Shown: positions 1 through 64,000 of the stretch, piece after piece
Position numbering within the stretch: the first letter of the stretch is position 1
Layout of the letters: each line of letters begins with the position of its first letter
Source of the DNA: Paracoccaceae bacterium
GTDB taxonomy: Bacteria > Pseudomonadota > Alphaproteobacteria > Rhodobacterales > Rhodobacteraceae
DNA: 64,000 bases
Assembly: GCA_029243395.1 (NCBI GenBank)
Contig: JAQWSE010000008.1
Span: forward strand, 62,001-126,000
Direction of reading: 5' to 3'
Notes under the pieces: model-generated
Seen by the model: only the letters and a program-made list of their open reading frames with translations
What the model was told of the DNA's origin: nothing
Database searches by the model: none
Program-made: the position numbers and the translations under genes

Positions 1-1
1 C

Positions 2-448
2 AAGATAAGAGAAGTAATAGGATCCGGAGGAAAAGTTATTAGAGAAATTGTCGAAGTGTCTGGAGCTAAAGTTGATATTAATGACGAAGGAATTATTAAG
101 ATCGCATCTAATGATTCTGAAAAAATTTCAAAGGCGTTAGAACTAATCAAAGCTATTGTAGATGAACCTGAGGTGGGTGAAATTTATTCTGGTAAGATTG
201 TAAAGTTAATGGACTTTGGGGCTTTTGTTAATTTTTTTGGCAAGAAGGATGGTCTTGTTCATGTCAGTCAGATCTCTACAGAACGGGTTGCACACCCAAA
301 AGATCTACTAAAGGAAGGGCAGGAAGTTAAAGTCAAGCTAATGGGTTTTGATGACCGTGGTAAAGTTAGGTTATCAATGAAAACAATAGACCAAGAAACA
401 GGCATGGAAATTAAAGAACCAAAGTCTGAAGGAAAAAAGAAAAGTTAA
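2..448 (+). CDS. pnp: Polynucleotide phosphorylase, C-terminal part (KH and S1 domains)
   Basis: PNPase degrades RNA 3' to 5' with phosphate and can add tails; it works in the degradosome. Only the C-terminal ~148 residues are in the window, because the frame is open from base 2. The first residues form the KH domain, with the G-S-G-G-K loop and I-R-E-I helix. An S1 RNA-binding domain follows, starting at G-E-I-Y-S-G-K and containing D-F-G-A-F-V and L-V-H-V-S. The tail is short and lysine-rich. The catalytic RNase PH domains lie outside the window. The GTG at 56 is internal to the KH domain and is not the start. The next gene is convergent, four bases away. Confidence 0.95.
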
Positions 449-452
449 TAAA

Positions 453-1205
453 TTATTCTGCAGTGATTTTAATCTTGGAAAGATCGTCATAATAAATGTC
501 GGCTAAATTAATGATTTCTAATTCTTTAGCTGACATGGAATAAAATTTTCGATCTTTATAATCCGGATTTTTTTTTACCAGAAACCTATTGCTTTTATTT
601 ATTTCTTTATACCAGTGTTTTCCCCAGACACCATCATAAGGTTTTGCTCCTGGCTTCCAGCTCAACATTGATTCCGAGAATTTAATGCCTATGGCTTTGC
701 ATAATTTTTTTAGGATTTTCCTTGGGTTTTGTATAAGGTCTTCAGAATCTATAATCGGTGGTGCATAGCCTAATTTATCTTTAACCAACTCAAACAACTC
801 AAACTGCTGTCTGAAACCAAGATCATCCAATCCATAATCAGCATGTTTTTTCCTAAATGACTTCAAAACCAAATCTGGTCGCCTTATCAAAAAGACATTT
901 GTCAATGAGAAAATAAAATCCTTATTAAAATTCTTCAGCATGTGGTGTGTCATGTGTTTCTGATATTGATATGGCTTACTTACTAAACTATTCTCACAGT
1001 TTTCACACACCACATCTGGATCAGAAGGTTGACTGTTAAGAATTTCTAAGTGCATAGGATGTCTAAGCTCAGTCTCCTTCAAATACGCGGCATAAAAGGG
1101 CTCATCTATGACTTCGAAGTCATCCCGATTTCCAAAACTTCTCATTAAAGCCGTCGATAGATTCCTAGGTCCAGACCAAATTGCAATCCTCTTAATCTTT
1201 CTCAA
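453..1205 (-). CDS. Sulfotransferase family protein
   Basis: A 250-residue member of the PAPS-dependent sulfotransferase superfamily. The N-terminal W-S-G-P-R-N-L-S-T motif (residues 10-18) is the 5'-phosphosulfate binding loop form seen in this group, followed by a D-E-P-F segment typical of the core. The start is TTG at 1205, which overlaps the end of the upstream aminotransferase by 14 bases and places the loop at the expected distance. The overlap argues for translational coupling and a shared substrate pathway, but the acceptor is unknown. Family assignment is good; the specific reaction cannot be read from sequence. Confidence 0.75.
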   Translation of the reverse strand: MRKIKRIAIWSGPRNLSTALMRSFGNRDDFEVIDEPFYAAYLKETELRHPMHLEILNSQPSDPDVVCENCENSLVSKPYQYQKHMTHHMLKNFNKDFIFSLTNVFLIRRPDLVLKSFRKKHADYGLDDLGFRQQFELFELVKDKLGYAPPIIDSEDLIQNPRKILKKLCKAIGIKFSESMLSWKPGAKPYDGVWGKHWYKEINKSNRFLVKKNPDYKDRKFYSMSAKELEIINLADIYYDDLSKIKITAE

Positions 1206-2094
1206 TCATCGCCTCATAAAATTTTCTTAGCTTTACAGCTATCTCTCCTTCTAAACCATTACCTATCTGATGTCCGTCTATACTAAAAACTTGTATTAGA
1301 CCTCCAAACGTACCCGTGAGAAAAGCTCCTTCTGCGGAATATGTGTCCACCAGAGAAAAGTTCCTCTGATAAATTGGAAAATCCAAATTTCTGCATATCT
1401 GTATCACCTTTTCTCTGGTGATACCGTTCATACAATAATCTCCTGTAGAGGTCCAAACTTCTCCTTTCCTGATTATAAAAAAATTGCATGAATTTGTTGT
1501 ATTAACAAAACCATGAGGATCCAACATCAATGCTTCATCTCCACCAGCCTTAGAAGACTGAAGGCAAGCTATAACACAATTTAATTTGGAATGACTATTT
1601 AGTTTTGGATCTTGGGTCATAGGTTGGCCACGCATCTGTGGGACTGTCACCAACTTAATTCCCTTCTTTGAAGAACCCAAAACTGGCCTTGAATGTTCCA
1701 TTATTATAACAAATGTCGATCCGAATATAGAGAAGCCGGGATGCTGGAAAGCCTTTGATTTTTTGCCTCTAGTTATCATCAATCTAGCATAGGCATCCGT
1801 TTCCATAGAATTCGCTAAACGTGTTTTCTCTAACTGACAGTGAACATCTTCCTTTGTTAAAGACATGTCTATTTCCACTGCCTTAAGAGCAGCATATAAC
1901 CTCTCCATATGGTCATCAAAAAAAAGCCACTTTCCTCTATGAAGTCTTAAGCCTTCCCAGATTCCATCTCCCAAAAGAAACCCACTATCAAAAACAGAAA
2001 TATTTGCCTTTTCCCTATGGAAAAGTTCTCCATTGATATTAATCTTGACCTCAGAATTTCTGTGATCATCTTCAGAACTATGTGTAATTGATAT
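1192..2094 (-). CDS. Class IV aminotransferase (branched-chain / D-amino acid type), probably with an ATA start
   Basis: PLP-dependent fold-type IV transaminase of about 300 residues. The core shows S-V-F-D-S-G-F, then L-L-G-D-G-I-W-E-G-L-R, and a C-terminal F-L-T-G-T-F-G-G segment that binds PLP phosphate. The first usual start codon is TTG at 1974, but that lies inside the conserved L-L-G-D-G-I-W-E-G block. The frame stays open to 2124 and encodes the normal family N-terminus, including I-N-G-E-L-F. No ATG, GTG or TTG occurs in that stretch. An ATA at 2092-2094 sits 8 bases after an AAGGGAG ribosome-binding site (2103-2109) and gives the expected length, so I place the start there. It is co-transcribed with the overlapping sulfotransferase. 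Substrate specificity is not resolved. Confidence 0.8.
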   Translation of the reverse strand: MSITHSSEDDHRNSEVKININGELFHREKANISVFDSGFLLGDGIWEGLRLHRGKWLFFDDHMERLYAALKAVEIDMSLTKEDVHCQLEKTRLANSMETDAYARLMITRGKKSKAFQHPGFSIFGSTFVIIMEHSRPVLGSSKKGIKLVTVPQMRGQPMTQDPKLNSHSKLNCVIACLQSSKAGGDEALMLDPHGFVNTTNSCNFFIIRKGEVWTSTGDYCMNGITREKVIQICRNLDFPIYQRNFSLVDTYSAEGAFLTGTFGGLIQVFSIDGHQIGNGLEGEIAVKLRKFYEAMIEKD

Positions 2095-2140
2095 CTTGAC
2101 TACTCCCTTATCAAATTTCTTATTCTACAAATTAAAAAAA

Positions 2141-3202
2141 TCAAATCCAACCCGCCAACTCTTTTTCGATAATTTCTATGAAAGCCCCAATATGATCATC
2201 TCGGTCATTAAGGCATGGTATATATAAGAAACTACTTCCCCCAGCCTCAGAAAAACTTTCTGCAATTTCTTGATTGATTTCTTCTAATGTCTCTACACAA
2301 TCCGATGAAAAAGCAGGGGCCACAACAGCTATGTTCTTTTTACCAGTTCCTACCAACTCAGCTACATACTCTACGGTTGATGGCCCCACCCATTTTTCAG
2401 GTCCAAATTTTGATTGAAATGTAGTTGTACAATATTTTTTCTCCCATTTTAATTCATTCGCAAGCAACCGGGTCGTCTTCTGACACTGGCAGTGGTAGGG
2501 ATCTCCTGCTAGGAGATAGCGTTCTGGGACACCATGATAGGACACTACAAGATGTTCTGGTTTAGTTTTTGCTTCTGCATAAGCTTCCCTGATAGAATTA
2601 GCTAAAGCTTTTATGTATGTAGGATTATCAAAATAGGCTGGGACTGTTCTTAAAGCTGGTTGCCAGTTCATTTTCATGAGAGCCCTAAAGGCTTGATCAT
2701 TGGCTGTTGCGCTAGTGGGCCCCGCATACTGAGGATATAAAGGGAAGAACAATATTCTTTCACATCCTTGCGACTGCAACCTCTTCATTGCGCTTTCAGT
2801 GGATGGATTCCCGTATCTCATGCAAAAGTCTATAACAATCTTTTCACTATACTTACTTTTTTGGAAATGCAGACTTAACTTTCTAAACTGACTCCTAGTC
2901 GTGGTCAATAAAGGACTCTCATTGTCTTTTTCATTCCAAATACTCTTATATGCTTCACCCGAAGAAAATGGTCTCTTTGAAAGAATAATAAGTTGCAATA
3001 AAGGTTGCCAAAGCCACCTAGGATAATCAATCACTCGTTTGTCCGACAAAAATTCGCTAAGATACCGTCTCATAGACCAATAATCAGTATTGTCAGGCGT
3101 TCCAAGGTTGGCAATCAGGACACCTATTCTTGCCACAGCTACTGGAGGGTGATCCTGGCTAGAAAATGCTAATCTACCTTGACCTGGTTTGTCTAATTTC
3201 AA
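2141..3202 (-). CDS. hemH: Ferrochelatase
   Basis: Inserts Fe2+ into protoporphyrin IX, the last step of heme synthesis. At 353 residues it is of usual length. The fold begins at I-G-V-L-I-A-N-L-G-T-P and carries the conserved substrate-pocket residues in F-P-L-Y-P-Q-Y. The metal-site histidine is in S-Y-H-G-V-P-E-R-Y, and the acidic motif is in S-D-C-V-E-T-L-E-E-I. The start is TTG at 3202; no better in-frame start is visible. A D-P-Y-H-C-Q-C-Q cysteine pair in the middle resembles the segment carrying additional cysteines in many bacterial ferrochelatases. Confidence 0.95.
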   Translation of the reverse strand: MKLDKPGQGRLAFSSQDHPPVAVARIGVLIANLGTPDNTDYWSMRRYLSEFLSDKRVIDYPRWLWQPLLQLIILSKRPFSSGEAYKSIWNEKDNESPLLTTTRSQFRKLSLHFQKSKYSEKIVIDFCMRYGNPSTESAMKRLQSQGCERILFFPLYPQYAGPTSATANDQAFRALMKMNWQPALRTVPAYFDNPTYIKALANSIREAYAEAKTKPEHLVVSYHGVPERYLLAGDPYHCQCQKTTRLLANELKWEKKYCTTTFQSKFGPEKWVGPSTVEYVAELVGTGKKNIAVVAPAFSSDCVETLEEINQEIAESFSEAGGSSFLYIPCLNDRDDHIGAFIEIIEKELAGWI

Positions 3203-3309
3203 TGCTTTGATCCTAAATAGGTTATTAAAAAATTGAACTCTAAATCCTTAATTGTTATTAAGCTACAAAAGTAAAATTTCAACAAATTTTTGTTAAAGTA
3301 CTTGGATTT

Positions 3310-4077
3310 TTACTCATGCATACTCCCAGGTTTAGAACTCCAGCCAGTCAGACAAACTACATCAAAAGTTGCTTGATATTTATTATTATTTTTCAATGTC
3401 TTATAGTTTTTTCTATAGTATTCCATCGCATATGATAAAACTCTTTTTGGTAGAGGTCGTCTACTTCTTTCTATCATGGCATTTGTCTCTCCCATACCCC
3501 TAATATCCGACAAAAGGCTCATGGGATCGCTGTAATCAACCGTATAATTTAGTTTGTCGGAAACACAATGGTCAAAGCCAGCTCGACGAAGCAATTTCCC
3601 AAAAGTAGGGATGTCTATTTTCGGGTTCACACGACGTGAAACCCTACCAAAAACTTTAAGTTCTGCATATTCAAAGGACTTTTTCAGTTCATAAAGGCTG
3701 TTCTCACCGAAGGCATAAGCAAACAATATTCCTTCCCTTGTCAAACCGCGTCGCATTTGTACTAATCTTGCTATAGGGTCATTAACTAGATGCAAATATA
3801 AAGCACTAATAATCAAGTCTCTTGATTTTGGTTTAATTGGTAAAATATTTGTATCCTCACAAAAATCATAAGTTTTATAGGGTAAACTATCGCCCCAATA
3901 TCTTGCAAAAGGCCCAATTATTTCAATACTTAAGAATTTTTGTTTTTGTTCATTCATCCTGTCCTTAAGATCTGCAATGACCTGATCATGCAAAAAAGAA
4001 ACAAAACCTTGGGCTTTTGCTCTTTCTTGCCTACATTTAATCAGTTCTTCATTAAAAATATTTGATTGGTTTTGCAT
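3310..4077 (-). CDS. NDUFAF5/BioC-like methyltransferase-fold protein with degenerate SAM-binding motif
   Basis: The 255-residue protein follows the alphaproteobacterial NDUFAF5-like family. The middle has D-L-I-I-S-A-L-Y-L-H-L-V-N-D, where the family has a D-L-I-x-S-x-L-x-L-H-W-V-N-D motif. Then come Q-M-R-R-G-L, the D-I-P-T-F-G-K-L-L-R-R-A-G-F helix and D-I-R-G-M-G-E-T-N-A. The family's glycine-rich SAM motif I is expected just after residue 45, but the segment reads I-E-I-I-G-P-F-A-R-Y-W and lacks the D-x-G-x-x-x-G pattern. In eukaryotes NDUFAF5 hydroxylates an arginine of a complex I subunit. A similar assembly role is possible here but is inference. ComF and glutaredoxin genes usual in this neighbourhood are absent. 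Confidence 0.65.
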   Translation of the reverse strand: MQNQSNIFNEELIKCRQERAKAQGFVSFLHDQVIADLKDRMNEQKQKFLSIEIIGPFARYWGDSLPYKTYDFCEDTNILPIKPKSRDLIISALYLHLVNDPIARLVQMRRGLTREGILFAYAFGENSLYELKKSFEYAELKVFGRVSRRVNPKIDIPTFGKLLRRAGFDHCVSDKLNYTVDYSDPMSLLSDIRGMGETNAMIERSRRPLPKRVLSYAMEYYRKNYKTLKNNNKYQATFDVVCLTGWSSKPGSMHE

Positions 4078-4143
4078 GGAAGTACTAACTACAATTGTAA
4101 TAATTCTTATTAATTAATAACACTTTGGAGCAAAGAATTAAAA

Positions 4144-4911
4144 ATGAAATCACCTATCAAGATAGCTCTAATACAACTTTCTTCCAATGATAAAACAGAA
4201 GAAAATTATGAAAAAATCAAAACTTATCTTCGTAAATCTTATGAAAAAGGAGCAAGATTCATCTTAACTCCAGAAGTATCTAATTTCATTTCCAATGATA
4301 TTGAACTTAGAAGAAGAGCTTTGAAAACTGAAGAAAAGGATCCTATTTTAAGGCTTGCCAAAAATTTTGCCTTAAAAAATCATGTTTGGATTCTAATTGG
4401 TTCACTAGCAGTTAAAATTGATGAAAAAATTAATGATAATTATGCAAATAGATCTTTATTGATTGACCCAAAAGGGAAGGTTGTTGCTAGATACGACAAG
4501 ATTCATATGTTTGACATCAAAATCAATAGAAAGGTTGAATTTAAAGAGTCACGCTATTTCGTACCCGGGAAAAAAGCCATCTTAGTTGAAACTTGTTTTG
4601 CAAAAATAGGGATGACAATTTGTTATGATCTACGATTTCCACATTTATTTAATCAATTGGCCAAAGCAGGTGCCAGCTTGATATGCGTGCCTTCCGCCTT
4701 CACTATCCCAACAGGGCGATGTCATTGGGAAACTTTACTTCGAGCTAGGGCTCTAGAAAACAATGTTTATATTCTCGCACCTGCGCAATGTGGCCAAAAT
4801 GAACCAAGTAGGAGTACTTGGGGTCACTCTTTGGTAATTGATCCCACTGGCAAGATAATATCTGATTCAGGTAAGGAACCTGGGATAAGTGTTGTTGCAC
4901 TCACAGTCTGA
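4144..4911 (+). CDS. Carbon-nitrogen hydrolase, Nit1/deaminated-glutathione amidase type
   Basis: A nitrilase-superfamily amidase. The Glu-Lys-Cys triad is visible as the Glu in L-T-P-E-V, the Lys in Y-D-K-I-H-M-F-D and the Cys in C-Y-D-L-R-F-P. The K-I-H-M-F-D and C-Y-D-L-R-F-P forms are those of Nit1-type enzymes, which hydrolyse deaminated glutathione. At 255 residues it is about 20-30 residues shorter than usual; it stops at V-V-A-L-T-V, before the final helix that normally follows. Ignoring one base at the stop would continue into D-Y-P-L-Q-N-I-R, which could be a lost C-terminal helix. All catalytic residues are intact. Confidence 0.85.
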   Translation: MKSPIKIALIQLSSNDKTEENYEKIKTYLRKSYEKGARFILTPEVSNFISNDIELRRRALKTEEKDPILRLAKNFALKNHVWILIGSLAVKIDEKINDNYANRSLLIDPKGKVVARYDKIHMFDIKINRKVEFKESRYFVPGKKAILVETCFAKIGMTICYDLRFPHLFNQLAKAGASLICVPSAFTIPTGRCHWETLLRARALENNVYILAPAQCGQNEPSRSTWGHSLVIDPTGKIISDSGKEPGISVVALTV

Positions 4912-4985
4912 TTATCCCTTGCAAAACATTCGAGATCTTATAGCTTGGAATTTGTTACCACTTTCTTGTTTAGTTATAAATCTCA

Positions 4986-5426
4986 ATGAAAAAAAATCCA
5001 CCTAATCTCTCGCCTTTAATATTGTTTTCAGAAATAGCTACAATAGATCAGCTTATCAGAGCTCAAATCTCTAAATCTTTACCCCATGGCATGGCAATCT
5101 CTCATCTTTCAGTTTTAAACCACCTTTCCTCTATGAAGAATGAAAAAACACCAGTACAACTGGCCAATAGCTTCCACGTAACTAAAGGTGCTATGACAAA
5201 TACTCTTTCCAGACTAGAAAAATCCGGCTACATCCATATTAGGCCAGATTCAAATGATGCTCGCCGAAAACTAGTTACGATAAGTAAATCTGGGCTAGAG
5301 GCACAGCAAACTGCTATAATTTCCATTACACCAGTTATAACCAAAGCAATTAATAAACTGGGGAAAGAAAAAGCTGATTCCGTTTTACCCATCATACGAG
5401 AGCTCAGGCACATACTTAGCAATTGA
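4986..5426 (+). CDS. MarR-family transcriptional regulator
   Basis: A 146-residue winged-helix regulator. The recognition region P-V-Q-L-A-N-S-F-H-V-T-K-G-A-M-T-N-T-L-S runs into R-L-E-K-S-G-Y-I. The wing contains the MarR signature D-x-R-x-K-x-V-x-I-T as D-A-R-R-K-L-V-T-I-S. Helices at both ends would form the dimer interface. It lies six bases upstream of the next gene on the same strand, so the two are probably co-transcribed. The ligand and target are unknown; the usual role is repression of a nearby operon relieved by a small phenolic or lipophilic ligand. Confidence 0.9.
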   Translation: MKKNPPNLSPLILFSEIATIDQLIRAQISKSLPHGMAISHLSVLNHLSSMKNEKTPVQLANSFHVTKGAMTNTLSRLEKSGYIHIRPDSNDARRKLVTISKSGLEAQQTAIISITPVITKAINKLGKEKADSVLPIIRELRHILSN

Positions 5427-5432
5427 ATTAGG

Positions 5433-6152
5433 ATGAAAAAAACAAGAGTTCTAATTATTGGAAGTGCCCCTGATGCTATTGTAGCAAAAAAATGGTCTGA
5501 TCCTCCATTTGATTATATTGTTGCAATCAATAATGCATGGAGAATTCGATCAGATTGGAGTAACTGTATTTTCCCTGAAGATTTTCCCCTCAAAAAACAA
5601 CCTCAAGTTTCCAAAAGTCAGACCCTAAATTCAGCGAAAGACTATGTGAATGCTCAAAATCACTTTGGCGGTTTTGTTTATGCGGGGGGAACTATGGCTT
5701 TCACAGCAGGCTATTGGGTATTATATCAATTCAAACCAAGTCTAATTGGCTATATAGGATGTGACATGATTTATAACGGATCTAAGACACATTTTTATGG
5801 AAATGGAAAAGCTGATCCACTACGAGATGACAAAACTTTAAAGAATCTTAAAGCAAAATCTGCCCGTCTAGAAGCCATAGCTCTTAAGCAAGGTTGTTCA
5901 ATAGTAAATTTTTCACTGCTTCCATCAAGTAACTTGGTATTCCCTAGACAGAAAATAACTGAGCTATATGAAGACAAAAAACCACCCCACCGCAAAATTA
6001 GAGAGGATAGAATCCAAAAAGCCTTACGCAAAGAAAGTGCCTTAGGTTATTTCGTGGAAGATGGTAGGTACTGGAAACAAATGGCTCTATTTGACTCTGT
6101 TGAAATTGAAAAATTGGATGAAATTTGGCTTTCAACAGTTTTGTCAGAATAG
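5433..6152 (+). CDS. Unrecognised conserved-looking protein with Rossmann-like N-terminus
   Basis: I do not recognise this 239-residue protein. It starts K-T-R-V-L-I-I-G-S-A-P-D-A, a beta strand and glycine turn like a nucleotide- or sugar-binding Rossmann fold. A-I-N-N-A-W-R-I-R follows, then F-P-E-D-F-P, a glycine-rich F-V-Y-A-G-G-T-M-A-F-T-A-G, and G-Y-I-G-C-D-M-I-Y. That pattern is reminiscent of glycan-handling proteins, but I cannot name a family. There are no membrane segments or signal peptide. It is coupled to the MarR gene upstream and convergent with ubiG, so it is the most likely effector of that regulator's operon. Confidence 0.8.
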   Translation: MKKTRVLIIGSAPDAIVAKKWSDPPFDYIVAINNAWRIRSDWSNCIFPEDFPLKKQPQVSKSQTLNSAKDYVNAQNHFGGFVYAGGTMAFTAGYWVLYQFKPSLIGYIGCDMIYNGSKTHFYGNGKADPLRDDKTLKNLKAKSARLEAIALKQGCSIVNFSLLPSSNLVFPRQKITELYEDKKPPHRKIREDRIQKALRKESALGYFVEDGRYWKQMALFDSVEIEKLDEIWLSTVLSE

Positions 6153-6160
6153 AATGAATC

Positions 6161-6901
6161 CTAGTTCTTAACAGAAGTTGTCACGTAGTTTACTGAAAAG
6201 TCTTTAGAAGAAATTTTCCAATCCCATTGGGAAAAACTGAATACAAACCCCTTAGTATCAATCAATTCTAAATTATTTTCTTCAAGAAATAACTCTAATT
6301 CTTCAGGTGTTATAAATTTTTGCCACTCATGAGTATGCTTTGGTAGCCATCTCATAACATATTCCGCGCCTATAATCGCCCAAAGATAACTTTTTGAATT
6401 TCTATTTATTGTTGAACAAGTCATCAAACCTCCTGACTTGAGTAATTCTGAACACGTCTTTAGGTACCGTTCGGGGTGAGGCACGTGCTCAACAACTTCC
6501 ATATTTAATATGACATCAAAGCGTTCATTTTTTTTCAAAAGATCCTCTGCAGTTGAAATTCTATAATCAATATCTAACCCAATCTGTTTAGAATGAATTT
6601 CAGCAACTTTGATATTCTTACTCACAGGATCTACCCCAACTACAGTTGCTCCCAAACGGGCCATGGGTTCTGAGAGCAAACCTCCTCCACAACCAATATC
6701 TAATATTCTTAGTCCCCCAAATGGGCACAGTTTATCTAATTTGCACTGGAAATGGGTCTTTATTTGATTAGTTATATATCCTAGACGACACGGGTTTAAC
6801 ATATGGAGAGGTTTGAACTTGCCTTCTGGGTTCCACCATTCCTCAGCCATTGATTCAAATTTTAATAATTCTTCTTTGTCTACTTCATCTAGATTTTTCA
6901 T
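6161..6901 (-). CDS. ubiG: Ubiquinone biosynthesis O-methyltransferase
   Basis: Catalyses both O-methylations in ubiquinone synthesis with SAM. The 246 residues match the family length. Near residue 65 the SAM motif [13 protein letters not shown] is intact, followed by V-V-G-V-D-P. The UbiG-specific N-terminal F-x-x-x-A-x-x-W-W-N-P is present as [11 protein letters not shown]. The mid-protein N-M-E-V-V-E-H-V segment and the T-I-N-R-N motif are also diagnostic. It lies close to other alphaproteobacterial core genes. ubiH is in the same window at 18.4 kb. Confidence 0.95.
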
Positions 6902-6961
6902 GTTGGTTACCTTACTCTTTATAGTAATATAGATTTAAGCACTAGGATATATTCATCAACC

Positions 6962-10679
<3,718 letters not shown>

Positions 10680-10819
10680 TCTGAAGTTCTAAGCCATCAA
10701 AATTTTTGACTGCCATAAAACATAAGTAAAGCCTCACAAAGAAAATCACAAGGATGTAAAATCGTTGCAAAAAACTCTGGCAAGCACTATGTATCGATTA
10801 ACCTATTAGGAAGAAAAAA

Positions 10820-11728
10820 ATGAATTGGATATCTAATTACGTCCGTCCCAAAATAAACGCAATTTTTTCCAAAAAAGATACACCGGAAAATCTTTGGACC
10901 AAGTGTCCTTCCTGTGGCATGATGCTCTTCCACAGAGAAGTCAAAGATTCCCTTTATGTCTGCAATGGATGTGGGCACCATATGCAAATTTCTTCGACTG
11001 AACGTCTTTTATCCCTTTTTGACGGTGGGATATACTCTCCAATTGAAACTGAAGATGTTTTGGAAGATCCACTGCAATTTAAAGATACTAAAAAATATGC
11101 TGAAAGAATTAGGGAAACTAGAAAAATTACCGGGGAAAAAGATGCCATGGTAATTTCTATGGGTGATATCGGAAAACTAAAGGTAACAGTAGCTGTTCAA
11201 AATTTTAATTTTATGGGTGGGTCCATGGGCATGGCTGTTGGGAATAGTATTATAGCTGGAGTTAATAATTCCCTAAAGCATAAGACCCCCTTTGTGCTTT
11301 TTTCAGCAGCCGGGGGAGCCCGAATGCAAGAAAGTATTTTGTCCCTAATGCAAATGCCAAGATCGATTGTAGCAATTCAATCCCTTAGAGAGGAAAAATT
11401 ACCTTACGTTGTTGTTTTGACTAATCCAACTACTGGAGGCGTAACAGCATCATATGCCATGCTAGGAGATGTAACCTTAGCAGAACCCAATGCCCTAATT
11501 TGTTTCGCAGGACCTAGAGTAATTGAACAAACGATCAGAGAAAAATTGCCTGAAGGGTTTCAGAAATCAGAATACCTTTTAGAACATGGGATGATTGATC
11601 AAGTCATACCTAGAGATAAAATTAAGAACGAATTGATAATTCTTCTCCATATTCTCATGAAAAAACCCCGTGCTATTCGTGGCAATATTAAGAAAGCCGG
11701 AGAAGAAAAATCTTCTGCGCTAAAATAA
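10820..11728 (+). CDS. accD: Acetyl-CoA carboxylase carboxyltransferase subunit beta
   Basis: Beta half of the carboxyltransferase that moves CO2 from biotin to acetyl-CoA in fatty acid synthesis. The N-terminal zinc ribbon is complete: C-P-S-C near residue 30 and C-N-G-C near residue 50. The crotonase-fold core has F-S-A-A-G-G-A-R-M-Q-E and the T-N-P-T-T-G-G-V-T-A-S-Y motif, with F-A-G-P-R-V-I-E-Q-T-I-R-E after it. In most alphaproteobacteria trpA precedes accD and folC follows it. Here folC follows, but the trp genes are not upstream; a lipoprotein gene faces away instead. Confidence 0.97.
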   Translation: MNWISNYVRPKINAIFSKKDTPENLWTKCPSCGMMLFHREVKDSLYVCNGCGHHMQISSTERLLSLFDGGIYSPIETEDVLEDPLQFKDTKKYAERIRETRKITGEKDAMVISMGDIGKLKVTVAVQNFNFMGGSMGMAVGNSIIAGVNNSLKHKTPFVLFSAAGGARMQESILSLMQMPRSIVAIQSLREEKLPYVVVLTNPTTGGVTASYAMLGDVTLAEPNALICFAGPRVIEQTIREKLPEGFQKSEYLLEHGMIDQVIPRDKIKNELIILLHILMKKPRAIRGNIKKAGEEKSSALK

Positions 11729-11758
11729 TAATCTTTAATAAAACTGGAAAATCTCACG

Positions 11759-13057
11759 CTGAAAATCAAAAAAAAGCTCACCTATGAAGAGAAAATAATA
11801 AAACTCTTCAAACCATTTCCAAAGAGATTAGGTCTGAATACACTAAGAATTTCTAGGCTTCTTTCTAAATTAGGAAATCCTCAGAACTCAATTCCGCCAG
11901 CTATACATGTAGCAGGAACTAATGGGAAGGGATCAACCATTGCTTTTATTCAAGCAGGTTTAGAAGCAAATGGGCATAAAGTTCATGTTTTTTCATCTCC
12001 GCATTTGATCGATATCAGAGAAAGAATAAAAATCGCTGGGGAAAAAATAACTCCTGACTATTTTGATGCTTTACTATCAACGTGTATAGAATTAAATGAT
12101 AACAAAAGCCTTAGCTTTTTTGAATTACTAACAGCCGTTGCGTTTCTAGCCTTTTCACAAAATAAAGCAGACTGGACAATCTTGGAAGTAGGACTCGGAG
12201 GAAGATTAGACTCTACAAATGTTATTGAAAAATCCAGGCTAAGCATCATTACCCCAATTTCAATGGACCATGAGGAATTCTTGGGTAATACCTTGAGAAA
12301 AATAACTGTGGAAAAAGCTGGCATTCTAAAACCTAGAACAAAGGTCATCCTAGCTAAACAAGAGAAAATCGCCCTGAAAGCTCTGAAAGAAAGAGCAAAG
12401 ATTTTAGATTGCGCTACAATTACTCAAAATGAAGACTTTAAAGTTGAAGTGATGGACTCATCTCTTCTATTTTCTGAATCAAAAAAAATGATTTCCCTAC
12501 CTGAACCTAAACTTGAAGGCTCTCATCAAATAGAAAATGCTGGTGTGGCCGTCGCAGCCTTACGTGAGCTTGGTTGTTCTGAAAAGTATTTAGGTGATGC
12601 TATGCAAAAAGTTTATTGGCCTGGTAGGTTACAAAAAATATGGAAGGGTTATTTGAGCCCTTGTAATTTAGGATTCGAAGCAGAATTGTTTATAGATGGA
12701 GGTCACAATCCTTCAGCAGGGAATGCTATCGCAAATTGGATACAGCAACTAAATCCAAGCACCTTTTTTTTAATATTAGGAATGATGAAGAACAAAGACC
12801 TTGAGGGTTTCTTGAAACCCTTGAAATCTAGTATCCATAAACTAATAGCAGTAAAAATTCCTGAAGAAATTAATGCACAAGAACCAGAAACCATTGTAGA
12901 GACTTCCAAAAAATTGCAAATACCAAGTAAAAGTGCTGACAGCCTAGAGAAGGCCTTAAATGATATTAAAACCGAGGATACTATTCTCCCAAAAAGGATA
13001 TTAATTACCGGATCTCTTTACCTTGTGGGGAAATACCTTAAACACAATTCATCCTGA
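11759..13057 (+). CDS. folC: Folylpolyglutamate synthase / dihydrofolate synthase, probably with a CTG start
   Basis: Adds glutamate to dihydropteroate and folates. The ATP P-loop H-V-A-G-T-N-G-K-G-S-T lies upstream of the first usual start codon (TTG at 12005), so that codon is not the real start. The frame is open from 11732 and encodes the normal N-terminus (F-P-K-R-L-G-L-N, then L-G-N-P). It contains no ATG, GTG or TTG. CTG at 11759, seven bases after GGAAAA, would give a 432-residue protein of usual size. Further motifs include S-S-P-H-L, E-V-G-L-G-G-R-L-D-S-T-N and D-G-G-H-N-P near the C-terminus. A start at ATA further in cannot be excluded. Confidence 0.88.
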   Translation: MKIKKKLTYEEKIIKLFKPFPKRLGLNTLRISRLLSKLGNPQNSIPPAIHVAGTNGKGSTIAFIQAGLEANGHKVHVFSSPHLIDIRERIKIAGEKITPDYFDALLSTCIELNDNKSLSFFELLTAVAFLAFSQNKADWTILEVGLGGRLDSTNVIEKSRLSIITPISMDHEEFLGNTLRKITVEKAGILKPRTKVILAKQEKIALKALKERAKILDCATITQNEDFKVEVMDSSLLFSESKKMISLPEPKLEGSHQIENAGVAVAALRELGCSEKYLGDAMQKVYWPGRLQKIWKGYLSPCNLGFEAELFIDGGHNPSAGNAIANWIQQLNPSTFFLILGMMKNKDLEGFLKPLKSSIHKLIAVKIPEEINAQEPETIVETSKKLQIPSKSADSLEKALNDIKTEDTILPKRILITGSLYLVGKYLKHNSS

Positions 13058-13059
13058 TC

Positions 13060-13077
13060 AGGTAAAAAATTTTACCT
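13060..13077. terminator. Short perfect inverted repeat between convergent folC and trxA
   Basis: AGGTAAAA and TTTTACCT form an 8-bp perfect palindrome with a 2-base centre. It lies in the 21-base gap between the folC stop (13055-13057) and the trxA stop (13079-13081). A symmetric A/T-flanked hairpin at this place could end transcription from both sides. The stem is short with a very tight loop and only four G-C pairs, so it may be weak. Confidence 0.4.
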
Positions 13078-13078
13078 A

Positions 13079-13399
13079 CTACTTATTCTCTTCAATCCAT
13101 GATTTTAGGGCCGCCTTGGGAGAAGCTCCCATTTTTGACGCTACCATCTCACCATTCTTGAATAAAAAAAGAGCTGGGATACCACGGACACCGAATTTAC
13201 TTGGAGATACTGGGTTTTCATCGACGTTGACCTTTGCAATGGTAATCTGTCCTTCATATTCTGAGGCAAGCTCTTCAAGTGCAGGTGCAATTTGTTTACA
13301 GGGTCCGCACCATTCTGCCCAAAAATCAACCACAACAGGGATGGATGAATCCATAACTTCTTTTTCAAAACTATCGTCTGTTACTTGTGTAATAGCCAT
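13079..13399 (-). CDS. trxA: Thioredoxin
   Basis: A 106-residue thioredoxin that reduces protein disulfides in the cytoplasm. The redox site W-C-G-P-C is at residues 30-34, preceded by V-D-F-W-A-E. The cis-proline segment is V-R-G-I-P-A-L, and the buried Asp is in V-V-V-D-F. Length and motifs are those of a housekeeping TrxA. trxA next to folC is common in alphaproteobacteria. It may share an upstream promoter with the exonuclease I gene, which ends 32 bases before it. Confidence 0.97.
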
Positions 13400-13431
13400 T
13401 ATTACTCCCTTACTCTTTTATTATTAAATCT

Positions 13432-15024
13432 TCAATTAAAATTTAAGCCCTCATGCTCATTTTCAATCTTATGGATTAAATCTTTTATTTTTTGCAAAAA
13501 ATTATACTTGTAACAATCACAGCTCTTGCATTTTGAGGTACAGGTACATTCTTTTGCTGGTAATTTTCTTTGGCTGCACATTGGAACTTCACTTTCCCAA
13601 TAAATTTTTCCTTCCTCCTCTATTTCATTACCCATTTTCTCAACTTGCATATGTGCCCTGTTCGAATTATTCCATGGAGACCTAACCGTATCGGTATCGG
13701 GATAGAATATCCGGTCAGCTAATTTTTTCCTTATTTTGGTTTTCAATTCTTCACTCAAAATTTCTGGTTTCTCTTCATAAACAATTAGCCTAGCAAATTC
13801 ACTATAAATTTTATACCTCTGTGAAGTGTTATAATCATTAGTACGTAGATTTTGAAAATGATCTGCAATTTCCAACTTCCCTTGCCAATCACTGGAATGA
13901 AATTTAGCCATAAGGCCTTTTTCTTGAGCACTTGCAAAACCAAAGTTCCATATACATTCTTCCGGCTCTTTATCTGACTGATCTTGAATTTCCTCTTTTA
14001 CATCTTCAGATATTAACCTCTTCAACTGGGAATTAAGCTGAATATTTTCTTTAAGAATTTTTGCTCTTCTACTTAATTCTTCTATTCCAATATTTTCATA
14101 TCCAACAACTGAGCAAACGAATTCAGGTTCAGGTGGCATGAGAACTGGACTTTTATTTATCACAATTGACCTAATAATTTTTGGCTTTGCTTCAGAAATT
14201 ATTTTCTTTAACTCTTGGTATTCCAATCCAATAAATTGACTAGGATCATTCCTTAAATCAAAGACCTTCAAGCCACCTTTAGGGCCTTCACAAATTGAAG
14301 CAACCACATAAGTTCTCAATGTCCCAAAATAAAATTCACTGGAAAGTACAAATTCTTCATCATTAATGAATTTAAGAACATCCTTCTTATGCATAGTCTT
14401 AAGAGCAGAATTCCATAATATAGGTGCCCGATTCTTTATAATTCTTGCTATTTCTATAGTAGCTTTTACATCTTCAAGAGCATCATGAAACATGAAATCT
14501 TCTCCCATCACAGAATTTGCAGGAGCTAACTCATCTAACTTATAAACCTCTTTTCCTTTTTCATTAAATGTCGTTTTTAAAGTTCCAGGATAAAAAATGT
14601 TTACCGTCCTAGCCAAATTAATTATGTCACCTCTCTTCCCCGGTACACCAAAATTATACTTGGTGGTCAAGAGAGGGTCGAATAAATTCTTGTAGAGAGC
14701 TCTTCTTAGAAATTCTTCATCAAAATTTATCGAGTTGTATCCAATGAACACAATAGGGTCATAATTATCTTTCCAATAGCTAAATTTTTCCCACATTGAT
14801 TTAACGAGACAGTAATGAGAAAGGTTAGTTTTCTCGCCAGGCATCTGGTAAGTAACCATCAATGCTCCAGGCTCAGGAACGGTTCCAGGCTTCAAAATGC
14901 ATGAGCTTTCAAAAGTATCTATTTCCTCAAAATTTTCATTGGTAAGTATGGCTCCAACTTGAATTATTTGGTCCCAAGTAGAATTTCTTCCAGTCGTTTC
15001 AAAATCATAACAAATGAAATTCAA
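13432..15024 (-). CDS. sbcB: Exonuclease I (ExoI/SbcB-like) with cysteine-rich C-terminus
   Basis: A 530-residue DEDDh exonuclease that degrades single-stranded DNA 3' to 5'. D7 and E9 are in Y-D-F-E-T-T-G. The second acidic motif is in G-Y-N-S-I-N-F-D-E-E-F-L-R-R, which is specific to the ExoI family, and the third is H-D-A-L-E-D-V-K-A-T-I. A unique tail near residues 487-510 has six cysteines in C-x11-C-x-C-x3-C-x2-C-x-C spacing, suggesting a metal site. The start is TTG at 15024, overlapping the tsaE stop by four bases (TTGA). ExoI is typical of gammaproteobacteria; in many alphaproteobacteria addAB occupies this place between trxA and tsaE. Confidence 0.88.
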   Translation of the reverse strand: MNFICYDFETTGRNSTWDQIIQVGAILTNENFEEIDTFESSCILKPGTVPEPGALMVTYQMPGEKTNLSHYCLVKSMWEKFSYWKDNYDPIVFIGYNSINFDEEFLRRALYKNLFDPLLTTKYNFGVPGKRGDIINLARTVNIFYPGTLKTTFNEKGKEVYKLDELAPANSVMGEDFMFHDALEDVKATIEIARIIKNRAPILWNSALKTMHKKDVLKFINDEEFVLSSEFYFGTLRTYVVASICEGPKGGLKVFDLRNDPSQFIGLEYQELKKIISEAKPKIIRSIVINKSPVLMPPEPEFVCSVVGYENIGIEELSRRAKILKENIQLNSQLKRLISEDVKEEIQDQSDKEPEECIWNFGFASAQEKGLMAKFHSSDWQGKLEIADHFQNLRTNDYNTSQRYKIYSEFARLIVYEEKPEILSEELKTKIRKKLADRIFYPDTDTVRSPWNNSNRAHMQVEKMGNEIEEEGKIYWESEVPMCSQRKLPAKECTCTSKCKSCDCYKYNFLQKIKDLIHKIENEHEGLNFN

Positions 15025-15536
15025 GCTTTTGTCTTTCCATTAAAAATCCCTGAAATATAATCCCAGTTAGGGCCTAAAAAAACAATAGACAAATTTCTTT
15101 CATTTTCTTTATTTTTGCTGAAAGAAAACTCTATTTCAAAAAATCTTGCAGGCAATCTGTTTGCTAATCGCTCGGGCCATTCAATTAAAGACACTGAATT
15201 TTCATAAAGATTCTCCAAACCAAGCTCCTCTAATTCACTCGAGAAAGAAAGTCTATACAGGTCGACATGACAAATTGGAGGAACAATCGTATCATAAATT
15301 TGTATTAAGCTAAAAGACGGAGAAGGTACTTCATCACATAGGTTTTGAGATTTTAAAATCTCTAGAATAAAATTTCGAGCAAAATATGTCTTGCCAGAAC
15401 CTACTGGACCCCTCAAAAAAACAATATCCCCTTTCCGAAGTTTCCCCGACAATTTACAGGCCAGTTCAAAAACATTTTTGGGACTTTGATTTTCAAGGAA
15501 ATATGTTTTTATTTTCTTAGGCATTCGAATTTTCAA
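15021..15536 (-). CDS. tsaE: tRNA threonylcarbamoyladenosine biosynthesis ATPase
   Basis: ATPase of the TsaB-TsaD-TsaE complex that makes t6A37 in ANN-decoding tRNAs. The Walker A motif G-P-V-G-S-G-K-T is at residues 43-50. The V-P-S-P-S-F-S-L segment and H-V-D-L-Y-R-L are the family's other signatures, and the S-L-I-E-W-P-E motif is intact. At 171 residues it is slightly longer than many relatives, mainly at the two ends. It overlaps the exonuclease start by four bases, so the two are translationally coupled. Confidence 0.96.
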   Translation of the reverse strand: MKIRMPKKIKTYFLENQSPKNVFELACKLSGKLRKGDIVFLRGPVGSGKTYFARNFILEILKSQNLCDEVPSPSFSLIQIYDTIVPPICHVDLYRLSFSSELEELGLENLYENSVSLIEWPERLANRLPARFFEIEFSFSKNKENERNLSIVFLGPNWDYISGIFNGKTKA

Positions 15537-15583
15537 TCAAATATACAATATTTATTTTATATCTTTAAATCATTTTGGAGATA

Positions 15584-16981
15584 TTAGGTTTTTTCTTCCA
15601 AATCACTCTTATCAAATTGAATCGTGACAACAGCACCTGTACCAGAACTTTCCTTATTAAGAACTATTTCTTTACTACCACTATCATTGTTACTATTCCC
15701 ACCCTTATTCTTAAATGAAACAATACCACCTAAGTGTTCAAGCAACGTTTTTGCTATGAACAAACCTAATCCCATACCTTCATAATGGGGTCTACTGATA
15801 TCAAAATATTCTTCTTCAATTCCTTCAATTAAAAATGGTTCACCTATTCTATCCAAAAGATGAGCGGGAAATCCGTCTCCATCATCTGAGATTTGGAAAA
15901 TGATCGTTTTACTATTATATTTAACATCTAGAAACACAGTACTAGTAGAAAAATGTATGGCATTTTGAATAATATTTCTAAGCCCATATATTAACTCTGG
16001 TTTTCTGTTAATTAAGGGTTGGCAATCTTTGTTAAAATTTTCTAGATCCTGACCAGTGTTACCATTTAGTGAAAAAAGGACTCTATTATTTTCAGCCAGA
16101 TATGGTTCAACAGCTTCTTGCAAAACAATCATAATTGGCATGTTTCTCAAAAATATGTCTTCCTTACCACGCCGACCAATATTGTTTAAGATTTCTTTAC
16201 ATCTATCTACTTGCATACTGATCAAATTTAAATCTTGATTAAGCTCCTTCATATTAGAAAAACCATGCTGAAGTTCTGTAGAGGCTAATTTAATCGTCGC
16301 TAGAGGGGTGCCTAACTCATGCGCTGCTGCAGCAACTATCCCACCTAAGGAGGTTAATCTATATTCTCTTTCTAAAGCCATTTGCATTGCTTGAAGAGCT
16401 TTTGACATCGAAAAAGTTTCCGTAGCCACTCTTCTAGAGTAAACAGCTATGAATAGTATAGCTATCGAAAGAGCCAACCAATTGCCAATCAAAAGTAAAT
16501 AAGGAGGTTCTAACACTTCTCCGTATTGATTTCTGAGGGGAATATAAAATCCTGAAAGGATAGTAATAAGAGCAACTGCAGAAATTCCAAGCAAAATGGT
16601 AAATCTTAAATTTAGGACTGTGGCAGATATTATTACGGGTGCTAGTATCAAAACAGAAAATGGGTTGGTCAAACCACCAGTAAAAAACAACATGCATCCC
16701 AACTGCAGAAGATCGTACAAAAGTAAGAGCATATTTTGATGCTCAGACAGACGTTTTGTTTTAGGAAAATAAATGGTGCTAATTATGTTAAGTACTGAAG
16801 ACAACAAAATTAATCCCAGACATGCCATTAGATTAAAATCCAAGAACAAAATATAATGTCCAACTAACAGAGCCAAAAGCTGTCCAAATACTGCTAACCA
16901 CCTTAAGTAAGTTAATGTTAATAATCTTATCCAATCACCCCTGGCAGATTTGGTAAAAGATCTTACAATTTTTTTATTCAT
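15584..16981 (-). CDS. regB: Redox-sensing histidine kinase RegB/PrrB
   Basis: Membrane sensor kinase that phosphorylates RegA when the electron-transport chain is reduced. Six hydrophobic segments occupy residues ~20-185. The family's quinone-binding heptad G-G-L-T-N-P-F is at residues 102-108. The phosphorylated His is H221 in A-H-E-L-G-T-P-L-A-T. C261, in D-R-C-K-E-I-L, matches the redox-active cysteine of RegB. The ATPase domain has R-N-I-I-Q-N-A, D-D-G-D-G-F and G-M-G-L-G-L-F. It is divergently transcribed from senC-regA across 123 bases, the classical RegB/SenC-RegA arrangement. Confidence 0.96.
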   Translation of the reverse strand: MNKKIVRSFTKSARGDWIRLLTLTYLRWLAVFGQLLALLVGHYILFLDFNLMACLGLILLSSVLNIISTIYFPKTKRLSEHQNMLLLLYDLLQLGCMLFFTGGLTNPFSVLILAPVIISATVLNLRFTILLGISAVALITILSGFYIPLRNQYGEVLEPPYLLLIGNWLALSIAILFIAVYSRRVATETFSMSKALQAMQMALEREYRLTSLGGIVAAAAHELGTPLATIKLASTELQHGFSNMKELNQDLNLISMQVDRCKEILNNIGRRGKEDIFLRNMPIMIVLQEAVEPYLAENNRVLFSLNGNTGQDLENFNKDCQPLINRKPELIYGLRNIIQNAIHFSTSTVFLDVKYNSKTIIFQISDDGDGFPAHLLDRIGEPFLIEGIEEEYFDISRPHYEGMGLGLFIAKTLLEHLGGIVSFKNKGGNSNNDSGSKEIVLNKESSGTGAVVTIQFDKSDLEEKT

Positions 16982-17104
16982 TACCTAGTCCAATCAAAAA
17001 AAAGGCTTTATAAGGAAACCTAAATCAATAAAACTCATGTGTTGTCTGATTCCAAAATAATCTAACCCTTAAATACTTAAAAAAGGTTTAAAAAATCCAA
17101 AAAA

Positions 17105-17761
17105 ATGACGGGAAGACATAATAGTTCTAAATTTGTAGCTGTGAGCTTGTCCTTGCTTTTATGTGCAAGTCTAACCATTTTTTTAGTTTCTAAAAGGGAA
17201 TCAATAATAAATGAACTAGCCGAATGCAACCTAAATTCAAATGCAGGCACTTTCAAATCTTTCCAAGGAGACTTCTACCTGATTGATGAAGAAGGGTTAA
17301 AAGTTTCTAGTCATTCTATTCTTGATAGCCCAAGTCTTTTATATTTTGGTTATACCTACTGCCCAGATATTTGTCCTTTTGATTTGATGAGAAATTCTGA
17401 AGCCGTCGAACTACTAGACCAAGAGAATATAAAAATAAAACCCATTTTTATTTCAGTCGATCCAGCAAGAGATTCCCCTGCCAGATTAAAGGATTTTACA
17501 TCATTTCACCACCCAAATATGATTGGATTTACCGGGTCAAAAGAGCAAATAGATTCAGTAAAAAATATCTACAAAGTATATTCAGAAATTCCTGATGATA
17601 CATCAACGGACTATATGGTAAATCATAGTACCTTTTCATATTTCATTTTGCCCCAAGATGGTGTGCAGACCTACTTCACAAGACAAGAAAATTCCCAAAA
17701 AATAGCCGATACCATAAAATGTATTATTGAGAATAAAGGCGCCAGCAACAAAAATTCATAA
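17105..17761 (+). CDS. senC: SCO1/SenC/PrrC copper chaperone
   Basis: Membrane-anchored thioredoxin-fold protein needed for copper delivery to cytochrome c oxidase and implicated in redox signalling to RegB. An N-terminal membrane anchor (residues ~10-30) is followed by the periplasmic domain. The copper ligands are C86 and C90 in Y-C-P-D-I-C-P, with H174 in V-N-H-S. F-I-S-V-D-P-x-R-D is the family motif before the long insert. It starts with ATG at 17105. The next gene, regA, begins 52 bases after its stop. Confidence 0.95.
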   Translation: MTGRHNSSKFVAVSLSLLLCASLTIFLVSKRESIINELAECNLNSNAGTFKSFQGDFYLIDEEGLKVSSHSILDSPSLLYFGYTYCPDICPFDLMRNSEAVELLDQENIKIKPIFISVDPARDSPARLKDFTSFHHPNMIGFTGSKEQIDSVKNIYKVYSEIPDDTSTDYMVNHSTFSYFILPQDGVQTYFTRQENSQKIADTIKCIIENKGASNKNS

Positions 17762-17813
17762 GAAGATTTTGCTTCAACTTGAAAATATCACATTTGACCA
17801 TATATCGAGCTAT

Positions 17814-18368
17814 ATGGAACTAGTTGATAAAATAGATATTGGGACTGATCCCTCTTTATTGATTTTAGACGATGATGAACCTTTCACTAGAACTCTTAGT
17901 AGAGCTATGGAAAGAAGAGGTTTCAATGTGAAAACTCTTTTGAATGTTCAGGCGGGTCTCAACCATGTTAAAAATGATCCTCCTGCTTACGCTATTATCG
18001 ATCTTAGATTAAGTGATGGAAACGGACTGGATGTAGTTGAAAAAATTCGAAAGAACCGGCTTGATTCTTCTATAGTTGTTTTGACTGGTTATGGGGCAAT
18101 CGCTACAGCGGTCGCAGCCATAAAGATCGGTGCGGTTGATTATCTGGCAAAGCCAGCTGATGCCAAAGACATCACAGCAGCCCTCCTTTCGATAAACAGA
18201 TCAAAACCCCCGCCCCCAGAAAATCCCATGTCTGCTGATAGGGTAAGATGGGAACACATTCAAAGAGTTTTTGAACTTTGTGACAGAAATGTTTCGGAAA
18301 CAGCTAGGCGGTTAAGCATGCACAGAAGAACACTTCAAAGAATATTAGCAAAGCGCAGTCCTCGATAA
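17814..18368 (+). CDS. regA: Response regulator RegA/PrrA
   Basis: Two-domain regulator that activates or represses respiration, CO2- and N2-fixation or photosynthesis genes when phosphorylated by RegB. The receiver has D-D-D at 19-21, phosphoacceptor D63 in I-I-D-L-R-L and K in A-K-P-A. A four-proline linker leads to the Fis-type helix-turn-helix ending S-M-H-R-R-T-L-Q-R-I-L, almost invariant in the family. ATG at 17814 gives 184 residues, the normal length. An upstream TTG at 17727 would overlap senC and add residues unlike the family. Confidence 0.96.
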   Translation: MELVDKIDIGTDPSLLILDDDEPFTRTLSRAMERRGFNVKTLLNVQAGLNHVKNDPPAYAIIDLRLSDGNGLDVVEKIRKNRLDSSIVVLTGYGAIATAVAAIKIGAVDYLAKPADAKDITAALLSINRSKPPPPENPMSADRVRWEHIQRVFELCDRNVSETARRLSMHRRTLQRILAKRSPR

Positions 18369-18377
18369 TAGTTGCAG

Positions 18378-19607
18378 TCAAATATCCCGCCCCTGTAATA
18401 ACTTTGGAATATCTCCCACCAATCCAGAAGCTTCTTTCATCAAATAACTCTTTAAAATAGGAGATTTATTGATAAAATCAAACGATATTCCCCGAGCAAT
18501 TTGTAATAGAAAATGATCATTGGAAAAAACTTTATTTGTAATGTCTGTGAAAAGAGACATGGTGAAAATATCAAAGTTTCTCCACTTAGAATATCGCCTT
18601 AAAACATTTATTGCACCAATGTCCTCTCCATTCCTTCTAGCCAAAATTAATATTTCAGATAAGCAAGCAACATCCCTAATTCCTAGATTAAGACCTTGTC
18701 CAGCAATAGGATGAATATTGTGTGCTGAATCACCAATCAGAGCGAATTTCTCTTTAACCAATTTATTAGCAACAGATAATGAGATTGGGAAAATATTGCT
18801 GGGAGTATCTAATTCAATTTTTCCTCTTCGGTTATCAAAAACGTTTGCTAGTCTAGTTAAAAATAAATCTTTATCTAATTTATGAATTTCTTTTGCTTCA
18901 CTTGTGCCCATAGTCCAGACATAACAAGATCTATTTCCAATCAGCGGTAAAATTGCTAATGGCCCAGCTGGTAAGAAAAACTGAAATGCTTCGTCATTAT
19001 GGCTATTCGTATGCCTAACTACGCCAACTATGCTAGATTGGTCATAATTTTGACCAAATCTCTTTATTTTTGCCCTTTCAGCAGATTTTGACGGATATCC
19101 ATCCGCACCGATAGCAACATCAGCTCTGATCATTTGCATATCATCTAAAGTAATTTCAATTAAGCTATCTGTGATATTTTGTCTTTGAACAATCTTAGAG
19201 GTTAAGTGATCTATATTTGAACATTCACTAACTTTTCTTAAAATCACCTTTCTAAGAAATCTATCCTCAACCATGTAAAAGATGGGGCCATTATCTGTCT
19301 CATAATCATAGAAGTTCAAATGGAAGGGCTGAGGTTGTGTCGTGACACCTCCTTGCTGTAATAAAACCCTAGAAACAATTTGTACTTTCTCTTTGATCTT
19401 ATCCCAAATATTCAAAGTAACCAATAATTTCTTAGAACCCGAATTTAACGCATAAGATCTTCCATCATATGAATTGGAATTAAGATCATCCAAGGACTGT
19501 TTCTCAATCAAAACAACTTTTAATCCATTCAATCCAAGAATCAATGCCAATAGACTTCCAACTATCCCACCCCCTATTATAACGACATTGGTCTTTTTTT
19601 GGGCCAT
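18378..19607 (-). CDS. ubiH: UbiH/COQ6-family FAD-dependent ubiquinone hydroxylase
   Basis: Flavin monooxygenase that hydroxylates a ubiquinone precursor ring. At 409 residues it is of normal size. FAD-binding motif G-G-G-I-V-G-S is at the N-terminus. A-I-G-A-D-G is the DG motif. The second FAD motif is G-D-S-A-H-N-I-H-P-I-A-G-Q-G-L-N, the UbiH/UbiF/COQ6 signature. Alphaproteobacteria often have one broad-specificity member (UbiL/UbiM/UbiH), so the ring position cannot be fixed. It is convergent with regA. Confidence 0.88.
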   Translation of the reverse strand: MAQKKTNVVIIGGGIVGSLLALILGLNGLKVVLIEKQSLDDLNSNSYDGRSYALNSGSKKLLVTLNIWDKIKEKVQIVSRVLLQQGGVTTQPQPFHLNFYDYETDNGPIFYMVEDRFLRKVILRKVSECSNIDHLTSKIVQRQNITDSLIEITLDDMQMIRADVAIGADGYPSKSAERAKIKRFGQNYDQSSIVGVVRHTNSHNDEAFQFFLPAGPLAILPLIGNRSCYVWTMGTSEAKEIHKLDKDLFLTRLANVFDNRRGKIELDTPSNIFPISLSVANKLVKEKFALIGDSAHNIHPIAGQGLNLGIRDVACLSEILILARRNGEDIGAINVLRRYSKWRNFDIFTMSLFTDITNKVFSNDHFLLQIARGISFDFINKSPILKSYLMKEASGLVGDIPKLLQGRDI

Positions 19608-19700
19608 TCTCTCTTTTGCCTGTTATGGAAATAGTTGTAAAAACAAAAATAATAGTTTTAATAACGATACGACTAGAAATCCAATAATGGAAACTCAATC

Positions 19701-21026
19701 ATGATAAATTATACTAATAAAAGTATAGCAGAGCAAGCCAAAGCGATTGAAGAAAATCTTCTATCACCTCTAAAACTTCTGGAAGAATACTTTGATAACA
19801 TTAGAAACCAACCCCATTCTAAGAATATTTTTACAGAAGTTTTTCATGAGATTGCCTTAAAAGAAGCTGAAGAAGCTGAAAAACGTCAAAAAAGTGGCTT
19901 AAGGAAAAGTCTTTTGGATGGGATTCCAATTAATTGGAAGGATTTATTTGATATTGAAGGAAAAGCGAGTGAGGGTGGTAGCCTTTTGCTATCAGGAAGA
20001 GTAGCAAAAACTACTTCAGATATTGTAATTAACGCTCGAAAATATGGGCTAGTCAGCATAGGAAAAACCCACCTAAGTGAATTTGCTTTTTCTGGACTTG
20101 GGGTAAATCCAAAAACAGCGACACCCCCAAATTCAACCAATAACTTAACAGCTCCAGGAGGTTCATCTTCTGGAGCTGCTGTTGCAACAGCACTTAATCT
20201 TTCCTCTGCTGGGATTGGTTCAGATACTGGGGGTTCGGTAAGAATTCCTGCTGCCTGGAACAATTTGGTAGGTTTTAAACCTACTCATGGTAATCTAAGT
20301 TTAAATGGTGTCCTAAAATTATGTCCTAGTTTTGACACTGCTGGACCCATAACTAAAACAGTTCAAGATAGTTGCTACCTATATCATATCTTGAAAGGAG
20401 AACAACCAGGAGATCTTCCAGAATGCAGACTTAGTGAAAAAAAATTTCTAGTAGATAGATCTTTTCTAACTGAAGATTTAAGTCCAGAAATTAATCAAAG
20501 CTTTGAAATATGTCTTGAAAAAATAAGACAATCTGGTGCAACAATCAATGAAACAAGAATCCCCGAAATTATTGAATCTACTTCACTAGCATCAACAATT
20601 TTTCCATATGAAGCCTATAATAGTTGGGGGGAAATCATTGAAGGTTCCCCGGCGGAAATGTACCCCCCCATCCTTTCACGCTTTAGAGGAGGTCTTAATA
20701 TTGATTATCATGTCTATCTTTCTTCATGGAAAAAACTTACCAATTTAAGGCAAAGTTTTCTAGATAAAATTGATGGTTTTGACTCTTTGCTTGCCCCAAC
20801 CTGTCCTATTTTACCACCAAAAGTAAAAGATTTATTGGAATCTGAAGATTACTTTACAAAGTCTAATTTATTAGCTTTGAGAAATACACGTATAGCCAAT
20901 TTGTTAGGTTTGACTTCTATAACAATTCCTACCGAAATAAAAAATTGTGGCTTGATGCTACTAGGCAAACCCCAAGAAGACCAAGCAATATTGGAAACTG
21001 CTAAATTACTTGAGTATCTAAAATAA
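19701..21026 (+). CDS. Amidase-signature family amidase
   Basis: A 441-residue hydrolase with the Ser-cisSer-Lys centre. The Lys is in N-W-K-D-L-F-D. The cis-Ser is in P-G-G-S-S-S-G-A-A-V, and the nucleophile Ser is in G-S-D-T-G-G-S-V-R-I-P. G-F-K-P-T-H-G follows, as in all family members. It is related to GatA but shorter at the C-terminus and lies outside any gatCAB context, so it is more likely a catabolic amidase. The next gene is an aminotransferase 119 bases downstream. Substrate unknown. Confidence 0.88.
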   Translation: MINYTNKSIAEQAKAIEENLLSPLKLLEEYFDNIRNQPHSKNIFTEVFHEIALKEAEEAEKRQKSGLRKSLLDGIPINWKDLFDIEGKASEGGSLLLSGRVAKTTSDIVINARKYGLVSIGKTHLSEFAFSGLGVNPKTATPPNSTNNLTAPGGSSSGAAVATALNLSSAGIGSDTGGSVRIPAAWNNLVGFKPTHGNLSLNGVLKLCPSFDTAGPITKTVQDSCYLYHILKGEQPGDLPECRLSEKKFLVDRSFLTEDLSPEINQSFEICLEKIRQSGATINETRIPEIIESTSLASTIFPYEAYNSWGEIIEGSPAEMYPPILSRFRGGLNIDYHVYLSSWKKLTNLRQSFLDKIDGFDSLLAPTCPILPPKVKDLLESEDYFTKSNLLALRNTRIANLLGLTSITIPTEIKNCGLMLLGKPQEDQAILETAKLLEYLK

Positions 21027-21145
21027 TAATCTGCCATGAAGTATCTAGTTTCTGTTTAGATAATGTCATTTAAAATGCTAGACCTTAACTTAAAGTAAAG
21101 GTAAGATCAGGTAAGCGGAGCGTAGATTCCGATTTTGAGGCAGTT

Positions 21146-22378
21146 ATGGTTAATAATGAGCGGTTTCGTAATTTACCGGATTATCCCTTTTCAAGGCTAA
21201 GAGTCTTACTAGATAAGGTGGATCCTTTGGGAGAGCCTTTGGATTTTTCTATTGGAGAACCAAAACATTTGGTGCCTCCTTTCGTTGCAGAAGCAATAGC
21301 TAAATGCCCAAGTCAATTAAATAAATACCCGCCAAATTTTGGCTCAAAAAAATTGCTGGAAGCTATAAGTCTTTGGCTAAGTAATAGATATGACATTAAC
21401 CCACCAAACCCTGATACAAGCTTGGTAGCGTTGAATGGGTCTCGAGAAGGTATATTTAATGCAACATTAGCCCTTTGTGATAATCAAACAAAAGTAGAAA
21501 AGCCTGTCATTCTAATTCCTAATCCATTTTATCAATGTTACTTAGCCGCAGCATTGGCCGCTGATGCTGACCCTTTTTTTGTACCAGCAATGCCTAATAA
21601 TTGTTTCTTACCTGATTTTCGTAAGGTTCCAAAAAAAATCCTCAATAGGACATCTATTCTTATCATATGCTCCCCGTCTAATCCTCAAGGAGCAATTGCT
21701 GATCTAACATATTGGAAATCTTTGTTTAACCTGTCTGAATTATATGGATTTAGAATTTTTTCAGATGAATGCTATTCTGAAATATACCGTGAAATGAAGC
21801 CTATCGGAATATTACAGGCCTCAAATATCCTAAATCATGATCCCGAAAAATCTCTAAGCTTCAATTCTCTCTCAAAGCGCTCGAATTTGCCTGGGCTTCG
21901 ATCAGGATTTGTATGTGGAGGCCAGAATAATATTAATTCAATAAAAAAGCTTCGTTCTTATGGTGGAGCACCGTTACCCATGCCAGTCCAAGAAGTTTCT
22001 CAATTAGCATGGAATGAGGAAGAGCATGTAAAAATAAATCGCCATTTGTATCGACAAAAATATGAACTCGCTGACAACATTTTCAAAAATATGGAAAGTT
22101 TCAAACCTCTACAGGCAGGTTTCTTTCTATGGTTAAAAGTAGGGAATGGTGAAAAATTCACATATTCATTGTGGAAGAAACATGGCATTAGATGTCTGCC
22201 TGGTTCATATCTTACTCACCAGACAAAGAATTGTTTGCACTCAGATAATCCAGGATCCGATTTTATCAGAGTAGCATTGGTCCATCCAATAGAAAAAATC
22301 GCTTTGGGACTTGCTAAAATAGCCAAAGCCCTAAATTTAATAACAGAAAAAGAGATTGAATCTTATGTCAGTAGTTAA
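21146..22378 (+). CDS. Class I/II aminotransferase, DapC-like (N-succinyldiaminopimelate aminotransferase)
   Basis: A 410-residue fold-type I PLP enzyme. It has D-F-S-I-G-E-P-K-H near the N-terminus and N-P-F-Y-Q-C-Y. S-P-S-N-P-Q-G-A follows, then D-E-C-Y-S-E-I. The PLP lysine is in S-L-S-K-R-S-N-L-P-G-L-R-S-G-F. The sequence resembles the alphaproteobacterial DapC used in lysine and peptidoglycan precursor synthesis, whose gene is often next to ftsK. Annotation as generic class I/II aminotransferase is safe; DapC is probable. The last bases overlap the ftsK start. Confidence 0.82.
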   Translation: MVNNERFRNLPDYPFSRLRVLLDKVDPLGEPLDFSIGEPKHLVPPFVAEAIAKCPSQLNKYPPNFGSKKLLEAISLWLSNRYDINPPNPDTSLVALNGSREGIFNATLALCDNQTKVEKPVILIPNPFYQCYLAAALAADADPFFVPAMPNNCFLPDFRKVPKKILNRTSILIICSPSNPQGAIADLTYWKSLFNLSELYGFRIFSDECYSEIYREMKPIGILQASNILNHDPEKSLSFNSLSKRSNLPGLRSGFVCGGQNNINSIKKLRSYGGAPLPMPVQEVSQLAWNEEEHVKINRHLYRQKYELADNIFKNMESFKPLQAGFFLWLKVGNGEKFTYSLWKKHGIRCLPGSYLTHQTKNCLHSDNPGSDFIRVALVHPIEKIALGLAKIAKALNLITEKEIESYVSS

Positions 22379-24902
22379 TTCCCCTCAAACAAGAAGGCCC
22401 ATTCTTTCATCGTCTTTCAAGAACAAGTTACAACAAATCCTTTACCAATTTTTTAGCATCCTTTTTCTTTTTATGGCGATAAGTCTGGGTTTGATCATGT
22501 TTAGTTATCACATTGGTGATCCATCATTTAGAAATATACCAAATGAACCTGCTAAGAATATTTTTGGAGCTTTTGGAAGCCACATAGCAGACCCCCTGCA
22601 CCTAGGGTTAGGGTTATCTTATAAATTTTTGTTATTTCTAATGGTACTATGGAGCTGGAGATTAACGTTCGACAAAAATAAAAGAAGAATGATCATTCGG
22701 CTCATTTTTTTCCCTCTACCGCTAGCAACCACAGCAATATTTCTTTCGACTTATCCACCGTCCCCTGAATGGAACCTTTCTTTCTCTTACGGTCTTGGAG
22801 GTATATTTGGAGACACCATTCTCAAGTATATTCTACAAGCGGCCTTTCTAGATTCTAATACTGTTTTACGTTTAACTTCAGTAGCCGGCGCACTTTTGAC
22901 CCTCTCACTATCAGTAGTTGTAACAGCTACTAACCTTAAGGAACTAACAAAATTGACCAAATTTTTCTTTAGTAGTCTCTTATATGGGATGAAAATGGCC
23001 CATTATGTCTTCTACAGTAATTTCAAAAGGAAAGACATGATCTCACTATTTAAGAAAAAATACGCATATTCTGATGAGATTGATTCATCAAGTTTGGAAG
23101 AAAAAAATGTAAACTATCGCCTAGAACCAACTATTTTCTCGCAGCCAGATTATTCCACTGAAAATAAAGCCATAATTCCTACTCTCGGCGGATTAAACGA
23201 TTCTGGATTCTTGAAAAAAGATGAGCCATCATGGCAATCGGAGAATACCGGTACTGTTCAGGAGAAAACACCTAAAAAACATTCTCATGGATCAAAAGTA
23301 AGATACCCTAACAAAAGAATGAGCCTGAAAAGTGAAGCTGCAAAGCAGGAAGAACAACCATCACTATCCTTTTTAGGAGAAACAATAGAAGCCTATGAAG
23401 CCCCCAAACTATCCCTGCTGCAGAGCCAAACAACTTCTAGTAAGAATTTACTGTCAGATGATGCCTTAAATGAAAATGCTAGGATGCTAGAAAATGTTTT
23501 AGATGATTATGGGGTCAGAGGAGAAATACTATCAGTAAAACCTGGACCAGTTGTCACACTCTATGAGCTTGAACCTGCTGCAGGCCTAAAGGCAAGCAGA
23601 GTAATTAGCTTAGCAGATGATATAGCAAGATCAATGTCAGCCTTGGCAACTCGTGTTTCGACTATACCAGGAAGATCAGTTATTGGGATAGAATTACCTA
23701 ATGACACAAGAGAAAAAGTGTTTTTACGAGAAATACTATCTTCTCGAGCTTATGGAGACAGTAGTTACCAATTACCATTAGCTTTGGGAAAGAACATTGG
23801 AGGAGAGCCGATTGTTGCCAATCTTGCAAGAATGCCCCACTTATTGATTGCAGGAACTACTGGTTCAGGTAAGTCAGTGGGAATCAATACCATGATACTT
23901 TCATTACTTTACAAACTCTCTCCGGAAGAATGTAAATTAATCATGATCGATCCTAAAATGCTAGAATTGTCAGTTTATGATGGAATACCTCATTTATTGA
24001 GCCCAGTAGTAACTGATCCAAAGAAGGCCGTAGTAGCACTCAAATGGGCTGTTGGAGAAATGGAAGAGCGATATAGAAAAATGTCAAAAATGGGAGTTAG
24101 AAATATAGAGAGTTATAATCTGAGAGTAGAACAAGCTCTGCGTAACAATGAAGAATTCACCAGGACTGTTCAAATAGGATTTGATGAGGAAACTGGAGAG
24201 CCAAAATTTGAAAATCAAAATATTAAACCAGAGCACTTACCCTTTATCGTCATAATTGTAGATGAAATGGCAGATTTAATGATGGTTGCCGGAAAAGATA
24301 TAGAAGCCTGCATACAAAGACTAGCACAAATGGCTAGAGCTGCTGGTATTCATTTAATTATGGCAACTCAAAGACCTTCAGTAGATGTAATTACGGGTAC
24401 AATCAAAGCGAATTTTCCCACCAGAATTTCTTTCCAAGTGACTTCAAAAATTGATAGTAGAACAATCCTTGGGGAAATGGGTGCTGAGCAACTCCTTGGC
24501 ATGGGGGACATGCTTTACATGGCTAATGGGGGAAAGATCACGAGAGTACATGGACCTTATGTTTCAGATGAAGAAGTTGAGGAAGTCGTGCACCACCTTA
24601 AAAATCAAGGATCCCCTAATTATATTTCCGGAATAATTGATGGACCAGATGAAGAGACCCAAAGTAAGATAGATTTAGCTATGGGCTTAATATCTCCAGA
24701 AAATGATGGAGATAATACCCTTTATGATCAAGCAGTGGCAATAGTGGCCAGGGATAAGAAATGTTCTACTTCATATATCCAAAGACGCCTATCTATTGGT
24801 TATAACAAGGCAGCAAAATTAGTTGAAACTATGGAAGAACAAGGAATAGTATCCCCAGCTAATCATGTTGGCAAAAGAGAGATTTTAATCTCAGAAATCT
24901 GA
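22365..24902 (+). CDS. ftsK: DNA translocase FtsK
   Basis: Pumps chromosomal DNA at the division septum and activates dif recombination. Four hydrophobic segments lie in the first ~200 residues, followed by a low-complexity linker to about residue 370. The motor has Walker A G-T-T-G-S-G-K-S near residue 505 and Walker B I-I-V-D-E-M-A-D-L. The winged-helix gamma domain that reads KOPS is at the C-terminus, with Y-I-Q-R-R-L-S-I-G-Y-N-K-A-A. I chose ATG at 22365 over the TTG at 22356; it overlaps the aminotransferase end by 14 bases. At ~845 residues it is the normal alphaproteobacterial size. Confidence 0.96.
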   Translation: MSVVNSPQTRRPILSSSFKNKLQQILYQFFSILFLFMAISLGLIMFSYHIGDPSFRNIPNEPAKNIFGAFGSHIADPLHLGLGLSYKFLLFLMVLWSWRLTFDKNKRRMIIRLIFFPLPLATTAIFLSTYPPSPEWNLSFSYGLGGIFGDTILKYILQAAFLDSNTVLRLTSVAGALLTLSLSVVVTATNLKELTKLTKFFFSSLLYGMKMAHYVFYSNFKRKDMISLFKKKYAYSDEIDSSSLEEKNVNYRLEPTIFSQPDYSTENKAIIPTLGGLNDSGFLKKDEPSWQSENTGTVQEKTPKKHSHGSKVRYPNKRMSLKSEAAKQEEQPSLSFLGETIEAYEAPKLSLLQSQTTSSKNLLSDDALNENARMLENVLDDYGVRGEILSVKPGPVVTLYELEPAAGLKASRVISLADDIARSMSALATRVSTIPGRSVIGIELPNDTREKVFLREILSSRAYGDSSYQLPLALGKNIGGEPIVANLARMPHLLIAGTTGSGKSVGINTMILSLLYKLSPEECKLIMIDPKMLELSVYDGIPHLLSPVVTDPKKAVVALKWAVGEMEERYRKMSKMGVRNIESYNLRVEQALRNNEEFTRTVQIGFDEETGEPKFENQNIKPEHLPFIVIIVDEMADLMMVAGKDIEACIQRLAQMARAAGIHLIMATQRPSVDVITGTIKANFPTRISFQVTSKIDSRTILGEMGAEQLLGMGDMLYMANGGKITRVHGPYVSDEEVEEVVHHLKNQGSPNYISGIIDGPDEETQSKIDLAMGLISPENDGDNTLYDQAVAIVARDKKCSTSYIQRRLSIGYNKAAKLVETMEEQGIVSPANHVGKREILISEI

Positions 24903-24915
24903 CTTAGGTGTACTA

Positions 24916-25557
24916 ATGTTCTTTTTAAACCACTTAATAAAGTATTTTTTTCTATCGATTAGTATAGCCTTCTTTTTATTTAACAACCAATCTTTTGGAT
25001 CAGAAGCTAATCAAATAGAAAAAATTGAAGATTACCTCAATGGTATACAGTCACTCGAAGCGGACATTCTACAAACCGACCCGTATGGGACACAAAAATT
25101 AGGGATAATAAAATTAAAAAAACCTGGCAAACTGAGAATTGAATACAAAAATCAGAAAGCTGACCACTTAATTTTAGCAAGCCATGGGATTCTTGCAATT
25201 ATAGACTATGGATCTAACGCTGAGCCATTAAGATATCCTATCAACAAAACTCCTCTCAAATATCTTAGTAACAATGAACTGGATTTACTAGATCCTTTGA
25301 TAAGCTCCAGGATATCTACTTTAGAAAATCAAATTAGTTTGGAAATCACGGAAATTGACAAAGACTTTGGATCAGGAAGGATCATTTTAAAATTTGCAGC
25401 AGATCCTATTTCAATCATAGGTTGGGACATTCCCCTAAATGACAAGCAAAAGACAGAAATAAAATTGAAAAACCTTAGGCTTAATTCTGATATCAAAGAT
25501 GATTTATTTTATGTTTCAGCAGAATTGATGAAATTCTATAACAAAATTAATGAATGA
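24916..25557 (+). CDS. lolA: Outer-membrane lipoprotein carrier protein LolA
   Basis: Periplasmic chaperone that carries lipoproteins from LolCDE to LolB. A signal peptide with a long hydrophobic core covers residues 1-~28, ending near F-G-S-E-A. The mature domain has L-E-A-D-I-L-Q-T and G-x-I-K-L-K-K-P-G-K-L-R-I-E-Y. That matches the LolA G-x-x-x-x-x-R-P-x-x-x-R-x-x-Y pattern with Arg replaced by Lys at one place. It lies 13 bases after ftsK, as in many alphaproteobacteria. Confidence 0.92.
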   Translation: MFFLNHLIKYFFLSISIAFFLFNNQSFGSEANQIEKIEDYLNGIQSLEADILQTDPYGTQKLGIIKLKKPGKLRIEYKNQKADHLILASHGILAIIDYGSNAEPLRYPINKTPLKYLSNNELDLLDPLISSRISTLENQISLEITEIDKDFGSGRIILKFAADPISIIGWDIPLNDKQKTEIKLKNLRLNSDIKDDLFYVSAELMKFYNKINE

Positions 25558-25574
25558 AACATTATTAAAGTAAA

Positions 25575-26315
25575 TCACTCTTCCTTTTTTGATTTTCTGT
25601 AAAACTTGAGCCGCTTCGCCACAATTCCACTCTTAAAACTATGACTAAACCTAGACTTTTCTCTAGAATCATTAATATTGTTATTCCTTAAATCATGAAG
25701 TGTAGCTTTCATTTGCCAAATAGCATCCAAAGACAATTCTGAAATTTCATCTATAATTCTCTCTAAAATGATATGTGAAGAATCGATATCCTTAGCATGA
25801 TAATCTAAGAATCCCACTTCTATTAAATCTTTAAAATCTAGGGAATGCCCTAAGAATAAAATCTTCCTTGATAACTGCAAGCCAAAGGCTTGTAAACATC
25901 GTTTAATTCCTTTGACACCGTAATGAATTCCAAACTTAGTTGCGGGAATCTTCAGTTTAACGGCACTGCAACCTATCCTAAAATCACAGGATAATGCCAA
26001 CTCCACACTTCCACCATAAATTCCTCCATTTAAAAGACATATTGAAATGAAAGGTAGTTTTTCAATCAAGTCGCAGACTTCAGAAATTGGGTTTTCCTGC
26101 CAGTCACCAATATTTAGTTCCTGAAGATACATTCCCGAGCTAAAAGTATCACCTTTCCCTGATAAAATTAAACATCTTAGTTTTTTATTTTTTATTTTTT
26201 CTAAAAATTTAGCGATAAGATCTAAATCCTTACGGTCAACAGCATTTTTCCTTGCTTCTGCACGCAAAGTGATCATAGCGATTTTATTTTTCACCTTAAA
26301 TTCAGGATGATTCAC
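25575..26315 (-). CDS. Enoyl-CoA hydratase/isomerase (crotonase) family protein
   Basis: A 246-residue crotonase-fold protein. The first oxyanion-hole motif is G-K-G-D-T-F-S-S-G-M, and the second is N-G-G-I-Y-G-G-S-V-E-L-A-L-S-C-D-F-R-I. The start is GTG at 26315, which overlaps the xth stop by four bases (GTGA). An upstream alternative at 26399 would run 28 codons inside xth. The usual catalytic glutamates are not obvious at both family positions, so hydratase activity is uncertain. It sits between lolA and xth, where most relatives have no such gene. Confidence 0.85.
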   Translation of the reverse strand: MNHPEFKVKNKIAMITLRAEARKNAVDRKDLDLIAKFLEKIKNKKLRCLILSGKGDTFSSGMYLQELNIGDWQENPISEVCDLIEKLPFISICLLNGGIYGGSVELALSCDFRIGCSAVKLKIPATKFGIHYGVKGIKRCLQAFGLQLSRKILFLGHSLDFKDLIEVGFLDYHAKDIDSSHIILERIIDEISELSLDAIWQMKATLHDLRNNNINDSREKSRFSHSFKSGIVAKRLKFYRKSKKEE

Positions 26316-27094
26316 AAAACTAACTCGACTACTACTGGGACATGATCTGATGGTGAAATCCACCCCCTTACTTCCTTGAGAATATAGCAACTCTTGCATT
26401 TATCTAAAAGATCTTCTGTAAGCCATATATGATCCAACCGACGTCCTTTATTTGAAACCAACCAGTCTTTTGCCCTATAAGACCACCAAGAAAAGAGTTT
26501 TTCATCCGGATATTTTTTCCTTAATACATCAATCCAAGGACCCGATTTAGCTAAACTTCTTAGATGTTCCACCTCCACTGGAGTATGGCTCACAACTTTT
26601 AATAACTTCTTATGATCCCATACATCTTGTTCTTCTGGAGCTATATTTAAATCACCAACTAAAATAGATTTGCTAAGATTTAAGGTTCTGAAATGCTCTT
26701 CAACCGCTTTTATATAATCAAGCTTAAAAGCAAACTTTTCATTAGACTTTCTGTCAGGAATATCACCTCCAGCAGGAAAATAAAAATTATGGATGGTTAG
26801 ACCTGTACTCATTCTAGCAGAAATATGCCGAGCCTGCTCTGATCCCAAAAATTTCCTCTTTTCAATATTTTCTAATGGAATCTTGGAAATAAAGGCAACA
26901 CCATTATAACTTTTTTGTCCCCAGCACGCGAAAAATTTATAACCCAAAGGTTCAAATACTCCAAACGGCATATCCTCTGATGGGCTTTTGCATTCTTGTA
27001 GACATAAAATGTCAGGTTCTTCTTCCTCCAATATTTTAGAAATTAAAGAACTTCTCAACCTGATCGAATTAATATTCCAAGTAATTATTTTCAT
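26312..27094 (-). CDS. xth: Exodeoxyribonuclease III
   Basis: AP endonuclease and 3'-5' exonuclease of base-excision repair. The N-terminus is M-K-I-I-T-W-N-I-N-S-I-R. Metal-binding Glu is in C-L-Q-E-C-K. The G-D-L-N-I-A-P-E-E-Q-D-V-W motif, R-R-L-D-H-I-W and catalytic S-D-H-V-P-V-V are all intact. I chose ATG at 27094; the TTG at 27109 would add five atypical residues and overlap the response regulator. Length is about 260 residues, as expected. Confidence 0.96.
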   Translation of the reverse strand: MKIITWNINSIRLRSSLISKILEEEEPDILCLQECKSPSEDMPFGVFEPLGYKFFACWGQKSYNGVAFISKIPLENIEKRKFLGSEQARHISARMSTGLTIHNFYFPAGGDIPDRKSNEKFAFKLDYIKAVEEHFRTLNLSKSILVGDLNIAPEEQDVWDHKKLLKVVSHTPVEVEHLRSLAKSGPWIDVLRKKYPDEKLFSWWSYRAKDWLVSNKGRRLDHIWLTEDLLDKCKSCYILKEVRGWISPSDHVPVVVELVL

Positions 27095-27105
27095 AACATA
27101 TTTCT

Positions 27106-27852
27106 TCAAGATTTGTATCCAAGTGCGTATCTTCCTTTCTTACTCTTAATCCATAAATCTTCATTGAACTTCTTCTGAATTTTTTTCCTCAACCTATAGA
27201 TATGAGTTTCTAAGGTGTGTGTTTCAAGAAACTTCTTGATTCCCCAAACTTTTTCCATAACCAATTCCTTTCTTACAAAGTCCCCCTCATATTTGGAAAG
27301 TATTCTCAATATTTTAACTTCCGTATCTGTTAGCAACAACTCTTCCCCAAAGTTATCCAATATGACCTTTTCAAAAGGTTTGAGAAAGTAAGGCCCAATC
27401 ATTATGCTTAGAAATCTAGATTTTTCTTGGAACTTAAGTTTTTCATTCATAATTTCAACTAATGTCACAAATCTAAAAGGTTTTTTTATAAAAGTTAAAC
27501 TTTCTAGAGTACCATCCTTAGTTTTATAATCCTTTTCCCCATTTTTTGAAAAAAGAACAATTGTTGGAACATGATGCAATTTCAAAATTGAAACAGAGAA
27601 TTTTTCTACGCTTTTTTGTTCAGAATTAGGCTGATTAAAAATGACTAGGTCAAAAGCCTTTGATTGCTCTCCTTGATTAAAATCATCTAGCTCTTTAAAA
27701 TGTTGCCAAAAATAGTTTTGTTCAAAATCCTGTTGCTCTTCTAGATCATTATAGAGAGCTGAATCATTGTCTATTACTGCTACACGTTTAGTCTCTTTAC
27801 GATCATTTTTCATTACGTTTCTCAAACTATACACTTCAGTTTTCTTTAACAT
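27106..27852 (-). CDS. OmpR-type response regulator with altered phosphoacceptor
   Basis: A 248-residue protein with an N-terminal receiver-like domain and a C-terminal winged-helix domain (L-L-L-T-D-T-E-V-K-I-L, then H-T-L-E-T-H-I-Y-R-L-R-K-K-I, both typical of OmpR). In the receiver the acidic pocket is V-I-D-N-D and the conserved lysine is in K-K-P-F. The phosphoacceptor position reads F-D-L-V-I-F-N, giving N73 in place of Asp. It is therefore probably not switched by ordinary aspartyl phosphorylation. No kinase gene is adjacent. Related genes lie beside xth in many alphaproteobacteria. Confidence 0.85.
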   Translation of the reverse strand: MLKKTEVYSLRNVMKNDRKETKRVAVIDNDSALYNDLEEQQDFEQNYFWQHFKELDDFNQGEQSKAFDLVIFNQPNSEQKSVEKFSVSILKLHHVPTIVLFSKNGEKDYKTKDGTLESLTFIKKPFRFVTLVEIMNEKLKFQEKSRFLSIMIGPYFLKPFEKVILDNFGEELLLTDTEVKILRILSKYEGDFVRKELVMEKVWGIKKFLETHTLETHIYRLRKKIQKKFNEDLWIKSKKGRYALGYKS

Positions 27853-27924
27853 AAGAATCTGTTTGGTATTTATTTTATTAATTGAGCAACTATATTATTA
27901 AGAACTAGATTTTGAAAGTTTAAG

Positions 27925-29040
27925 ATGCACTCCTACCTCACCCAAGAAGAACAGTCTATTCGACAGATCAGTGATTTGAAATTTGGCATTCCTATTATTG
28001 TTAAAAACAACAATAAAAATGCTTTAATTATTTCAATTGAAACACTAACTACAGAAAATTTTGAAAAATTAAAAAAATTTTTTTCATTATCACAGCCCGC
28101 TCCTTATATAGCGGTAACAAAAAAACGTGCTGATTTACTAAAAGCCAGAGTATATGAAAACGATATAGCTAGGCTAAAAATACAAAAAAAGATTCACCTA
28201 AACTGGATCAAAGCCACTGCAGATCCTTCACTTGATTTAGAGTATCCCATGAAGGGCCCATATGAAAGTTTTCGAAATGGAGATTCAGAAATAGCAAGAA
28301 TTGGAATCAAATATTGTAAAGAAGCTGAGCTATTACCTGCTACTTTGGTCATTCCTATAGATGGTGAAACCGCAAAAAAGCTAGAAAGAGAAGGTTTGTT
28401 ATATCAAAACATCTCCAACTCTATAATTTCCAAAAAATCTAACCCTAACCCTGTGCTGATTAGTTCAGGACGAGTCCCTCTACGCTACGGGCTCTCCTCT
28501 AAAGTTTCAGTTTTTAGGGATCCTATCAGCTTATCAGAACATTATGCTGTTGAAATTGGAACCTTGGATTTTTCTCAATCAATACTTACTAGGTTACATT
28601 CAGCTTGTTTTACAGGCGATATTTTGCATTCCCTTAAGTGTGATTGTGGCGAACAATTGGACATAGCTATCAACAAAATAAAGAAGGCAAAATGTGGCAT
28701 AATACTCTATTTAAATCAGGAAGGTAGGGGGATTGGCTTAGCTAACAAAATGCGAGCCTATAAACTGCAAGACGCTGGACTAGATACATTCGAGTCAAAT
28801 CACCAACTCGGTTTCGAAGACGATGAAAGAGACTTTACAGTAGGAACAAAAATCTTGAAAGAATTAGGAGTCAAGAAAATAGATCTTTTGACAAATAATC
28901 CTTTGAAGGTAGCGAATTTCAAAAATTCTGACATACAAATAGTAAGTCGCGTACCATTAGTGGCTAGGACTACTAATGAAAACAAACAGTATTTAGAAAC
29001 AAAGAAAAGAAAAAGTGGCCACATATTTGCTCAAAATTAG
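27925..29040 (+). CDS. ribA: GTP cyclohydrolase II with N-terminal alphaproteobacterial extension
   Basis: Opens GTP in the first step of riboflavin synthesis. Residues ~185-371 form the catalytic domain. H-S-A-C-F-T-G-D-I-L-x-S-L-K-C-D-C-G has zinc ligands C228, C239 and C241, and L-N-Q-E-G-R-G-I-G-L carries the GTP-binding arginine. T-N-N-P-x-K is near the end. The first ~180 residues are where bifunctional RibBA has DHBP synthase, but the acidic D-x-E-x-R-E-N-E motif is absent. The protein is therefore probably monofunctional, as in many alphaproteobacteria. Confidence 0.93.
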   Translation: MHSYLTQEEQSIRQISDLKFGIPIIVKNNNKNALIISIETLTTENFEKLKKFFSLSQPAPYIAVTKKRADLLKARVYENDIARLKIQKKIHLNWIKATADPSLDLEYPMKGPYESFRNGDSEIARIGIKYCKEAELLPATLVIPIDGETAKKLEREGLLYQNISNSIISKKSNPNPVLISSGRVPLRYGLSSKVSVFRDPISLSEHYAVEIGTLDFSQSILTRLHSACFTGDILHSLKCDCGEQLDIAINKIKKAKCGIILYLNQEGRGIGLANKMRAYKLQDAGLDTFESNHQLGFEDDERDFTVGTKILKELGVKKIDLLTNNPLKVANFKNSDIQIVSRVPLVARTTNENKQYLETKKRKSGHIFAQN

Positions 29041-29044
29041 CAGA

Positions 29045-29695
29045 CTAGCTACGTGAACCAAATAATGCGGATCCAACTCGGATGTCAGTAGCTCCTGATT
29101 TAATGGCGTGTTCAAAGTCATTACTCATACCCATAGAAATTCTTGAAAGCCCCAGGTTCTCATTTAGGCTAGAAAGTTTCTTAAAATGAGTCAAAGACGG
29201 TTCATTGACTGGAGGCAAGCACATCAAACCAATGACTGGTAAAGAATATTTTTCTTTCGCTAACTCAAAAAGATCTTCCAAATGTTCTAAAGCAACCCCA
29301 GCTTTCTGGAGTTCATTGCCAGTATTAACTTGAATGAATAATTCTGGACAAATCCCTCTTTTTTGAACTTCACTGTCAAGTTTTAAAACTAATTTTTTAC
29401 GATCTACACTATGAATCACATTAAAAAATTGCGTAGCCTCCTTTACTTTATTAGTTTGTAAGGGTCCTACTAGATGCAATTCAATTTCCCCGTACTCTTC
29501 AATCAATGCAGGCCACTTCTCTAAGGACTCCTTTACACGGTTTTCTCCAAAAACCCGGTGCCCTTGATTAAGAACTCGCTTGATTCTTTCGACAGGCTGT
29601 ACTTTTGAAACCGCAATTATATTAACGGTACCTTTTTTTCTCCCAGTTTTTATTTCAGCAACTTCTACTCTAGATAAAATATTCTCTAGGCTCAT
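29045..29695 (-). CDS. YggS-family PLP homeostasis protein
   Basis: A 216-residue PLP-binding TIM barrel (PLPBP/YggS/COG0325) that buffers PLP and affects amino acid balance. The Schiff-base lysine is K31 in A-V-S-K-V-Q-P. Other motifs are F-G-E-N-R-V-K-E, H-L-V-G-P-L-Q-T-N-K, and S-M-G-M-S-N-D-F-E-H-A with R-V-G-S-A-L-F-G at the end. The family usually begins slightly further upstream of the first helix, but the start is supported by the ATG four bases from the ligase stop. Convergent with ribA. Confidence 0.95.
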   Translation of the reverse strand: MSLENILSRVEVAEIKTGRKKGTVNIIAVSKVQPVERIKRVLNQGHRVFGENRVKESLEKWPALIEEYGEIELHLVGPLQTNKVKEATQFFNVIHSVDRKKLVLKLDSEVQKRGICPELFIQVNTGNELQKAGVALEHLEDLFELAKEKYSLPVIGLMCLPPVNEPSLTHFKKLSSLNENLGLSRISMGMSNDFEHAIKSGATDIRVGSALFGSRS

Positions 29696-29698
29696 GAT

Positions 29699-31219
29699 TC
29701 ACTCTATATTAGTAAAATAATTTCTGTATTTTTCTCTTAAGGATTTTTTTAACACCTTTCCCAAATTATTTCGAGGTAAACTATTCAGAAAAATGTACGC
29801 CTTTGGGCATTTATATTTGGCCAAATTAACTTCTAGGTATTGTACTATGTGTTTTACATCAGGGACTTGCCCTGTTTCACTAATAATCACAGCCAATACA
29901 GCTTCTCCAAAATCAAAGTGAGGCAATCCTATTACCGCACTTTCTTTAACTCCAGAAAAACTGTCTAATATCTTTTCTACCTCTCTAGGGTAAACATTTA
30001 AACCTCCTGTAATAATCAGGTCTTTTAATCTACCAACAATTTCTAAGAAGCCTTGCTGGTCAAATTTGCCAAGATCTCCCGTTCTGAAGAAACCATCATG
30101 TCTAAAGTTTTCCTGGGTTTTTTTTGACATCTTCCAATAGCCCAGAAAGACATTTTTCCCCTTTAATTCAACTTCCCCCACTTGCCCAAGAGATAAACGT
30201 TTGCCAGTCTCAGGGTTACAAATTCTTATTCTAATTCCTGGCAAAGCATGACCAACAGTTCCCGCTCTTCGTTCTCCAAAATATGGATTAGAACTAATCA
30301 TATTGGTCTCAGTCATACCATATCTTTCAAGAATTCTCTTCCCAGTTCTCTCAAAAAACTTGTCACTTAGTTCTTTAGAAAGCGGAGCGCTTCCAGATAT
30401 AATTAACCGCATGTGTTGGATCAATTCCTTGGTCAAATTTGGAGAATCGATGAGCCTTGAATAGTAAGTAGGAACTCCCATAATAGAGGTAGCTTTAGGA
30501 ATAAACTTAATGACAGTATCAACATCAAACTTCCTAATAAAAATCATCCTTGCTGAGACCATTAAAATAACATTAGTAGCTACAAAAAGGCCATGAGTGT
30601 GATAAACTGGTAATGCATGAATAAGTATGTCTTCACTAGAAAAGCACCAAAATTCCATAAGAGTTTGCGAATTCGAGATCAAATTTTCATGCGTAATCAT
30701 TGCTGCCTTTGGTCGTCCAGTGGTTCCGGAAGTATAAAGAAGTGCTGCGATATCCTGTAAATTTCTAACTTCTGGTTCAACTGAAAAGTTTTCACATTTT
30801 GCTATAGTCCGTAATGATCCAGTGCCATCTTTTTCTAACGTCTCAATTAATACATTAGACTTAATCAAGAATTTCCTTAACTCATGAACCTGTTCTTTGT
30901 CTGAAATTACTACTCTGGTTTCCGAATCTTTAAGAAAATACAATAATTCTTTAGTAGTGGCACTATCATTTATAGGTAAAAAAATCAGCCCCCTATGAAC
31001 ACAAGCGCCATAAATAGCCAAAAAATATTGCGATTTTTCTATCTTCAAAGCTACCCTGTCTCCTGGCTTTAATCCTATCGAGCTAAAGACAGATGAAAAT
31101 TCATAGATCATTTTCATGTATTCTTTATAGGTCAGGGAAGTTCCGTCACCAAAAGAAAGGAATACATTTTCATCATTTTCTTTTTTTTTGAAGAGCTTCT
31201 CAAAAAGGGGGTTTTTCAT
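29699..31219 (-). CDS. Acyl-CoA synthetase, malonyl-CoA synthetase (MatB/ACSF3)-like
   Basis: A 506-residue AMP-forming ligase. ATP motif L-L-Y-T-S-G-T-T-G-R-P-K is followed by H-x-L-P-V-Y-H-T-H-G-L and M-G-V-P-T-Y-Y-S-R-L. I-S-G-S-A-P-L and E-R-Y-G-M-T-E-T-N-M follow, then R-A-G-T-V-G and the catalytic lysine near the C-terminus in N-N-L-G-K-V. The V-P-T-Y-Y, E-x-Y-G-M-T-E-T and R-A-G-T-V-G forms are those of malonate-CoA ligases. Malonate as substrate is probable but not proven. No malonate transporter or decarboxylase adjoins. Confidence 0.82.
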   Translation of the reverse strand: MKNPLFEKLFKKKENDENVFLSFGDGTSLTYKEYMKMIYEFSSVFSSIGLKPGDRVALKIEKSQYFLAIYGACVHRGLIFLPINDSATTKELLYFLKDSETRVVISDKEQVHELRKFLIKSNVLIETLEKDGTGSLRTIAKCENFSVEPEVRNLQDIAALLYTSGTTGRPKAAMITHENLISNSQTLMEFWCFSSEDILIHALPVYHTHGLFVATNVILMVSARMIFIRKFDVDTVIKFIPKATSIMGVPTYYSRLIDSPNLTKELIQHMRLIISGSAPLSKELSDKFFERTGKRILERYGMTETNMISSNPYFGERRAGTVGHALPGIRIRICNPETGKRLSLGQVGEVELKGKNVFLGYWKMSKKTQENFRHDGFFRTGDLGKFDQQGFLEIVGRLKDLIITGGLNVYPREVEKILDSFSGVKESAVIGLPHFDFGEAVLAVIISETGQVPDVKHIVQYLEVNLAKYKCPKAYIFLNSLPRNNLGKVLKKSLREKYRNYFTNIE

Positions 31220-31310
31220 TAATGACCTGACGCAGTAGTAACAACTAAAACTATCATATAGACTATGTAGTTCAATAGTGATTGAATATGTTTGCAGAGA
31301 GAGTAATAGC

Positions 31311-31751
31311 TTGTTATTGAATATTCAAAGGGTATCTTGTGCCTCAGTAGAGGTAAATGGAAAGATTGTCGGCTCTATTGGTTTGGGCCTTTTAGCACTT
31401 GTCTGTGCCATGCCAAATGATAACAATCAAACGTGTGAAAAAGTTGCAGAAAAAGTTTCAAAAATTAGAGTTTTTGAGGATCAATTTGGTAAAATGAACA
31501 AATCTCTTATCGATGTTAAGGGTTCAATTTTATTGGTTAGTCAGTTCACTTTAGCTGCTAATATGAAAAGCGGCAATCGACCAGATTTTAAAAATGCTCT
31601 ACCTCCAGAGGGCGCAAAGAAAATTTTTGATCAATTAGTTGAGATTTTTAAACGAAAAAAAATACCCACAAAAGCGGGTATTTTTAGAAACCACATGAAG
31701 TTACGAATCCTCAACGATGGACCTGTGACAATTCCATTAGAATTCCATTAG
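31311..31751 (+). CDS. dtd: D-aminoacyl-tRNA deacylase
   Basis: Removes D-amino acids mischarged on tRNA. Start at TTG 31311 gives M-L-L-N-I-Q-R-V, the expected N-terminus, with AGAGAG upstream. A GTG at 31278 would add 11 unrelated residues. Motifs S-Q-F-T-L-A-A (family S-Q-F-T-L) and the C-terminal N-D-G-P-V-T (family N-x-G-P-V-T) are both present. It is of normal length, ~146 residues. Its stop overlaps the convergent exporter's stop by four bases. Confidence 0.95.
   Translation: MLLNIQRVSCASVEVNGKIVGSIGLGLLALVCAMPNDNNQTCEKVAEKVSKIRVFEDQFGKMNKSLIDVKGSILLVSQFTLAANMKSGNRPDFKNALPPEGAKKIFDQLVEIFKRKKIPTKAGIFRNHMKLRILNDGPVTIPLEFH
31658..31685. other. Terminator-like hairpin inside dtd
   Basis: AAAAATACCC (31658-31667) and GGGTATTTTT (31676-31685) form a perfect 10-bp stem around an 8-base loop, within the coding region of dtd. 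The A-run/T-run flanks give it intrinsic-terminator shape on both strands. It encodes K-I-P-T-K-A-G-I-F in dtd. It could be a chance result of A+T-rich codons, or a partial attenuator. Confidence 0.45.
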
Positions 31752-32641
31752 CATTTTCCAATATCATTACCCTTAATCACTACCATCAAAATCCCTGTTG
31801 AAACTACGACAAGGCTCACCCATTCAAAAAATGTGGGAATTTCTGAAAGCAAGAGAAATCCCAACAAAGCGCCCGTAGTTGGAACTGCTGCAAGTACAGC
31901 CGAGGCTTTGGGAGCTCCAATAATCTTGGCAGAATATGCTGTTAAAAACAAACCTAGAAGGTTAGGAACCAATCCTTGAAACAAAATGTTAATAATAACG
32001 TTTTGATCCTGCCAGAAAATGTTAAATGATTCTATACCGCTAGGAAGAAAAAAGAACCAAAAAGGCAAATAGAAAACCGCGTTAACCAAGCAGATACAAT
32101 ATAAAATCTGAATGTATTGAAGGTCCCATCTCTTAACAAAATTCATAAAGAATGCTAAAAAAAAAGCCGCTAAGATGAATAAGACGTCACCGAACCAACT
32201 ATTTTTTTGGGGAAAGCCCTGTGCTTCAAGCAAAATTATTATTGAACCCAATAAAATAAACATAATACCAACTAGTTGAAAAAATTTCATTCTTTGACCA
32301 AAAATAAAACCCAACAAAACCACAATAAATGGAAGAAATCCATTCATGAATACCCCACCATGAAAAGCTGGGGAAAACATAAAGCCTCCAAAAGCTAAAA
32401 GGGCATAAATAGGGCCAATTGAAAAAGCAACAGCAAGTGATTTAACAAAACTAATCGTTCGCCATGTCTTGAAATAAAGTATAAATGGAAAAACTATCAA
32501 TGATGACAATCCAAAACGAATAGCTGTTAAATCATAGATCGTTAATGAAGTCTGAACTCCTAAACGACTAATAATTAGCCAAAAAGACCAAATAAAAACT
32601 ACTGCAATGGCTGCCAGAAAACCTAAAACCCTTTCTCTCAA
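31748..32641 (-). CDS. EamA/DMT-family transporter
   Basis: A 297-residue inner-membrane protein with ten hydrophobic segments in two EamA repeats. It begins with G-F-L-A-A-I-A-V-V-F-I-W-S and has P-K-A-S-A-V-L-A-A-V-P-T-T-G-A-L in the second repeat, as in RhaT/YdcZ-type exporters. The substrate cannot be predicted. It lies next to dtd and kynU but on the opposite strand to both. It is one of four such exporters in this window. Confidence 0.88.
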   Translation of the reverse strand: MRERVLGFLAAIAVVFIWSFWLIISRLGVQTSLTIYDLTAIRFGLSSLIVFPFILYFKTWRTISFVKSLAVAFSIGPIYALLAFGGFMFSPAFHGGVFMNGFLPFIVVLLGFIFGQRMKFFQLVGIMFILLGSIIILLEAQGFPQKNSWFGDVLFILAAFFLAFFMNFVKRWDLQYIQILYCICLVNAVFYLPFWFFFLPSGIESFNIFWQDQNVIINILFQGLVPNLLGLFLTAYSAKIIGAPKASAVLAAVPTTGALLGFLLLSEIPTFFEWVSLVVVSTGILMVVIKGNDIGKC

Positions 32642-32721
32642 AAAACTTTCAGCAGCTCTGAAAAAAATATTGTAGATTATTTCTATGGTTCCAACCCTTT
32701 AGATTTTTGAATACATCAATA

Positions 32722-32749
32722 TTGACAAAACGGTAGGGTCCATTATCAG
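32722..32749 (+). promoter_or_regulatory. Sigma-70-like promoter upstream of kynU
   Basis: TTGACA (32722-32727) and TATCAG (32744-32749) are separated by 16 bases, 45 bases before the kynU ATG. The -35 box is perfect and the -10 is 4 of 6. The region also holds a TATACT at 32760-32765 without a matching -35. Prediction only. Confidence 0.4.
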
Positions 32750-32793
32750 TGATCTCAGGTATACTTTAACTAGATGAAAGATCAATAGCCTTT

Positions 32794-33993
32794 ATGGAAA
32801 ATGATGTTTTCTTGAGATTTAATTCCCTATTTGAAATTCCCAAAGATCTAATTTATCTAGATGGAAATTCCTTAGGCCCATTACCAAAAAGTGCTGCCAA
32901 AGCAATTTCAAATGTCACTCATAATGAATGGGGGAAACTTCTGATAAAAGGCTGGAATCAGTCAGGTTGGATGGATCAGCCTGAAACTTTGGGAAATGAT
33001 ATAGCTAGTCTGATAGGAGCAAAAAGAGATTGTGTTACAGTAGGGGATACACTTTCTTTGAAAGTATATCAGGCCTTGGCAAGTGCTATACAGATAGCTC
33101 CCAAGGATGGGGTTATTCTAAGTGACAAAGGCAATTTCCCCTCAGATATTTATGTGGCAAATTCTCTTCTAAAACAAAAAGATCTACCACCTGTTAGGTT
33201 GGTTAACACAGATAATTTAGAGGGCGAAATAAGAAAAGGAGATGTATCTATCCTCATGTTAACACAAGTTGATTATAGAACCGGGTATGTTCACGACATA
33301 ACAAAGTTGACTAATTTAGCAAAAAAAGAAGGAATAGTAACCATCTGGGATCTGGCTCATTCCGTTGGAGCACTGTGTCTAAATGTAGACCAACATGATA
33401 TAGATTTTGCAGTTGGATGCACGTACAAGTATTTGTGTGGGGGCCCTGGAGCTCCTGCATTCATTTATGTAAAACCATCCCATATACCTAAAATAGAACC
33501 GGAGATTTCTGGTTGGCTTGGTCACGAATTTCCATTTAAATTTGATCTATCCTTTGTACCGGCTTCAGGCATAAGGAAATTTAGAATTGGAACGCCTCCA
33601 GTCATACAAATGGCAGCTTTAAAGGCTGCTTTGGAAATTTGGGGAAAAGTAAACATGAAAGCGTTTAGAAAAAAAGCTCAGGATATAACCCAACTATTTA
33701 TTGAAGAAATAGAAAGTTTAGGGCTCAATTTGGAACTTGTTAGTCCGAGAAATCCCTCCTTAAGGAGTAGCCAGGTTTCCTTTAGGACGCAGTACGCTTA
33801 CGAGAAAATGCAAGCGCTAATCGACAATCAAGTCATAGGTGATTACAGAGAACCTGATATTATGCGTTTCGGATTTAACCCTCTTTTTAATAATGAGAGT
33901 CAAGCCATTGTAGCTGCACAAAGATTAAATTCCGTCATTAAAGAAAATATGTGGAAGAATGAAAAGTATACAAAAAGAAAACTTGTTACATAA
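32794..33993 (+). CDS. kynU: Kynureninase
   Basis: PLP enzyme that splits kynurenine into anthranilate and alanine in tryptophan catabolism. The 399 residues fit the family. It has Y-L-D-G-N-S-L-G-P-L-P near the N-terminus, W-D-L-A-H-S-V-G-A and the PLP lysine in G-C-T-Y-K-Y-L-C-G-G-P-G-A-P-A. The C-terminal domain has R-x-G-x-x-P-L-F-N. Tryptophan dioxygenase and kynurenine formamidase genes are not beside it, so it stands alone here. Confidence 0.94.
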   Translation: MENDVFLRFNSLFEIPKDLIYLDGNSLGPLPKSAAKAISNVTHNEWGKLLIKGWNQSGWMDQPETLGNDIASLIGAKRDCVTVGDTLSLKVYQALASAIQIAPKDGVILSDKGNFPSDIYVANSLLKQKDLPPVRLVNTDNLEGEIRKGDVSILMLTQVDYRTGYVHDITKLTNLAKKEGIVTIWDLAHSVGALCLNVDQHDIDFAVGCTYKYLCGGPGAPAFIYVKPSHIPKIEPEISGWLGHEFPFKFDLSFVPASGIRKFRIGTPPVIQMAALKAALEIWGKVNMKAFRKKAQDITQLFIEEIESLGLNLELVSPRNPSLRSSQVSFRTQYAYEKMQALIDNQVIGDYREPDIMRFGFNPLFNNESQAIVAAQRLNSVIKENMWKNEKYTKRKLVT

Positions 33994-34061
33994 TATTTTA
34001 ATGGGTTAGTCGTCTTAGCTTTTAGTTTAGCAAGATGTGAATTAAAATTAAGGAGCATGAA

Positions 34062-34514
34062 ATGTCATATTTGATCTACGTAATTAATGGCCCTAACCTA
34101 AACCTTTTAGGCCAAAGGGAACCAAAACTTTATGGGAAAAAAACATTAAAAGATGTTGAGAAAAGTTGTATCGAAACAGCAAAAAAATATAATACAAAGA
34201 TAAAATTTTTTCAAAGTAATGCAGAACACGATCTGATTGATTGGATCCACGCTTCTAGAGAAGAAGCTAATGGTGTTATTATTAATCCTGCAGCCTTTTC
34301 TCATACATCTGTGGCTATTTTGGATGCTTTAACCCTATTTGAAGGACCTATAATTGAAGTTCATATTAGTAACATCCATACAAGAGAAAACTTCAGACAT
34401 CATTCCTATGTTTCACAAAAAGCTACTGCAGTTATTGCTGGATTTGGGACTGAAGGCTACAATATAGCAATAAGAAAAATGACAGACTTATGCGGCGGGT
34501 TGAAATCAAATTAA
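34062..34514 (+). CDS. aroQ: 3-dehydroquinate dehydratase, type II
   Basis: Dodecameric dehydratase of the shikimate pathway. Motifs are N-G-P-N-L-N-L-L-G near the start, the catalytic Tyr in [17 protein letters not shown], and the histidine segment [10 protein letters not shown]. All are canonical, and the length (150) is standard. It is followed 33 bases later by an unrecognised gene, with a shared terminator after that. accB-accC, the common neighbours of aroQ, are absent. Confidence 0.97.
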
Positions 34515-34547
34515 TTTAAAAAAAACTACTGCTGGGTATTCATAAAA

Positions 34548-35096
34548 ATGTCAAAAGGAATAAATCAGGACTCCCCGGAAACTTTTTTCATTAGTACTGT
34601 AACCATGAGCTTCAATCCAATGGAAGATCGTGTAGTTATGGATTCTTCAGACAAAAATGAAAAAGTTGAAAGACTTTGGTTATCAAGAAGACTCTTAGAT
34701 AGATTGATACCAAACTTAACTGATCAGCTAGAAGTTAAGTCAAGTAACGAGATACCAACAGAACTCGAACAATCCCTAGCTCAAGAAAAGGCTGAACTGG
34801 ACAAACAAGAATCTGAAGCCGTCAAAATAAAAATTAAGAATTCTTCTTGGCTTGTTACCAGCATTCAGATTCGTCGGAGTGAAAGTAATTTTCAACTCGT
34901 GTTTCTAGGTGACAACACAGAAGTATCAAATATTACAAAAAATCAGGCTAAATTTGATCTTGCAACCACAAATTTGAGACAGTGGTTAAACGCCGTTTAT
35001 AGAATTTATCTAAAGGCTGAATGGGAAACAAAAGCATTTCCCCCATGGCTCAAAGAGAACAGTTCAAAATCTAACAAACCTATTCTCTTGAATTAA
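34548..35096 (+). CDS. Unrecognised protein downstream of aroQ
   Basis: I do not recognise a characterised family. The 182-residue protein has a middle charged segment around Q-S-L-A-Q-E-K-A-E-L-D-K-Q that may form a coiled coil, and it lacks a signal peptide or membrane segment. The stretch M-S-F-N-P-M-E-D-R-V near residue 20 followed by W-L-S-R-R-L-L-D-R-L suggests the true start could be ATG at about 34605. Dense codon structure and the strong terminator just after it support a real gene in an operon with aroQ. Confidence 0.7.
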   Translation: MSKGINQDSPETFFISTVTMSFNPMEDRVVMDSSDKNEKVERLWLSRRLLDRLIPNLTDQLEVKSSNEIPTELEQSLAQEKAELDKQESEAVKIKIKNSSWLVTSIQIRRSESNFQLVFLGDNTEVSNITKNQAKFDLATTNLRQWLNAVYRIYLKAEWETKAFPPWLKENSSKSNKPILLN

Positions 35097-35127
35097 AAAA
35101 GCCCCAGATAGTCTTGGGGCTTTTTTT
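35095..35127. terminator. Bidirectional intrinsic terminator
   Basis: GCCCCA (35101-35106) pairs with TGGGGC (35115-35120) across an 8-base loop. Six A bases before and seven T bases after extend the stem and supply the U-run on either strand. It lies between the end of the aroQ operon (+) and the end of the liv transporter operon (-). It is the clearest terminator in the window. Confidence 0.9.
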
Positions 35128-35146
35128 AAAGTTCTATCACATTATT

Positions 35147-36343
35147 TTATTTTATAACGACAGATTTCCATTTCCCATCGACAACGGTGTTTTTACTAAA
35201 CAAGCCGGCTACATCACCATTTTTGTCAAAATCTTGAGGTCCTGCAGCACCAACATAGTCGATAGATCCACCAGATGCTATGATCTCTTTAGCCTTTTTC
35301 CATTCACCAGGAAAAATTTTCTCTCCTGGACCGTTAGCAACCTCTCGAAGTGCTGCAGCTATTTTTGATCGATCTGCAGAACCAGCTTTTTCTATAGCTA
35401 AAGCCATTAGAAATGCCGCATCATAAGAGTTTGGCACAAATGGATCTGAAGCTGGTACATTTGCCGCGTCAGCATGCTTTTTCCATGATTTGAAAGCATC
35501 CGTACTTGAATCTGAAGCTGAGGTCGTAAAAGTGACGTTCCCTAGGTTTTCAGCACCCAGCTGGTCAATAACTTCCTGCGCTAACATCCCATCAGCACCT
35601 ATGAAATTTTCAAATGCTCCAGTTTCCATAGCATTTCGCATTATAGTAATTCCGCTAGAACCATAATAAGCGAAAAGGGCCAGATTATTTGAACCAGCAC
35701 CAAGAGTATTTACCTCAGATCTATACGAAGCCTTATTAGGTTCATGTGCTTCATTACCTGTGATCTTACCTCCCATGGAAGTAAAAGCTTTGGTAAAAAC
35801 TCCTGCTATAGCAGCATTATAATCATCATTAGCATAAGAAACAGCGATTTCCTTAAGACCTTTTGACATGGCCAACTCTGCCAAAGCTATCCCTTGATAA
35901 GCATCTGATGCTGCAGTTCTAAATACTAAATCAGTATTGCTCTCCATTTCACTTATGGCAGGAGAAGATGCAGAAACAGATAAAGTTACCACACCTGCTG
36001 GAATGGACACAGATTCTGCTTGAGCTATAGTAGCGCCAGAACATACTGGGCCCACTATTCCAGTCACAACTTCTATATTAACCAGTTTAGTCACAGCATC
36101 AACTGCAGCTACAGGATCACAGGCACTATCCACCTTTACAGCTATATATTTCTGACCATCAGAGAATAAACCTCCTTGATCATTCACGTGTTCAACTGCA
36201 AGATCCACAGCTGCTGACATTGGTTTTACAAGCTCCGGAATAGGACCTGTGCGAGCCATTGGGTTACCAATTTTTACATCGGCGTTAGTAACTGTACTAA
36301 AACCAAACAAGATCAGTACAGACATAATTAATTTTTTAATCAT
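35147..36343 (-). CDS. Branched-chain amino acid ABC transporter, substrate-binding protein
   Basis: A 398-residue periplasmic type I binding protein of the LivJ family. A signal peptide (residues 1-~21) ends at T-N-A before D-V-K-I-G-N-P. The mature part has V-N-D-Q-G-G-L near residue 55, I-V-G-P-V-C-S-G-A-T, and a C-terminal D-F-D-K-N-G-D-V. Ligand specificity is not certain; HAAT proteins of this class also bind amides and urea. It is the last gene of a five-gene transporter operon and ends at the shared terminator. Confidence 0.9.
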   Translation of the reverse strand: MIKKLIMSVLILFGFSTVTNADVKIGNPMARTGPIPELVKPMSAAVDLAVEHVNDQGGLFSDGQKYIAVKVDSACDPVAAVDAVTKLVNIEVVTGIVGPVCSGATIAQAESVSIPAGVVTLSVSASSPAISEMESNTDLVFRTAASDAYQGIALAELAMSKGLKEIAVSYANDDYNAAIAGVFTKAFTSMGGKITGNEAHEPNKASYRSEVNTLGAGSNNLALFAYYGSSGITIMRNAMETGAFENFIGADGMLAQEVIDQLGAENLGNVTFTTSASDSSTDAFKSWKKHADAANVPASDPFVPNSYDAAFLMALAIEKAGSADRSKIAAALREVANGPGEKIFPGEWKKAKEIIASGGSIDYVGAAGPQDFDKNGDVAGLFSKNTVVDGKWKSVVIK

Positions 36344-36370
36344 AAGATATCTCCCTTAACCCACTAACTT

Positions 36371-37438
36371 TCATATTTTACCAGAAACTGCGGGTCTTTT
36401 TTCTGGTAATATTCCTTTAGGAAAACGCTGCAGAATAATCTGTAACAAAAGACCAATAAAAAGCATTCTTATAAATCCTGCGCGATTCTTTAAGATACTA
36501 ATATCAACGCTATCGAAGATACTTGCAAGTATTTCAATCATTCCATTAGTAACTAATTCACTACTTGACCAAATAAACCAAATTAAGAAGGCTCCAAGAA
36601 TGGCCCCTTTATTGTTTCCAGACCCTCCTGCTATTAACATGACCCAGACTAAAAATGTCATCTTACTAGGATCAAATGTCTGGGTGGGCTCTATCAGTCT
36701 TAAATGTTGTCCCAGAAAAGCTCCAGCTAAACCCATAATTAAGGCTCCTAAAATAAAAGCCTCAATCCTTCTCCTTGTTACATCTTTTCCTGCAGCCGCA
36801 GCAGCCATTTCATTTTCCCTAATTGCTGTCATCATTCTTCCCCAAGGGGAAGTTCGTAATTTTTCGAGTAAAACATAGGTGAATAAAACTATAAGAATAA
36901 TAGTTCCAGCAAAAAAAGGTTGCCACCACCACCTAGCAATGCTCTCGAAAAACATTTGCCAACTATCTGATGAATTAATGACATTTAACGGAAAGCTGCT
37001 ATAAAATCGTTCTTCTGAAAAATGTTCCCATGTCCTTGGAATCTTATTAATACCTCTAGGTCCATTTGTAATATCACTCTCGTTTTTTAAAACTAATTTA
37101 ATGATCTCTGCAATGCCAATTGTTGCTATTGCTAAATAATCCGCCCTTAACCTGATACAAATTAAACCTATTACTCCTGCTATGACCCCAGCAAGAACCA
37201 TGGCCATCACATCACCCACCAAAAGTGGCAATTCTAATCCTCCGTAGTGAAATTTACTTTCAGCCGTTGTTAGTATTGCATAAGTGTAAGCTCCTATTGC
37301 AGCAAAACCGGCAATCCCCGCATTAAATAAACCTGCAAATCCCCATTGCACATTCAACCCTAGTGCAAGAAGAGCATAAATACCACCAACCGTTAAAAGT
37401 GACATCCCATATAGAAAGTATCCAAGAATTATGTCCAT
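36371..37438 (-). CDS. livM: Branched-chain amino acid ABC transporter permease LivM
   Basis: A 355-residue inner-membrane permease with multiple hydrophobic segments. It has L-N-V-Q-W-G-F-A-G-L-F-N-A-G near the N-terminus and R-L-R-A-D-Y-L-A-I-A-T-I-G, the LivM hallmark. The EAA-like loop is in A-A-A-A-G-K-D-V-T-R-R-R. An insertion around residues 150-190 (between the hydrophobic segments) is longer than in the E. coli protein. The gap to livH is only two bases, so the two are translationally linked. Confidence 0.9.
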   Translation of the reverse strand: MDIILGYFLYGMSLLTVGGIYALLALGLNVQWGFAGLFNAGIAGFAAIGAYTYAILTTAESKFHYGGLELPLLVGDVMAMVLAGVIAGVIGLICIRLRADYLAIATIGIAEIIKLVLKNESDITNGPRGINKIPRTWEHFSEERFYSSFPLNVINSSDSWQMFFESIARWWWQPFFAGTIILIVLFTYVLLEKLRTSPWGRMMTAIRENEMAAAAAGKDVTRRRIEAFILGALIMGLAGAFLGQHLRLIEPTQTFDPSKMTFLVWVMLIAGGSGNNKGAILGAFLIWFIWSSSELVTNGMIEILASIFDSVDISILKNRAGFIRMLFIGLLLQIILQRFPKGILPEKRPAVSGKI

Positions 37439-37440
37439 GC

Positions 37441-38388
37441 CTAAAACACTTTTCCTTTAAAAAGGCCACTTGGTTTTATTATTAACATCAAAACCATGAT
37501 AGAAAATGCCACTCCACTTTTATAACCAGGACTTATGACTGGTCCATCCCCAAGCCAAGGGTAAGCTGACAACTCTTCAGCCAAACCTATTATAAGACCA
37601 CCTGCAACAGCACCAAAGGGTCTTCCAATTCCACCTAGAATTGCAGCAGCGAACATTGGCAGCAACATTCGAAAACCCATTGTACTTTCTATAAACTGTG
37701 TATCCATAGCTAAGAAAACCCCTGCCGCTGCTGCACAAAACCCGCCCACTATCCAAGTTGCCTTTATAATGTTTTCAACATCTATTCCAGACACCTTAGC
37801 CAAATCAGGATTATCTGAAACCGCCCGCATTCCCTTCCCAATTTTTGTACTAGATAAAAGATAATTGAACAAAAGCATGATCAAAACAGTTCCAATCAAA
37901 ATGGAGAAATGTTTGTTGGGTATTAATAGCATGAAATCAAAGGAGGCGGTTAAATCCCTTATGTATGCGTTGGGCTTAGCAATACCTTTTACAAATGTTA
38001 ACTGATTAGGTCCCCAAATTACTTGAACCATACTCCGAATTATCAGCATCATGCCAAAACTAGCAATCACTATCATAATCGTAGGAGCATTTCTGAAAGG
38101 TTTATAAAAAAATCTATCCACAAAAAGTGCTAATAAAATTGCACAAATACTTGCTGGAATGGCTCCAATAAGAGGATGGGCTAAGATTCCTAGAGAAGTG
38201 AATATCATAATGAATTCCCATGTCAAATAAGAACTAGTCATCATAATTTCGCCATGAGAAAAATTCGCAAATCTTAATATTCCAAAAGTAAGCGTAATAC
38301 CAATAGCGCCAAGAGCATAAATGCAGCCTAGGACTAATCCTGGAATAAAATAGAAATTAATGAACTCAAAACCAAAGCTTTCCCACAT
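37441..38388 (-). CDS. livH: Branched-chain amino acid ABC transporter permease LivH
   Basis: A 315-residue permease. L-T-F-G-I-L-R-F-A-N-F-S-H-G-E is the LivH signature, and the cytoplasmic loop has G-K-G-M-R-A-V-S-D-N-P-D-L-A-K-V-S-G-I. The start at ATG 38388 directly follows the livF stop by one base. The longer reading to 38484 would run about 95 bases into livF and adds residues unlike the family. It should pair with LivM to form the membrane channel. Confidence 0.92.
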   Translation of the reverse strand: MWESFGFEFINFYFIPGLVLGCIYALGAIGITLTFGILRFANFSHGEIMMTSSYLTWEFIMIFTSLGILAHPLIGAIPASICAILLALFVDRFFYKPFRNAPTIMIVIASFGMMLIIRSMVQVIWGPNQLTFVKGIAKPNAYIRDLTASFDFMLLIPNKHFSILIGTVLIMLLFNYLLSSTKIGKGMRAVSDNPDLAKVSGIDVENIIKATWIVGGFCAAAAGVFLAMDTQFIESTMGFRMLLPMFAAAILGGIGRPFGAVAGGLIIGLAEELSAYPWLGDGPVISPGYKSGVAFSIMVLMLIIKPSGLFKGKVF

Positions 38389-38389
38389 T

Positions 38390-39115
38390 TTAAACCGATC
38401 CCCTGGAACCCAAAAACATCCTGGCAACTTCAGGATCAGATGATAAACCTGTTCCTGTACCAGTGTGCCGATTTGATCCATCAACTAATACATATCCTCT
38501 GTGAGAAATTTGTAATGCCTGTTTGGCATTTTGTTCGACCATTAATATAGGCATCCCACTCTTGTTAATTCTTTGAATAGTACTAAAAATCTCGTGTCTA
38601 AATTTTGGTGATAACCCGGCAGTGGGTTCATCAAGGAGAAGAATTTTTGCGTCCAGCATGAGAGCCTTTGCCATGGCCACCATTTGCCTTTGTCCTCCTG
38701 ATAGTTGGCCTGCTGCCTGGAACCTTTTATCACTCAAGTCTGGAAATAACGTATACATCTCATCAAATTTATTTTCTAATCCAGACCTCAGCGTCCAAGC
38801 TCCCATTTCAAGATTTTCCTGTACGGTCAGACTAACAAACACATTGTCCGTCTGTGGAACATATCCAACACCTAATTTAACGACATCACTTGGTTTAACC
38901 CCCGTGATTTGCTTTGATTCCAAAAAAATATTACCCCTATTAATATTTAAAATACCAAGAATAGATTTCATAACAGTGGACTTACCAGCACCATTAGGTC
39001 CAATAATGGAAACTATCTCATGTCCTGCAACTTCAATATTTATATCATGAAGAATCTCTGTCTCCCCATATCCAGCGACTAAATTTTCGACAGCCAAAAT
39101 TCTGTTTTGCAACAT
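38390..39115 (-). CDS. livF: Branched-chain amino acid ABC transporter ATPase LivF
   Basis: A 241-residue ATPase. Walker A G-P-N-G-A-G-K-S-T, the signature motif L-S-G-G-Q-R-Q, Walker B L-L-L-D-E-P-T and the switch His region are complete. L-V-A-G-Y-G-E-T-E-I-L-H and T-V-Q-E-N-L-E-M-G-A are LivF-like. It overlaps livG by one base and precedes livH by one base, so the operon is tightly packed. Confidence 0.95.
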   Translation of the reverse strand: MLQNRILAVENLVAGYGETEILHDINIEVAGHEIVSIIGPNGAGKSTVMKSILGILNINRGNIFLESKQITGVKPSDVVKLGVGYVPQTDNVFVSLTVQENLEMGAWTLRSGLENKFDEMYTLFPDLSDKRFQAAGQLSGGQRQMVAMAKALMLDAKILLLDEPTAGLSPKFRHEIFSTIQRINKSGMPILMVEQNAKQALQISHRGYVLVDGSNRHTGTGTGLSSDPEVARMFLGSRGSV

Positions 39116-39888
39116 TAGCCTGTTCCACCTCCGAAATAAGCCTGAATAACTCTATCATCATCTCTTACTTCCGACATTGTTCCTTCAGTAAGAACTTGCC
39201 CCTCGGATAAAACTACAATCTTTTGACATAGGTCTGCTACCAAATCCATATCATGCTCAATGATACAAAACGTGTAGCCTCTCTCTTTATTCAATCGCCT
39301 TATCATGTCAATTATTTTCAACATAAGAGTTGGATTTACTCCTGCACCAGGCTCATCAAGTAAAACAAGCTTAGCATCTGTCATCATCGTTCGCCCAAGC
39401 TCCAACAGTTTTTTCTGACCACCAGAAAGGTTACCTGCCAATTCATCTGCTAACTTGGTCAAACCCAGAAATTCCAAACTTTCTAATGCTCTTTCAAATA
39501 CTTCTTTTTCTCGATTCTTAACCTTTTCACTTGAAAACCATGTGCTAAAAATATTTTCTCCAAGCTGATTAGAGCCAGCTACCATCAGATTCTCTAAAAC
39601 GGTCATTTTTTTGTATTCATGGCTTAATTGAAAAGTTCTGATAAGCCCTAATTCATATAATTTATGAGTAGAAAATCCTGTTATATCTGAATCATATAAA
39701 AAAATCTTCCCACTAGTTGGAATTTCAGACCCTGCAATCATGTTGAATGTGGTTGTTTTACCAGCACCATTAGGTCCAATAAGACCAAATATTCCCCCAA
39801 CAGGAACTTCAAAACTAATACCACGTAAAGCCTGGAGACCACCATAATGTTTCACCAAATCTTGAACCTTCAATGCTAATTTAGACAC
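39115..39888 (-). CDS. livG: Branched-chain amino acid ABC transporter ATPase LivG
   Basis: First gene of the transporter operon. At 257 residues it has Walker A G-P-N-G-A-G-K-T-T. The G-L-I-R-T-F-Q-L segment and the LivG-type extension are present, as is signature L-S-G-G-Q-K-K. Walker B is L-V-L-L-D-E-P with G-A-G-V-N-P, as in LivG. The start is GTG at 39888 with AGGGAA nine bases upstream. No promoter box is clear in the upstream 360 bases. Confidence 0.95.
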   Translation of the reverse strand: MSKLALKVQDLVKHYGGLQALRGISFEVPVGGIFGLIGPNGAGKTTTFNMIAGSEIPTSGKIFLYDSDITGFSTHKLYELGLIRTFQLSHEYKKMTVLENLMVAGSNQLGENIFSTWFSSEKVKNREKEVFERALESLEFLGLTKLADELAGNLSGGQKKLLELGRTMMTDAKLVLLDEPGAGVNPTLMLKIIDMIRRLNKERGYTFCIIEHDMDLVADLCQKIVVLSEGQVLTEGTMSEVRDDDRVIQAYFGGGTG

Positions 39889-40257
39889 TAGAAATTCCCT
39901 ACTTTAGTTAAAACATTTTTTTGTGGTTTTTCAATGAAGACTATCAAGTAACTTATACCTAAGGACGTAAATTAGTAATAAACATGAAAAGGTCCTCATT
40001 ATTACTAGAAGAGGGCAAAAAAAGCCTATAGTCAACGACATTCATTACTGTCTTTTCATTTTTCCTTCAACTCTAAAGTAGAGTATTCAACTAGTTTGTT
40101 GATAATGTCTCAAAAAGAGCTGGTAAAATTTCCAACTTGTTTGCTCCATCTTTGTTAACAAAATGATTAGCTTGCTCTTGCACAAATATTTGGAAAAGAA
40201 ATAAAAATAATTAATGAATTAGTCACTAATTTATTGATAAAAAATTATTTAGGATTT
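39889..40257. other. Intergenic region between livG and glpK with a possible gene remnant
   Basis: No complete gene. On the minus strand, frame 40091-40210 is open and ends at a TAG (40091-40093); from GTG at 40183 it reads V-Q-E-Q-A-N-H-F-V-N-K-D-G and then L-E-I-L-P-A-L-F-E-T-L-S-T-N. That looks like the end of a decayed protein, but I cannot name the family. AATGAATTAG (40213-40222) nearly pairs with CTAATTTATT (40226-40235), followed on the minus strand by a T-rich run. It may be a weak glpK terminator. Confidence 0.35.
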
Positions 40258-41739
40258 TCAAAGAATGCTTGAAACTGCCCGCTGCCATCCTTTATATAAA
40301 AATTCGGCATCTTTTGATGGAAGATTAGGAGTAAATCTTTTGTCAGTCTCCAATTGCTTTGAGAACCCCAACTTATCTGGATAAATACCAGTCTTCATCC
40401 CTGCTAGCCAAGCTACCCCTAAGGCGGTCGTTTCAAGAAACTTTGGACGATCGACTGGTGCTTGAATGATGTTAGCTAAATACTGCATAGTCCAATCGGA
40501 TGCAGCCATACCGCCATCCACTCTTAATACGATATCCTCTTTTGAAGATCTAAAATCTGATTTCATTGCCCTTATGAGATCTAAAGACTGGTAAGCAACA
40601 CTTTCAAGAGCAGATTTAACTAATTCCTTTGGTCCCGTATTCCTATTTAAACCAAAAATAGCACCTCTTACATCTGGATTCCAATATGGTGCTCCTAACC
40701 CGGTGAAGGCAGGAACAAAATAGATTCGTTGATCTTGGTCAGCAGCTGTAGCAAAATCATCACTTTCTTCAGCAGCTCTTAGGAATTTCATTTCATCCCG
40801 CAACCACTGTACCACTGCACCTGCCACAAAAATAGATCCTTCCAAAGCATAAGTCGTTTTACCATCAAGTCTGTATGCTATAGTGGTTAACATCTTATTA
40901 GTACTCTTAATCATTTGAGCTCCTGTATTAATGAGAGAAAAACAACCGGTCCCATAAGTAGATTTTATCATGCCTGGGTTAAAACAGGCTTGACCCAGCG
41001 TAGCCGCCTGCTGATCTCCAGCCACCCCTAGGATTGGAATTCTTGCACCAAAAATACTTTCATCTACTTCACCAAAATTATCCGAACAGTCTAAAACTTT
41101 TGGTAGCATGCTCAGTGGGACATCCATTAACTCGCAAATTTCCTCATCCCAATTATTATCCTGGATATTGAACAACATTGTTCTCGCTGCATTAGTGGCG
41201 TCTGTGACATGCGAACGACCTCCAGTTAATTTCCAAATCAAATAGGTGTCTACAGTACCAAAAATTAACTCTCTATTTTTTGCTCTAACCATTCCATCTG
41301 GAATATTATTCAATAACCAATTAAGCTTTGTAGAAGAAAAATACGGATCTAACAAAAGACCTGTCTTTCTTGTGATCATATCTTCATTAGACTGCTCTTT
41401 TAATTCTTTGCAAAATTCACTTGTTCTTCTATCCTGCCACACTATTGCATTTGAAAGGCAATGTCCTGTTTTACGATCCCAGACTAATGTGGTTTCTCTT
41501 TGGTTAGTAATTCCTATTCCGGCAACCTTCCCCGCAGAAAGGCCTGATTTTTCCAAAACTTCCTTAAATGTCAGTACTGTAGTGTTCCATAGATCATTAG
41601 GGTCGTGTTCCACCCATCCTGATTTAGGAAAATATTGTTTAAATTCTCTCTGGGATACGCTTACTGCCTTCATATTTCTATCAAATAAGATAGACCTAGT
41701 TGAAGTGGTTCCTTGATCAATTGCGACTATGTAAGACAT
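40258..41739 (-). CDS. glpK: Glycerol kinase
   Basis: Phosphorylates glycerol to sn-glycerol 3-phosphate. Start ATG 41739 with GGAG upstream gives [15 protein letters not shown], as in the FGGY family. The reading to 41793 would overlap glp[30 protein letters not shown] and R-V-D-G-G-M-A are conserved. The 493 residues match. It lies 26 bases after glpD. A glycerol facilitator glpF is not here. Confidence 0.96.
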
Positions 41740-41765
41740 TATTGCTTCTCCAATTTTTATACTAG

Positions 41766-43274
41766 TTATATTGAGCGATAGTCTTGAAACCATTCAGATA
41801 ATTTTTTTTCTTGCTTTTTAGTAAATCTCAGGCCTAACTTTGTTCTTCTCCAAAGTATGTCTTCCTCACAACTAGCAAACTCATTCTCAATTAACCACTT
41901 AACTTCTGTTTCAGTCAATGAATGACCAAAATCGACGCCCAGATCTTCCTTAGTCTCGGAAGCTCCTAGTAACCCGTCGCAAAGAGTGCCATAATTATTT
42001 ATCAATCTGGTTGACCATTTTTCGTCCAAGAACGAATACTTTTCTCGCAGCTCTTTAATAAGACAAGCTTTTTTATGTAGTTTAAAGTTTCCCCCTGGAA
42101 GCGGTTTTTCTGAGGTCCAAGATTCTCGCATATTTGGAAAATAAGACCTCATTCTGAAAAGTGCATTTTCTGCTAATTTGCGATATGTCGTTAATTTTCC
42201 ACCATAAACAGTCAGAATGGGCAGCTCATTAATTAATTCCACATGTAGCATGTAATCACGAGTAATGGAGGACATTGAACCTCGGTCATCAGTTAAATTT
42301 TTGTAAAGTGATCTAACTCCCGAATAGCTCCAAACAATGTTTTCCAAGTCTAAATTCGAATTAAAATATCTATTAGCGAATTCAATCAAATATTTCTTCT
42401 CTTCTTTTGAACAAGTTGGCTCCCGAGATATATCATCATGGGGCTTCTCTGTAGTTCCAATTAGAGTGAAATCCTCCTGAAATGGAATTACAAAAATAAT
42501 CCTTCCATCTTCTCCCAAAAGAAAATATGAATTTTTATGTTCAAACATTTTCTTGACGACAATATGGCTACCTTTCACCAAGTGAATTGAGGTATTATCT
42601 TTTGAAGCATTATTGTTAAAAGTATTTACCCATGGTCCTGCTGCATTTACAATTGAATATGAAAAAAAGTCGTGAGTAATTCCTGCTTTATTCTCGGTCG
42701 TAACTTTCCAATATTTTTCCTCTCTTTTTATGTTCTTTACCTTTGTATAAGTTAAAACATGTGCACCTCTTTTTTTTGCATCAACGGCATTAAGTATTAC
42801 CAGTCTTGCATCTTCAACCCAACAATCTGAAAAGACAAATGCAGAAGAGAACTTATTCCTTAAAATAGTACCTAGATTGGAATCCTTGGCTGTTATAGTT
42901 TTGGTCCCTGGCAGAATAGTACGACCTCCCAAATTATCGTAGATGAATAGTCCCAACCTGATGATAATTTTCTGAAACATAGCTTTTGGGGCTGGAAGCA
43001 CGAAACGCATCGGCCAACAAATGTGTGGCATGTTTCTAAGAAGTACTTCTCGCTCTTTCAAGGATTCTCTAACTAATCTAAAATCAAGATACCTTAAATA
43101 GCGAAGTCCTCCATGAATTAGTTTAGTCGATGCTGAGGAAGTTCCACTTCCGAGATCATTCATTTCTGCTAAACAAACCTTTAATCCCCTTCCTGTCGCA
43201 TCTCTTGCAATGCCACATCCATTGATCCCCCCGCCTATCACAAAAACATCATATATAGTTTCTTTTCTTTTCAT
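41766..43274 (-). CDS. glpD: Aerobic glycerol-3-phosphate dehydrogenase
   Basis: FAD-dependent, peripheral-membrane enzyme that oxidises glycerol 3-phosphate and feeds electrons to ubiquinone. FAD motif G-G-G-I-N-G-C-G is near the N-terminus, with [23 protein letters not shown] and [10 protein letters not shown] are typical. The 502 residues match the family. It heads a two-gene operon with glpK and is divergent from a Gfo/Idh dehydrogenase gene. Confidence 0.95.
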
Positions 43275-43461
43275 GTTTCTTCTTCGAATTATTAAATCTG
43301 ATTGAGCCTTGAAGCGTTATAGCTTATCAAGTCCAAGTATTCAAAATTGATTTTAAACAATACTAAAATTCGAACTAATAAATTTTATGGCGTAAAACGT
43401 TTAAGAGACTAAGACCATTTACTACAAATGAATATGAATCTTTCCCTAGAGGTTTGAAAAC

Positions 43462-44502
43462 ATGAGAATAGCCGTAATTGGTGCTGGATTAGCTGGCAGA
43501 CAACACATTGAAGTGATAAAAAGAAATAAAACGTGTAAGCTGGATTTTATTGTAGATCCAAGTGATGAAAGCATAGAATTCTGCAGAAAGAATGACTTTT
43601 CACATTTTCCTAATATTGCAAAAGCACTAGCAACTCGAGAGCCTGATGGGGCCATAATAGCTACCCCAAACTCACTGCATTTGGAACATGCTTTGGATTT
43701 CATTGACCGGGAAATACCCATTCTTGTGGAGAAACCACTCTCATCAAATTTCGAAAGTGCTCTATCTATCGTACAATATGCTAAGAAGAAAAATGTTGAT
43801 CTATTAACCGGTCATCACCGCAGGCACAATAAAATAATAACGAAGGCAAAAAATACAATTGATTCAGGCCAATTAGGACGTTTAGTTTCCAGCCATTCTA
43901 TGTGTTGGCTTTTTAAGCCTGATGATTATTTTAATTCCTGGCGTAACAGTGTTAGTGGAGGACCTGTTCTTATAAACTTAACTCATGACATAGACCTAAT
44001 GCGATATCTGATTGGAGAAATAGAGAGTGTTCACAGTTTCGAATCAAATACTAATAGAAAAGGGGAAGTAGAAGATTCGGCTGTAGTGAACCTCAGATAT
44101 GAAAATGGAACCATTGGGACATTATCTATTTCAGATACGATCGTTGCACCGTGGAGCTGGGAAAATACTTCCGGTGAAAATCCTGTTTATCCAAATCAAA
44201 AAGAATCCTGCTATTGGATTGGTGGGACTCATGGTTCTCTAGAGTTACCTCAATTGAAGTCATGGGAAAGCCTGAATGAAAGAAGTTGGTGGAAACCTAT
44301 TTACTCTAATCAAAGTCCAACAGACAAAAGTATAAATCAACCTTTGTCCGCACAATTGGACAATTTTATATCAGTGGTGCAAGGTAAAGAAGAACCGGTT
44401 TGCTCTGGAAAGGATGGATTGAAAACTTTATTGGTTGTCGAAGCTATTAAATTGTCAGCCAGAATTGGAAAAGCTGTGGAGCCAAAGAAAATTCAGAGTT
44501 GA
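43462..44502 (+). CDS. Gfo/Idh/MocA-family oxidoreductase
   Basis: A 346-residue NAD(P)-dependent dehydrogenase. The nucleotide-binding motif G-A-G-L-A-G is at residues 7-12. The middle has E-K-P-L, with T-G-H-H-R-R-H-N downstream. The catalytic region is G-G-P-V-L-I-N-L-T-H-D-I-D (G-G-x-x-x-D-x-x-x-H-x-x-D class, with the family's Asp position altered to Asn-Leu-Thr). The substrate is probably a sugar, inositol or amino acid derivative. Its neighbour terC has a different role, so context does not decide. Confidence 0.88.
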   Translation: MRIAVIGAGLAGRQHIEVIKRNKTCKLDFIVDPSDESIEFCRKNDFSHFPNIAKALATREPDGAIIATPNSLHLEHALDFIDREIPILVEKPLSSNFESALSIVQYAKKKNVDLLTGHHRRHNKIITKAKNTIDSGQLGRLVSSHSMCWLFKPDDYFNSWRNSVSGGPVLINLTHDIDLMRYLIGEIESVHSFESNTNRKGEVEDSAVVNLRYENGTIGTLSISDTIVAPWSWENTSGENPVYPNQKESCYWIGGTHGSLELPQLKSWESLNERSWWKPIYSNQSPTDKSINQPLSAQLDNFISVVQGKEEPVCSGKDGLKTLLVVEAIKLSARIGKAVEPKKIQS

Positions 44503-44503
44503 A

Positions 44504-44542
44504 ATTATTTTTGGGAAGCCTTATTCGGGTCACCAAAATAAT
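44504..44542 (+). other. Hairpin after the Gfo/Idh gene
   Basis: Left arm 44504-44514 and right arm CCAAAATAAT (44533-44542) can form a 10-bp stem with one bulged T and an 18-base loop, immediately after the stop at 44500-44502 and 40 bases before terC. No run of T follows, so it is more likely a processing or stability element than a terminator. Confidence 0.35.
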
Positions 44543-44581
44543 ATAAGATCCAAAAGTTAAAAAATCATTCAAAAAAGGAAA

Positions 44582-45196
44582 ATGACTGAACAGCTTGCAA
44601 ATATCATCCAAATCATTTTTGCTGACCTAATTTTGTCAGGAGATAACGCCCTGATTATTGGAATGGCAGCCTCGGGCTTACCACCAGAACTTAGGAAAAA
44701 AGCGATTTTCCTAGGCATGGCGCTAGCGGCTTTTTTCAGGATATTCTTTGCAGCTATAGCATCCCTTTTGTTGAATATCCCAGGTATTTTATTCTTTGGT
44801 GGATTACTTTTGTTTTTAGTTTGTTGGCGATTTTACAAGGAACTTAAGGGAAAATTAAGTGACCAAAAAGAAGGATCCTCTGATCAAAGAACATATCAAG
44901 GATCTCCTACCAAACAGCTATTCAGCGCATTGGTAACAATCACTTTAGCTGATGTTTCAATGTCGATAGATAATGTTGTAGCGGTGGCTGCTATAGCAAG
45001 AGAAGACACCACTCTTTTGATTTTTGGTTTAGTTTTGGCTATAATGTTTATGGCCTTTTTTGCAACAATTATTATGAATGTACTGACTAGATACTCATGG
45101 TTATCGTGGCTTGGTTTGTTTTTTTTAGTCTATTTGTCTACCCAAATGGTTTTAGATGGCTTTCCAGAATTTTTCGGATTACTGACATCAATATAG
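44582..45196 (+). CDS. TerC/YjbE-family integral membrane protein
   Basis: A 204-residue membrane protein with about seven hydrophobic segments. The two conserved acidic motifs D-L-I-L-S-G-D-N-A-L and D-V-S-M-S-I-D-N-V-V are intact. TerC-family members of this type act in metal (Mn2+) export or metallation of secreted proteins; the exact role here is inference. The cytoplasmic loop around residues 95-115 is hydrophilic and short. I saw no yybP-ykoY-like Mn riboswitch in the 79 bases upstream. Confidence 0.88.
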   Translation: MTEQLANIIQIIFADLILSGDNALIIGMAASGLPPELRKKAIFLGMALAAFFRIFFAAIASLLLNIPGILFFGGLLLFLVCWRFYKELKGKLSDQKEGSSDQRTYQGSPTKQLFSALVTITLADVSMSIDNVVAVAAIAREDTTLLIFGLVLAIMFMAFFATIIMNVLTRYSWLSWLGLFFLVYLSTQMVLDGFPEFFGLLTSI

Positions 45197-45309
45197 AATT
45201 TTTCTTAACACATCCAACCCTCATATTTTCACCATTTACGAGTTCTAATCTAGACAGGTCGTGACTTTAAAGAAATCTGTCTAATGGAGAATAATCAATT
45301 ATCGCTAAT

Positions 45310-46218
45310 TTACCGCGCTCTACCTTCTCTCCATGCTATGATCATTCCTCCCAGGACTATACCCAAAATACCGGGAAACAATCTATCGAAGGGCCATTCC
45401 ATAAAGAATATCCACCCAAGGGCAAAAGATATTGGCAAAGCAAAATACTCGAAAGATGCTATTATGCTTGGTTCTGTTATACGGTAACCAGAGATCAATA
45501 ATATGACTCCCACTCCACCGGATATCCCCATAGCTGCCAAAAGAAATAAATCGGTGATGGACTCTATGAAACTAAAAGAAAACGTTACAAGTGCTATAAA
45601 AATAGTAGCTATTAATGTTGTCATTTGAGCATACAACTGTATCTTCGCGGTATGCACTTCCTTTGGAAATAATTTTACCAATACACCGGCAAGAGCATAC
45701 CCAAATGCCGCACCTAAAGGAAGTAAGGCATCATAAGTAAAAATATCCGACCCGGGCCTAATGATAATGACAACACCAAAAAAACCCATCGCTACAGCTG
45801 ACCACCTCCAAGGTCCCACAACATTTCCAAGTATAACAATGGATAGTGCTGTCAAGAATATAGGGCTGGCAAAAGCCAGTGTAGTAGCCGTCGCAAATTC
45901 AAGTTTCATGAGCGAAAGGTAAAAGAAAAATTGAGCAAAAACGATACTTAAACCTCTGCTTATCGATATGACCTTATCTCTTAAATTAAATCGCCCGCTA
46001 TCCTTTTTAAACCCAAAAGAATAAAACAAAAAAACTAGAACCGGTAACAAACCGAAACCATTTCGGGCTACAGCATATTGCAGGACAGAATATTTTTCAC
46101 CCATAAACTTGATGATCACTCCCATAATATCCAAAAGAAAAAGTCCTAAAAGTACAAGTAGTATTGCTTTTGTTAAAGAAGCCTCGTTCTTCTTTCTTGA
46201 TTTCAGATATTTAACCAT
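45310..46218 (-). CDS. EamA/DMT-family transporter
   Basis: A 302-residue inner-membrane protein with ten hydrophobic segments. A basic N-terminal tail of ~18 residues precedes the first segment. The second EamA repeat has F-F-G-V-V-I-I-I-R-P-G-S and G-Y-R-I-T-E-P-S. That resembles the S-adenosylmethionine/amino-acid exporter type, but specificity is unknown. It is convergent with terC, with 113 bases between. Confidence 0.88.
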   Translation of the reverse strand: MVKYLKSRKKNEASLTKAILLVLLGLFLLDIMGVIIKFMGEKYSVLQYAVARNGFGLLPVLVFLFYSFGFKKDSGRFNLRDKVISISRGLSIVFAQFFFYLSLMKLEFATATTLAFASPIFLTALSIVILGNVVGPWRWSAVAMGFFGVVIIIRPGSDIFTYDALLPLGAAFGYALAGVLVKLFPKEVHTAKIQLYAQMTTLIATIFIALVTFSFSFIESITDLFLLAAMGISGGVGVILLISGYRITEPSIIASFEYFALPISFALGWIFFMEWPFDRLFPGILGIVLGGMIIAWREGRAR

Positions 46219-46349
46219 AGTCCTTTCTAAAGGAATATTTTGAAAACTACCAAATAAATTTGACTACATGACTTTTCCCATTCTATCATTCCCGAACTCA
46301 AGGCCCTAATAGGATGGGTTAAACCTTAAAAATTTATAGACTTCTGATA

Positions 46350-47642
46350 GTGAAACCAAATCAAGAGATTACATATGAGCCCTATTGGTGGCTCCATGCA
46401 AAACCTTCCCCAATTCAAGAAAGAGATTGGCAATCAAATGCTGATGTTGTTGTTGTTGGCTCAGGATATACGGGTTTAAGCGCAGCTTTAACTCTTTTAT
46501 ATGCAAACCTTAAAGTAGTCATCATCGATTCCGAAATGCCTGGTTATGGTGCTTCTAGCAGAAATGGAGGAATAACGAGCGGCAAAATTAAACCAAGTTT
46601 CAAGGTTTTGAAAAAAAGATTTGGATTGGATTTAGCAAAACGACTCATAGAAGAAGGTACTACAGCGCGAAATGATCTCTATAATTTCATAAAAAATGAA
46701 AAAATAGAATGCGACTTGGAAAACAATGGAATGTTGGTAGGTGCTACCAGCCAAAAAGCTTTTGATAACCAAAAGCGTGAAGCCGAAGAATTATTTGAAT
46801 CCGTTGGTTCAAAAACAGCTATTGTGGAGAAACAAGATATTCAAACCTTCATCAATAGCCCTAAATACATCGGTGGAAACTTTGATAAGGACATTGGATC
46901 AATTCATCCAGCCAAACTAGTTTCATCAATGACAAAGCTAGTTTCAGAAAAAAATGGTTTTGTTTTTAGTAGGTCTAAATTTCTCGGTGCTGAAAAACAA
47001 AACAACCTTTTTAAGGTAAGCACAGAAAGAGGAACAATAATAGCAAAACACCTTATTATGGCAACTAATGCCTACACAGATAAAAATATACCTTGGCTAA
47101 GAAAAAGGTTGGTGCCTGTGATCTCTGAAATGATTGCCACGGATTCCATTGGAGAAAATAGGGTCAAGAGCTTGATGCCAAAACTTAGCACTTTTGGTGA
47201 AGCCCTTAATGTATTCTATTACTTTAGGCCATCGCCGGATCGTACAAGAATACTTATTGGTGGTAGGAGAGTTCGGTATGGAAATGAAAATCGTTCCTAT
47301 AAGCTCAATAATGGTCTCTTAAACATTTTTCCTGATTTGAAAGGGACCTTAATATCAAATCACTGGCATGGCTATGTCACTTTTCCTCTTGATCAGTTAC
47401 CAAAACTGGTCATGCATGATGGAATAATTCATGCTGCAGGGTATTGTGGTTCAGGTACAGTTTGGGCAAGATGGATGGGAAAAAAAGCAGCCGAGATAAT
47501 TTTAAATCTTGAAAGTAAAAGTGCTTTTTACAATATTCCTTTCAAAAAAATACCTTTCTATAATGGCCATCCTTGGTTTCTCCCAGTAGCATTAGAATAT
47601 TACAAACTTCAAGACTGGTGGGTAAATTCTAGAGAAGGCTAA
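46350..47642 (+). CDS. FAD-dependent amine/amino acid oxidoreductase (DAO family)
   Basis: A 430-residue member of the DAO superfamily. It starts from GTG. The Y-W-W-L-H-A segment precedes the Rossmann motif V-V-V-G-S-G-Y-T-G-L, followed by G-A-S-S-R-N-G-G, where FAD is usually covalently or tightly bound. The C-terminal A-A-G-Y-C-G-S-G-T-V-W closes the FAD site. It resembles gamma-glutamylputrescine oxidase and other secondary-amine oxidases (PuuB/OrdL). It lies upstream of the class V PLP enzyme, with 220 bases between. Confidence 0.85.
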   Translation: MKPNQEITYEPYWWLHAKPSPIQERDWQSNADVVVVGSGYTGLSAALTLLYANLKVVIIDSEMPGYGASSRNGGITSGKIKPSFKVLKKRFGLDLAKRLIEEGTTARNDLYNFIKNEKIECDLENNGMLVGATSQKAFDNQKREAEELFESVGSKTAIVEKQDIQTFINSPKYIGGNFDKDIGSIHPAKLVSSMTKLVSEKNGFVFSRSKFLGAEKQNNLFKVSTERGTIIAKHLIMATNAYTDKNIPWLRKRLVPVISEMIATDSIGENRVKSLMPKLSTFGEALNVFYYFRPSPDRTRILIGGRRVRYGNENRSYKLNNGLLNIFPDLKGTLISNHWHGYVTFPLDQLPKLVMHDGIIHAAGYCGSGTVWARWMGKKAAEIILNLESKSAFYNIPFKKIPFYNGHPWFLPVALEYYKLQDWWVNSREG

Positions 47643-47652
47643 GATCGTAGGA

Positions 47653-47774
47653 TTAGTTTTCAAGAATTGGTGACATTTCAGCTGTATGATAGAACTTAAC
47701 CTCAACTTTATATTTCATAAGGAACCTTGAGACCCAATCTCCAAGCCCACAACAACCAAAACCTTCATATTCAT
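47653..47774 (-). pseudogene. Two tiny overlapping reading frames, possible frameshifted fragment
   Basis: On the minus strand, an AAGGGGG site precedes ATG 47774, which opens a 19-codon frame reading M-N-M-K-V-L-V-V-V-G-L. Its TGA (47715-47717) overlaps the ATG of a second frame (47653-47718) reading M-K-Y-K-V-E-V-K-F-Y-H. One extra G would join them as a 40-residue N-terminal fragment with a dinucleotide-fold-like start. It may be a decayed gene or coupled short peptides; chance is also possible. Confidence 0.3.
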
Positions 47775-47880
47775 TCCCCCTTAAATACTTAATACAAGAA
47801 AACTAGAAGATAATATTGATAATTAGAGTGCCTTATCATATCTTCACTTTAGAAGATAATAATTGGATAGAGGTAGTAAT

Positions 47881-49008
47881 ATGGCAGCACTTTTAGATAC
47901 AGTAGATCCTGACGGTTTATTAGAATACTCGGTCGTATTCACCGATCGTTCATTGAATCACATGTCAAAGAAGTTCCAAGGCGTGATGTGTGACATATCT
48001 ACTATGTTAAAAGAGATCTATCATGGTGACGCTGTGGCATTAGTGCCAGGAGGTGGTACTTATGGAATGGAAGCCGTCGCACGGCAAGTAGCCATAGACA
48101 AACACGCTTTGGTTATAAGAAATGGGTGGTTTTCATATAGGTGGAGTCAAATTTTTGAAAGCGGTAATTTCACTAAGAAAACAACCATTATCAAGGCCCG
48201 ACAGACAGGAAATAAAGGTTGGTCACCGTTTGCACCGGCACCTATTGAAGAAATCACAAAGAAAATTTACGACACCTCTCCTGATGTAGTTTTTGCTCCA
48301 CATGTTGAAACTTCTGCAGGTGTTATAATGCCCGATGAATATCTTAAGGCAATTTCCAAAGCTTGCCACGATGTTGGTGCCCTATTCATCCTAGATTGCA
48401 TAGCATCAGGATGTGCATGGGTAGACATGCAAGCTACAGGTGTAGACATATTAATTTCTGCACCGCAAAAAGGTTGGTCATCTACCCCATCGGCCGGCGT
48501 AGTCATGATGAACAATCGTGCTGTTGAAGTAGTTGAGAGTTCGAACTCAAACAGCTTCGCTATTGATCTCAAGAAATGGCACTCAATCATGAAAACTTAT
48601 GAATCTGGAGGGCATGCCTATCATACCACCATGCCTACTGATTCTTTATGCCACTTTAGAGACACCATGTCGGAAACAAAAGAATACGGTTTTAATAAGC
48701 TGTTTCAAAATCAATGGGAACTAGGCAACGGTGTTAGAAAAATGCTGCAAGGGAAAGGAATTAAATCAGTTGCTGCTGAAGGTTTTCAAGCACCTGGAGT
48801 AGTGGTTAGCTATACAAATGATGATAAAATACAAAACGGAATTAAATTTCGAGATTTGGGGATACAGATAGCAGCCGGAGTTCCACTAATGTGCGACGAA
48901 CCAAAGGATTTTTCTTCCTTTAGAATAGGTCTTTTTGGTTTAGATAAACTATATCATATCGATCAAAGCCTCGAAAAACTCCAAAAGGCCTTTGACAAGG
49001 TTTTTTAA
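47881..49008 (+). CDS. Class V aminotransferase-like PLP enzyme
   Basis: A 375-residue PLP enzyme of the alanine/serine-glyoxylate aminotransferase class. I chose ATG 47881, with GAGGT upstream, over TTG 47863. P-G-G-G-T-Y-G-M-E-A is the PLP phosphate motif. D-C-I-A-S-G-C-A-W holds the Asp for the ring nitrogen. The Schiff-base lysine is in I-S-A-P-Q-K-G-W-S-S-T-P. It lies between two DAO oxidoreductases, so an amino group transfer linked to amino acid catabolism is likely; the substrate is unknown. Confidence 0.85.
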   Translation: MAALLDTVDPDGLLEYSVVFTDRSLNHMSKKFQGVMCDISTMLKEIYHGDAVALVPGGGTYGMEAVARQVAIDKHALVIRNGWFSYRWSQIFESGNFTKKTTIIKARQTGNKGWSPFAPAPIEEITKKIYDTSPDVVFAPHVETSAGVIMPDEYLKAISKACHDVGALFILDCIASGCAWVDMQATGVDILISAPQKGWSSTPSAGVVMMNNRAVEVVESSNSNSFAIDLKKWHSIMKTYESGGHAYHTTMPTDSLCHFRDTMSETKEYGFNKLFQNQWELGNGVRKMLQGKGIKSVAAEGFQAPGVVVSYTNDDKIQNGIKFRDLGIQIAAGVPLMCDEPKDFSSFRIGLFGLDKLYHIDQSLEKLQKAFDKVF

Positions 49009-49085
49009 AAAATATCATTTATTTTGATCTAATATTATAATTTAACTAGAACAAAGTGTATCTTTTTATGCTATAGGTAGTTGTC

Positions 49086-50258
49086 ATGAATTCACCTGAT
49101 GTCATCATAGTAGGTGCAGGAATAACCGGTTGCGCCGCAGCATTTGAGCTATCAAAAGGCAATCTGAAAATTGAAGTTATTGAAAAATACAAACCTGGTT
49201 CTATGGCATCTGGCTGGACACTTGCTGGAGTAAGGCAATCTGGTAGACATTCTGCAGAAATACCCCTAGCAAAATATTCAGTCCAAGAATGGCCTAATTT
49301 AGTGGGAATACTGGGCAGTGAAACCGGATATACCCAAAAGGGTAACTTACGTTTAGCAAGAAATGAAGAGGAAGAAATAATAATTAGGAATCTTGTGAGA
49401 GATCAAAAAAAGGCAGGATTGGATATCACATATTTAAAGGAAAACAAAGATATTCAAGAAATTGCACCAGCCTTATCTAAGAAAGTGCTTGCTGCCTCTT
49501 TTTGTTCTACCGATGGACATGCCGAACCTCTAAAAACCGTTCAAGCTTACAAAATGGCAGCCGAAAGAAATGGTGTCATTTTTTCTAGCAATGAAGAAGT
49601 CTTAGAAATCAATGTAAAGAATAACCGTGTCAGGTCAGTAAGAACCTCTAAAAGGAATGTTGATACCCAAACATGTATTTTAGCAAATGGTATACATTGT
49701 AATTCCCTACTAGAAAATCTAGGTATCAAAATTCCGTTAGACGTGCCAATAGTTACAGTAATTCAAACAGAGAAGACTGCAAAAATACTCAAACCAGTGA
49801 TTGGGGTTGCTAATGCAAATCTGGCAATGCGACAAGAATTAAATGGTTGTTTTCGAATTACTAGCGGAGCTCAGAAATGGGGCGGCAAACTAGAAGAAAA
49901 AGACAAAATGCCCTACGCCGTAACCTCTTTAGAAAAAATACATTTTACTATAGCGCGCGCGATAGAGGTTATTCCAAACCTTAGTCAATGCTCAATAAAG
50001 TCTTTTTGGGGAGGTTTGATAGATTTAACTCCGGATGCACTACCTGTAATAGATCAAATTGAAGAATATGAAGGTTTAATTGTAGCTTCAGGTTTTTCTG
50101 GCCATGGATTTGGTATAGCTCCAGCCATTGGAGGTATTTTGGCAGACCTTACGATGAAGGCCCCCCCTAGATTACCCATTGATCCTTTTTCTCTTTATAG
50201 ATTCAAAAAAAATGATAACTTGAAAGAAGAAGAAAATGAGCCCACTCTTCATGGATAA
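49086..50258 (+). CDS. FAD-dependent oxidoreductase, DadA/D-amino acid dehydrogenase-like
   Basis: A 390-residue DAO-family protein. V-G-A-G-I-T-G-C-A-A is the FAD motif, S-G-W-T-L-A-G-V-R-Q-S-G-R-H is the sarcosine-oxidase/DadA-type second motif, and G-F-S-G-H-G-F-G-I-A-P is the C-terminal FAD motif. It is directly upstream of the DUF1611-epimerase pair on the same strand, suggesting it acts on the same D-amino acid pool. D-amino acid dehydrogenase, sarcosine oxidase and glycine-oxidase-like activity cannot be told apart from sequence. Confidence 0.85.
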   Translation: MNSPDVIIVGAGITGCAAAFELSKGNLKIEVIEKYKPGSMASGWTLAGVRQSGRHSAEIPLAKYSVQEWPNLVGILGSETGYTQKGNLRLARNEEEEIIIRNLVRDQKKAGLDITYLKENKDIQEIAPALSKKVLAASFCSTDGHAEPLKTVQAYKMAAERNGVIFSSNEEVLEINVKNNRVRSVRTSKRNVDTQTCILANGIHCNSLLENLGIKIPLDVPIVTVIQTEKTAKILKPVIGVANANLAMRQELNGCFRITSGAQKWGGKLEEKDKMPYAVTSLEKIHFTIARAIEVIPNLSQCSIKSFWGGLIDLTPDALPVIDQIEEYEGLIVASGFSGHGFGIAPAIGGILADLTMKAPPRLPIDPFSLYRFKKNDNLKEEENEPTLHG

Positions 50259-50328
50259 CTAAATACATTCATAATATTTAAAAAGTGCAAGCCACAATAT
50301 TAACATCTTTTTTTCTGAGAGACACACT

Positions 50329-51330
50329 ATGATAAAGACACCATATTTATTATTCTTAGGAGACGCTCCTGATCAACTGGCTGCTAAGGTCGGTCAAGGA
50401 ATCAAAGACTGGAGACCAGATATTTGTCTTGGACAAATAAGGTTGCCTGGTTGTAAAGCAGACTTAGGGCTCCGTGATTATACACTTGAAGAAGCAAAAA
50501 ATTCAGGAGCAAGAACATTAATAGTTGGGGTTGCCAACAGGGGAGGAAAATTTTCTCCAACCTGGAAAGAAACCTTGTGTCAGGCCCTAGATTTAAAATT
50601 TGATATCGCTTCAGGCTTGCACAACTTACTATCGAATGAAAAAGATTTCAAAGAGTTAGCAAGTTTAAACCAGTGCAATTTGTTTGACGTTCGTGTAACA
50701 TCGGAAAACTTTCCCATAGCAAATGGTAAAAAAAGATCTGGCAAGAGGTGTTTGACTATAGGAACCGATTGCTCCATAGGGAAAATGTACTCCACTTTGG
50801 CAATAGAACGAGAGATGCTTTCTAGAAGAATGAAAGCCACATTTAGGGCTACTGGCCAAACAGGCATTCTAATAAGTGGAAGTGGAATACCTCTTGATGC
50901 AATAGTAGCAGATTTTATGGCTGGAGCTGTAGAAACCCTGACACCGGACGCTGATCATGATCATTGGGATCTCATAGAAGGTCAAGGATCTCTTTTTCAT
51001 GTTTCATATTCTGGTGTGACCATGGCCCTAATTCACGGCGGTCAACCTGACCATCTAATACTATGCCATGAACCCACGAGAACACATATGAGAGGCTTAC
51101 CACACTACAGCATACCGACGCTAGAAGCTCTTTATGAAACTGCACTACCTCTCGCAAGAATAGGTAATCCGGACTGTAAAATATCTGGTATCTGTGTAAA
51201 TACTAAGAATACTAATGAGGTTGAAGGAAAAGCCTTGATAAAAGAAATAGAAAGTACTTTCCAATTACCCACCGTAGATCCTTTTAAAGATGGCACAAAG
51301 AAAATTGTTGATAATCTCCTAAAAAATTAA
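50329..51330 (+). CDS. dgcN: DUF1611 P-loop protein, probable D-glutamate N-acetyltransferase (DgcN-like)
   Basis: A 333-residue DUF1611 protein. The N-terminal domain has D-I-C-L-G-Q-I-R-L-P-G-C-K-A-D. The C-terminal P-loop has G-T-D-C-S-I-G-K-M-Y-S-T near residue 145 and R-A-T-G-Q-T-G downstream. In marine Pseudoalteromonas the DUF1611 protein DgcN acetylates D-glutamate, and the paired epimerase DgcA converts it to N-acetyl-L-glutamate. Here the epimerase gene follows 14 bases later. The pairing, not this gene alone, supports the call. Activity is inferred from the described family. Confidence 0.7.
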   Translation: MIKTPYLLFLGDAPDQLAAKVGQGIKDWRPDICLGQIRLPGCKADLGLRDYTLEEAKNSGARTLIVGVANRGGKFSPTWKETLCQALDLKFDIASGLHNLLSNEKDFKELASLNQCNLFDVRVTSENFPIANGKKRSGKRCLTIGTDCSIGKMYSTLAIEREMLSRRMKATFRATGQTGILISGSGIPLDAIVADFMAGAVETLTPDADHDHWDLIEGQGSLFHVSYSGVTMALIHGGQPDHLILCHEPTRTHMRGLPHYSIPTLEALYETALPLARIGNPDCKISGICVNTKNTNEVEGKALIKEIESTFQLPTVDPFKDGTKKIVDNLLKN

Positions 51331-51344
51331 CTAAAGGATCAATT

Positions 51345-52313
51345 GTGCATCTAAGTGTAGAAAAAAACTCTTTCAAACTTAAAAAAATGTTTACTATTTC
51401 CAGGGGTTCTAGAACTTCTGCTGACGTCCTCACAGTGATCATTAGAGATAAGGGTTTCAAAGGTTGGGCTGAATGCGTTCCTTATAAAAGATATAATGAA
51501 AGTTTGGAAACTGTTATCAAACAAATCGAATCCATTAAATTACCTACCAGTATCGGTCAATTACAAGAATCATTAGGATCTGGGGCTGCTAGAAATGCGG
51601 TAGATTGTGCTCTATGGGATCTAAAAGCAAAAACAACAGGAACTCCTGTATGGAAACTATTGGGCATAGAGGAACCTAAACCATCTATAACAGTTTATAC
51701 GATTTCATTAGATACCCCAGAAAACATGGAGAAGGAAGCCCGACACAAAAAAAATTACCCCATACTTAAAGTAAAATTAGGTGGTTCAAACGATGAAAAC
51801 TGTATAAGAGCTGTTAGAAAGGGATCTCCAAAAGCGAGAATAATTGTAGATGCCAATGAAGCGTGGACACCTGAAATATATATTTACTTAGGACCAGTAT
51901 TTAAGAACCTTGGGGTAGAATTGGTGGAACAACCTTTTCCGGCAGGCAAAGATTCCATCCTTAGGAGTTTAGATCGAATATTACCGGTTTGTGCAGACGA
52001 AAGCTGTCATGGCTTAGAAAGTTTGAATCATTTATTAGGCCTCTATGATTTTGTAAATATTAAATTAGATAAGACTGGTGGATTAACAGAAGCAATCAAA
52101 GTTTTAAAATCAGCTAAAGAAAAAGGCTTTAAAATTATGCTAGGCTGTATGGTAGGATCTTCTCTAGCAATGGCCCCTGCCATGTTACTCGCCCACATGT
52201 GTGATTTCGTTGATCTTGATGGACCTTTGCTCCTTGATGAAGATAGACCAAATCCATTAATCTATGAAAATCATCTGGCTTTTCCTCCCAAATCTAATCT
52301 TTGGGGTCATTAA
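51345..52313 (+). CDS. dgcA: Enolase-superfamily dipeptide epimerase, probable N-acetyl-D-glutamate racemase (DgcA-like)
   Basis: A 322-residue muconate-lactonizing-subgroup enolase member, starting with GTG 51345. The K-x-K motif is in L-K-V-K-L-G-G near residue 145. Metal ligands are in D-A-N-E-A-W, E-Q-P-F-P and A-D-E-S. The second base lysine is in I-K-L-D-K-T-G-G. These are the hallmark residues of Ala-Glu/dipeptide epimerases. Immediate coupling with the DUF1611 gene points to N-acetyl-D-glutamate rather than L-Ala-D-Glu, though peptidoglycan-derived dipeptides remain possible. Confidence 0.78.
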   Translation: MHLSVEKNSFKLKKMFTISRGSRTSADVLTVIIRDKGFKGWAECVPYKRYNESLETVIKQIESIKLPTSIGQLQESLGSGAARNAVDCALWDLKAKTTGTPVWKLLGIEEPKPSITVYTISLDTPENMEKEARHKKNYPILKVKLGGSNDENCIRAVRKGSPKARIIVDANEAWTPEIYIYLGPVFKNLGVELVEQPFPAGKDSILRSLDRILPVCADESCHGLESLNHLLGLYDFVNIKLDKTGGLTEAIKVLKSAKEKGFKIMLGCMVGSSLAMAPAMLLAHMCDFVDLDGPLLLDEDRPNPLIYENHLAFPPKSNLWGH

Positions 52314-52325
52314 GTATTTCAAAAA

Positions 52326-53573
52326 TTATTGGTGCATTATTTCATTCATGCTGGTTAAAAAATGCATGACCTCATCCTTAGAATTATAATGACACATAGA
52401 AACCCTAACGCAAGATTCCAAACCCAATGGCTCAAGAATATTTGCTGAGTAATGATCAGACTTTCTGACATGCGTTCTGAGACCCCGTGAATTTAACTCC
52501 TTGACTAAAAAATCTGAAGGAAACTGTGGTATGGCAAAAGAAACCAAGCCTTCTCGAAGTTTATTTTCAAGGCCACCAATAATGTTAATGTTAGGATAGT
52601 GAGACAATCCCTTTACATTATCTTTGCCATACAACATTGTTTTTACAAGTTCCTGTTCTTGTTGCTTAATAAATTTTGATGCATGAGCAAATTTTTCACG
52701 GCGGGTTGAAACATTAGAAACCCTTGATCCCAGCCACTCAAAATAATTAACAACATCAGAAAAAGTAGCATATGAACCAACATCTCTGGTTCCAAGATCC
52801 CAGTTTTCTTCTGGACCTTTCATTAGATTTTCATGAGGTAAATTCCTCAATCTATCTGAAATCCATGCTAACCCATAGCCGTGTCGAGAAAAAACTTTAT
52901 ATGGAGAAATGACATAACCATCTATAGGGTAATCGCAAATATTTATGTCTCCATGCGGAGCATGTTGTATGCCATCAACAATGATAAAACAATCTGGACT
53001 GATACTTTTTATCCCTTGGGTAAGCTCCTTAATTTCCACACCAATGCCTGTGACGGGTGATGTATGAACGATTGTTGCTACACCTACATCCAGAGTAATT
53101 TTTGAAAGATATTGATCTATCTTTACCGAACCAGATTCCTTACAATGTGGAACAAGTCTAAGTTCCTTTGAAGCATACGCTGCCCATTTTGTTGAAGCTG
53201 ATCGAGAGGCTGGGTGCTCAAGAGTACTACCAACTACTGTCCCCTTGTCAGAGGCCAAAATTGCAGCGCGTATTAACCTAAATAGCAACTCCGTTCCACT
53301 TTCTCCAATTAATATACTTCCTTTTTCCGTGTTAAAAAATTCCAAAGCATCTGCTTTAGATTTTTTTATGAGATCCATTACCCCTTGGGAGCCCCTGTTA
53401 TCTCTTCCTTGATTATCTGGAATAGCTGCTAAATCACCGGAACGCTTAGCTACTGATTTAAGAGTTAGTGAACCGCCAGCATTTTCAAAAAATATTCTCT
53501 CACCTGAGAAAGGACACCTATCAACGTGACAAAACTTATTCCTAATTTCCTGTAAAAGATCTTTTGGATACAT
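52326..53573 (-). CDS. Class V aminotransferase / cysteine-desulfurase-like PLP enzyme
   Basis: A 415-residue fold-type I enzyme. F-F-E-N-A-G-G-S is near the N-terminus, as in CsdA/SufS-like proteins. H-P-A-S-R-S-A-S-T-K-W is the PLP phosphate region, V-D-G-I-Q-H-A-P-H-G the PLP-Asp segment, and the Schiff-base Lys is in S-P-Y-K-V-F-S-R-H-G. The loop cysteine of group I/II cysteine desulfurases is not evident, so this is more likely a lyase or aminotransferase of the same class. Convergent with dgcA across 12 bases. Confidence 0.85.
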   Translation of the reverse strand: MYPKDLLQEIRNKFCHVDRCPFSGERIFFENAGGSLTLKSVAKRSGDLAAIPDNQGRDNRGSQGVMDLIKKSKADALEFFNTEKGSILIGESGTELLFRLIRAAILASDKGTVVGSTLEHPASRSASTKWAAYASKELRLVPHCKESGSVKIDQYLSKITLDVGVATIVHTSPVTGIGVEIKELTQGIKSISPDCFIIVDGIQHAPHGDINICDYPIDGYVISPYKVFSRHGYGLAWISDRLRNLPHENLMKGPEENWDLGTRDVGSYATFSDVVNYFEWLGSRVSNVSTRREKFAHASKFIKQQEQELVKTMLYGKDNVKGLSHYPNINIIGGLENKLREGLVSFAIPQFPSDFLVKELNSRGLRTHVRKSDHYSANILEPLGLESCVRVSMCHYNSKDEVMHFLTSMNEIMHQ

Positions 53574-53694
53574 TTGTTTATCCTGTCCCCCAATATTTCA
53601 TATTCCATTTAGTTTATATGGTTATATAGTTTATCACTCATGTATCTTTTACATGACAATTAAAGTTTTGTGTGTGTAATTATGAAAAAAATAA

Positions 53695-53889
53695 TATGTT
53701 TTTCTGAAAGGCAATTCAAACACAAAAAAAAATAACATAAAACAATGCGAATTGTTTAATAAGGTTTTAAAGAATGAGGGTATCTTTAAACCGATAGGAA
53801 AAATGTACGTGTTGTTGACTTTATCAGGAGATGATCTTGCCTAAACTGAGATGGCTATAGAAAAAGCATCTTTAGCACTAGCCAATTAA
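53695..53889 (+). pseudogene. Decayed C-terminal remnant of a class III aminotransferase
   Basis: In the 340-base gap between two minus-strand genes, the plus-strand frame 53695-53889 reads L-F-N-K-V-L-K-N-E-G-I-F-K-P-I-G-K-M-Y-V and then L-S-G-D-D-L-A. A TAA (53842-53844) interrupts it. The frame resumes T-E-M-A-I-E-K-A-S-L-A-L-A-N to a stop at 53887-53889. This matches the end of class III aminotransferases (glutamate-1-semialdehyde-aminomutase-like), where G-V-F, then H-T-x-E-D-I-x-x-T-x-x-A are expected. The rest of the gene is missing. Confidence 0.6.
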
Positions 53890-53913
53890 TGCTTAGAATA
53901 TTTTCCTTGGTAT

Positions 53914-54759
53914 CTAAGGCTTATAGGCTGTCACAATCCAAGCACTAAAATGCATCTCAACACCTCTTGTCGTTACATAATCAACGAAACATTTTTCTAA
54001 TGAATCAATGACTTTGCTTTTAACCGGCTCTTCTGAATCTTCAAAAGGTACTGACATAGGCCCCATTCTGCTTAAGAAATCAGCTGCTTCCTTTATGCTT
54101 TTCCCAACAATATTAGTTACAGAATAATTTTCGATCGAGATCTCATTCCAGCCAGCATCACAAAGAACTTCATTTAAATATAAGGGATCTTCAAACGCGA
54201 AGGGTCCAGGATCTCTCGGAGCAGCTTTTGGAGGCAATTCTAAGAAATTGCTAGCTATATTAGTTGAGACTTCTATCCAATCATTAGCTGAGCGATCAGC
54301 CCAGCAAACGAAAGCAAGTCTTCCCCCAGATTTTAGGCCTTTAAGAATGTTAGAAAATGCTGCCACTGGATCATCAAAAAACATCACACCAAAACGACTG
54401 AAAATTGCATCATAACTATCCCCTATGAAACAATAATTTTGAGCATCAGCAAGTAAAAATTCAATATTCTTGATTGAATTTTCTTTTGCATTTTGTTTCG
54501 CATATTCAAGAATTGGTTTGGAAATATCCATGCCTATAACTGAACCTTTCCCACCTACTAAACCTGCCAGTTTAAGGCTGGTTGTAGCCGTTCCACATCC
54601 GATATCAATTACATTCTCTCCTTTTTTGGGTGCTAAAACCTTTAAAGCTTCATCTCCCAAGGGTCCAAACATGTCATCAATTCTTGGTCCTAAAGATACC
54701 CACAGTTTTCCTTTCTTATGATTCCAAAATTCTTTTTGATCTAGGTTTATTTCTCTCAT
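53914..54759 (-). CDS. Class I SAM-dependent methyltransferase
   Basis: A 281-residue methyltransferase. N-V-I-D-I-G-C-G-T-A-T-T-S is the SAM-binding motif I near residue 50. V-I-G-M-D-I-S is the acidic loop, with D-A-I-F-S-R-F-G-V-M-F-F-D-D. It resembles UbiE/COQ5-type and Mycobacterium-type small-molecule methyltransferases. No neighbouring pathway genes indicate the substrate. Confidence 0.85.
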   Translation of the reverse strand: MREINLDQKEFWNHKKGKLWVSLGPRIDDMFGPLGDEALKVLAPKKGENVIDIGCGTATTSLKLAGLVGGKGSVIGMDISKPILEYAKQNAKENSIKNIEFLLADAQNYCFIGDSYDAIFSRFGVMFFDDPVAAFSNILKGLKSGGRLAFVCWADRSANDWIEVSTNIASNFLELPPKAAPRDPGPFAFEDPLYLNEVLCDAGWNEISIENYSVTNIVGKSIKEAADFLSRMGPMSVPFEDSEEPVKSKVIDSLEKCFVDYVTTRGVEMHFSAWIVTAYKP

Positions 54760-54934
54760 CTAAATTCAGTCCTTGTTTGAAAGACCCAAGCAATATTTGG
54801 GAAATTAAAGATCTAATTCCATTTCCATTACATATTGTAAAGCACCAAAAATATTTTCGAAGCTCCCCTTATTATAGTTATTTTACTACATTGGAAAATA
54901 GTTTAATTAATGGATGAGTGGGTAGGAGCATAAA

Positions 54935-55543
54935 ATGGAATTGCATCTCTTTAGGCACGGTGAAACAGATTGGAATGAAGCTGGTAGATTTCAGGGTCAA
55001 GATGAATCTAGACTGACAGAAAAAGGAGTTTTGCAAGCTCAGAAACTAGGAAAAAAAATAGAAAGCATAAAATTTGATAGGATATACTGTAGCCCTAGCT
55101 TGCGGACCAGACAAACTGCATCTTATATGTGGCCAAATTTTTCGAATGACATAAAGTATCTGGATTCTTTAGTGGAAATAAATTTAGGAACTTTAGAAGG
55201 ACAACTTTATAAGGATGTAGAAAAAAATGATCCCTCATCTCATGATCATTTCTTCCATAAGCCCCATTTATTTAATTTAAAAGGTGCAGAAACATTTGCA
55301 AAACTGACCAACCGGGCAATATATGCTATCACGGAAATTTCCATTCAGAATATAAATAAAACGATTGCAATTGTAAGTCATGGGGCTTTCATTAAGGCTT
55401 TTATGACAAAAATAGATGGCAAAGAGATACATCAAATATGGGACCCCCCTTACATGGATAATTGTGCCCATAATATCATAGTCTTAAAAAATGATAATTC
55501 TTTTCAAATCACCCAAATTGCTGATGTCAAAAGAAAAAGTTGA
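54935..55543 (+). CDS. Histidine phosphatase family protein
   Basis: A 202-residue phosphoglycerate-mutase-like phosphatase. The catalytic His is H8 in L-F-R-H-G-E-T-D-W-N. G-R-F-Q-G-Q-D-E-S-R-L-T follows, as in the CobC/GpmB group. The second His is in V-S-H-G-A-F-I-K-A. It probably acts on small phosphate esters. It is 193 bases upstream of the phosphonate gene pair, close but not clearly in the same operon. Confidence 0.88.
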   Translation: MELHLFRHGETDWNEAGRFQGQDESRLTEKGVLQAQKLGKKIESIKFDRIYCSPSLRTRQTASYMWPNFSNDIKYLDSLVEINLGTLEGQLYKDVEKNDPSSHDHFFHKPHLFNLKGAETFAKLTNRAIYAITEISIQNINKTIAIVSHGAFIKAFMTKIDGKEIHQIWDPPYMDNCAHNIIVLKNDNSFQITQIADVKRKS

Positions 55544-55630
55544 AAGATATATCTAACTAGAAAATGATACATAACAATTTCCATAATATCTTTCTAAAAT
55601 TAGTATTTCATCACTTTATTAATGCTTCTC

Positions 55631-55692
55631 GAGAAAATTATTTTCTCTGATCAAGACGTCTCTGAAAACTTTACAAAGATCAAACTAGTTTG
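55631..55692 (+). promoter_or_regulatory. Inverted repeats upstream of tmpA
   Basis: Two dyads lie in the 193-base gap. GAGAAAA and TTTTCTC (55631-55647) form a 7-bp stem with a TTA centre. CAAACTAGTTTG (55681-55692) is a perfect 12-bp palindrome ending 44 bases before the tmpA ATG. The second could be an operator; the first could end the phosphatase transcript. Neither is proven. Confidence 0.35.
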
Positions 55693-55736
55693 TATTTTTC
55701 TTAAAAAGTAATTGGAGTAGCAAAGGTTTTTCTACC

Positions 55737-56870
55737 ATGATGAAAGCAGATATTAGCAGCTCTAGATCTTTTATGACACTACAAACAAACGAAGGATCTT
55801 TCAGGTTTCATGCAATTTGGCTCCGCGATAATGCATTGGATGAAAATGCAAGGGATCCCAGAAACGGACAAAGGCTCATTACCTTACAGGATATTCCTAA
55901 AGACATAAGATTAGATTCTGTAATTATTGAAGATAATGAAATCCTCTGCACCTTTAGTCCAGAAAATAAAATCATCCGATATTCCATAAAGTGGTTATTA
56001 AATCATACTTATGATAATCAAAAAAATAGTGATAGGATTAGGCTAGAATCTGAAAGCATCCTTTGGGATAAGGAACTTCAAAAAGAAATTCCAAAATGCA
56101 ACATTTCTGAGCTAGAAAGTAATTCTATTTCATTACAAAAATGGCTTTTTGATATCCACAGATACGGGTTTGCTAAAGTAAATGGAATGTCTGGAATACC
56201 TGATGAAATTTTCAGGATAGTTGACTTATTTGGTTATGTGCGCGAAACAAATTATGGTCGCCATTTTGAGGTTCGTACTGAAGTGAATCCAGTTAATCTT
56301 GCATACACAAGATTAGCTCTTCAAGCCCACACTGATAATCCTTATCGAGATCCTGTACCAACCCTACAGATTTTATCTTGTGTTGAAAATTCAACAGAGG
56401 GTGGAGAGAGTATGGTTGTGGATGGGTATAAGATCGCTATGGACATTTATTCTGAAGATCCAGAAGGTTTTTCCTGCCTTGCAAAGTTTCCTGCACGTTT
56501 TTCCTATGATGGGTCAAAAGAAGTATCACTGAAGGCTAAGAAGCCCATGATAGAATTGAGTCCAGATAATGAACTCAGATGCATCCGCTTTAACTCCCGC
56601 TCCACCGCACCACTTGTTGATGTTCCATTCAACTTTATGGAAAAATATTATGAGGCCTATAGGAGGTTTGCAGAACTTGTTGACATAACCCAAAATCAGG
56701 TCGCATTTAAACTAAAACCAGGGGAAGCTTTTATAGTTGACAATACTCGTGTACTTCACTCTAGAAAAGGATATTCAGGATCTGGAAAACGATGGTTACA
56801 AGGATGCTATGCGGATAAGGATAGCCTCTTATCAAAATTGAGAAGTTTGGAAAATCTAAATGTTGGATGA
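55737..56870 (+). CDS. tmpA: 2-oxoglutarate/Fe(II) dioxygenase, TmpA-like 2-(trimethylammonio)ethylphosphonate hydroxylase
   Basis: A 377-residue protein of the gamma-butyrobetaine hydroxylase/TauD family. The Fe(II) facial triad is H198, D200 (A-H-T-D-N-P) and H341 (V-L-H-S-R). R352 in K-R-W-L-Q-G-C would bind 2-oxoglutarate. The N-terminal domain has I-W-L-R-D-N-A-L-D-E, where true butyrobetaine hydroxylases have a cysteine-rich zinc site (W-L-R-D-N-C-x-C-x-x-C); the cysteines are missing. The described TmpA hydroxylates trimethylammonioethylphosphonate. The gene overlaps the HD-domain partner by 11 bases, which makes the TmpA call much more likely than BBOX. Confidence 0.78.
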   Translation: MMKADISSSRSFMTLQTNEGSFRFHAIWLRDNALDENARDPRNGQRLITLQDIPKDIRLDSVIIEDNEILCTFSPENKIIRYSIKWLLNHTYDNQKNSDRIRLESESILWDKELQKEIPKCNISELESNSISLQKWLFDIHRYGFAKVNGMSGIPDEIFRIVDLFGYVRETNYGRHFEVRTEVNPVNLAYTRLALQAHTDNPYRDPVPTLQILSCVENSTEGGESMVVDGYKIAMDIYSEDPEGFSCLAKFPARFSYDGSKEVSLKAKKPMIELSPDNELRCIRFNSRSTAPLVDVPFNFMEKYYEAYRRFAELVDITQNQVAFKLKPGEAFIVDNTRVLHSRKGYSGSGKRWLQGCYADKDSLLSKLRSLENLNVG

Positions 56871-57459
56871 AAAATTCAAGAAACTTACCAAAGAAAATAT
56901 TGTTAGCTTTCTAGCACATATTTTTGAAGAGCTTGGAGATGAAGAGTATCTTGGAGAACCCGTGACAATGGCTCAACATATGTTACAAGGTGCAACACTT
57001 GCCGAAAAAGAAGGCTTCTCTGAGAATGTAATCGTTGCTGCATTACTGCATGACATTGGTCATTTCACAAGTGAATTTGGAACTTTTAGTATGTCTGACC
57101 AAGCCGACAAATATCATGAGGAAGCCGGAGCTAAGGTTTTAGAATCTTTCTTTCCAAGTATAGTGATTGACTGCGTTAAATATCACGTAGCAGCAAAGAG
57201 ATATTTGTGTGCAACTTCTCCTACTTATTTTAAGAAACTGTCTAATGCTTCCGTGCATTCTTTAAATTTGCAAGGGGGACCCATGTCTAAAGTAGAGATA
57301 AAGGAATTCAGAAAAAATCCTAATTTAGATCAAATTGTGCAAGTTAGATATTTAGATGATGCTGGAAAAGATCCCAATATGGCTATTACAGATTTCTGGC
57401 ATTTTGCTCCCATGATAAGAAGGGTGATAGAAAATCATCTCAACAATTTGAAAAATTAG
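56860..57459 (+). CDS. tmpB: HD-domain di-iron oxygenase, TmpB/PhnZ-like
   Basis: A 199-residue mixed-valence di-iron oxygenase of the phosphonate-associated HD family. Likely metal ligands are H40 (Q-H-M-L-Q-G), H64-D65 (A-L-L-H-D-I-G-H), H86 (Y-H-E-E-A-G) and H109 (K-Y-H-V-A-A-K-R-Y-L), plus a late Asp. Y30 and E33 match the PhnZ spacing of residues that hold the substrate amine. L-Q-G-G-P-M-S is a family signature. Pairing with a BBOX-type dioxygenase points to cleavage of the hydroxylated phosphonate to glycine betaine plus phosphate. The PhnZ substrate, aminoethylphosphonate, is an alternative. Confidence 0.82.
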   Translation: MLDEKFKKLTKENIVSFLAHIFEELGDEEYLGEPVTMAQHMLQGATLAEKEGFSENVIVAALLHDIGHFTSEFGTFSMSDQADKYHEEAGAKVLESFFPSIVIDCVKYHVAAKRYLCATSPTYFKKLSNASVHSLNLQGGPMSKVEIKEFRKNPNLDQIVQVRYLDDAGKDPNMAITDFWHFAPMIRRVIENHLNNLKN

Positions 57460-58081
57460 AGCCTAAGAGCTGCCGTTCATTACCCGGGCGGTGATTCGAT
57501 AAAAGGTTATTTGAAATTTATAAAGTCGAGCTTTTCATACGTTCAATTTTTAACTTACTTCGAAAAATCAACCAGTAATCACCAATCAGAATGCTACATT
57601 GTGGATCTGAAGTGTGCTAACCAAGAGAGCTCCATTGCAAATATACTTTAATTTTTACACTCATTTTTGTACAATAATTTTTTTTCAGAAAAAGTAATTA
57701 TATATAAAATTGATAAGAGCCTTGAAAACATTAGAAAAAATGATTTATCGTTAAAGAACGACCTGTGGATAAATCTGGGGATATTTCTGGCCAAGAATAA
57801 TCAGATGTTTTCTTACTAGTTTACGGGGAAATAAACTGGAATTTGCGGAAAAAATATAACCATTTGTTTTCATTAGATTTTTTTAAGTTTTCCTGTGATT
57901 TCATTTTTCTTTTTGGGAAGTTGTTAAAAATTAGGTTAAAAATATCACAGAAAGCTTTTTGTGCATAAAGTCAGTTAGTTATGACAAGTAATGCATATAA
58001 AAAAGGAAGTTTGAGGATATATTTTGTCGACATCCTTGCTTAGTTTTTGCTACTACTAATTGCGAATTGAGAAGGTCCTTT
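57460..58081. other. Gene-free A+T-rich region with DnaA-box-like sites (possible oriC)
   Basis: This 622-base stretch has no convincing gene, although the tmpB frame stays open for ~66 codons after its stop. It has a perfect DnaA box (TGTGGATAA, 57764-57772), a consensus box TGTGCATAA (57960-57968), and weaker sites at 57600-57608, 57653-57661 and 57776-57784. A very A+T-rich segment lies around 57660-57720. Together these are origin-like. The flanking genes tmpB and coaX are not usual oriC neighbours. Confidence 0.35.
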
Positions 58082-58852
58082 ATGCTATTAGCAATAGATG
58101 TTGGAAATACAAATACGGTATTTGCTATTTTTGACAAACACAAGAAATTAGCGGAATGGCGATGTTCTACTTTAGAAGAGAGAACAGCAGATGAATATTT
58201 TGTGTGGCTCAAATCTCTCATGGAACTGGAAAATCATAAAACTTCATTTATTAAGGCAGTGATCTTGAGCTCAGTCGTACCTCAAGTCGGTTTTAATCTT
58301 AGGATATTCTCAGACCGATACTTCAACTCCAGACCACTAGTAGTGGGAAAGGCAGACTGCAATTTACCGATTAGAGTCAGAGTTGATGAAGGCACTAATG
58401 TTGGTGCCGATAGATTAGTTAATACTGTAGCAGCCTTTGAAAAATATGGTGGCAACATTATAATTATAGACTTTGGTACCGCGACTACCTTTGACGTAGT
58501 AGGTGAAGAAGGAGCTTACCTAGGCGGCGCTATCGCTCCTGGGGTAAAAACTTCTGTTAAAGCATTACATAAAACAGCAGCAGCCTTACCTTACGTAGAT
58601 GTTAGTACCCCAGAAAGCGTAATAGGAAAGAATACCAAAGACTGCATACAGTCCGGGGTTTTTTGGGGGTACATTGGTTTGATAGAAGGACTTATAAGTA
58701 AGATTCGAAAGGAGAGAGCTATAAAAATGGAAACTGTTGCCACCGGAGGATTGGCTCCTCTTTTCGGTAGGGAAACAAATATTTTTGATCATATTGATCT
58801 CGATCTTACAATGCACGGCATGAGAGTAATTTATGAATATAATCAGAATTGA
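58082..58852 (+). CDS. coaX: Type III pantothenate kinase
   Basis: Phosphorylates pantothenate, the first step of CoA synthesis. Start ATG 58082 with GAGAAGG upstream gives M-L-L-A-I-D-V-G-N-T-N-T, the phosphate-binding motif; TTG 58067 would only add five residues. G-A-D-R-L-V-N and I-D-F-G-T-A-T-T-F-D are intact, as is G-G-A-I-A-P-G. Length ~256 is standard. coaBC follows 92 bases downstream, so two CoA enzymes are adjacent. Confidence 0.96.
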   Translation: MLLAIDVGNTNTVFAIFDKHKKLAEWRCSTLEERTADEYFVWLKSLMELENHKTSFIKAVILSSVVPQVGFNLRIFSDRYFNSRPLVVGKADCNLPIRVRVDEGTNVGADRLVNTVAAFEKYGGNIIIIDFGTATTFDVVGEEGAYLGGAIAPGVKTSVKALHKTAAALPYVDVSTPESVIGKNTKDCIQSGVFWGYIGLIEGLISKIRKERAIKMETVATGGLAPLFGRETNIFDHIDLDLTMHGMRVIYEYNQN

Positions 58853-58944
58853 TAGTTTAACGCTCAAAATCATATCCCTTTAGAAATGGCACCGAATCAA
58901 TTGCAAGTACAAAATTAATAATTTCATGTTGTTGGAAAACAAAA

Positions 58945-60138
58945 TTGGGTAAAGAAAAAAAAATAACACTAATTATTGGTGGTGGTATAGCTGCCTACAA
59001 AAGTCTGGAATTAATTAGACTTCTGCAAAATGCACACATTGATGTTATCCCAATACTAACAAAAAGTGCGGAAAATTTTGTAACTACCTTGTCCCTTGCT
59101 GCAATATCTAGAAAGAAAGTTTATTCTCATTTATTTGATTTGAATGATGAAACTGAAATGGACCACATACAACTGTCTAGAGTGTCTGATTTAATTGTAG
59201 TAGCTCCAGCTACTGCTAATTTAATTAGTAAAATGGCAAATGGTTTAGCTGATGACCTGGCTTCAACGCTGATCCTGGCCACAGACAAGAAAGTCTTGAT
59301 AGCACCATCAATGAATGTACGAATGTGGAACAAGCCAGCAACACTTTCCAATGTAAAAAAACTAAAAGAATACGGCTTTCTTTTTATAGGTCCTAATACA
59401 GGAGACATGGCCTGCGGAGAATTTGGTCTAGGACGTATGGCCGAACCTTCCGAAATAAAAGATAAAATAATGGCAAGCTTCCAGGAAAATTATTTGCTCA
59501 AAAAGAAAATTCTTGTGACTTCTGGACCCACAGTAGAACGAATTGATCCTATTAGATTTATTTCAAATAACTCAAGTGGCCTGCAAGGAACCGCCATTGC
59601 CAATGCCCTGGTAAATCTTGGTGCAGAAGTTGTTTTTGTAACAGGACCGACAAATATCTCTCATCCCATAGGAGCAAAAATCATTCCTATTGAATCAGCT
59701 AAAGACATGTATAAAGCTGTTTTCTCCAATGGACCTTATGATGTAGCTATTTGTGCAGCGGCAGTTTCAGATTGGCATGTTCAAAATGATAGCAGTAGAA
59801 AAATTAAGAAAAAGGATACCAACAGTAATCCTCATATAGCCTTAAAAGAAAATCCTGATATACTTGCCGATCTTTCAAAATCTAAAAACAGACCTGGTTT
59901 AGTAATAGGATTTGCAGCAGAAACAGAACAACTAACAAAGAATGCTAAAGAAAAATTAATATTCAAAGGATGTGATTTGATCGTCGCGAACAAGATTGAG
60001 AAAAAGTCCTCAATTTTTGGCACCAAAACCAATGAAGTAACCATCATAACTAGTGATTATATGGAAAAATGGCCTAAAATGACCAAAACTGAGATCGGTG
60101 AAAAATTAGGGCAATTAATTGTGAAATATTGTCATTAA
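58945..60138 (+). CDS. coaBC: Bifunctional phosphopantothenoylcysteine decarboxylase / phosphopantothenate-cysteine ligase
   Basis: Makes and then decarboxylates phosphopantothenoylcysteine in CoA synthesis. The N-terminal flavoprotein domain has the catalytic His in M-D-H-I-Q-L-S, A-P-S-M-N, and the active-site Cys in A-C-G-E-F-G-L-G-R-M. The ligase domain starts V-T-S-G-P-T-V-E-R-I-D-P-I-R-F and has A-A-V-S-D-W-H with the lysine cluster. TTG 58945 is the only start in frame, five bases after GGAAAA. Length 397 is normal. Confidence 0.96.
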   Translation: MGKEKKITLIIGGGIAAYKSLELIRLLQNAHIDVIPILTKSAENFVTTLSLAAISRKKVYSHLFDLNDETEMDHIQLSRVSDLIVVAPATANLISKMANGLADDLASTLILATDKKVLIAPSMNVRMWNKPATLSNVKKLKEYGFLFIGPNTGDMACGEFGLGRMAEPSEIKDKIMASFQENYLLKKKILVTSGPTVERIDPIRFISNNSSGLQGTAIANALVNLGAEVVFVTGPTNISHPIGAKIIPIESAKDMYKAVFSNGPYDVAICAAAVSDWHVQNDSSRKIKKKDTNSNPHIALKENPDILADLSKSKNRPGLVIGFAAETEQLTKNAKEKLIFKGCDLIVANKIEKKSSIFGTKTNEVTIITSDYMEKWPKMTKTEIGEKLGQLIVKYCH

Positions 60139-60204
60139 TTAATCGGCTACTAATAAAATCTCTATTTTTTTCACTTTTTACTATCATTTATAGATTTTTC
60201 TGTC

Positions 60205-60957
60205 ATGGTGTGGGTGGGGGAACGTATTTTGTTTCAAAGCACTTCAGAAGAATCTGAAAAGCTATCTCTTGCTATATTTGCTCTTAGCGAGGTTGCTACA
60301 AAGAATATTCCAGCTGAAAAAGTCTGCTTTCAAAATGAGCTGGATGTATTTTGTAATGCTATTTTATCACGAGATGATGAATTTCAGACTGAATTCATAA
60401 ATGATTTGTGCCATAAGCATAACTCAACAGATCCCATTCTTGAGCAATTTATTCCTGAGGTCGCGGGACGCCTCGGTCAAATGTGGAAAGATGACAGAAT
60501 TTCATTTTTAGATGTGTCCTTCGGAGTTGATAGGCTTCAAAAGCTGGTTCGCATTTACGAAAAAAAATACCTAGGCCCTCTTTATCAAGATTATAAAGGA
60601 CCTCCTGTCCTTTTGATCTTACCCCAATCAGAGACCCATAGCCTAGGAATAATCACCGCATCAATTATTATGAAAAAAAATGGTGTGAATCCGTTCTTAG
60701 CCTTAGGTTATTCTCAAAAAAAACTACTGGACTTGATAAATTCAATTGACTTTCAATTGTTTGGGTTATCTGCATCCTGTTGTAATAGTTTAGATGAATG
60801 TATCCAGATTGGTAAAAAATTAAGGAAAATTCTTAACCCTGATATCCCCTTAGTACTAGGTTATAGTCTTCAAGATTCAATCTATAAACCAGAAATTAAG
60901 AAGATATTCACTAAGATCACGAGAGATCCTTTAGAAGCTATCCGTCTGATAAAATAA
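60205..60957 (+). CDS. AerR/PpaA-like B12- or heme-binding sensor protein
   Basis: A 250-residue protein resembling AerR/PpaA, antirepressors of photosynthesis genes. The helical N-half has D-D-R-I-S-F-L-D-V-S-F-G, matching the family's R-V-S-F-x-D-V-T-I-G. The Rossmann-like C-half carries H145 in S-E-T-H-S-L-G-I-I-T, the position of the axial ligand for cobalamin. A C-C-N-S segment follows. No photosynthesis gene is in the window. Such SCHIC-type proteins also occur in non-phototrophs, so redox, light or B12 sensing is a reasonable inference. Confidence 0.65.
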   Translation: MVWVGERILFQSTSEESEKLSLAIFALSEVATKNIPAEKVCFQNELDVFCNAILSRDDEFQTEFINDLCHKHNSTDPILEQFIPEVAGRLGQMWKDDRISFLDVSFGVDRLQKLVRIYEKKYLGPLYQDYKGPPVLLILPQSETHSLGIITASIIMKKNGVNPFLALGYSQKKLLDLINSIDFQLFGLSASCCNSLDECIQIGKKLRKILNPDIPLVLGYSLQDSIYKPEIKKIFTKITRDPLEAIRLIK

Positions 60958-60994
60958 ACTATGATTTCTATCTAGGTTAATTAGGAATATTGCG

Positions 60995-61630
60995 TTGATT
61001 GATCTTTATACATGGTCAACACCGAATGGCCGCAAAGTATCTATTTTTCTTGAGGAGTTAGGAGTTGATTATACAGTTTTTCCTATTGATATTGGCAAAG
61101 GTGATCAATTTTCTGATGAATTTCAGAAGGTTTCAATCGATCATAAAATACCCGTAATCTATGATCATGAAAACCAAAGGTCCATAAGAGAAAGTGGTAC
61201 TATTTTAATTTATCTTGCCGAGAAATTTGGTAAGTTTTTAAGAGCTGACGAATACCGTTGGGATACTTTGCAATGGCTTATGTGGCAAATGAGCGCTGTC
61301 GGTCCCATGTTTGGCCAGGCTCATCATTTCTTATATTACAATCCAGGCCGCTCGACTTACTCAGAAGAAAGATTTAAGAATGAAGTTAAGAGACTGTATA
61401 GGCTTTTAAACAAAAAGTTAGAGAATTTTGATTATGTTTCTGGTCCTGGGAAAGGTGAATACTCTATTGCTGACATAGCATTATGGCCTTGGGTATCAAG
61501 ATACCAACGCCAAGGCATAACCTTAAATGATTACCCTGAAGTTTATCGTTGGTATAAGGAGATTTACCAAAGACCTGCCGTGCAAAAAGGTTACAACATT
61601 CCGCATTTTGAAGCCGAAATTCCTACCTAA
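60995..61630 (+). CDS. Glutathione S-transferase family protein (YfcG/nu-like)
   Basis: A 211-residue GST starting with TTG. The N-terminal thioredoxin fold has the T-W-S-T-P-N-G-R-K-V segment typical of Nu-class/YfcG disulfide reductases. K-I-P-V-I-Y-D is the cis-proline motif, and R-E-S-G-T-I-L-I-Y-L-A is the glutathione-binding helix. The C-terminal helical domain includes W-P-W-V-S-R-Y. A disulfide-reductase rather than classical transferase role is probable. Its stop overlaps the convergent exporter by four bases. Confidence 0.9.
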   Translation: MIDLYTWSTPNGRKVSIFLEELGVDYTVFPIDIGKGDQFSDEFQKVSIDHKIPVIYDHENQRSIRESGTILIYLAEKFGKFLRADEYRWDTLQWLMWQMSAVGPMFGQAHHFLYYNPGRSTYSEERFKNEVKRLYRLLNKKLENFDYVSGPGKGEYSIADIALWPWVSRYQRQGITLNDYPEVYRWYKEIYQRPAVQKGYNIPHFEAEIPT

Positions 61631-62547
61631 CTGATAAAACTCTTTTTCGAACTTTGGGAAACAATAACCCCTATTCCTATAATGACGGCACCTAAGAACT
61701 GAGAATTGTTCCATGCCCCTCCTAAAGCAACCACAATCAACATCACATAAAACGGTGTGGCATTTAAATGTATTGACGCGAGTCCTAACCCTATTTGTCT
61801 TATTCCTGAAATCCAAAAAAACTGGGATATTGCCATTCCAAATATAGCGTATATCATCAACTGACCTAATTCGATTTCAGACATGTCAAATATTGAACCA
61901 GGTTGGAGTTGATCAGTATAACTCATCACTACAAATGCTGGGAACATAAAACAACATGAACCCGTCATACATATAGTGGTTTGTCCTAATGTTGACAGAT
62001 CGGGAAAATCAATAACATTGGCCCTTGAAGCCCAAGAAAAGAATATAACTGCTAATAATGCACAAAGAACTCCCCAAGATACATTTATCATATTTTCAGA
62101 TCCTAAAATGACCACAGTTCCACCTATAACAGCTATGCTCACTCCAAAAACAAACTCTTTATTGAGCTTTCTTTTGTCCAGTAGAACCTCCAGAAATCCA
62201 GAAACAGCAGGAAATAATCCACTAACTATTGTTACAGTTATGGGATCAGAAAAAACCTGGCCATATAGTAATAGAAGGCTTCCAAAACCAAAGCCAATTC
62301 CACCCACAAAGATGCCCCAAATCCAATTGGCTCCTAGTAATGTTTTTAGTCCGTCAAAATAAATCCAGATGGGTATTAATAATGAGACTACCATAATATG
62401 TCTAAGGAAGTTTAAATAAACCGGATGCCATCCAGCATTTAAGAGAGACTCAACTGCAACAAACCCTGATGCAAACAAAATCATCGACATCATACATGTG
62501 AGGTTAGATTTTAGTTTTGATTTTTCAGTAGAAAACTGTTCTGACAT
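61627..62547 (-). CDS. EamA/DMT-family transporter
   Basis: A 306-residue membrane protein with ten hydrophobic segments. The first repeat ends at P-V-Y-L-N-F-L-R-H-I-M-V. The second has G-I-R-Q-I-G-L-G-L-A-S-I-H-L-N-A-T-P-F-Y, typical of metabolite exporters. ATG 62547 has GAGGAG upstream. It is divergent from another EamA gene across 180 bases. Substrate unknown. Confidence 0.88.
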   Translation of the reverse strand: MSEQFSTEKSKLKSNLTCMMSMILFASGFVAVESLLNAGWHPVYLNFLRHIMVVSLLIPIWIYFDGLKTLLGANWIWGIFVGGIGFGFGSLLLLYGQVFSDPITVTIVSGLFPAVSGFLEVLLDKRKLNKEFVFGVSIAVIGGTVVILGSENMINVSWGVLCALLAVIFFSWASRANVIDFPDLSTLGQTTICMTGSCCFMFPAFVVMSYTDQLQPGSIFDMSEIELGQLMIYAIFGMAISQFFWISGIRQIGLGLASIHLNATPFYVMLIVVALGGAWNNSQFLGAVIIGIGVIVSQSSKKSFIS

Positions 62548-62662
62548 AATCAGTTCTCCTCATTTGTTTAACCCTATCTATTTCGTCTAAATCAGACACT
62601 AAAACTATTTCTAGTTCTTTTTTGAAGACAATTTCGCCGTTAGTGACACCACACTCATTCAT
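62525..62662 (-). CDS. Possible small reading frame upstream of the EamA gene
   Basis: A 45-codon frame beginning M-N-E-C-G-V-T-N-G-E-I-V-F and ending R-T-D-Y-V-R-T-V-F-Y overlaps the EamA start by 23 bases. The composition is protein-like, rich in charged residues, but no ribosome-binding site is clear. It could be a leader peptide, a remnant, or chance. Confidence 0.2.
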   Translation of the reverse strand: MNECGVTNGEIVFKKELEIVLVSDLDEIDRVKQMRRTDYVRTVFY

Positions 62663-62727
62663 GTGCAAGAGAAAAAATGACTTGAAATCTAATGGCATAA
62701 TAAAACTAGACGCCGTAGAGTACCTTA

Positions 62728-63573
62728 ATGACAACTGCAACATTTCTAATCATAATCTTTGCTGCTATATTACACGCTAGCTGGAATGCCTTAGTTAAAG
62801 GTGGGTCAGATAAACGTCTGCAAATGACCGCTATTGCTCTAGGGCATTTGCCCTTTGCTCCGCTTGCTATTTACTGGTCACCAGCTCTTGATTTTGCTTG
62901 CTTGCCAAACCTTATTTTGGGAGCTGTGTTTCACTTTGGATATCAATATTACTTAGTAGAATCATATAAGAAGGGTGATTTATCCCAAGTTTATCCAATA
63001 GCCAGAGCTTCAGCACCTTTAATAGTGACCTTAATCAGTCTTTTGATCCTAGATGTTAATCTTGGGGTTTCAGAACTCATAGGTGTCGCCTTGATCGCTT
63101 CGGGCTTAGTGGCAACCAGTGGTCTACATAGCAAAAAAGTTCCCAGCGCAGCAGTAAAAAGTGCCCTAATTACTGGGTGCTTTATAGCCGCCTATTCCTT
63201 GACAGATGGATATGGGGGAAGAATAGGTGGTAGTCCCGTAGCTTTTTATGGTTGGTTAGCAATAATCAATGGTTCCGTTTGGCTAGTCTATATTCTTTTG
63301 GTATCCCCAACTTCAATTCCTAAAATGTTTGGCTCAGCAAAATGGGTTTTTTTAGGAGGTGGGTTTGCATCTTTCCTGGCCTATTCATCAATTATGTATG
63401 CATTTTCTCAAGCCCCTATTGCCATAGTCATGGCCTTACGAGAAACATCCATTATCTTTGCCCTGTTACTCGGCATCTTTTTTCTAAAGGAAAAAATCAC
63501 CTGCTCAAAATTAGTTGGGACAGGACTAACGCTCTTAGGAATAATTATATTACGTTTACAAATTCTTGGCTGA
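62728..63573 (+). CDS. EamA/DMT-family transporter
   Basis: A 281-residue membrane protein with ten hydrophobic segments, shorter than the other three exporters here. H-A-S-W-N-A-L-V-K-G-G-S-D-K is at the first loop, a form common to a distinct alphaproteobacterial EamA subgroup. The second repeat has I-V-M-A-L-R-E-T-S-I-I-F-A, followed by L-G-I-F-F-L-K-E-K. Specificity unknown. The 205 bases after its stop hold nothing I recognise. Confidence 0.88.
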   Translation: MTTATFLIIIFAAILHASWNALVKGGSDKRLQMTAIALGHLPFAPLAIYWSPALDFACLPNLILGAVFHFGYQYYLVESYKKGDLSQVYPIARASAPLIVTLISLLILDVNLGVSELIGVALIASGLVATSGLHSKKVPSAAVKSALITGCFIAAYSLTDGYGGRIGGSPVAFYGWLAIINGSVWLVYILLVSPTSIPKMFGSAKWVFLGGGFASFLAYSSIMYAFSQAPIAIVMALRETSIIFALLLGIFFLKEKITCSKLVGTGLTLLGIIILRLQILG

Positions 63574-63778
63574 TCTTAGTAACTAGAAATCTACTTCTTT
63601 AAAAATTAATAAATAATGCTAATAGTCTTTTTTTCAATTCTATTGGACCTCTAATTTTCTGATCGATGCCAGCAAATTAAACATGCAAATTTCCACTCTT
63701 AATTTTTATTTATTAGGGATTACAGGATTTTACTTGAGATTTAATCTAACCATCCCGAAATTACCCTACTCTTTAATA

Positions 63779-64000
63779 TCAGATAGAATCTAATATAATA
63801 AACAAGAACCCAGAAAGTATGGCTGCTGCCGGCACAGTAATAATCCAAGCAGCTATTATTGTAAGAAAATGTGAACGTCTAACAAGCTTACGATAAACGC
63901 GTTTTTCAGATTTTGCTTTATTTTCTTCTTGTTCTTTCAAAGCAATAATTTCTTTACTGCTGGAGGTGAAACGCCAATGAAACTCCCTGAAAAAACCCAC
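63779..64000 (-). CDS. Inorganic phosphate transporter (PiT), C-terminal fragment
   Basis: Only the last 73 codons are in the window; the frame is open at the right edge. The end reads K-L-V-R-R-S-H-F-L-T-I, I-A-A-W-I-I-T-V-P-A-A-A-I-L-S-G and a final hydrophobic segment, the C-terminal signature of PiT-family phosphate permeases. A basic cytoplasmic stretch precedes it. The 5' end is outside the window. Confidence 0.7.
   Translation of the reverse strand: MGFFREFHWRFTSSSKEIIALKEQEENKAKSEKRVYRKLVRRSHFLTIIAAWIITVPAAAILSGFLFIILDSI

Follow-up and report, generated by a model that had tools for sequence, protein, structure and literature searches.

The tmpA and tmpB genes and their assignment

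We analysed a stretch of 64,000 nucleotides (henceforth the window), in which two intact open reading frames, overlapping by 11 bases as originally described, encode a predicted pair of phosphonate-degrading oxygenases:

55737..56870, + strand: tmpA, Fe(II)/2-oxoglutarate 2-trimethylaminoethylphosphonate dioxygenase, 377 aa (assigned from profile scores, PDB matches, residues and tree)
56860..57459, + strand: tmpB, HD-domain mixed-valent diiron (R)-1-hydroxy-2-trimethylaminoethylphosphonate oxygenase, 199 aa (assigned from profile scores, PDB matches and residues)
56860..56870, + strand: overlap between the tmpA 3' end and the tmpB start, 11 bp (from ORF coordinates)

The overlap implies that the two genes would be co-transcribed and their translation coupled, and it places next to tmpB the partner gene by which a TmpB is recognised (i.e., that of a TmpA). 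Across public genomes, tmpB was adjacent to or overlapping tmpA in 79 of the 80 tmpA loci that we collected.

Both products scored above the cut-offs of the curated equivalog models for these enzymes and below those of the BBOX and PhnZ-type families, and the trees described below agree, which bears out the original prediction of a TmpA-TmpB-like pair. Specifically, TmpA obtained 521.3 bits against NF049936 (TmpA equivalog; cut-off 400) and 388.1 bits against TIGR02409 (gamma-butyrobetaine dioxygenase, BBOX; cut-off 414.75), while TmpB obtained 332.1 bits against NF049941 (TmpB equivalog; cut-off 300), 198 bits against TIGR03276 (PhnZ-type; cut-off 214.6) and 136 bits against NF052439 (the PhnZ1 model; cut-off 300). 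The solved structure best matched by TmpA was Leisingera TmpA 6NPB (E 1e-132), with butyrobetaine dioxygenases next (E 1.8e-45); for TmpB it was TmpB 6NPA (299 bits, E 1.3e-88), with PhnZ at 104 bits (E 5.6e-29). The expectation that many genomes would mislabel the first gene as butyrobetaine dioxygenase now applies mainly to legacy annotations, as both genes receive their correct names from current NCBIfam models. TmpB relatives in PLSDB records are still labelled 'HD domain-containing protein'.

Active sites and alternative assignments

TmpB enzymes are marked by the diiron motif H...HD...H...H...D together with a YxxE loop (PMC8177086), and all of these residues are present in the window TmpB (H40, H64-D65, H86, H109 and D166, with Y30/E33 in the loop). 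The HD-oxygenase residues named beforehand (Y30, E33, H40, H64-D65, H86 and H109) were found at exactly those positions, and they, like D166, are invariant in 81 of 81 TmpB rows. TmpB of Leisingera caerulea (PDB 6NPA) has the same ligands and the same YxxE loop, with identical Y30/E33 numbering, and differs from the window protein in sequence divergence only. A quick tree separated TmpB from PhnZ with an SH-aLRT value of 93 (i.e., moderate support), the window protein siding with TmpB.

These results bear on whether the pair could instead belong to a PhnY*/PhnZ-type pathway, acting on aminoethylphosphonate or methylphosphonate. Such a pathway also combines hydroxylation and diiron C-P cleavage in two steps, fold and mechanism are common to TmpB and PhnZ, and TmpB obtains 198 bits against TIGR03276; however, the window TmpB stays below the cut-offs of both TIGR03276 and the PhnZ1 model, it matches 6NPA with 299 bits vs 104 for PhnZ, and its partner dioxygenase is of the BBOX/TmpA type, a subfamily other than that of PhnY*. 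We consider this assignment very unlikely.

In TmpA, the Fe-binding HXD...H triad lies where it had been predicted (H198, D200 and H341) and is invariant in 83 of 83 TmpA rows. The tree of this family comprised 91 rows (83 TmpA, including the window protein, and 8 BBOX-type relatives), and the TmpA rows split from the BBOX-type relatives with support of 100/99, the window protein falling among them. The zinc-binding cysteines of BBOX, which the N-terminus had been said to lack, are indeed absent, as they are in Leisingera TmpA: the first cysteine of the window protein is C71, and other residues fill the BBOX cysteine positions.

Phosphonate contacts in TmpA are made by N187, N287 and R288, human BBOX having two asparagines only (PMC9296572). 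At these listed positions, the window protein keeps N187 and R288 and carries a serine at 287. R288 is invariant in all 83 TmpA rows, with histidine in its place in 7 of the 8 BBOX-type rows, while position 287 is asparagine in 53 TmpA rows, alanine in 18 and serine in 12. Because position 287 varies in this way across the family, S287 is ordinary variation, and N287 is not a defining feature of TmpA. TmpA of Leisingera caerulea (PDB 6NPB-6NPD) is 56% identical to the window protein and has in common with it the Fe triad, N187, R288 and the absence of zinc cysteines; it differs in having N287, and the window protein comes from an AT-rich genome and has the longer branch (1.72 in the tree of 91 rows), a length consistent with the unusual letter make-up of such a genome.

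The serine at 287 and the long branch could together be taken to mean that a TmpA/TmpB-like pair has shifted its specificity, through S287 and other changes on that branch, towards a related quaternary-ammonium phosphonate. This is extremely unlikely in our view, given that 30 of the 83 family members have alanine or serine at 287, that the remaining contact positions listed for TmpA are kept, and that the branch length fits the base make-up of the genome. Equally improbable is a gamma-butyrobetaine (carnitine-forming) dioxygenase with an HD protein merely adjoining: the two enzymes belong to one superfamily, the window TmpA shares the BBOX fold and iron triad, and it obtains 388 bits against TIGR02409, but this score is under the family cut-off of 414.75 and 133 bits under the score against the TmpA model, the zinc cysteines are absent, Arg288 stands where 7 of 8 BBOX-type relatives have His, the tree split is supported at 100/99, and a tmpB partner gene overlaps.

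Predicted pathway, transport and regulation

In the established pathway, TmpA hydroxylates trimethylaminoethylphosphonate and TmpB cuts the C-P bond, yielding glycine betaine and phosphate (PMC10574752, PMC8177086). We are highly confident that the window pair is a two-gene tmpA-tmpB operon for the conversion of 2-(trimethylammonio)ethylphosphonate into glycine betaine and phosphate; the enzyme identities are read from sequence, and substrate, uptake and product use are predicted by extension. TmpA, with Fe(II), 2-oxoglutarate and O2, would hydroxylate C1 of 2-(trimethylammonio)ethylphosphonate to give the (R)-1-hydroxy compound, whose C-P bond TmpB, with its mixed-valent Fe(II)/Fe(III) centre and O2, would then cut. 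The phosphate released may serve phosphorus nutrition, and the betaine may act as an osmolyte or as a methyl donor. The second of these uses could proceed through betaine-homocysteine methyltransferase (BHMT), which is present in the home genome (436 bits vs a cut-off of 338).

The substrate might enter through a betaine-type transporter or through an ABC transporter whose genes are found some 22 kb downstream of tmpB. The latter emerged from a genome search for phosphonate transporters; the earlier statement that no phn transporter is adjacent holds within the window, but the contig does carry one:

C4:141304-144769 (= L035:15304-18769), outside the window: PhnD-PhnC-PhnE-PhnE operon, phosphate/phosphite/phosphonate ABC transporter (PhnC and both PhnE above equivalog cut-offs, PhnD above a subfamily cut-off)

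PhnD is 84-90% identical in six congeners showing no tmpA match, and because PhnDCEE is conserved in congeners without tmpAB, this transporter is not dedicated to the tmpAB pathway. Phosphate or phosphite can be the cargo of PhnDCE systems, as is argued for picocyanobacteria (PMC10284923). The G001 copy of PhnD contains one internal TGA. No PhnD match was found near tmpA in any of 80 public tmpA loci (search range at most 6 kb, less on some short contigs), so the absence of an adjacent transporter is normal for the tmpA family. Next to the window tmpAB lies neither a regulator nor a dedicated transporter.

In the home genome, a search for C-P genes covering PhnJ, PhnW and PEP mutase found neither a C-P lyase PhnJ nor a PhnW match over the cut-off. 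Its sole PEP mutase match was rejected as a phosphonate synthesis gene, being methylisocitrate-lyase-like. With the tmpAB pair, a characterised route of C-P bond cleavage is extended to an AT-rich genome of 2.5 Mb in which no C-P lyase was detected.

The 12-bp palindrome that had been pointed out upstream of tmpA does exist (55681-55692), but at a frequency expected by chance (26 perfect 12-mer palindromes observed in the window vs 22.6 expected), and we therefore rejected it as an operator. A scan of the window allowing three mismatches gave 10 Pho-box-like matches vs a shuffle mean of 4.8, none of them between the phosphatase gene and tmpA. Promoter-like sites did not exceed their frequency in shuffled sequence, and a search for intrinsic terminators gave none.

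Probable gain and loss of tmpAB at the site

In congeners G001, G002, G004 and G006, the genes that flank the pair in the window (those for a methyltransferase and a histidine phosphatase, coaX and coaBC) are joined without tmpAB. The congener genomes are incomplete drafts, and the absence of tmpAB from them is based on the empty syntenic sites in these four. Two segments of the window are defined by such comparisons:

55596..57706 (ends approximate): segment of about 2.1 kb with tmpAB that congener G004 lacks at its syntenic site (BLASTN)
55735..57280 (ends approximate; break inside imperfect 19-bp repeats): segment of 1,546 bp that the sister genome G003 lacks (intergenic region of G003 contig 29 compared with the window by BLASTN)

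Alignment of the G004 intergenic region to the window breaks off after 55595 and resumes at 57707 (BLASTN). G003 is a near relative, its phosphatase being 94% identical, and the site there holds what looks like a deletion scar (L037:8029-9017, contig 29): the flank upstream of tmpA extends as far as the tmpA start codon, where the sequence switches to tmpB near codon 144. What remains is a short in-frame fusion of the tmpA start and the tmpB tail that lacks the catalytic domains. On the simplest reading, tmpAB appears to have been gained in the lineage of G000 and G003 and then lost in G003, although the G003 assembly is a draft (about 110 contigs, 89% completeness) and the scar could be an assembly artefact. 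Within the sampled genus, the tmpAB segment at this site is confined to this lineage. This points to the tmpAB pathway having been recently gained and lost inside one genus. The pair itself represents the known TmpA/TmpB pathway, whose chemistry is already described; what is new at this locus is its insertion in one lineage and its apparent deletion in a sister genome.

As regards the source of the segment, the TmpA tree places the window protein beside gammaproteobacterial Granulosicoccaceae MAGs (99/87), while the TmpB tree places its partner beside other rows with weak support, and the two trees name no common donor. We rejected base composition as a mark of foreign origin, as both GC and GC3 of tmpAB match those of the neighbouring genes, and discounted a 7-bp direct repeat (TAAAATT) at the insert boundaries as too short in AT-rich DNA. 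No TmpA relatives were found in viral contigs. One Pseudomonas phage record (OQ658365.1, 61064-61573) encodes an unannotated HD-oxygenase relative of TmpB, 45% identical and located near the record end.

A wider reading, which we put forward tentatively and consider rather doubtful, is that tmpAB may be a cassette free of regulator and transporter that enters and leaves small-genome bacteria at neutral intergenic sites and makes trimethylated phosphonate, their sole C-P substrate, available to them; were this so, the G003 deletion between short repeats would represent one loss event.

Two further regions of the window deserve mention. A 250-aa open reading frame (60205-60957) had no Pfam or NCBIfam match at E 0.001, and its C-terminal half has, by eye, the look of a putative cobalamin-binding-type domain. 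On the + strand, a run of genes at 47863-52313 encodes a class V aminotransferase, a DAO-type FAD oxidoreductase, the N-acetyltransferase DgcN (NF041892, 519 bits) and the N-acetyl-D-Glu racemase DgcA (NF042940, 452 bits), and from its predicted products it looks like a D-glutamate catabolism operon.
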